From a virus, in IMG/VR virus record IMGVR_UViG_3300047364_000031, positions 1 to 24,586 of that record: a stretch of DNA of 24,586 bases. One strand, 5' to 3'. The notes under the pieces were generated by a model. It saw nothing but the letters and a program-made list of their open reading frames with translations. It did no database searches and was not told where the DNA came from. This document shows positions 1 to 24,586 of this stretch, one piece after another; positions within the stretch are counted from its first letter, which is position 1, and each line of letters opens with the position of its first letter. A program made the translations under genes and the position numbers.

Positions 1-1477
1 CCATCTGTATATTATTACATCTAGCAATCTCCTTAGTCAGTTCAATAGAAGGATTCTTTTCATACTCTTGCTTTGCTTTGATCATCTTCTTCTTGAAGAT
101 GACCCTAGAGTCATACATCTTCTGCATCATCAATGGTAAGAAACCATGCTTATCTTTACTGTACTGTGCTCCATTAGCACACACAGCAAACTCACCATCT
201 ATCTCAGTCTCTTTCTTTAAGATCCCTTCAACGCTCGCACTGGGATGGCGAACCTCTCTGAGGGTTTCTGGGGAAATATTATATTGCATAATAAGATGAG
301 GATACAAGCTATTGAGGTCAAAATTAACAACCCAATCATAGAATCCTGGTTTCGGTTCCTTGACATAAGCACCTGCATACTTCTTTGTTTTATCATTTTG
401 TGTCTTAGGAGGAATAGCAATGTTCCTCTTCAACAGTTCCACATAGATATAGTTATCCCACATGCGAACCTGACTGAACACATCTTCATAATTTACCTTA
501 GCATCATATGCCATGGTGTATGCAAGTTCGATCAGTTTCATCTTATCGTCTAGTTTATCGACAAGACGAACGTCATGAATATTATACTCAATAAATTTCT
601 GCCAATCGTTCTCATAGAACTCTTTGAATGTATCAAACTCAGAGTGATCTAGTTTCTTCTCATTTAGTTCCACATTGCAGATGTGGTCTAAACGATAGGA
701 CTCTTGGTTTGTATAAGTGAATTTCCTGTATAACTCAAGGTAATCTAAACATGAAATACCAAGAGTATCAATAGCAAATTGTTTACGACCTTTGATAAAG
801 ATCTCACGTTGTGATACCAATCTCCATGGAGAAAGAAGTTTTACAAACTTATCACCAAGTACACGATCAATACGATTGTGTATGTATGGCATATCAAACA
901 ACTGTACGTTCCATCCTGTAATAACATCAGGATAGTTCTCTTGCCAGTATGAAAGAAATGCACTAAGCATAGCATCTTCAGACTTGAAGTGCATGTAATC
1001 CACCATAGGATCTGTATTATTAAATGCTCGTGCTCCGAACACAGTAATACGACCAGTGAAACTATCTTTGATTGAGATAGCAAGTATCTCCTGATCAGCA
1101 GATTCTATATCAGGAAATCCATTCTCAGCAGCAGTCTCGATGTCAATAGTAAAGACACGGATCTTGGTGCTATCAAATTTAATCTGATCTTCTGTATGCT
1201 GTTCAGCAATATACTGATACAAGAACCTAGAGTTCCCATATATTTGAAAATCTTCTACTTCCTTGTACTGTCTTACAAAATCTCTTGCCTCAGCAATTGA
1301 TCCAAACTTATGAGGTTCTACACAGTCTCCTTCTAGTGTACGCCATTCTGAATAATTCTTTGTAGGCAGATACATCGTGGGGTTAAAAGGAACCCTCACA
1401 TTGTACCTATTGCCATTCTCATAACCACGGACAAGCAGACGGTTGCCTGCTTGCTCTACACTAGTGTAAAAATTCAT
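1..1477 (-). CDS. gp43: DNA polymerase gp43, family B (3' end beyond the window)
   Basis: Replicative family B DNA polymerase of the T4 type. The frame is open from the ATG at 1477 to the left edge; 492 codons are visible, about half the usual length. The 3'-5' exonuclease domain is complete: Exo I TIDIET (D112, E114, the same numbering as T4), Exo II GWNVQLFD (residues 188-195) and Exo III YNIHD (298-302). Polymerase motif A, DLNSLYP, starts at D387. Motifs B and C would lie outside the window. The ATG overlaps the stop of the preceding Sm-like gene as ATGA, so translation is probably coupled. It is expected to work with the clamp gp45 and loader gp44/gp62 encoded upstream. Identity is certain; the C-terminal half cannot be judged here. 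Confidence 0.97.
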   Translation of the reverse strand, partial: MNFYTSVEQAGNRLLVRGYENGNRYNVRVPFNPTMYLPTKNYSEWRTLEGDCVEPHKFGSIAEARDFVRQYKEVEDFQIYGNSRFLYQYIAEQHTEDQIKFDSTKIRVFTIDIETAAENGFPDIESADQEILAISIKDSFTGRITVFGARAFNNTDPMVDYMHFKSEDAMLSAFLSYWQENYPDVITGWNVQLFDMPYIHNRIDRVLGDKFVKLLSPWRLVSQREIFIKGRKQFAIDTLGISCLDYLELYRKFTYTNQESYRLDHICNVELNEKKLDHSEFDTFKEFYENDWQKFIEYNIHDVRLVDKLDDKMKLIELAYTMAYDAKVNYEDVFSQVRMWDNYIYVELLKRNIAIPPKTQNDKTKKYAGAYVKEPKPGFYDWVVNFDLNSLYPHLIMQYNISPETLREVRHPSASVEGILKKETEIDGEFAVCANGAQYSKDKHGFLPLMMQKMYDSRVIFKKKMIKAKQEYEKNPSIELTKEIARCNNIQM

Positions 1478-1734
1478 TCAAGACATTCAAGATAACGAGC
1501 AAGTAATGAATTACTTGGATTAGTAACAACGGTCAAATCAGAAGATCTAACATTAAACTCACGCTCAGAAGAATATTCTGCCCATGCTTTTAGTTGACCC
1601 TCTGAGTCTACCACATAAGGTTCAATCATCCATACATCAGGGTCACCTGGTAAAGTGTCACTAGTTTCTATTGGTTCTACCTGAGCAACGATCCACTCAT
1701 TCTGCAGCTTGATTAGGTTCGCTGTTATCTCCAT
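1474..1734 (-). CDS. Sm-like small beta-barrel protein, third of a tandem trio
   Basis: An 86-aa protein just upstream of DNA polymerase. It follows the pattern of its two upstream neighbours: an N-terminal strand (NLIKLQNEWIVAQVE), a central MIEPYVV segment near residue 36, and a later strand (SSDLTVVTNP) before a short C-terminal helix. This resembles the Sm/LSm barrel known from cyanophage-type proteins. It is the most diverged of the trio: the KWNPY-type motif is reduced to WAEY. A GAGGA Shine-Dalgarno sits 8 nt before the ATG at 1734. The start overlaps the preceding gene by 38 nt and the stop overlaps the gp43 start as ATGA. Fold assignment is inference from pattern; RNA binding is untested. 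Confidence 0.7.
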   Translation of the reverse strand: MEITANLIKLQNEWIVAQVEPIETSDTLPGDPDVWMIEPYVVDSEGQLKAWAEYSSEREFNVRSSDLTVVTNPSNSLLARYLECLE

Positions 1735-2119
1735 TAGTTTTTTCCTCAGTAAAGAATAGATCTTTGTCAGTAATATTGTATTGTGCTAGTTCACCCACAT
1801 AGTTGGTAAGTATTCCATCATCAGGGAATGTTACACTAACAATATGTTCACCATTCACCTTAAACTCCTGAATAGGAGTGTATGGACACCAGCGAGAATA
1901 TGTGATGGGTATAGTACCATCTTCATTTGTCTTACCCAATGCAAGAGTAAAAGGATATAACATCTTATATCCAACCACTCTATCATCTTTGTCTTTAACA
2001 TCACCAAACAAACAGAGAACTGTTTCTTTAGTCGATAGCATCACCAGGCGAATATTGTGGTTCGTCCGTAGTGGTGGTGGAGTCTGTTGTTGTGTCTGCT
2101 CCTGTGGTGTCTCGGTCAT
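1697..2119 (-). CDS. Sm-like small beta-barrel protein, second of the trio
   Basis: A 140-aa ORF with the same architecture as the gene before it: IRLVMLSTKETVLCLF (residues 23-38) as first strands, MLYPFTLALG (53-62), SRWCPYTP (75-82), then FKVNG and IVSVTFP, and a C-terminal segment. These line up with LTLKTGDRVIAEL, MEEPYILEL, SKWNPYSS and the later strands of the upstream protein. The first 20 residues are Gln/Pro/Thr-rich and overlap the upstream gene by 92 nt. An internal ATG at 2041 would remove that overlap and give 114 aa, but would cut off part of the first conserved strand, so I keep 2119. No clean Shine-Dalgarno decides between them. Confidence 0.72.
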   Translation of the reverse strand: MTETPQEQTQQQTPPPLRTNHNIRLVMLSTKETVLCLFGDVKDKDDRVVGYKMLYPFTLALGKTNEDGTIPITYSRWCPYTPIQEFKVNGEHIVSVTFPDDGILTNYVGELAQYNITDKDLFFTEEKTNGDNSEPNQAAE

Positions 2120-2450
2120 TTTGTCCGTATACCTCTCGTTTTTCAGTAATTTTGTTTTTGTATGCTTCTTCCAATCCTTTCTCAGGATTGCTGATAGTCA
2201 TCACACTATCATAAGGGATCTTGAATTGCCAGTCAGAAGAGTATGGATTCCATTTACTAAACCTGATCTGATATTCTGCACCTGCTGCTTCTGTCAGAAA
2301 CTGTGGTGTAGAACCATCTAGTTCTAGGATGTATGGTTCTTCCATGAGAAGACAGATACCTTTACGGTCTGCACCTTCCTCATCGAAGATCTCTTTCAAC
2401 TCAGCAATGACACGATCACCAGTCTTTAATGTAAGAATAGATACTGCCAT
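2028..2450 (-). CDS. Sm-like small beta-barrel protein, first of the trio
   Basis: A 140-aa protein. It shows LTLKTGDRVIAELKE (residues 6-20), LLMEEPYILEL (34-44), FSKWNPYSS (64-72), FKIPYDSVMTISNP (76-89) and a helical stretch ending near residue 105. The rest is a Thr/Asp-rich low-complexity tail, up to residue 140. This order matches Sm-like proteins of cyanophage origin, one of which has been solved crystallographically (recalled, not looked up). It is the first gene after the hsp20 terminator, so the polymerase transcript must start close by. The acidic tail is encoded in the 92 nt that overlap the next gene. Function is unknown; an RNA-binding, Hfq-like role is inference. Confidence 0.75.
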   Translation of the reverse strand: MAVSILTLKTGDRVIAELKEIFDEEGADRKGICLLMEEPYILELDGSTPQFLTEAAGAEYQIRFSKWNPYSSDWQFKIPYDSVMTISNPEKGLEEAYKNKITEKREVYGQNDRDTTGADTTTDSTTTTDEPQYSPGDAID

Positions 2451-2482
2451 AGTCGGAATGAGTTTGCTTATATTTTACCATT

Positions 2483-2509
2483 AAAAAAGGGCACCGTCAA
2501 GTGCCCCTT
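2483..2509 (-). terminator. Rho-independent terminator after hsp20
   Basis: On the minus strand a GGGCAC/GTGCCC stem with a 6-nt loop is followed directly by six T. It begins 11 nt after the hsp20 stop and ends about 30 nt before the first Sm-like start. It separates the hsp20 transcript from the Sm-like/gp43 unit. Confidence 0.85.
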
Positions 2510-2519
2510 GATATTTTAT

Positions 2520-2921
2520 TTAGAACCACTTCTTACGCTGTTGTTTTTCGGGTAGTTCTTTCTTTAGAGTAATGGTTAGTAGACCATCCTCAAAATCTAC
2601 TTTCTCAACTTCTACGTCATCTGACATTTGCCAGTTGCGTTTGAATGCTCTCGCTGAGATTCCTTTATGTGAATACTTTCGTTCTTTATCTTCTGCCTTG
2701 AGTGCAGAGACTGTTAGAACATTTCGTTCAGTTTCGACTTCAATATCTGCAGTTCTAAATCCTGCAAGAGCAACTTCAAGTATGGTTCTCCCATTGTTTC
2801 CGTCAACCACATTGTACGGAGGGTAATTAGATCCACTACCTGCAATAGCTTCAAGTCTACTGAATGTTTCATTAAGTCCGATTGAATATGGGTTATATGT
2901 TTCCCAATTAAATGTTACCAT
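2520..2921 (-). CDS. hsp20: Small heat shock protein (Hsp20/alpha-crystallin family)
   Basis: A 133-aa ATP-independent chaperone. The alpha-crystallin domain is clear: YNVVDGNNGRTILEVALAGF, a DIEVETERNVLTVSA strand pair, and GLLTITLKKELP near the C-terminus. The ORF extends to an ATG at 2969, but the 16 added residues are Arg-rich, have no ribosome site and match nothing in the family, so 2921 (MVTFNWETYNPYS) is chosen. It lies alone between RegA and a strong terminator, with its own leader of about 95 nt. Hsp20 genes are a recurrent T4-like cyanophage feature; helping capsid folding or stabilising host proteins is inference. Confidence 0.93.
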   Translation of the reverse strand: MVTFNWETYNPYSIGLNETFSRLEAIAGSGSNYPPYNVVDGNNGRTILEVALAGFRTADIEVETERNVLTVSALKAEDKERKYSHKGISARAFKRNWQMSDDVEVEKVDFEDGLLTITLKKELPEKQQRKKWF

Positions 2922-2993
2922 TGTCCTATAAAAGCGACGTTTACTAATGCGACCCCTAAGGCATCGCAATAGTATTTAATCATTATGATATTA

Positions 2994-2999
2994 ATTATA
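2994..2999 (-). promoter_or_regulatory. Possible -10 element upstream of hsp20
   Basis: The minus strand reads TATAAT (2999 to 2994), 72 nt before the hsp20 ATG, in the only sizeable gap between regA and hsp20. There is no good TTGACA-like box 16-18 nt upstream, so the call rests on the perfect -10 and on the downstream gene having its own terminator. Confidence 0.35.
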
Positions 3000-3018
3000 C
3001 AAGTCGGTCTCTACGAAT

Positions 3019-3444
3019 TTATGTTTCGGTTTTCTTCCTACCGATATTATACTTACTTTCTAATGTCCAATCGTTCTTCTCTTTAAATGAAAGAACTTTA
3101 ATCTGGTTCAGTGGTGCCAGATCAGAAATTTGTTCTACATTTACTACACTAAGAAGTCCCCAATCACTCAAGAGTTGTACAATACGATTACGACGTTGTA
3201 CATCATTCAATGAAAGATTTGTTTTCTTTCCATCAAGTGCGAAGAGTTCCTTGAAATGAACTATGTAATACTTACCTTGCTTGTGTAGAATATGACATGA
3301 TTGATAGATCTTTTTTTCTTTACGTGATGCAACACCAATTCTTGTTAGTGTCTCTCTCACTTTAAGAAAGTCATCTGGTTCACCGAGAACCACTTCTACC
3401 ATATCAGTTTGTTTCCACTGAATTTCGATAACCTCATCACTCAT
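3019..3444 (-). CDS. regA: RegA translational repressor
   Basis: A 141-aa homologue of T4 RegA (122 aa), which binds start regions of early phage mRNAs and blocks ribosome loading. Recognition rests on the N-terminal EIQW...MVEVVLGEPDDFLKVRETLTRIG, the central ILHKQGKYYIVHFKELFALDGK, and NDVQRRNRIVQLLSDWGLL. The order gp62-regA is the T4 order. The ATG overlaps the gp62 stop as ATGA. In T4 the next gene is gp43; here hsp20 and three Sm-like genes lie between. Early replication mRNAs such as gp44, gp45 and gp62 are the known targets in T4; targets here are inferred. Confidence 0.93.
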   Translation of the reverse strand: MSDEVIEIQWKQTDMVEVVLGEPDDFLKVRETLTRIGVASRKEKKIYQSCHILHKQGKYYIVHFKELFALDGKKTNLSLNDVQRRNRIVQLLSDWGLLSVVNVEQISDLAPLNQIKVLSFKEKNDWTLESKYNIGRKKTET

Positions 3445-3824
3445 TGTCTGCCACCTTTGTTTAATATTTTTGCAATGTGATCTAGTTGATCCTTGGTGAG
3501 AATTCTAAGAGCTTGCAGAGCCTTATCGTCATTATAACCATAATACTCTTTTACTAACTCAAGATAATCAATAGAATCTTTACGTGTCCAAGGAGAGAAA
3601 CGCTTCCTTGGCTTCACACTATTTAGTAAAAAATCATACTGAAGCTTGTTTGGTAGATGAGAATTCTTATTCATCTCATTAACAAACAAAATAGTATCAG
3701 TGAATGATGACAGACATTTATTTACAACAAAAGCAGGATACTTCCTAACAGCATCCTTATCATCATCTAGTATATTCTTTTTGGATTGATTGATTGAGTA
3801 AAGATAGTCTTTGAGTTGGTACAT
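3441..3824 (-). CDS. gp62: Clamp loader small subunit gp62
   Basis: A 127-aa protein at the T4 position of gp62, just before regA. T4 gp62 is longer (187 aa); cyanophage versions are shorter. Segments such as LKDYLYSINQSKKNIL at the N-terminus, the FVVNKCLSSFTDTILFVNEMN block and KRFSPWTRKDSIDYLELVKEYYGYN fit the family. It joins gp44 in the 4:1 ATPase that loads the gp45 clamp. It is 2.9 kb from gp44, whereas in T4 the two are adjacent. Its start overlaps the preceding small membrane-protein gene by 62 nt, unusually long for this genome. Confidence 0.85.
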   Translation of the reverse strand: MYQLKDYLYSINQSKKNILDDDKDAVRKYPAFVVNKCLSSFTDTILFVNEMNKNSHLPNKLQYDFLLNSVKPRKRFSPWTRKDSIDYLELVKEYYGYNDDKALQALRILTKDQLDHIAKILNKGGRQ

Positions 3825-3987
3825 TATTCCAGTGGCGGATTACTCCGCTAATAATAAAACAGTTAGTGACGAGATAAGATATGAAAATAACAGAACGTAC
3901 CAGAACAACGTAGCTGTCGTAGGGTTCAGTCTTTTCGTCAGAGAAACTACCCAATGCATACTTCCATACTCTCCATAGTTTAGTCAT
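3763..3987 (-). CDS. Small single-span membrane protein, unknown function
   Basis: A 74-aa protein with a basic/aromatic N-terminus (MTKLWRVWKYALGSF), an acidic DEKTEPYD stretch and one likely membrane segment (VVLVRSVIFISYLVTNCFII, residues 27-46). I do not recognise a named family. The start forms an ATGA overlap with the 47-aa gene before it. The last 20 residues run across the gp62 start in another frame. If the ancestral protein ended near GVIRHWNN (residue 55), the tail is an extension by stop-codon loss; that is inference. Confidence 0.65.
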   Translation of the reverse strand: MTKLWRVWKYALGSFSDEKTEPYDSYVVLVRSVIFISYLVTNCFIISGVIRHWNNVPTQRLSLLNQSIQKEYTR

Positions 3988-4127
3988 TTAAAAACAGCGG
4001 TGACACTAACGACTCTGGCGTTAGGATTTCTTGCAAGAGCAACCTCACGTGCTTCTTGGTAGTTGCGACAAACAACATCTTCTGTAAAGACTGTTCCAGC
4101 AACATAGAGTTTAACTTCGCACTTCAT
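3984..4127 (-). CDS. 47-aa conserved-looking small protein
   Basis: A small gene reading MKCEVKLYVAGTVFTEDVV at its start, then CRNYQEAREVALARNPNARV and VSVTAVFK. The pattern is strand, strand, helix, strand: a compact alpha/beta mini-domain. The stop overlaps the next ATG as ATGA, and the start lies 17 nt inside the 3' end of the methylase gene. Both couplings, plus the absence of any alternative gene in this gap, support it as real. Function unknown. Confidence 0.7.
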   Translation of the reverse strand: MKCEVKLYVAGTVFTEDVVCRNYQEAREVALARNPNARVVSVTAVFK

Positions 4128-4950
4128 AATTTGTTAGGACTAATTCCTTTCTTGATGCTTGATCTGTATTATAGCACCCCACAGACCTCATGGTGTAAGT
4201 GTGTGCAAATTCTCCAACTGACCACTCCTTGAAACGATCCTTAACAAGTTGGGAACTATTATATGATATTAACATAGGAGATGTAAAGGTATCACAATCA
4301 GAAGCAAAGTGATCATGATTAAATCTCTTATGCATATCACCTTTCTTACCATAAAGATTATCCTTTATATCATAAGGAGGATCTAAGTATGAAAATACAT
4401 CTTTCTCATCTGTCAACATTCTCTCATAAGAAAGATTTGTTATTGTCCAACTCTGTATCAATTCTTGATATCCTGTAAGTTTTTCAATGCCACGTGTTGA
4501 GAAGTTGGAGTCTGATGCCTGTCCAGAAAATGATGAAGACTCAGTGAGACCACTGAAGCTACACTTATTAACGATATAAAAAGCGACGGCACGAGCAAGG
4601 TTAGATTTTTCTTTGTCATTAATAACATCCTTCATTTCTAGAAACAAACATCTTGCTGAGTCTTGGTTGCAATGTACTGCCTTAAGACCCAACAATTCTT
4701 TCTGTAGATCTTCACCATTATGTTGTAGTTCACACCAGAAATTATGAAGAGGTTCATATAGATCATTGACCCATACCTCAATATGAGGATACCTCTTTGT
4801 AATTTCCAATGATACAGACCCACCACCTAGAAAGGGTTCACGAAACTCTCTTACATTAGAAAGGTCTGGAAGATACTGTAGTAACTTTACTACTGCTCTA
4901 CTTTTACCACCAGGATAACGTAGTGGGGTCTTTAAGGATTTGATACTCAT
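4111..4950 (-). CDS. dam: Dam-type N6-adenine DNA methyltransferase (D12 class)
   Basis: A 279-aa SAM-dependent methylase that transfers a methyl group to adenine N6. Motifs appear in the alpha-class order: PLRYPGGKSR (residues 9-18, motif X), FREPFLGGGSV (36-46, SAM-binding motif I), NKCSFSGLT in the middle and catalytic DPPY at 190-193. Length fits the Dam/D12 family. The start overlaps the oxygenase stop as ATGA. The target is not visible from sequence; GATC is typical of the family. Likely roles are protection from host restriction or marking of phage DNA. No partner endonuclease of a restriction system is seen. Confidence 0.92.
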   Translation of the reverse strand: MSIKSLKTPLRYPGGKSRAVVKLLQYLPDLSNVREFREPFLGGGSVSLEITKRYPHIEVWVNDLYEPLHNFWCELQHNGEDLQKELLGLKAVHCNQDSARCLFLEMKDVINDKEKSNLARAVAFYIVNKCSFSGLTESSSFSGQASDSNFSTRGIEKLTGYQELIQSWTITNLSYERMLTDEKDVFSYLDPPYDIKDNLYGKKGDMHKRFNHDHFASDCDTFTSPMLISYNSSQLVKDRFKEWSVGEFAHTYTMRSVGCYNTDQASRKELVLTNYEVRS

Positions 4951-5546
4951 CTAAAATAAGGTTTCTGGAAACTAATATTAAAAGATAAACTTATTCTATC
5001 ATCATCTGTCTGATTTGCATAGACCCCATGATTAAGGAATCCAGGAAACAACATAATCATACCTGGTTGAGGAGTAATCCTCATACTCTGTGATTTATGA
5101 TGAAGTATAAAAGAGTTTATCTGTTGTGGTACAGGACACTCAATAAAAAACTGACCTTGATCTCCCTTTACCTTATGATAATAAACACCAGCAATTTCAT
5201 GGTGGGCATGAGAATGAACATGTGCGTATTGACCTTTACCAAATCTAGAAAGCCATGAAGCAGCAATAACGTAGTTTGCTTGACCATCATAATCCACTGA
5301 TTCTTGAAATTTAATTCCTTCAAGAAAATTACCGACATGCCTGAAGATTTCATTCTTTGTAGTCTGCATCCTATCGATAGGATTATCAACAAAATTAGGA
5401 TCAGAAAGTTGGTGATTGTTACCCCAATTTGGATTGGTTTTAAACTCACTCTCTTCTACTAATCCCGCAACCTCTTCCTGAATAGCATCATAGTTATCAA
5501 CATTGGAATAATATAAAGGTGTTGAAAATAAATTGTCAATTGCCAT
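4947..5546 (-). CDS. 2OG-Fe(II) oxygenase
   Basis: A 199-aa non-haem iron dioxygenase using 2-oxoglutarate. The His-rich AHVHSHAHHEIAGVYYH (residues 108-124) carries the first iron-ligand region, FPGFLNHGVYAN (167-178) supplies the distal His (H173), and DRISLSFNI (183-191) holds the Arg (R184) expected to bind 2OG. This matches the phage family often labelled 2OG-FeII_Oxy_5. A longer ORF starts at 5648, but its first 34 residues are a low-complexity Asn/Arg/Gln run out of another gene; the ATG at 5546 has AAGGA just upstream. Substrate unknown (protein, nucleotide or DNA). Confidence 0.88.
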   Translation of the reverse strand: MAIDNLFSTPLYYSNVDNYDAIQEEVAGLVEESEFKTNPNWGNNHQLSDPNFVDNPIDRMQTTKNEIFRHVGNFLEGIKFQESVDYDGQANYVIAASWLSRFGKGQYAHVHSHAHHEIAGVYYHKVKGDQGQFFIECPVPQQINSFILHHKSQSMRITPQPGMIMLFPGFLNHGVYANQTDDDRISLSFNISFQKPYFR

Positions 5547-6033
5547 TGTTTTCCTTCGGGTAATAATAAAGTTCTTGTTTTTGTTCCTTCTTTGGTTTAG
5601 TCTTTGGTGCTGATTTGGTCGTTGGTTTACGTAAACGAGAGTTAGCACCCTTGATGTTTACATTCTTCCAGTTCATACCATTAGAATACTTATTGTCACT
5701 TGGGAGTTTAGTAACAGTTTCTTCAAGATCAACCTCTTTCTCATAATCAATCATCAAGTCTGGTGAGTGCATAGAGTACATAGATTGACCCCACTCTTTC
5801 TGTAGGAACTTAGTTGGTCTCTCATAACAATAAAGTTGATTCAACTCTTTGTCCATATAAATCTTTATCTTATTTGCCGCAATGAATTCCCAACTAAATT
5901 CTTTGAACCATAAGTCTAGATCTACGTAAGCATCATTGTACTCTTCATCAATCTGAGTTCTAATCTCATTCTTACCAAAGGTTGATTTTGACTTTCCTAA
6001 TTTCAGATAGTAACGTGTTTTTTTCATTTCCAA
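5536..6033 (-). CDS. Hypothetical 165-aa protein with Lys-rich tail
   Basis: Not recognised. The N-terminal two thirds contain KTRYYLKLGKSKSTFGKNE, a Trp-rich DLDLWFKEFSWEFIAANKIKIYM stretch (split in the chain) and MYSMHSPDLMIDYEKE. The last 40 residues are Lys/Pro/Ser/Thr-rich and probably disordered. Start could be M1 or M3 (6033 or 6027). It overlaps the HNH-like gene upstream by 10 nt and the oxygenase downstream by 11 nt. Its place between an HNH-like gene and two DNA or protein modification enzymes suggests accessory cargo. Confidence 0.65.
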   Translation of the reverse strand: MEMKKTRYYLKLGKSKSTFGKNEIRTQIDEEYNDAYVDLDLWFKEFSWEFIAANKIKIYMDKELNQLYCYERPTKFLQKEWGQSMYSMHSPDLMIDYEKEVDLEETVTKLPSDNKYSNGMNWKNVNIKGANSRLRKPTTKSAPKTKPKKEQKQELYYYPKENNGN

Positions 6034-6386
6034 GATTCCTTAATGATTTGAACTACATGAGAGAAGTCTCCTGTGTAAGAAGCTTTCCCTAAATTAAACA
6101 CTCTAAGAGTTAGAGCAACATTATCAAATGTGTATCCTTTCTTATTCTCCAATCTATCTACAGATATTGCTAATGGATGTCTTGTTATGTAATTGTAACT
6201 TTCATCCAAAACAATATCAGACCAATGACATTTACCATCTTGATCTTGAAACTTCCTGATCAAATCATCAGGAGTAAGTTCAATGTCTTTGACAGTTAAA
6301 CCTTGACCCTTATTCTTTCTAGCAGCATTTCTGGTCTGACCAAATCTGATATTAGATATCAATTTTTTTGCTGTTTCTAGTTTCAT
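6024..6386 (-). CDS. HNH-endonuclease-like protein
   Basis: A 120-aa protein with a C-terminal segment typical of phage HNH/endonuclease VII-like proteins: DGKCHWSD (residues 50-57), ISVDRLENKKGYTFDNVAL (74-92) and FNLGK. The DR...GY..DNV spacing matches such families, but the usual catalytic first His is not evident (DR where DH might be expected), and only one Cys is present where Zn-binding relatives have pairs. It may be a degenerate or non-classical nuclease. The ATG forms a TAATG overlap with the 55-aa gene upstream. It lies in the block that splits gp44 from gp62, a plausible homing-type passenger. Confidence 0.6.
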   Translation of the reverse strand: MKLETAKKLISNIRFGQTRNAARKNKGQGLTVKDIELTPDDLIRKFQDQDGKCHWSDIVLDESYNYITRHPLAISVDRLENKKGYTFDNVALTLRVFNLGKASYTGDFSHVVQIIKESWK

Positions 6387-6553
6387 TAGAATGGTTGATA
6401 AAAAGGATTCTTTATTTCAGGATGAACAAAGTAAGATTTACTATAAGGTTTTCCATCTTTCATACCATGCTCATGTACAGGAACCATAACCCTATGTTCA
6501 ACAAACGTTGCTTGATGAGGTGGCATTGGTGGTAAATGATATGCAAATGGCAT
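6386..6553 (-). CDS. 55-aa His/Pro-rich small protein
   Basis: A 55-codon gene beginning MPFAYHLPPMPPHQATFVEH and ending HPEIKNPFYQPF, rich in His, Pro and aromatic residues. Both ends are coupled: its ATG shares bases with the TAA of the upstream membrane-protein gene (TAATG), and its TAA overlaps the ATG of the HNH-like gene in the same way. The fit at both junctions is strong evidence that it is translated. Function unknown; the five His residues could bind metal. Confidence 0.7.
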   Translation of the reverse strand: MPFAYHLPPMPPHQATFVEHRVMVPVHEHGMKDGKPYSKSYFVHPEIKNPFYQPF

Positions 6554-6753
6554 TAGTATAACCCTCGTCGATCAAAATCTCTACCAACTTCAATTTCAAT
6601 AGAATCAAAGACTCTATTCAATGATCTGGCAAATGATCTATAACCAGAACCAACATATAGTTGTCCTAGTAGAACTGTTCCTGTTGCTACACCCCAGAAG
6701 ATGTAATAGAATTTAGATTTCACTTGGTTTCTTAGTTTTTCTTTAGTAATCAT
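6553..6753 (-). CDS. Small single-span membrane protein downstream of gp44
   Basis: A 66-aa protein with a basic N-terminus (MITKEKLRNQVKSK), one hydrophobic span (FYYIFWGVATGTVLLGQLYV, residues 15-34) and a polar C-terminal helix (SFARSLNRVFDSIEIEVGRD). The ATG overlaps the gp44 stop as ATGA, and its TAA overlaps the next gene as TAATG. No named family recognised. A membrane protein coupled to clamp-loader translation is notable, but no function can be assigned. Confidence 0.7.
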   Translation of the reverse strand: MITKEKLRNQVKSKFYYIFWGVATGTVLLGQLYVGSGYRSFARSLNRVFDSIEIEVGRDFDRRGLY

Positions 6754-7694
6754 TTGAATTCACAACTCATCATAATTTCGGTTAGACATGCAAGCATGTT
6801 AATTTCCTGATCGGGAACAACAGCAATGTCACGCATATATTTGGCGATGATAAGAACTGCTTCAGGGATTGAAGCAGGTTTCATAACACTATAGATGTTA
6901 TCATAGACCTTACGCATCACCATACTAGGATCATTGTCCATGTGTTGAACTACCCAGTTCTTGACATTAGTAAACTCTTTCTTCTTCAACGACGAAAGCA
7001 AAGAATCAAGATTAACATCAGCAACATCAACGAGAATAGCTGAGTCAATGGAGCCATTAGCAGCATAGCGTTGACACTCATTGATAAGCCTGCGCCAATC
7101 AGGATAATACCTCCTAACAAGTTTAGCCAGAACTTTATCTTCAAATTTAACATCTTCAGTTGTAAGAATAGTTTTAAGACGATCAAAGAATTGACCTTGT
7201 AGTTTCATTGCCTGATCAGGTTTGATCCTGAAATCAACAACAGTACAACGTGAATGCAATGGTTCAATAATCTTATTACTGAAGTTGCATGTAAAGATAA
7301 ACCTACAATTACTATGGAACTCCTCCACAGCAGTCCTCAAAGACAGTTGAACATCGTTGGTTGTGTTATCTGCCTCATCAATGATGACGACCTTGTGGGA
7401 CGCACCAGAAGTCAATGAGACTGTTGTGGCAAACTGACGGACTCTGTTTCTAACAGTATCAAGGAAACGACCCTCATCAGATCCATTGATCATAATGTAA
7501 GATGCACCTATCTCATCACATAATGCTTTTGCAATGGTGGTCTTACCCACACCAGCAGATCCAGTAAGTAAGAGATTAGGTAATTCGCCTTGAGCGACGA
7601 ATCCTTTAAATGCATCCTTGATAGTCTGTGGGAGTATACAGTCATCTGTTAATTTTGGTCGGTACTTTTCAACCCAAAGAAACTTTTTGCTCAT
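6750..7694 (-). CDS. gp44: Clamp loader large subunit gp44 (AAA+ ATPase)
   Basis: A 314-aa ATPase (T4: 319) that opens the gp45 clamp and places it on primer-template junctions. Visible motifs: VEKYRP at residues 8-13, Walker A GSAGVGKT (45-52), Walker B IIDEAD (104-109), a sensor 1 region TCNFSNKI and the SRC arginine-finger motif at 149-151. The C-terminal third is helical, as expected for the collar. Start overlaps the gp45 stop as ATGA; the stop overlaps the next small gene the same way. In T4 gp62 follows directly; here it does not. Confidence 0.97.
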   Translation of the reverse strand: MSKKFLWVEKYRPKLTDDCILPQTIKDAFKGFVAQGELPNLLLTGSAGVGKTTIAKALCDEIGASYIMINGSDEGRFLDTVRNRVRQFATTVSLTSGASHKVVIIDEADNTTNDVQLSLRTAVEEFHSNCRFIFTCNFSNKIIEPLHSRCTVVDFRIKPDQAMKLQGQFFDRLKTILTTEDVKFEDKVLAKLVRRYYPDWRRLINECQRYAANGSIDSAILVDVADVNLDSLLSSLKKKEFTNVKNWVVQHMDNDPSMVMRKVYDNIYSVMKPASIPEAVLIIAKYMRDIAVVPDQEINMLACLTEIMMSCEFK

Positions 7695-8368
7695 ACTGGT
7701 TCAAGGGCAATGTAATAGGTCAAGTCAACATTCTGGTTAATCCACTCAGAAATCAAATGCTTAGATACCTTAACACTATAGTCACCAGGTAAGACTCTAA
7801 TGTTTTCAATCTTAAGATCAAGAGTAAAGGTGCCAGTGGTAGAACCAGCAACTGTAAGATCGTAAGTATTGCTGGTATCATTCTCTTTGTCTCTAAGAAT
7901 AATCTTAATAGTTTCTGCACCTTCTTCAGCAAAGAATGTAAGGTCAGGTAAACTATAAACAGCAGATGCTTTCTGTAAAGCAATCAGATCTTGTTCAGTT
8001 AAACTGAATTGAATATCTGAACCAGGAAAGTTTACATTCTTTTCTGGTGCAGACTTTAACGTAATCTCAGGATCCGAAAAGTAATACTTAGCAGACTGAC
8101 GACCCCCACGGATGTTAACAAAATCGCCACTGGTAAATTCCAGTTGAGGATCATTAAACAAACTGATACCGCACAGAAACTGACTGAGATCATATATTGC
8201 GAAGTCAGTAGGAAAGTTTTCCTCGCCAGTGAATTTCGCGAGAATATTTTCTGCGTTTGATATAGTCCGTACTGTACTTCCCGATCTGAAGACGATTGAG
8301 GAATTAATTGTTGAGAAGTTTTTGAGGACATCTAGTGTTTTTTTAGATAGGGTTACTTTACTTGTCAT
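7691..8368 (-). CDS. gp45: Sliding clamp gp45
   Basis: A 225-aa processivity clamp (T4: 228). It forms a trimeric ring, tethers gp43 and, in T4, activates late transcription together with gp55. Recognised by the start MTSKVTLSKKTLDVLKNFS, the LAKFTGEENFPTDFAIYDL segment, the strand-rich middle and the typical ending VKVSKHLISEW...YYIALEPV. The ORF extends to 8464, but the added 32 residues are out of keeping with the family and overlap the upstream gene; the ATG at 8368, 11 nt before the upstream gene ends, is chosen. Its position before gp44 matches T4 order. Confidence 0.95.
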   Translation of the reverse strand: MTSKVTLSKKTLDVLKNFSTINSSIVFRSGSTVRTISNAENILAKFTGEENFPTDFAIYDLSQFLCGISLFNDPQLEFTSGDFVNIRGGRQSAKYYFSDPEITLKSAPEKNVNFPGSDIQFSLTEQDLIALQKASAVYSLPDLTFFAEEGAETIKIILRDKENDTSNTYDLTVAGSTTGTFTLDLKIENIRVLPGDYSVKVSKHLISEWINQNVDLTYYIALEPV

Positions 8369-8669
8369 AATCAACTGAGAAAGATGTAGGGTTGTTTGCG
8401 TTAATCTGGTTAGACTTAGCTTGCTTGTCACTAAAGTGTAAAAGTAGGATAGCGTAATGGGCAATCTTTATGATGTCCTTACGTGCTGTACCCTTCCTAT
8501 CATAACGTGAAGCATATTTCAAAATGTTAGACCTACAGAATGCTTCAGCATCACCAACAGAATCAATGAGATCTAATGTTTGAATCCCATTCTTACTGTA
8601 GTGAGCACTATAGGTGCTGGACACATAATCCGAGATCTCTTTAAGGATCTCACCTTCATTGTACTTCAA
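8358..8669 (-). CDS. DUF3310-like small protein
   Basis: A 103-aa protein whose middle, LDLIDSVGDAEAFCRSNILK (residues 32-51) followed by YASRYDRKGTARKDIIKIAHY (52-72, split here), resembles the DUF3310 pattern of phage and bacterial proteins: an ID helix, FC.GN..KY..RY..KG and D..KA..YL. T7 gp1.7, a nucleotide kinase, contains such a domain, but no kinase motif is visible here. ATG overlaps the stop of the 61-aa gene (ATGA), and its end overlaps gp45. Sited just ahead of the clamp; a nucleotide-related role would be inference. Confidence 0.6.
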   Translation of the reverse strand: MKYNEGEILKEISDYVSSTYSAHYSKNGIQTLDLIDSVGDAEAFCRSNILKYASRYDRKGTARKDIIKIAHYAILLLHFSDKQAKSNQINANNPTSFSVDYDK

Positions 8670-8851
8670 TTTTCACTCCAAACATGATCAATGTCACTAT
8701 GATAGCATTGAAATTCATTTCCGTCAAGGTCAACAACATCAATTTTATGTGTTGCCTTCCACTCATCACCACAATCCCCGATAATACGGACACTCCTCCC
8801 GTCCTTAAGACAGAGGATGTGTCCTAGGTATCCATCAAACGGTTTGGTCAT
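8666..8851 (-). CDS. 61-aa small beta-rich protein, unknown
   Basis: A small protein: MTKPFDGYLGHILCLKDGRS then VRIIGDCGDEW, KIDVVDLDGNEFQCYHSDID. Alternating strands and turns suggest a small SH3/KOW-like barrel. An upstream ATG at 8866 gives five extra residues but lacks a ribosome site, whereas GGAG lies 9 nt before 8851. The start is 17 nt inside the end of cobS and the stop overlaps the next gene as ATGA. No family recognised. Confidence 0.65.
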   Translation of the reverse strand: MTKPFDGYLGHILCLKDGRSVRIIGDCGDEWKATHKIDVVDLDGNEFQCYHSDIDHVWSEN

Positions 8852-9935
8852 TGGATTCTTCTCCATTAGTGTTTACATCAGCATCTACTTTGTCATAAAG
8901 TTCGATAAAGGATTGCTTAGTCTCTTCATCAAAACGATTCACACATACCTTGATCGCTTTCATACGGTCATTCCAAATAGAGTATGCTCTAACGATGTGT
9001 ACAAGTCTACGTGTAGAAATCACTTCATCAATACCACCATCCTTGAATGTTCTACGGATGATGTCTGCCCATGTAGCAAGATTCTCACAGAATGCTTCAT
9101 CATGCTTACCAACTGCTGCAGTAGCACGAAGAAGAATCTTCTTCTCAGTAACTGGTGAAGGATACTCTTGCTCAAATGTTAATGCGAATCTTTCAAGGAA
9201 GGCTTCATTGAGCACGTTAGTTCCAATAAATCGTCCATCATCTGAACCTTTACCTTTAGTATTTGCGGTTGCAATGATGTTGAAACCCTTCGCTGGTTCG
9301 ACGTATCTTCCAATTTTTTTAAGGAAAACTCCTTTACCCTCAAGGATGGACTGGAGGCAGAGGATTTTGTTTGAGGCAAGGTCAACCTCGTCAAGGAGCA
9401 AGATAGCTCCTCTGTTGAGAGCTTGAATAACTGGTCCATCGTGCCAGACGGTTGCACCGTTAACAAGGCGGAAGCCGCCAATGAGATCATCTTCATCTGT
9501 TTCTATCGTAATGTTAACACGAATCAGTTCTCTATTTAGAGTAGCACATGCTTGCTCTACACTAAGTGTCTTACCATTACCAGACATACCAGTAATAAAC
9601 AATGGGTAAAACATTTTGGAACTGATAACTTTCTTAACATCAGGGAAGTTACCAAAAGGAACAAAGTTATCATCCTTTTGAGGAATCAAGTTTTGCTCAA
9701 TTACAGAAACTGCAGCGGGAGCATTGAAAGTTTGCTCAAGTTTTTCTTGAACAGTAAGATTCCACTTACCAATACCTTGCTTATAAGTCTTAAGTCTTTT
9801 CTTAACAGTAGCAAGAGAACATTTAAAGTGTTCAGATGCTTCAAATAAAGATTTTGTGTTTACCTCAGTACCAACCTTATCAGTAAGGTATGTAACTAGG
9901 TCTTCAGTTGTAACTGGAACAGGAGCGAATGGCAT
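8835..9935 (-). CDS. cobS: CobS-type AAA+ ATPase (MoxR-like)
   Basis: A 366-aa AAA+ ATPase of the CobS/MoxR kind, a standard T4-like cyanophage gene usually annotated as a cobaltochelatase subunit. Motifs: Walker A GMSGNGKT, Walker B AILLLDEVD, sensor 1 in IIATANTKGKG and the arginine region FLERFALTFEQEYP. The N-terminal 85 residues are a separate helical segment. The ORF reaches 9992, but the 19 extra residues look like read-through of the promoter region; 9935 (MPFAPVPVTTEDL) is chosen. The gene just upstream encodes a VWA protein, the usual partner of MoxR/CobS ATPases. Whether it serves cobalt insertion or a chaperone/remodelling task is open. Confidence 0.92.
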   Translation of the reverse strand: MPFAPVPVTTEDLVTYLTDKVGTEVNTKSLFEASEHFKCSLATVKKRLKTYKQGIGKWNLTVQEKLEQTFNAPAAVSVIEQNLIPQKDDNFVPFGNFPDVKKVISSKMFYPLFITGMSGNGKTLSVEQACATLNRELIRVNITIETDEDDLIGGFRLVNGATVWHDGPVIQALNRGAILLLDEVDLASNKILCLQSILEGKGVFLKKIGRYVEPAKGFNIIATANTKGKGSDDGRFIGTNVLNEAFLERFALTFEQEYPSPVTEKKILLRATAAVGKHDEAFCENLATWADIIRRTFKDGGIDEVISTRRLVHIVRAYSIWNDRMKAIKVCVNRFDEETKQSFIELYDKVDADVNTNGEESNDQTV

Positions 9936-9955
9936 GATGTGTTTTGTTGTGTATG

Positions 9956-9983
9956 AATATAGTATAAGGCATTTGGTGGTCAA
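9956..9983 (-). promoter_or_regulatory. Sigma70-type promoter for cobS
   Basis: Minus strand TTGACC (9983-9978), 16-nt spacer, TATATT (9961-9956); each box matches five of six consensus bases. Transcription would start about 14 nt before the cobS ATG at 9935. A second TATACT overlaps the spacer. It lies in the only gap between the VWA gene and cobS. Confidence 0.5.
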
Positions 9984-10016
9984 TGCGACCACCTGTGTAC
10001 CAGTTTGTCAATTGGT

Positions 10017-12170
10017 CTATGCCACATGCTGAATAAAGGAACTAAGCAGTTTCTTATTAGTGGACTTACCCTTAAGCATTTTCTTGAATGCACGTGAGAT
10101 GTCTGCTTTTTTAGCACCAGACTCAACTTCAAATTCAACATCATCATTTAGAGAACTAGAATTGATAGCATATAGAGCAGTAAATGCTATGGGTGAAGGA
10201 ATAATAGCAGACTTCTGCTTTCTCCACTGCTTCTGTACTTCCTCATAAAATTCCTGATCACCATAGTTACTAACAAATCTACTAAGACTTGAACCAGGCA
10301 TAATACGGAAACCAAGAACATTTACACTAGCAAAACGATCACGAATTTGTTGAATGAAAGTGTTAGTGTTTGATGTGTATCCATCCAATTGAGTATACAC
10401 ACGACCAGTCTTACGATCACGAAGAACAACATTGTCACAAAGACGACGAGGACGGACATAATATTCATCCTTATGCTCATTATAAAACTTGCGACCGTAT
10501 GCTGCTGTTGAAGATTCACCATCAGTAAGAACACAAACATTAACTTTCTGAACATCATTCTTTGATTTGAAATCAGGGATGATGTAGTTAAGCATTACGA
10601 TTGCTTCATTTAATGGTGTACCAGAAAGACCTATCCCAATAGTGTGTCTGTAACCAGTGTGCATAACATAGTATGCTGCTTCACGAAAAACATTAAGACA
10701 CATACGCTCATAATCTTTAGAATTAGAACGAGAAGAAATCATATTCATTAAGTGGAAGAAACCTTTACCTAGGTAAACTTTATTTTCTTCACAACCCTTT
10801 GCTGCATAATGATCATTCTCTGAAGCATATTCATCATACCCCTCTTTATTGCGACGAACAGGATAGTAATCATTAGTGAAGGCATATACTTCAAATGGAA
10901 TTTGAACTTTCTTACAGAATGATGTTAAGTTAATAAGTTGCTTAACAGTATCAAGAATCTCTCTTGACATAGAACCAGACCAGTCAAGTAAGAAAATCAT
11001 TCCATGATTCTTGCCATCAGGAAGAACAGTTATCTTCTTGAAAATATCTTCGTTATAAAGATAGGTGTGGAGTTTAGTAGTATCAAGGACTCCAGTCTTA
11101 GACTGACCAGCACGAGCGTAAGCGTCAGCAGACTTTCTACATTCAAATTCTTTAACAAGATAGTTTACCTCTTTTTGTGATTGTTTACGAAACTCTCTAT
11201 ACTTTTCATCTACGAAATCATAGTTGCTGCATTCTTCTTTTTGCTCATCAATCCATCCATGAACTTCTGTCCAATCAGCAACAAAATCATTTAGTTTTAC
11301 ATTTTCAGGTATTTCAACATATGTAGGATCTGTAACATGAGGATTTGAAAGTTGAGAAAATGCACTATCGAATGCACGTTGAGTTTGAGAATGATCTCCA
11401 GCACCACCTGTAGTTTGATCATCATAATCAAGATCTTCATCTTCCAATTCTTCTTCTCCATCTTCAGTAGCAGAAGAACCATTTAATTCATTGTCCTCTT
11501 CACCTTCACCTTCACCTTGCTCAGGTTTAAATGTTAAAGACTCAGTTTGATCTTCAGAATCTTCTTGATTATCTTCTGATGATCCTTGTGGAAGTGTTTG
11601 TTGTTCAGTCTGACCAACTTTTTTCGTGCCTTGGAACTCATATACATCTTGAGCAATCTGAAGAACATCTTCAAAAGTTTCTACAAGATCAGTACGAGCA
11701 ACAAATACTTTCTCTTCAATAGAAAAAGGAATCATTGCATCAGCACCACACTTAAAGTGAAGATTGATACGGTCTATTAAAGTAAGAGAATCAAGATCCT
11801 CATTAGCAATACCAAAGAAATCTTGATCATTTAGTTCACGATATCCACCAACAAAAGATTTCTTAAGACCAGGAAACTTACGCTTCATTAATTTTTCAAT
11901 GCGAGCATCCTCAATAACGTTTACGAAATCCTTAGGGCAATCATTAGTGACTGTCCAGTCATCATCAGGAGTGAACAATGCGTGTCCAACCTCATGACCA
12001 ACAAGCATATCGTATACAATGTTACTAGCACGATCCCAGTTGGGGAGAGTCAAGACCCTACGATCTACATCAAACTGTGCAGTAGGTACGGTACGGTGCT
12101 CAACGATTAGGTTTTCTGTTGCTAGGAGTCTAGCAAGGTTTCCTCTGATTTCTTGTCTTTGGTGGAACAT
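10017..12170 (-). CDS. VWA-domain protein with N-terminal HExxH metallopeptidase motif (CobT-like)
   Basis: A 717-aa protein. The N-terminus has GHEVGHALF (H59, E60, H63), the zinc-metallopeptidase HExxH signature, followed by FVNVIEDARIEKLMKRKFPG, whose acidic residues could complete the zinc site. Residues about 190-270 are a highly acidic, disordered linker. The VWA domain begins at IFLLDWSGSMS (MIDAS D396, S398, S400, with S402), and CVLTDGESST supplies a later VWA element. CobT, partner of CobS in cobaltochelatase, has a similar acidic linker plus VWA. The next gene is cobS, so an ATPase/VWA complex is likely. Cyanophage copies are often called peptidase; actual proteolysis is unproven. 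Confidence 0.85.
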   Translation of the reverse strand: MFHQRQEIRGNLARLLATENLIVEHRTVPTAQFDVDRRVLTLPNWDRASNIVYDMLVGHEVGHALFTPDDDWTVTNDCPKDFVNVIEDARIEKLMKRKFPGLKKSFVGGYRELNDQDFFGIANEDLDSLTLIDRINLHFKCGADAMIPFSIEEKVFVARTDLVETFEDVLQIAQDVYEFQGTKKVGQTEQQTLPQGSSEDNQEDSEDQTESLTFKPEQGEGEGEEDNELNGSSATEDGEEELEDEDLDYDDQTTGGAGDHSQTQRAFDSAFSQLSNPHVTDPTYVEIPENVKLNDFVADWTEVHGWIDEQKEECSNYDFVDEKYREFRKQSQKEVNYLVKEFECRKSADAYARAGQSKTGVLDTTKLHTYLYNEDIFKKITVLPDGKNHGMIFLLDWSGSMSREILDTVKQLINLTSFCKKVQIPFEVYAFTNDYYPVRRNKEGYDEYASENDHYAAKGCEENKVYLGKGFFHLMNMISSRSNSKDYERMCLNVFREAAYYVMHTGYRHTIGIGLSGTPLNEAIVMLNYIIPDFKSKNDVQKVNVCVLTDGESSTAAYGRKFYNEHKDEYYVRPRRLCDNVVLRDRKTGRVYTQLDGYTSNTNTFIQQIRDRFASVNVLGFRIMPGSSLSRFVSNYGDQEFYEEVQKQWRKQKSAIIPSPIAFTALYAINSSSLNDDVEFEVESGAKKADISRAFKKMLKGKSTNKKLLSSFIQHVA

Positions 12171-12193
12171 GTATCTCGTGTGTTGATACTATT

Positions 12194-12199
12194 AGTATA
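12194..12199 (-). promoter_or_regulatory. Possible -10 box upstream of the VWA gene
   Basis: TATACT on the minus strand, 24 nt before the ATG at 12170, in the 57-nt gap after gp46. It overlaps an inverted repeat (ATACT-3 nt-AGTAT, 12186-12198). No clear -35 exists; TGGTACACA at 12224-12216, 16 nt upstream, also occurs upstream of cobS and may be an activator site. Confidence 0.35.
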
Positions 12200-12227
12200 T
12201 ACGAAAGAGACTGCTTGTGTACCACCC

Positions 12228-13958
12228 TTATGACACTTCTTCAACTGTCTCCTTGAGGATGGAATAATTCTTTTCCTTCTGTGCAGTTATAGTTCTAGCA
12301 AACTTACCTTCAAGTTGCTCCCTATGACTGATTACATACACATTAGTGTTAGAATCAAAATTACGCAAGATCCATCCTAGATCAGAACCCCCCTGTTGGT
12401 CAAGGGAACTGTCAAAGATCTCATCTAAAATGAGAAGATTAGTATCCACGCTATTCTTAAGCTTAGCAATACTACGCCAAGTGAGCAAAAGAGCGATATC
12501 AATACGAGACTTTTCGCCTTCACTGAAACTATCGTAAGAAAATACATCACGGTATCTAGACTTGATTATCTCCTGAAAGTTATCATCCAGCATGAAATTG
12601 ACATAAAAGTCCATACGTTGTAAGTATTGATTAATATGTTGATTCATTGCTGGAAGATAAGTCTTGATGATTCTAGTCTTAATTCCATTGTCTTTTAACA
12701 GTTGTGACGCTGTTGTTAGAACATCACGATCCTTCTTTGAGTTGCTAAGATCTACACTATAAGATTTCTTATCTTTGATTAAACCTTCCAACTTAACAAA
12801 CTCAGTTTTCTTATCAGGGTTTGAACCCTCTAGATCTTTAACCTCTTGTTCTATATCACGGATGGTTTGTCTGATTGTCTTGATGCGATAATTCGCTTGA
12901 GTAATATCAGAGTTGAGACTGAGTACAGTCTTCGATAATTTATTGAATTCATTTTCTCGCTCTTCTTCTTTAGTGATAGCATGATTGAGATCTTTCAATC
13001 CAACATTAAGATTGTCTAACTCCTCTTGTCCTTCAAATAATTTCTCTTGTCTAAAAGACTCATCAATGACCTGAGTACAAGTAGGACATGTTTTATTGTC
13101 TGAAAAGAAACTATGGTTTTTACTACATGTATTTAACTTAGACTGTATTTTAACAAGGTATGTGTTCAACTTCTTTAATTTCGTTGCACTTGAAGACACC
13201 CTTTCCATTTCTTTAGAATGTTTTAAGACTTCAGAATTCAAACGAACAATCTCATTATGGTTATCGTCTTCATTCTCTGACAATTCAACTATCTTATTTT
13301 CTTTACGAACAATCTCCTCTTTATTTTTCTTCTCCAATTCAAACATATACTTCTTCTGTATCTCAATCTTCTCTTCTATAAGATGAATCTGATAATCTAT
13401 TTCCTTAACTTCATCGTTATTTTCTCTCACCCTATCTTTAAGAATAAGATTCATTGTAGAGAATACCTGAATGTCAAGGATATCTTCAATGATCTCACGT
13501 CTCTGTGGTATAGGCAACCGCATAAAAGGAACAAAGGTACTTGATCCTAACACTACAATCTGTGTGAATGACTTGTAATTCATCTTGAGTACATTCTGCT
13601 CAAGATTTTTCTGCTGATCCATAACTGTGCTTTCTTGATTCCACAGTTGCCCATTACAAAAGATCTCAAACTTGTTAGGTTTGATACCACGAATTACTTT
13701 ATATTCAACTTTACCAATAGAAAATTCTACTTCAGTCATAGCACCTTTCTCATTGATGCTATTAACCAACATACTCTTACTAATTTTACGGAAGGGTTTT
13801 CCGAACAAAGAAAAAGTAAGAGCATCTAATATGGTGCTCTTACCTGCTCCGTTACTTCCAATTATTAAATTAGTCTTGGCACCTAATAGATCAACTTCAC
13901 TAAACACATTGCCCGTCGAGAGAAAATTCTTCCAACGGATCTTTTTAAAAATAATCAT
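12228..13958 (-). CDS. gp46: Recombination endonuclease subunit gp46 (Rad50-like)
   Basis: A 576-aa SMC-type ATPase (T4: 560), partner of nuclease gp47 in processing DNA ends for recombination-dependent replication and host DNA breakdown. Walker A GSNGAGKST lies at residues 34-42. Long coiled-coil arms, roughly residues 170-430, flank a zinc hook CPTC at 291-294. The C-terminal lobe has signature SFSEGEKSRIDIALLL, Walker B NLLILDEIFD and VISHRE. The ATG overlaps the DUF3110-like stop as ATGA. Complete, with no missing motif. Confidence 0.97.
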   Translation of the reverse strand: MIIFKKIRWKNFLSTGNVFSEVDLLGAKTNLIIGSNGAGKSTILDALTFSLFGKPFRKISKSMLVNSINEKGAMTEVEFSIGKVEYKVIRGIKPNKFEIFCNGQLWNQESTVMDQQKNLEQNVLKMNYKSFTQIVVLGSSTFVPFMRLPIPQRREIIEDILDIQVFSTMNLILKDRVRENNDEVKEIDYQIHLIEEKIEIQKKYMFELEKKNKEEIVRKENKIVELSENEDDNHNEIVRLNSEVLKHSKEMERVSSSATKLKKLNTYLVKIQSKLNTCSKNHSFFSDNKTCPTCTQVIDESFRQEKLFEGQEELDNLNVGLKDLNHAITKEEERENEFNKLSKTVLSLNSDITQANYRIKTIRQTIRDIEQEVKDLEGSNPDKKTEFVKLEGLIKDKKSYSVDLSNSKKDRDVLTTASQLLKDNGIKTRIIKTYLPAMNQHINQYLQRMDFYVNFMLDDNFQEIIKSRYRDVFSYDSFSEGEKSRIDIALLLTWRSIAKLKNSVDTNLLILDEIFDSSLDQQGGSDLGWILRNFDSNTNVYVISHREQLEGKFARTITAQKEKNYSILKETVEEVS

Positions 13959-14218
13959 TCTTGGTCGTCGGGTGGAATAATAAAATCGTCAGGGGTTATG
14001 ATAGAGAACTTCTGTCCTCTAGTATGACATGCGTCTATTATAGCATGATCTTCCATTTTTACAAGCTGCATGGGTGGATAATCGTCATCATCCTGTAGCA
14101 TCATAAGATACCTTTCAGCGTCATCTACATCAGTAAAGATAGGAATGACCCTATCTTCTGCTGCATCAAAAACAGAATATACACCATCAGGTTGATCCTC
14201 TAGTGTTACTATAAACAT
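13955..14218 (-). CDS. DUF3110-like protein between gp47 and gp46
   Basis: An 87-aa acidic protein: an N-terminal strand (MFIVTLEDQPDGVYSVF), FTDVDDAERYLMMLQDDDDYP (split; residues 28-48), PMQLVKMEDHAIIDACHTRG and an ending FIIPPDDQE. The D..DA.RY...LQ...DYP.P..V....I...C...G pattern is that of cyanobacterial DUF3110 proteins. It starts directly after the gp47 stop and overlaps gp46 as ATGA, so it is made together with both nuclease subunits. A role in the gp46/47 complex is inference; the domain has no known function that I can name. Confidence 0.7.
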   Translation of the reverse strand: MFIVTLEDQPDGVYSVFDAAEDRVIPIFTDVDDAERYLMMLQDDDDYPPMQLVKMEDHAIIDACHTRGQKFSIITPDDFIIPPDDQE

Positions 14219-15259
14219 TTAAGATACGTTGCAGCTTTCAATATATAGAGATCTCATGAGTTTCTTGAGATCAGTTTTATCTACAACCATCTCCACATCA
14301 TCAATATATTCATTAAGAAGTGTCATGGTATCTTTGGTTTCTAGATCTGCTTCATCTACACCATCTACTTCAACTAGAGTCTCAGCAATTTTTACATCAT
14401 GAACACCTACATTGTAAAGACGATCAACCAATGTTTCAAACATTTGGTAGTCACGCTTTTCGTTAACGATGATCTTGATGTACTTGTCTTTATGACAAGA
14501 CACATCGTATTTGTTGTAGTCGAAGTTGCTGTCGTCGTAGGAGATCTTATCAAACATTTCGTATGGATTTTTGATAAATCTAAGTCTATCAGTTTCAGTA
14601 TCATAGATATGAAACCCACGAGTATCCTTGTAGTCATTCCAAAACATCTGATATGGGTTACCTAGGTATTGAATATTACCTCGTTTTGATTTGTGATGAT
14701 AATGTCCAGACCAGACACGTTTAAAACGATGGAATAGTTTTGGATCCATACCATGATCCATAACAAGACCAGGAGTCATTTCAAAACCAGCAAGTTCTAA
14801 GTGAGCACAACAAATATCAGACTCACTACTACTAAGTGTTTTTAAAACATCATCATAGTTCTCCCTATTAATCCAAGGAAGCATTAGGAAATTTTTACCA
14901 CCAAGTTCAATATCTTCAGACTCTTTATAGATCTTAATATTATCATATTGATTAAGAAGTAACTCAGGTGAATTAATTTTATTGGTATTCTTATAATAGA
15001 TGCAATGATTGCCGATAAGCATATGCACCTTATATGGTCTTAACTTTTCAAAATAATTTTCAGTAATACGATCAAATGTATTGAAGTCCATAGACTTTCT
15101 ATTGTCAAACGTATCACCCAAATCAATTATAGTATCAATGCCTTCTTTCTCTAGAGTAGGAAAAAAGACATCATCATAAAATTTCTGCCAAAAGTTCCAG
15201 AAATTGATGTTGCCTTTTCTCCCATCAAGATGTTGATCGGTAATCAATGCAATCTTCAT
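14219..15259 (-). CDS. gp47: Recombination endonuclease subunit gp47 (Mre11-like)
   Basis: A 346-aa metallophosphoesterase nuclease (T4: 339). Metal-binding motifs are in order: DQH (D8, H10), GDTFDNR (48-54), GNH (83-85), a CCAHLE segment and GHYHH. It pairs with gp46 to resect DNA ends. The ATG at 15259 shares ATGA with the stop of a 23-codon micro-ORF; the stop abuts the DUF3110-like start. All catalytic residues expected for the family are present. Confidence 0.97.
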   Translation of the reverse strand: MKIALITDQHLDGRKGNINFWNFWQKFYDDVFFPTLEKEGIDTIIDLGDTFDNRKSMDFNTFDRITENYFEKLRPYKVHMLIGNHCIYYKNTNKINSPELLLNQYDNIKIYKESEDIELGGKNFLMLPWINRENYDDVLKTLSSSESDICCAHLELAGFEMTPGLVMDHGMDPKLFHRFKRVWSGHYHHKSKRGNIQYLGNPYQMFWNDYKDTRGFHIYDTETDRLRFIKNPYEMFDKISYDDSNFDYNKYDVSCHKDKYIKIIVNEKRDYQMFETLVDRLYNVGVHDVKIAETLVEVDGVDEADLETKDTMTLLNEYIDDVEMVVDKTDLKKLMRSLYIESCNVS

Positions 15260-15327
15260 TTTTTAAATACACCCATTTTTGATAGTAACCATAGTGTAAC
15301 TATAGTCCATCCTATGACATACCACAT
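15256..15327 (-). CDS. 23-aa hydrophobic micro-ORF upstream of gp47
   Basis: Reads MWYVIGWTIVTLWLLSKMGV plus FKK: an almost entirely hydrophobic, Trp-rich span with a basic end, like a tiny single-pass membrane peptide. Its ATG overlaps the TAA of the preceding gene (TAATG), and its TGA overlaps the gp47 ATG (ATGA). Exact joins at both ends in a genome that uses such joins throughout are the main evidence. It could serve only to couple gp47 translation. No strong ribosome site of its own. Confidence 0.55.
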   Translation of the reverse strand: MWYVIGWTIVTLWLLSKMGVFKK

Positions 15328-15506
15328 TATCTTTTAGTTGTGTTACTACGTGTTCTGTTGATTATACTAATGAACTTATCACCAGCAAAGTGTCCACCAA
15401 GGCAGACATCTATCTCGTCACCATCCTTCCAGTTAGTCTCACCGTTCATTTTGGTGTGAGTCATTGCTAGTTGGATTTTCTGAATGACTTCTTGTGTTAG
15501 TCTCAT
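15327..15506 (-). CDS. 59-aa small protein, unknown
   Basis: Reads MRLTQEVIQKIQLAMTHTKM then WKDGDEIDVCLGGHFAGDKF and ISIINRTRSNTTKR. An amphipathic N-terminal helix precedes a glycine-rich turn. The ORF also opens at 15536, but GAGGA lies 5 nt before the ATG at 15506, which forms TAATG with the stop of the upstream gene, so 15506 is chosen. No family recognised. Confidence 0.65.
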   Translation of the reverse strand: MRLTQEVIQKIQLAMTHTKMNGETNWKDGDEIDVCLGGHFAGDKFISIINRTRSNTTKR

Positions 15507-15868
15507 TATTTCCTCATAGGTACTTGGATTGTCCATGCTGGTGATACTAAATCAACCATCTTAAAGTCTTTCTTATTCTTTTCAATCTGATTTAGATATG
15601 CTTCACGACCAGGTTCAGGTTGAATCTCACCATAATGAGTTTCCTTTAAACCCAAGTAATCCAGTACAGCATCATCAACCATAGTATAAAGAGCATCCCA
15701 AGTTAAGGTATCCCTCAATCCAGTTGCGATACGATCAAGATCATTCCCATCAAGGTATTCACCCTTGCATATCTCTCTAGAGTAATCTCCATATTGACTT
15801 TGGAGTTTTGCTCTTGCCTCTACCAACTTGTTAAGGTTGATAGAGATCTTGATATCATCATCAATCAT
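15506..15868 (-). CDS. Hypothetical 120-aa protein
   Basis: Not recognised. Acidic start (MIDDDIKISINLNKLVEARA), a helical middle (LDRIATGLRDTLTWDALYTM) and a C-terminal MVDLVSPAWTIQVPMRK. The ATG overlaps the stop of the PsbN-like gene as ATGA and the stop overlaps the next gene as TAATG. It sits between a membrane protein of photosystem flavour and the gp47/gp46 genes. No membrane segment or enzyme motif is seen. Confidence 0.7.
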   Translation of the reverse strand: MIDDDIKISINLNKLVEARAKLQSQYGDYSREICKGEYLDGNDLDRIATGLRDTLTWDALYTMVDDAVLDYLGLKETHYGEIQPEPGREAYLNQIEKNKKDFKMVDLVSPAWTIQVPMRK

Positions 15869-16152
15869 TTATCTAATTTGCCAGAAATTTCATATGCTTC
15901 TTTATCTCCACCATGACCGTGGGCAATTCCTAACTCATGCATCTTAGCATGTTCGTCAATAGGATCTCTTAAGTCTTTCTTACCTGCTCCTAGTGTAAGA
16001 TAAAGTCCATAGATGACTAGACCTACAACAACTAGACCAAAGAATAAAATAAATCCTTGATCAGGAGTCAGGTTTAAATGGTGAACTATAGCATCTTGCT
16101 TTTCCCATGTACCTGGTAATGTATACACTGATGGTTTTGATAGAAAGATCAT
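15865..16152 (-). CDS. PsbN-like membrane protein
   Basis: A 95-aa protein with one transmembrane span (FILFFGLVVVGLVIYGLYL, residues 34-52) followed by TLGAGKKDLRDPIDEHAK (53-70). This reproduces the PsbN signature of cyanobacteria: a span ending in IY.., a short Gly loop, then K-L-DP..EH. PsbN is about 43 aa and is needed for photosystem II assembly and repair rather than being a stable subunit. Here an extra 30-residue N-terminus and a His/Gly-rich tail (HGHGGDKEAYE) are added. It starts 1 nt after the preceding stop and overlaps the next gene as ATGA. A role in supporting host PSII during infection is inference. Confidence 0.68.
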   Translation of the reverse strand: MIFLSKPSVYTLPGTWEKQDAIVHHLNLTPDQGFILFFGLVVVGLVIYGLYLTLGAGKKDLRDPIDEHAKMHELGIAHGHGGDKEAYEISGKLDK

Positions 16153-16153
16153 T

Positions 16154-16426
16154 TTAATCTAGTGAATCTAAATCGTTATGCTTTACTGGTCTATGATGTT
16201 TCATACCATCATGATTTCCATCATTAGGTAACTGACCAGTCATAAGATATTCAATAGTCTCTTTGCAACCACGAAGATAATGAAGTTGTTCCGCTGTCTT
16301 ATCTGTTTGTTCTTGTCCTTTAATCTGTGCAATTCTCTTAGTGAATCTTGTTAAGAGTTGTTCAAGATTCTCTGTTGGTTTAGCGTTATCGCTTTTTTCA
16401 GTTGAAAACTGTGTTTTAATTTTCAT
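16154..16426 (-). CDS. Hypothetical 90-aa helical protein
   Basis: Not recognised. After a polar N-terminus, residues 20-60 (LEQLLTRFTKRIAQIKGQEQ and LHYLRGCKETIEYLMTGQLP) look helical and could pair as a hairpin; the tail is His/Asp-rich (HHRPVKHNDLDSLD). Start is 2 nt beyond the stop of the gene upstream; the PsbN-like gene follows after 1 nt. Part of the gp55 transcription unit. Confidence 0.65.
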   Translation of the reverse strand: MKIKTQFSTEKSDNAKPTENLEQLLTRFTKRIAQIKGQEQTDKTAEQLHYLRGCKETIEYLMTGQLPNDGNHDGMKHHRPVKHNDLDSLD

Positions 16427-16428
16427 GG

Positions 16429-16650
16429 TTATTGTAAGTTCGGATTAGTAATTCTAGCATTTGACCAGTTGGTTGCGACACCTTCCAAGTGGAATCCTGA
16501 GAGATGAATGACAGCTTTCCGTGAATCTGTTGTGAGGATCTCCTGACCTTTCTCACAGTAGCTAGTCCACGTTCTAAAGCATTTCTTCTCGATACGAAAT
16601 CTTCCATAGGAGGTTTCATACCATACATAGGATTCATAATCGCCACTCAT
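16429..16650 (-). CDS. Hypothetical 73-aa protein downstream of gp55
   Basis: Reads MSGDYESYVWYETSYGRFRI, then CFRTWTSYCEKGQEILTTDS and LSGFHLEGVATNWSNARITN. Its ATG overlaps the gp55 stop as ATGA and its TAA falls 2 nt before the next ATG, so it fits the local coupling exactly. A second frame (16646-16416) covers the same DNA with a Met-rich 76-aa product but fits the junctions less well. No family recognised. Confidence 0.6.
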   Translation of the reverse strand: MSGDYESYVWYETSYGRFRIEKKCFRTWTSYCEKGQEILTTDSRKAVIHLSGFHLEGVATNWSNARITNPNLQ

Positions 16651-17141
16651 CTGTTCATTCTAGTTTCTATGTTTTCTTTGATGCTACCCATATCAGAATA
16701 AGAAGCATTCATTCCTTGCATATCCCCAGTGTAAGAATCGGTGTGCATTACCTCATCATATCCAGATCTTTCTAAAATCTTTCCTTTGATCTCTAGTTGC
16801 TTTTTCTCCTTCTGAATCCTACGCAAGAACGCATAGTATATAATCTGAGTGAAGTAAGCAAAAGGGTTCTTAGATTTTTCTGGGTCGAAATTGTCAATGT
16901 ACTGCAAGCAGTTTTCAATACCATCACAGATCATGTCCTCGCGGAACATGTAGTTGACAAAATTTGGTTTGTATGATAAATGTGTAGCAATCTTGAGAAA
17001 GCATTCCCCTAAGTAATTCGTGACACGAGGTCTTGGTTGATCCAATTCCTTTGCATCATGCACTTTGTTACGATACTCAACTATGGCAGCAAGAAATTCT
17101 TTATTGTTGACGTAGTATTCGGTTTGTTTTCTTTTTGCCAT
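16647..17141 (-). CDS. gp55: Late-transcription sigma factor gp55
   Basis: A 164-aa diverged sigma factor (T4: 185) that directs host RNA polymerase to late promoters. Recognised by YYVNNKEFLAAIVEYRNKV, NYLGECFLKIATHLSYKPNF (split here) and the region 2-like core FREDMICDGIENCLQYIDNF plus FAYFTQIIYYAFLRRIQKEK. The ORF opens at 17192, but the first 17 residues overlap the promoter; MAKRKQTEYYVNN at 17141 is the family-like start. Its own sigma70-type promoter lies just upstream. In T4 the clamp gp45 serves as co-activator; an exact TATAAATA box precedes gp22 in this window. Confidence 0.94.
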   Translation of the reverse strand: MAKRKQTEYYVNNKEFLAAIVEYRNKVHDAKELDQPRPRVTNYLGECFLKIATHLSYKPNFVNYMFREDMICDGIENCLQYIDNFDPEKSKNPFAYFTQIIYYAFLRRIQKEKKQLEIKGKILERSGYDEVMHTDSYTGDMQGMNASYSDMGSIKENIETRMNR

Positions 17142-17182
17142 TACGGTGTATGCCACTAGGTTGCTGATATAATCATGTACCA

Positions 17183-17211
17183 AGTATACCACTTAGTCAG
17201 GGTTTTGTAAA
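17183..17211 (-). promoter_or_regulatory. Sigma70-type promoter for the gp55 unit
   Basis: Minus strand TTTACA (17211-17206), exactly 17 nt, then TATACT (17188-17183): five of six consensus bases in each box with ideal spacing. Start would be near 17176, about 35 nt before the gp55 ATG. The -35 spans the junction of a 12-bp tandem repeat. Confidence 0.75.
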
Positions 17212-17222
17212 GGGTTTTGTAA
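17199..17222. repeat. 12-bp perfect tandem duplication at the gp55 promoter
   Basis: Two head-to-tail copies of AGGGTTTTGTAA (plus strand). Each copy offers TTTACA on the minus strand; the promoter-proximal one is at correct distance from the -10. Confidence 0.9.
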
Positions 17223-17228
17223 AAGGGG

Positions 17229-17268
17229 TTGACAAATCCTCAAAACCTGAGTAGGATAACTCTGTCAA
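17229..17268 (-). terminator. Imperfect hairpin, possible terminator after the UvsW/Sm-like unit
   Basis: Outer arms TTGACA/TGTCAA and inner arms ATCCTCA/TGAG-TA-GGAT fold into a bulged hairpin 21 nt past the Sm-like stop. On the minus strand it is followed by CCCCTTTT. The weak T run and the bulges make termination uncertain. Confidence 0.4.
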
Positions 17269-17289
17269 GGGTTCAGGAGGGTTGTAGCT

Positions 17290-17688
17290 TTAACTTCTCT
17301 TAAAGATACCCTCTAGAGATTTTTTCATTTCTTTTACAGAACCTACGTACCCCGAAGCACGGGGCAGTTTTTTTCCTCTACCTGCTAGAGATTTACCACT
17401 ATCTATTCTATTAAGGGTCTTTTGATAGAAGTCAACTATCTCTCCTTCAATCTCAGTAATGGTAATAACTTTGTCTTTAGGTATAATAAATTCATCTTCC
17501 ATTGTAGCATTCATCCATTCTTTCAAATGAAATCCTGATACTTCTAATGCACCCTGTCTTTTTCTAGCATTCTCTACAGAGAGAGGTCGATCCAACAATA
17601 TCCTATCCTCTTCAGTAAGATAAGATATTTTAGAGATGATCTCTTCACCCGATACTAATTTTAAATTTGCATAGAATTCTTCTTCCAT
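17290..17688 (-). CDS. Sm-like protein downstream of UvsW
   Basis: A 132-aa protein with the same opening plan as the trio before gp43: LKLVSGEEIISKISYL (residues 9-24), ILLDRPLSVE (30-39), LEVSGFHLKEW, then EFIIPKDKVITITEIEGEIV and a helical FYQKTLN. The last 40 residues are basic and probably disordered (SLAGRGKKLPRASGYVG), unlike the acidic or polar tails of the others. It starts 1 nt after the uvsW stop codon. RNA or DNA binding is plausible given fold and charge but is inference. Confidence 0.68.
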   Translation of the reverse strand: MEEEFYANLKLVSGEEIISKISYLTEEDRILLDRPLSVENARKRQGALEVSGFHLKEWMNATMEDEFIIPKDKVITITEIEGEIVDFYQKTLNRIDSGKSLAGRGKKLPRASGYVGSVKEMKKSLEGIFKRS

Positions 17689-17689
17689 A

Positions 17690-19162
17690 TTAGTTTGCCC
17701 TAAGGTTTACTCTAATAACCTCATACTTAAAATTCTCTTCATTATAAATGGTTACTCTTTCATTCAAATGTCTGAGTGTATAGTTCTGACCACCAATGTC
17801 ATCAGCTATATCATATAAGGTTGCGATGTCTTTGCCTTCTCCTTTTCTTAGAACCCTTCCAATCGATTGAAGGTTCCTGATTCTTGATTTAGATGGAGAT
17901 GCAAATACGATGTTGTGAAGACGTTTAATGTTAATTCCAGTTGAGAAGGTGCCGTAACTGGCAACGATGATAGCATTAGATTCTGTCTCTGTAATTTTGC
18001 GAACTTCTTCACGGTCTTCTACATCAGTTGAACCATGAACAAAAAATAGTTTTCGTTCAGGGTCTATGATGCTATTTATTAGTTCATAAAGTGGCTCTCC
18101 GTGCTTCTCTACATAGTTAAATAGAACTAGGGTATTGCCTTTAATATCTTGAACAAGATTTTTGATAAGGTTATTTCTTCCTTTATGTGATACAAGATAC
18201 TCCATCTCATCATGATATGTGTCAAAATGCTGAGGAGCATGTTTACAAAGTAGAACTTTTATCCTAAACTTAGATAAGTAACCTTCTTTAATCAATGAAT
18301 CAGTTTTTGTCACTTGCTCACAATCACCAAATAATCCTTCTAATACCCATTTATGAGTTTTGCTACCGTCTAGGGTACCAGTAAAACCAAATCTATACTT
18401 AGCATTATGCAACTTAGTCATGATGCCAGTAAGTGATTTACTCTTGAATAGATGTGCTTCATCACCAATGACACAATCTATGTCATCAAAGTATCTCTTG
18501 GGGAATTTGTAAATCGATTGCCAAGTTGATATAATAATATTTTTATCAGTAATCTTATCCTTACCACCGTAGATCTTATGAATAAAAGAATCAGCATCCC
18601 ACCCGTAGTCAGCGAAATCGCTAACCATTTGCTCAACAAGGGAAGTAGTTGGGACGACTATAAGTATCTTCTTTGCGGTGGCAGCATAGTATCTGACTAT
18701 GGAGTAGATCATAAGAGATTTCCCAGACCCCGTAGGAGAAAGAAGTAACTTACGGTTATTCTTTATCGCTTCATAAACTGCATTATATTGATATGTACGT
18801 GGAGTGATACCATCTTTAGTAATCTTATCCATGAAGTGTTTAACACCTGCAGGAGAGACAAACCTATTATCATCTGTAATATCCCCATACCAATCATTCT
18901 TTTCGTACTCAATATTATATTGCCTTTCGTTGGCCCACAATTCTAAGTGTTTCATTAGACCATGATAAAGTTCGCCTGTACCTGGTGAGTACAGACGAAT
19001 AGTTCCATCCCAATATTTGTATCTAGGATTCTTCTTTAAGTATTTTGCTTCAGGGACTTCAAACGAAAAGTAATCTGACAGTTCATGATGTACATGTTCT
19101 TGAGCAGATTGTATAGTAATGTAGACTTCGTTTTTCTTTTTAATATTAATGGTGGTTGTCAT
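17690..19162 (-). CDS. uvsW: UvsW DNA/RNA helicase
   Basis: A 490-aa superfamily 2 helicase (T4: 503) that unwinds branched DNA and R-loops and helps end origin-dependent replication. N-terminal domain includes EVPEAKYLKKNPRYKYWDG (about 35-53). Helicase motifs: RTYQYNAV (122-129), Walker A SPTGSGKS (142-149), DEAH (234-237), TGT (261-263), late TGINIKRLHNIVFASP and motif VI QSIGRVLRKG. The ORF opens at 19186, but the ATG at 19162 overlaps the UvsY stop as ATGA and begins the family-like MTTTINIKKK. Confidence 0.96.
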   Translation of the reverse strand: MTTTINIKKKNEVYITIQSAQEHVHHELSDYFSFEVPEAKYLKKNPRYKYWDGTIRLYSPGTGELYHGLMKHLELWANERQYNIEYEKNDWYGDITDDNRFVSPAGVKHFMDKITKDGITPRTYQYNAVYEAIKNNRKLLLSPTGSGKSLMIYSIVRYYAATAKKILIVVPTTSLVEQMVSDFADYGWDADSFIHKIYGGKDKITDKNIIISTWQSIYKFPKRYFDDIDCVIGDEAHLFKSKSLTGIMTKLHNAKYRFGFTGTLDGSKTHKWVLEGLFGDCEQVTKTDSLIKEGYLSKFRIKVLLCKHAPQHFDTYHDEMEYLVSHKGRNNLIKNLVQDIKGNTLVLFNYVEKHGEPLYELINSIIDPERKLFFVHGSTDVEDREEVRKITETESNAIIVASYGTFSTGINIKRLHNIVFASPSKSRIRNLQSIGRVLRKGEGKDIATLYDIADDIGGQNYTLRHLNERVTIYNEENFKYEVIRVNLRAN

Positions 19163-19632
19163 TGTCCATTTACGAATTTCTCCCACTCAATAGCACTCTT
19201 GATCTGAAACCCTCTGTTGGAAATTTGTCTCATGACTTGATCCAACCAATAAAGCATTTGATCTAGGTATTTAATTTTTGCTTCTAGGTTGATAACATCA
19301 TCATCAGACTCTACATAAACTTTTAATTTATCTTGAGTCTTAATTGAGGTTCCGAATGGTTTAGCGGCGTATGTCTTAGCGTCTGCCTCGCCAGAGTAAT
19401 ACTCACGCTTCTCTCTAACCACTTTACGGATCTGAAACTCCAGAGAGGTTTTAATCTGTTGAATGTCAGTGTAATGGTTTAAGTATTTATTGTGCTGGAA
19501 AGGGATGTCTAAAGCGAGTTGTCCCAGATCTGCACTGTATTGTTTGTTTTTAAATTGAAAGTCAACTGCAGAATCATCCGCCCATTGCTCTCTTAAATTT
19601 TCAAATTTATTATAAAGGGTATCAAAATTCAT
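19159..19632 (-). CDS. uvsY: UvsY recombination mediator
   Basis: A 157-aa protein (T4: 137) that loads the UvsX recombinase onto gp32-coated single strands. Recognised by QWADDSAVDFQFKNKQYSAD, DIPFQHNKYLNHYTDIQQIK, the KREYYSGEADAKTYAAKPFG segment and a helical C-terminus with DQMLYWLDQVMRQISNRGFQ. The last motif is typical of UvsY. Start overlaps the gp3 stop as ATGA, the stop overlaps uvsW as ATGA. UvsX itself is not in this window. Confidence 0.95.
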   Translation of the reverse strand: MNFDTLYNKFENLREQWADDSAVDFQFKNKQYSADLGQLALDIPFQHNKYLNHYTDIQQIKTSLEFQIRKVVREKREYYSGEADAKTYAAKPFGTSIKTQDKLKVYVESDDDVINLEAKIKYLDQMLYWLDQVMRQISNRGFQIKSAIEWEKFVNGQ

Positions 19633-20150
19633 AATGATTTCATATTTTTATCACGAATGTAAAATTCTTGGTGCTTAAAGGCAACCTCTGCAGTAATGTA
19701 TTCTGTATCTGTCATTGTAGCATCAAATTGCAAATTAGATAACCCAACAGGAAATAGGTTTTTAAAATCAACAACGAATGCTGGATTGTATTGTGATGTA
19801 ACTATAAGAAGTTGACCTTGTGTATAGATGTCAGATTCTAATACTTCTCTCTGCATCTGGTCTGCATTACCAACGTCACGCATCCAAGAGTGAATGCTGT
19901 AGTAATTTTTTAAATCTTCATCAACAATAAAACGTACAGAAAAATCACCAAACGTTACTCCACCACCAGGATAGATAGGCAAGTTCCTAAATGGACTTGC
20001 TACTTCCGTAGTAGGCATTGTAATGTCAGGTACATTTGCTGTTTGACAAAAGAAGTCCACTCCCTCAAACTTTTCCAGTTTAAGAAGGAAACCAATTGGA
20101 TTTAAGAAATTTCTATTAGAAGGTTGTTCCTTATACCACTTAGCGGACAT
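19629..20150 (-). CDS. gp3: Tail completion and sheath stabiliser gp3
   Basis: A 173-aa tail protein (T4 gp3: 176). It caps the tail tube and stabilises the sheath. The segment FFCQTANVPDITMPTTEV (residues 33-50), then YPGGGVTFGDFSVRFIVDED (60-79) and a WMRDVG helix match the gp3/tail-tube fold; T4 gp3 has a near-identical VRFIVDE stretch. The tail tube gp19 shares the fold but is normally encoded upstream of gp20, so gp3 is preferred. This gp23-gp3-uvsY-uvsW order is common in cyanophages. Confidence 0.85.
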   Translation of the reverse strand: MSAKWYKEQPSNRNFLNPIGFLLKLEKFEGVDFFCQTANVPDITMPTTEVASPFRNLPIYPGGGVTFGDFSVRFIVDEDLKNYYSIHSWMRDVGNADQMQREVLESDIYTQGQLLIVTSQYNPAFVVDFKNLFPVGLSNLQFDATMTDTEYITAEVAFKHQEFYIRDKNMKSL

Positions 20151-20153
20151 GTC

Positions 20154-20180
20154 AATTTATAAGCTACTTACTATTTATTA
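20154..20180 (-). promoter_or_regulatory. Late-promoter-like boxes upstream of gp3
   Basis: Two boxes on the minus strand: AATAAATA (20179-20172) and TATAAATT (20161-20154). The first matches the relaxed late consensus NATAAATA that I recall for cyanophages and is 22 nt before the gp3 ATG; the second is too close to the ATG for a normal leader. AT-rich sequence makes chance matches likely. Confidence 0.4.
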
Positions 20181-20334
20181 ACCCACAATACGACGAAACC
20201 CCACGCTTGGTGGGGTTCAATAAACGCTTTATTAAATGTCTGCGTCTTTCTCTTGCAGCACGTAGTGCTTGAGGTTTAAGTTTTCGTTTGGCATCCTTCT
20301 TAGAGTGATGCTGCCAGTTTGGTGTGTTCATCAT
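20164..20334 (-). CDS. 56-aa very basic small protein
   Basis: Starts MMNTPNWQHHSKKDAKRKLK, then PQALRAARERRRHLIKRLLN and ends GLINSK; residues 12-44 are mostly Lys/Arg in one predicted helix, suggesting nucleic-acid binding. GGAGGAGG sits just ahead of two adjacent ATGs, and the start overlaps the stop of the 54-aa gene. A hairpin (20197-20217) lies in its 3' end. Not recognised. Confidence 0.65.
   Translation of the reverse strand: MMNTPNWQHHSKKDAKRKLKPQALRAARERRRHLIKRLLNPTKRGVSSYCGLINSK
20197..20217 (-). terminator. Strong hairpin, possible terminator before gp3
   Basis: Perfect 8-bp stem AACCCCAC/GTGGGGTT with a 5-nt loop, inside the 3' end of the basic 56-aa gene. On the minus strand it runs into TCGTCGTATT, so the T run is poor. 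It may reduce read-through into gp3 or end the small-gene transcript. Confidence 0.4.
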
Positions 20335-20495
20335 CCTCCTCCAAAATCGTATTGGTTATTAGTTATAAAATCAAGGTAAGCATACCAGTCCTTTTGCTCG
20401 CATCCATTATTTAGAGCATCATACATTAGATCAACAGTATTGTGATGAGGAAATATAGGATGTTTACAAGTATACTCTGGGACAATAAATGTCAT
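20331..20495 (-). CDS. 54-aa small protein, unknown
   Basis: Reads MTFIVPEYTCKHPIFPHHNT, VDLMYDALNNGCEQKDWYAY and LDFITNNQYDFGGG. The Gly-Gly-Gly end is the ribosome site of the next gene read in frame. AAGG lies 5 nt before the ATG, which overlaps the preceding stop as ATGA; its TGA overlaps the next ATG. Function unknown. Confidence 0.65.
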   Translation of the reverse strand: MTFIVPEYTCKHPIFPHHNTVDLMYDALNNGCEQKDWYAYLDFITNNQYDFGGG

Positions 20496-20782
20496 GATAC
20501 CTTACCACCTGTGCAATTCCATGGTGAATCAGGATCTATTGTTTCCATCCAATTAAACCCTGATCCTGGTGGATAGATATACTTACCATTCTCATCAAAG
20601 TTTGGTCCTGTTTTCTTTGATGGATACTTAGGATAGGGTCTTAACCCTGCTCTCATCTCTTGTCCCTTTCTTCTTCTCATCTGATTACCTGTCTCATGGT
20701 CTTCAGGCATAGTTGGCCATGATGTGCCAAGTATATCCTTAAGCATTTGTCTTGTGTAACCGTTAGGATGCTTGTCGCTCAT
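20492..20782 (-). CDS. Hypothetical 96-aa protein with DxNGxxIYPP motif
   Basis: Polar, Pro/Gly-rich: starts MSDKHPNGYTRQMLKDILGT, has a basic MRRRKGQEMRAGLRPYP stretch and then FDENGKYIYPPGSGFNWME. The DENGKYIYPP piece resembles DAEGNPIYPP in the gene just upstream. Its start lies 20 nt inside that gene and its stop forms ATGA with the next. No recognised family. Confidence 0.65.
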   Translation of the reverse strand: MSDKHPNGYTRQMLKDILGTSWPTMPEDHETGNQMRRRKGQEMRAGLRPYPKYPSKKTGPNFDENGKYIYPPGSGFNWMETIDPDSPWNCTGGKVS

Positions 20783-20960
20783 TTAACACCTCGTTGATAA
20801 GGTCTTTTAATTCTTGTCTTAATTTAGGTTCAATCAATGGTAATGGTTTAACATTAAATGGTGGATAGATTGGATTACCTTCCGCATCTTTAGGAAATAC
20901 ATTGTCCTTACTACCCTTAGTAGTAGGACCACTCATTCCTTGTGTATCTATTTTAGTCAT
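20763..20960 (-). CDS. Hypothetical 65-aa protein with IYPP motif
   Basis: Reads MTKIDTQGMSGPTTKGSKDN, FPKDAEGNPIYPPFNVKPLP and a helical end LRQELKDLINEVLNERQAS. A clear GGAG lies 6 nt before the ATG. The disordered Pro-rich part followed by one acidic helix looks like a short adaptor peptide; this is inference. Confidence 0.65.
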   Translation of the reverse strand: MTKIDTQGMSGPTTKGSKDNVFPKDAEGNPIYPPFNVKPLPLIEPKLRQELKDLINEVLNERQAS

Positions 20961-21234
20961 AATGATCTCCTAGTCCTTCTACGGGTTTAAGTTCCCAGTC
21001 TTTACCATAATATTTTTCTAGTATATTATGATGTGCTGCATCTTTGTTTATCACTATCTTCTTGGGTGGTGGAGGTGGGAACATCTCCATCTGTATCTCA
21101 GGTATAGAATAGGTGTCACCATCCTTTCTGTGGTGTTGCCAGTAAAACGTACCGTTTGGTTTTTTATATAAGTGGTCTGCTTCATGTGGACTCAGTAGTA
21201 CCATCCTAACTATCTTATCACCTTTCTCAATCAT
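20953..21234 (-). CDS. Hypothetical 93-aa protein
   Basis: Starts MIEKGDKIVRMVLLSPHEAD, then YKKPNGTFYWQHHRKDGDTY, a FPPPPPKK proline run and an ending YYGKDWELKPVEGLGDHYD. The start overlaps the preceding gene as ATGA and the stop overlaps the next ATG by 8 nt. Not recognised; the proline run separates a strand-rich half from a helical half. Confidence 0.65.
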   Translation of the reverse strand: MIEKGDKIVRMVLLSPHEADHLYKKPNGTFYWQHHRKDGDTYSIPEIQMEMFPPPPPKKIVINKDAAHHNILEKYYGKDWELKPVEGLGDHYD

Positions 21235-21491
21235 ATGATTTCTTTACCTCCATATTTAATGTAAAGTCTTTTCACCTGTTCTTTTTCAACACTACATAAA
21301 TTTATACTGTTGTGTAAACATATACGGATGCATTCTCTATCACTTACTGGTGCTCTTTGTCTCCATCCATCTTTATCAATGATAGTTTTAGCACCAGCAA
21401 ATCCAAACCCATCATCATCACTACCCGCTTCTACCTTAGATAAGTCAGCACGAGGTGTTGATGGATTATTATAACTATGTTTTATTCCCAT
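21231..21491 (-). CDS. Hypothetical 86-aa protein
   Basis: A Gly/Asp-rich N-terminal half (VEAGSDDDGFGFAGAKTI) precedes a Cys-containing helical half (DRECIRICLHNSINLCSVEK, then EQVKRLYIKYGGKEII). GAGGAGG lies 8 nt before the ATG, a strong ribosome site located in the 3' end of the upstream gene. Three closely placed Cys residues could bind metal. Not recognised. Confidence 0.65.
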   Translation of the reverse strand: MGIKHSYNNPSTPRADLSKVEAGSDDDGFGFAGAKTIIDKDGWRQRAPVSDRECIRICLHNSINLCSVEKEQVKRLYIKYGGKEII

Positions 21492-21679
21492 TTGTCATCC
21501 TCCTCATCATCCCAAACTTCATAAGGACCATGTTGCATCCTTTTAAGTTTTTCAGTTTCATTGCGAAACGAATTCGTTTCAGTTAACCACATAGCAAGCT
21601 TCATAATAATAAACACCACTAAGAGTGGTGTTAAGCATAGTAATAGTATAAGTGTATAATTTTCATTGACAGTATTCAT
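21482..21679 (-). CDS. Small single-span membrane protein
   Basis: A 65-aa protein with a short polar N-terminus, a hydrophobic span (YTLILLLCLTPLLVVFIIMK, residues 8-27) and an acidic cytoplasmic-type tail (GPYEVWDDEEDDKWE). It overlaps the genes on both sides by about 10-17 nt. Size and position in a late-side small-gene cluster would allow a holin-like or spanin-like role, but no family feature supports that. Confidence 0.6.
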   Translation of the reverse strand: MNTVNENYTLILLLCLTPLLVVFIIMKLAMWLTETNSFRNETEKLKRMQHGPYEVWDDEEDDKWE

Positions 21680-21827
21680 CTAATACATCAAGAGATTTAT
21701 TTAAATATTTATTAGCTCCCTCGCATTCCCATTCACCCATCTCACCTATTTCACACTTGTAATGTAATTCTCTTTTGAGTTGCATAAGTTTGCTAGTCAT
21801 AGCAACCTTATCTAGTCTACCGTTCAT
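21663..21827 (-). CDS. Hypothetical 54-aa helical protein after gp23
   Basis: Reads MNGRLDKVAMTSKLMQLKRE, then HYKCEIGEMGEWECEGANKY and LNKSLDVLDEYCQ: two helices joined by an acidic loop. The ORF opens at 21848, but that start lies just after the gp23 terminator with no leader; 21827 is preferred, though no Shine-Dalgarno is seen at either. Not recognised. Confidence 0.6.
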   Translation of the reverse strand: MNGRLDKVAMTSKLMQLKRELHYKCEIGEMGEWECEGANKYLNKSLDVLDEYCQ

Positions 21828-21860
21828 ATGCAGTACCATTAGGTACATTTATTTAAGCAT

Positions 21861-21884
21861 AAAAAAGGCACCCTGTGGGGTGCC
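21861..21884 (-). terminator. Rho-independent terminator after gp23
   Basis: Perfect 7-bp stem GGCACCC/GGGTGCC with a 4-nt loop, followed on the minus strand by six T. It lies 23 nt after the gp23 stop and isolates the capsid transcript from the small-gene cluster. Confidence 0.92.
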
Positions 21885-21906
21885 TGTGTGAATATCGTAA
21901 CTTGGG

Positions 21907-23337
21907 TTACATAAGGTTCTTAACAAGAACACGTCTGTAGTATTGGTTACGTGATGCGGTAAGTGTCTCTTGATCAGGGTTACCAGAACCATCAACAACG
22001 AATGGGTTTGCGACCATGCCGTAGCGAGTCTTAAATCCAATCTTAGGTTGGAAGGTGCTAGGATCAATAGATCTGAGCATCTGTAGGGGAACGTATGGGC
22101 AGTAGAACAGTCCAGCGTCATAAGGAGATGAACCCTTATATCCAGCAACATAGAAGTGGCTGTTTGAAACGTTAGCAGAATAAGGATCAACGTAGACCTT
22201 GATTCTTCCGTTCATTGTACCTACAAGTAGGTTTCCAGTGTCATCTACTTCACCGATGGAAGGTCCACCAGCTCCAGTTAGACCTGAAGAGTAGTCAAGA
22301 ACACCAGACATAGCGAGTGCAGAAGCAACATCAGCAGATGTAAGGATAAAGTTACCCTTTCCTCTACGAGTTTGCTGCGCGATAGCGTTAGCATCTCTTT
22401 CTATCTGGAACATAAGTCCCTTGAATTTCTCAACTGACCATCTACCGTTGGAGTCAACGTCTAAGTCGAATATTCCAGCGTTAGCAGTGTTGTTTTGTGC
22501 ACCAGGTTTTGCAACTGTGTATACAGTTCTAACAACTTCACGGTTGATCTCAGCAAGGATCTCACTAGACAATAAGTTAGCGAGTTCTTGCTCAGCATCT
22601 AGACCATGAATTGCTTTCAAGTCCTGTGCAAGTTCTAATGTGTATTCAGCTTTGAGGGCTCTAGTACGTGCTTGTACTGAAGTCTTCTCTATGCTGAAGC
22701 TCATTTCGTTGAACAGAGTAGCACCTGAACCTAAAGTTTCAGCACTCTGTCTTTCGATACCCTTTTCACCACGCTCGTAAGCACCAGAGTCATTAAGAAG
22801 ACCTGGGTTAGCGTCTGTAGTTCCACCGTCTCCACGAGGGTTAGTGTCAGAACCACCAGAAGCGTTAGTCTGGTTGTAAACACCTGGACCTGCAGATGAA
22901 GCAGAGAAGTTTGAATCGGGTTCGTTGTATAGGGCTTCTGGACCACCACGGAGAGCTGAACCGTTCTCTTGGTAGTGTGACTTCATCGCGAAGATAAGTC
23001 CAGTAGGTCCGCTCATTGGTTGAACGCCACAGATGTCGTATGCTACCAAGTTTGGCATAGCACGACGGATGAGGCTGATCATAACAGGGTCGAAACCTGC
23101 TAGTCCACCAGTAGCGGGGGTATTTGCTAGACTATCGCCTGATAGACCAGCTGGTGCGATAGATCCAACTGTGTTGGATGCTTCGTTAATTATTCCACGC
23201 TCTTCACGTAGAGTCTTTTCTGTGTTTTCTAACAGTACAGCAGTAACAGCCTTTCTATAGTTGTCTTTGATGGTGCCAGCACCTTCGTGACCTAGAACAG
23301 GTGACCACTTTTCTGTTAGAGCTTTTGAGTTAAACAT
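21907..23337 (-). CDS. gp23: Major capsid protein gp23
   Basis: A 476-aa HK97-fold capsid protein (T4: 521; cyanophage forms are shorter). Recognised by WSPVLGHEG at the N-terminus, VMISLIRRAMPNLVAYDICG with QPMSGPTGLIFAMKS after it, YSIEKTSVQ-like FSIEKTSVQARTRALKAEYT and the C-terminal PFVVDG...YYRRVLVKNLM. Residues 50-53 (INE/A) fit the T4 prohead protease consensus (L/I)xE before A/G/S, implying removal of about 52 residues during maturation. It follows gp22 after 34 nt and ends at a strong terminator, suiting very high expression. Confidence 0.98.
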   Translation of the reverse strand: MFNSKALTEKWSPVLGHEGAGTIKDNYRKAVTAVLLENTEKTLREERGIINEASNTVGSIAPAGLSGDSLANTPATGGLAGFDPVMISLIRRAMPNLVAYDICGVQPMSGPTGLIFAMKSHYQENGSALRGGPEALYNEPDSNFSASSAGPGVYNQTNASGGSDTNPRGDGGTTDANPGLLNDSGAYERGEKGIERQSAETLGSGATLFNEMSFSIEKTSVQARTRALKAEYTLELAQDLKAIHGLDAEQELANLLSSEILAEINREVVRTVYTVAKPGAQNNTANAGIFDLDVDSNGRWSVEKFKGLMFQIERDANAIAQQTRRGKGNFILTSADVASALAMSGVLDYSSGLTGAGGPSIGEVDDTGNLLVGTMNGRIKVYVDPYSANVSNSHFYVAGYKGSSPYDAGLFYCPYVPLQMLRSIDPSTFQPKIGFKTRYGMVANPFVVDGSGNPDQETLTASRNQYYRRVLVKNLM

Positions 23338-23371
23338 TTGCTCGTATGAGAAAAATAGATTTATTTTATTA

Positions 23372-24529
23372 TCAAGAATTCCAGCGGTTCATTGCATTAA
23401 GGTACTGTGCCATTACTGGTGTTACCTCCGCAGATGCTCCTTCTACTGGTGTTTCATCAGCAATCTCTGCAGGTGCAGTAGATGCCTCTTTAAAGTAAGA
23501 CTCCTTAATGGTCTTAACCTTCTTGGAGAATGACTCTTCTGAGACAAACTCTAGACCCTCAGCAAGAGCTGCGAGTTTTTCTTTTTGAGTATCTGCCAGT
23601 CCTTCTGACACAGTGGCCAGAATATTGAGTTTTGCAGACTCATTAAGACGATTTTGTAATTTCACATTAGACTTGACCTGTTCGTCAAGGCGTGTTTCCA
23701 TCTCACGAATAGATTCAGCCATACCTTCTACCACATCGACTTTCTCGTCTGGGATAGAAATGTAGTGCTCTTCAAAGAGACCCTTCAAACCTGCTATGAA
23801 GTCTGAAGTGATCTCATTTCTTATTCCACGGTCAACAGCAACTTGGTTTTGCTCCATCCATTGACCGACGGCGTAGTCTACTGTACCATTAACTTCTTCA
23901 GAGAGTTGTTTCTTAGATTCCTCTAACTTCTCTGCGTGTGCTTTAGTAAAGTGTTCTACAAGCTTGTTGTACTCTTCCTGAAGTTTTGCTTTAACAGCAG
24001 ATTCAAAGATAGTCTTTGCTTTCTCTGCAAATTCTTCGGAAAGTTCTGTACCTTCTAATAGGGCAGCAACGTCTTTAGACATATCAATTTCAAAGCCTGC
24101 TTTGATTGGATATGTTACATTACCACCAAGTCCAGTGCCATATGCTACTTCAGCACCAACACTAGGTTGTGGATCCTTACCAGGCTTACCAGCGGTTGAG
24201 GTCACACTGCCATCTTGCGATACAGGTGCCGCTGCCTTAGCGCCAGGATTCTCTTCGCCATCTTCATCATGCTCGTTCGGAGTAGTAGAACTACCACCCA
24301 AATCTGCTGCTGCAGATTGACCAGGTGCAACTGATGGAGAAACGGTTGGTGCAGGATCTTTGCCACCAACTGCCTTAGCAGTTTGGACATCAGAAACTGC
24401 TGAAGGTTCACTACCTGTGCCAGGAATAACGTTTGCAGAAACGGTAGGCATTGGATCTGCCGCGTTCTCCACAATCACCTTGTGCTCGGTAACGAACTCC
24501 TCAAATTTTTCGTTAATCTTATCTGACAT
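23372..24529 (-). CDS. gp22: Prohead core scaffolding protein gp22
   Basis: A 385-aa scaffold around which gp23 assembles. The first 140 residues are Ala/Pro/Gly/Ser-rich and hold three copies of a DPxP(T/S)V motif; the remainder is charged and helical, with coiled-coil character (about 160-360). Candidate prohead protease sites of the (L/I)xE form include LEE before S, LNE before S and LAE before G. It is longer than T4 gp22 (269 aa), mainly through the N-terminal extension. An exact late promoter and a GAGG site precede it. The identity follows from composition, position before gp23 and the protease sites. Confidence 0.9.
   Translation of the reverse strand: MSDKINEKFEEFVTEHKVIVENAADPMPTVSANVIPGTGSEPSAVSDVQTAKAVGGKDPAPTVSPSVAPGQSAAADLGGSSTTPNEHDEDGEENPGAKAAAPVSQDGSVTSTAGKPGKDPQPSVGAEVAYGTGLGGNVTYPIKAGFEIDMSKDVAALLEGTELSEEFAEKAKTIFESAVKAKLQEEYNKLVEHFTKAHAEKLEESKKQLSEEVNGTVDYAVGQWMEQNQVAVDRGIRNEITSDFIAGLKGLFEEHYISIPDEKVDVVEGMAESIREMETRLDEQVKSNVKLQNRLNESAKLNILATVSEGLADTQKEKLAALAEGLEFVSEESFSKKVKTIKESYFKEASTAPAEIADETPVEGASAEVTPVMAQYLNAMNRWNS
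24098..24457 (-). repeat. Three imperfect repeats in the gp22 N-terminus
   Basis: At protein level: DPMPTVSANVIPGTG (residues 25-39), DPAPTVSPSVAPGQS (58-72) and DPQPSVGAEVAYGTG (119-133); the second and third are preceded by GKDP. Spacing between copies differs (33 and 61 residues). Confidence 0.75.
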
Positions 24530-24575
24530 TTGAGTAAACCTCGTAATTTTCCGTAAATAGTATTATTTCTATGAG

Positions 24576-24583
24576 TATTTATA
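24576..24583 (-). promoter_or_regulatory. Late promoter box upstream of gp22
   Basis: Minus strand TATAAATA, an exact match to the T4 late -10 element read by gp55-bearing polymerase. It would start transcription about 40 nt before the gp22 ATG. Confidence 0.75.
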
Positions 24584-24586
24584 GAT

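Follow-up and report, generated by a model that had tools for sequence, protein, structure and literature searches.

The stretch of DNA analyzed here (the window) is a virus record of 24.6 kb from IMG/VR. Its minus strand shows the gene order of a T4-like cyanophage, and the source virus is a marine phage of cyanobacteria. Read along this strand, the genes are gp45, gp44, other genes, gp62, regA, hsp20, A, B, C, and gp43. Genes A, B, and C are the three consecutive ORFs at 1474–2450 that an earlier note on this DNA had pointed out, and all three lie on the minus strand. Named relatives belong to the Kyanoviridae; one of them, ACG-2014e, shares 75% DNA identity across the entire trio. The features are listed below by position.

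1–1477, minus: gp43, DNA polymerase, 5′ part, running off the window
1474–1477, minus: ATGA overlap of 4 nt, combining the stop of C and the start of gp43
1474–1734, minus: gene C, 86 aa, Sm-like paralogue (phrog_483, DUF6561; T4-GC 177)
1697–2119, minus: gene B, 140 aa, middle Sm-like paralogue (phrog_431)
2028–2450, minus: gene A, 140 aa, Sm-like paralogue (phrog_431, DUF6561; T4-GC 176 of named cyanophages)
2472–2500, minus: promoter-like site, TTGACG (2500–2495), 17-nt spacer, TAAAAT (2477–2472), with TG before the second hexamer
2489–2506, minus: terminator-type hairpin GGGCAC-TTGACG-GTGCCC followed by a T run, between hsp20 and A
2520–2924, minus: hsp20, upstream of the A-B-C-gp43 unit
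3019–3444, minus: regA, translational repressor
17290–17688, minus: gene D, 132 aa, fourth Sm-like paralogue, between uvsW and gp55 (phrog_471)

The coordinates give overlaps of 92 nt between A and B (2028–2119), 38 nt between B and C (1697–1734), and 4 nt between C and gp43, so that the trio does run into the polymerase gene through an ATGA, as the earlier note had read it. The 92 nt shared by A and B are used in different frames and encode low-complexity tails in both proteins, the tail of A being C-terminal; the final residues of B (NGDNSEPNQAAE) double as the start region of C. The motif that the earlier note had seen in two of the three genes is KWNPY at residues 66–70 of A and RWCPY at residues 76–80 of B, and C has KAWAEY at the equivalent place.

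The interval between gp62 and gp44 (4111–6386, minus) holds a Dam-like methylase gene (4111–4950), recognized from where it lies and from its relatives, a 2OG-Fe(II) oxygenase gene (4947–5546, minus), and an endonuclease-like gene (6024–6386, minus). In phage P-HM2 (L007:2247–3645), restriction endonuclease and Dam methylase genes, as annotated, lie between hsp20 and the Sm-like genes.

Kinship and fold of the Sm-like paralogues

Profile–profile comparison linked A to B with a probability of 98.7–99.0%, A to C with 98.3–98.5%, and B to C with 95%, using profiles of about 20 sequences each, or only four for B. The control families hsp20, RegA, and gp62, taken from the same loci, stayed below 10% against the A, B, and C profiles. 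By these sequence comparisons A, B, and C are diverged paralogues, which upholds the earlier proposal of diverged duplicates built on a common plan. A and C score 29.0 and 61.9 bits against DUF6561 (PF20198), a family without an assigned function, above the cut-off of 27, and D scores 33.5 bits against Pfam Sm_like (PF16243; cut-off 29.4). The divergent B reaches 14.9 bits and thus falls below the DUF6561 cut-off, yet it matches phrog_431 at 1.7e-31 and is related to A with 98.7% probability; all four proteins match phrogs (phrog_431, phrog_483, and phrog_471). The subthreshold score of B, taken by itself, might suggest a similarity due to chance or low complexity. Such an origin is ruled out, with negligible probability left to it, by the 95–99% probabilities with clean controls, by the profile matches of A and C in the PDB, and by the structural models.

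When single sequences were searched against the PDB, entry 3by7 was matched weakly by A (0.012) and B (0.0026) and was not matched by C; with alignment-based profiles, the matches were 3e-11 for A and 5e-8 for C. This entry is an ocean metagenome protein described as “structurally similar to Sm/LSm-like RNA-binding proteins.” The AlphaFold models of A and C have mean pLDDT values of 85 and 92, and their top Foldseek matches are chains of 3by7 or its derivative TIP60, with TM scores of 0.76–0.90 to 3by7 chains. Sm/LSm chains rank after these, with E values of 2e-3 to 4e-2 and TM scores to the target of 0.35–0.68. The five-stranded barrel fold of A and C is thus like that of Hfq and Sm/LSm rings by model comparison, but the trio differs from these proteins in three respects. 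A Pfam search extended to E 10 gave the trio no match to LSM or Hfq. The A and C models begin with a strand and carry a helix at the C-terminal end (residues 91–112 of A and 75–85 of C), with no N-terminal helix before the first strand. The Sm1/Sm2 residues that contact RNA are an Asn in loop 3 and Arg-Gly in loop 5, and none of these canonical residues was seen in the loop alignment columns. A and B also differ from 3by7 itself in their long low-complexity tails.

The Sm/LSm-type barrel of the earlier note therefore holds as a fold for A and C, and for B by homology to A, whereas membership of the canonical Sm or Hfq sequence families does not. We are nearly certain that A, B, and C are Sm-like paralogues in this sense. 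They belong to an already known phage family (3by7, Pfam Sm_like, DUF6561).

Gene D is linked to the remaining members with probabilities of 77–94%, with no link to B detected by profile–profile comparison. Relatives of D are labeled “methylamine utilization” in many GenBank records; this name is probably a misannotation, and the family evidence gives it no support. Other cyanophages carry a further 3by7-like gene, here called class X, in the same replication clusters and usually after gp44, examples being L012:3995–4288, L013:3998–4288, and L023:402–695, all after gp44. In the spacer between D and gp55 (17193–17289, minus), a sigma-70–type promoter-like site occurs in 41 of 47 distinct sequences, versus about 7 in shuffles, on which basis the gene for the late sigma factor gp55 may have an early promoter of its own.

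Association with the polymerase gene across phages

All 16 phage genomes that were searched whole contain members of the family, with at least two paralogues in each. In 15 of the 16, A and C precede gp43 and D lies elsewhere; the other genome is that of pelagiphage Mosig (L011), which has an X-like relative of 3by7 near gp43, before it in gene order, and a D-like gene elsewhere. The gene context was surveyed more broadly in 422 sequences, namely the window itself, regions of phages, and viral contigs retrieved by searching with A, B, C, X, and D. As these contigs were found by family search, the counts describe the contexts of the family, not all phages; the A, B, and X searches made no demand for C. 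The commonest orders around gp43 are hsp20-A-C-gp43, hsp20-A-B-C-gp43, and hsp20-A-A-C-gp43; the A–C pair is the usual state and B a lineage-specific third gene. Among the genes recognized by the profiles used, C is the one directly before gp43 in 233/233 scorable contexts, and the two genes overlap in 229 of these (by 4 nt in 213 and by 1 nt in 16). A recognized A or B lies upstream of C in 223 of the 226 contexts with at least 1.5 kb of upstream sequence, and a few contigs lack A and have B at its position.

In phylogenetic trees, the C sequences form one clade and the B sequences another, each with full support. In the A-A-C type, the third gene is an additional one at the first position and belongs to another clade, which indicates that trios came about through additions at different positions or through relocation of a gene. 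For B itself, the tree tests rejected neither a grouping with that additional first gene (p-AU 0.46) nor one with the A of its own clade (p-AU 0.19). One scan of genome contigs for a cellular origin of the family returned three matches, all in phage gene order. The 5.16-Mb record CP070751.1, a Thermoplasmata archaeon MAG, carries a cyanophage-type gp62-regA-hsp20-A-C-gp43 order (L428:1007–3878), and this locus seems likely to be a mis-binned or joined piece of phage DNA.

Probable expression together with gp43

About 70 nt separate hsp20 from A, and in the window the −35-like TTGACG of the promoter-like site in this spacer is the loop of the terminator-type hairpin. At a threshold of at least 9 of 12, a promoter-like site is present in 131 of 134 distinct hsp20–A spacers, as opposed to about 11 in shuffles, and in 115 of these 131 the −35 lies within the hairpin. 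Sites of this kind are not above chance in the regA–hsp20 spacer (15/141 versus about 21 in shuffles). Fused promoter–terminator cassettes of T4-like phages have been named PeSLs (PMC4503421, citing Arbiol 2010 and Comeau 2014). Going by the account in that citing paper, PeSLs likewise join a terminator hairpin and an early promoter in one short spacer, the difference being that in the window the hairpin loop consists of the −35 hexamer. Because the composite terminator–promoter is conserved in nearly all spacers, A-B-C-gp43 very probably constitutes an early transcription unit of its own.

A Shine–Dalgarno (SD) core is found at 58% of C starts and at 9% of gp43 starts, the latter being no more than the 11% of random local positions. 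This pattern fits translation of gp43 after C by coupling. The SD core is also lacking at several other replication genes of related phages (gp44, gp62, uvsW, and gp55), so its lack at gp43 counts as supporting evidence only. Together with the ATGA overlap, the pattern leads us to regard translational coupling of gp43 to C as likely. Joint production of the trio with the polymerase, as the earlier note had suggested, is thus the reading to which the constant C–gp43 adjacency, the shared promoter cassette, and the SD pattern all point.

These signals raise the question of whether C matters chiefly as a translational control element that sets the level of gp43, its protein product being of little consequence. 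The ATGA or 1-nt overlap in 229/233 contexts and a gp43 without SD would suit such a role, as would the difference from T4, in which gene 43 is autorepressed at an upstream RNA operator (PMC3014915). At the gp43 starts of the present phages, a search for RNA structure of the T4 operator type gave nothing unusual (mean z 0.35). Coupling alone, however, needs no particular protein, whereas the C protein is conserved, with G30, P32, S64, and Y81 invariant across 45 diverse sequences. We consider this role for C very unlikely.

Possible ring assembly and nucleic acid binding, and their implications

Assembly of the A, B, and C proteins into rings is quite probable by analogy with 3by7, the only relative with a solved structure. 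The PDB entry contains five chains, which we take to be a five-copy assembly of one protein, whereas the trio consists of three distinct paralogues encoded in one unit. Given these five chains, a hexamer with the 1:1:1 or 2:2:2 ratios named in the earlier note is not the default expectation, and each paralogue may form a separate ring.

Conserved residues bear on how such rings might differ. Gene product C is best conserved at G30, P32, C34, S64, P73, and Y81, among others; judging from strand order, G30–C34 and S64 presumably belong to the two pore-lining loops of Sm rings. The most conserved residues of A are W67, Y97, P39, G11, and P89. In the loop before the last strand, which lines the pore in Sm rings, the invariant residues of the trio clade differ for each paralogue: D81 in A (51/51), H92 in B (55/55), immediately preceding the strand, and R63, S64, and D66 in C (46/46). 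C has, in addition, an invariant GDPD stretch in the other pore-type loop, and its Cys34 is present in 97% of the pair and A-A-C phages but mostly replaced by Val in the trio clade. These paralogue-specific loop residues fit a division of labor, whether the paralogues share a ring or form separate ones.

A mixed A/C ring is suggested by the near-obligate pairing of the genes and by the paralogue-specific loop residues, and we propose it tentatively. A more far-reaching form, with A, B, and C in a single mixed Sm-type ring that is made in fixed proportion to the polymerase and binds phage RNA, appears unlikely. The paralogues could also form homopentamers resembling 3by7, each with a separate role, in which case the cluster would reflect tandem duplication and co-regulation only. 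In the TIP60 cage, which was designed from 3by7, the 3by7 protein provides the five-fold part (PMC12389965), and D and X, being located elsewhere in the genome, must work without A, B, or C as neighbors. Mean-field DCA on 196 distinct A–C pairs (effective number 88) gave within-protein couplings that fit the predicted strands, and couplings between A and C that were not above noise. Separate homopentamers account less readily for the near absence of C without an upstream A or B and for an order and overlaps that are kept despite great sequence divergence. We judge them credible but rather doubtful.

Known proteins with the Sm fold mostly bind RNA. RNA binding by A, B, and C, suggested by fold and context, has in our estimate slightly less than an even chance. 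The rings might instead serve as a replisome accessory or scaffold, binding the gp43 protein or its DNA and not RNA. The fixed place by gp43 in the gp45-gp44-gp62-regA cluster, the position of D beside uvsW and uvsY, and the location of most A invariants (W67, P69, Y97, and P39) outside the pore loops are all compatible with a replisome role, but gene adjacency does not prove contact, and the RNA-binding habit of the fold speaks against it. On balance, a replisome ring of this kind is unlikely.

The explanation that we favor overall, with moderate confidence, combines early expression, coupling, and rings with nucleic acid. A-B-C-gp43 would be transcribed as one early unit from the composite terminator–promoter after hsp20, and gp43 would be translated by coupling to C through the ATGA overlap. 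The paralogues, which diverged from an Sm-like ring protein of phages, would form small rings that combine A (or B) with C. The rings would bind single-stranded nucleic acid, probably RNA, via the pore-lining loops, and during gp43 synthesis they would act either on phage mRNA or at the replication complex.

Both the family and its fold were known before, and recent GenBank records (Sf-FP1) even call A “Sm-like.” The present analysis adds the linkage of these genes as a pair or trio, the nearly constant association of that group with gp43, the promoter cassette, and the placing of A, B, C, D, and X in one family; in the open-access papers searched, we found no account that connects Sm-like proteins of phages with the polymerase. 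T4-like cyanophages rank among the most abundant marine viruses, and their Sm-like paralogues have been filed as hypothetical, DUF6561, or “methylamine utilization” proteins. Recognizing one Sm-like family with a solved relative, and its nearly constant link to the polymerase gene, turns several conserved genes that lacked an assigned function into one testable question, namely which nucleic acid the Sm-like rings hold and why the polymerase is made with them. As far as we are aware, mixed Sm rings have been described only in eukaryotes. A mixed A/B/C ring, if real, would have no precedent in phages or bacteria, and its occurrence outside eukaryotes would inform how hetero-oligomeric Sm rings evolve from duplicated genes.
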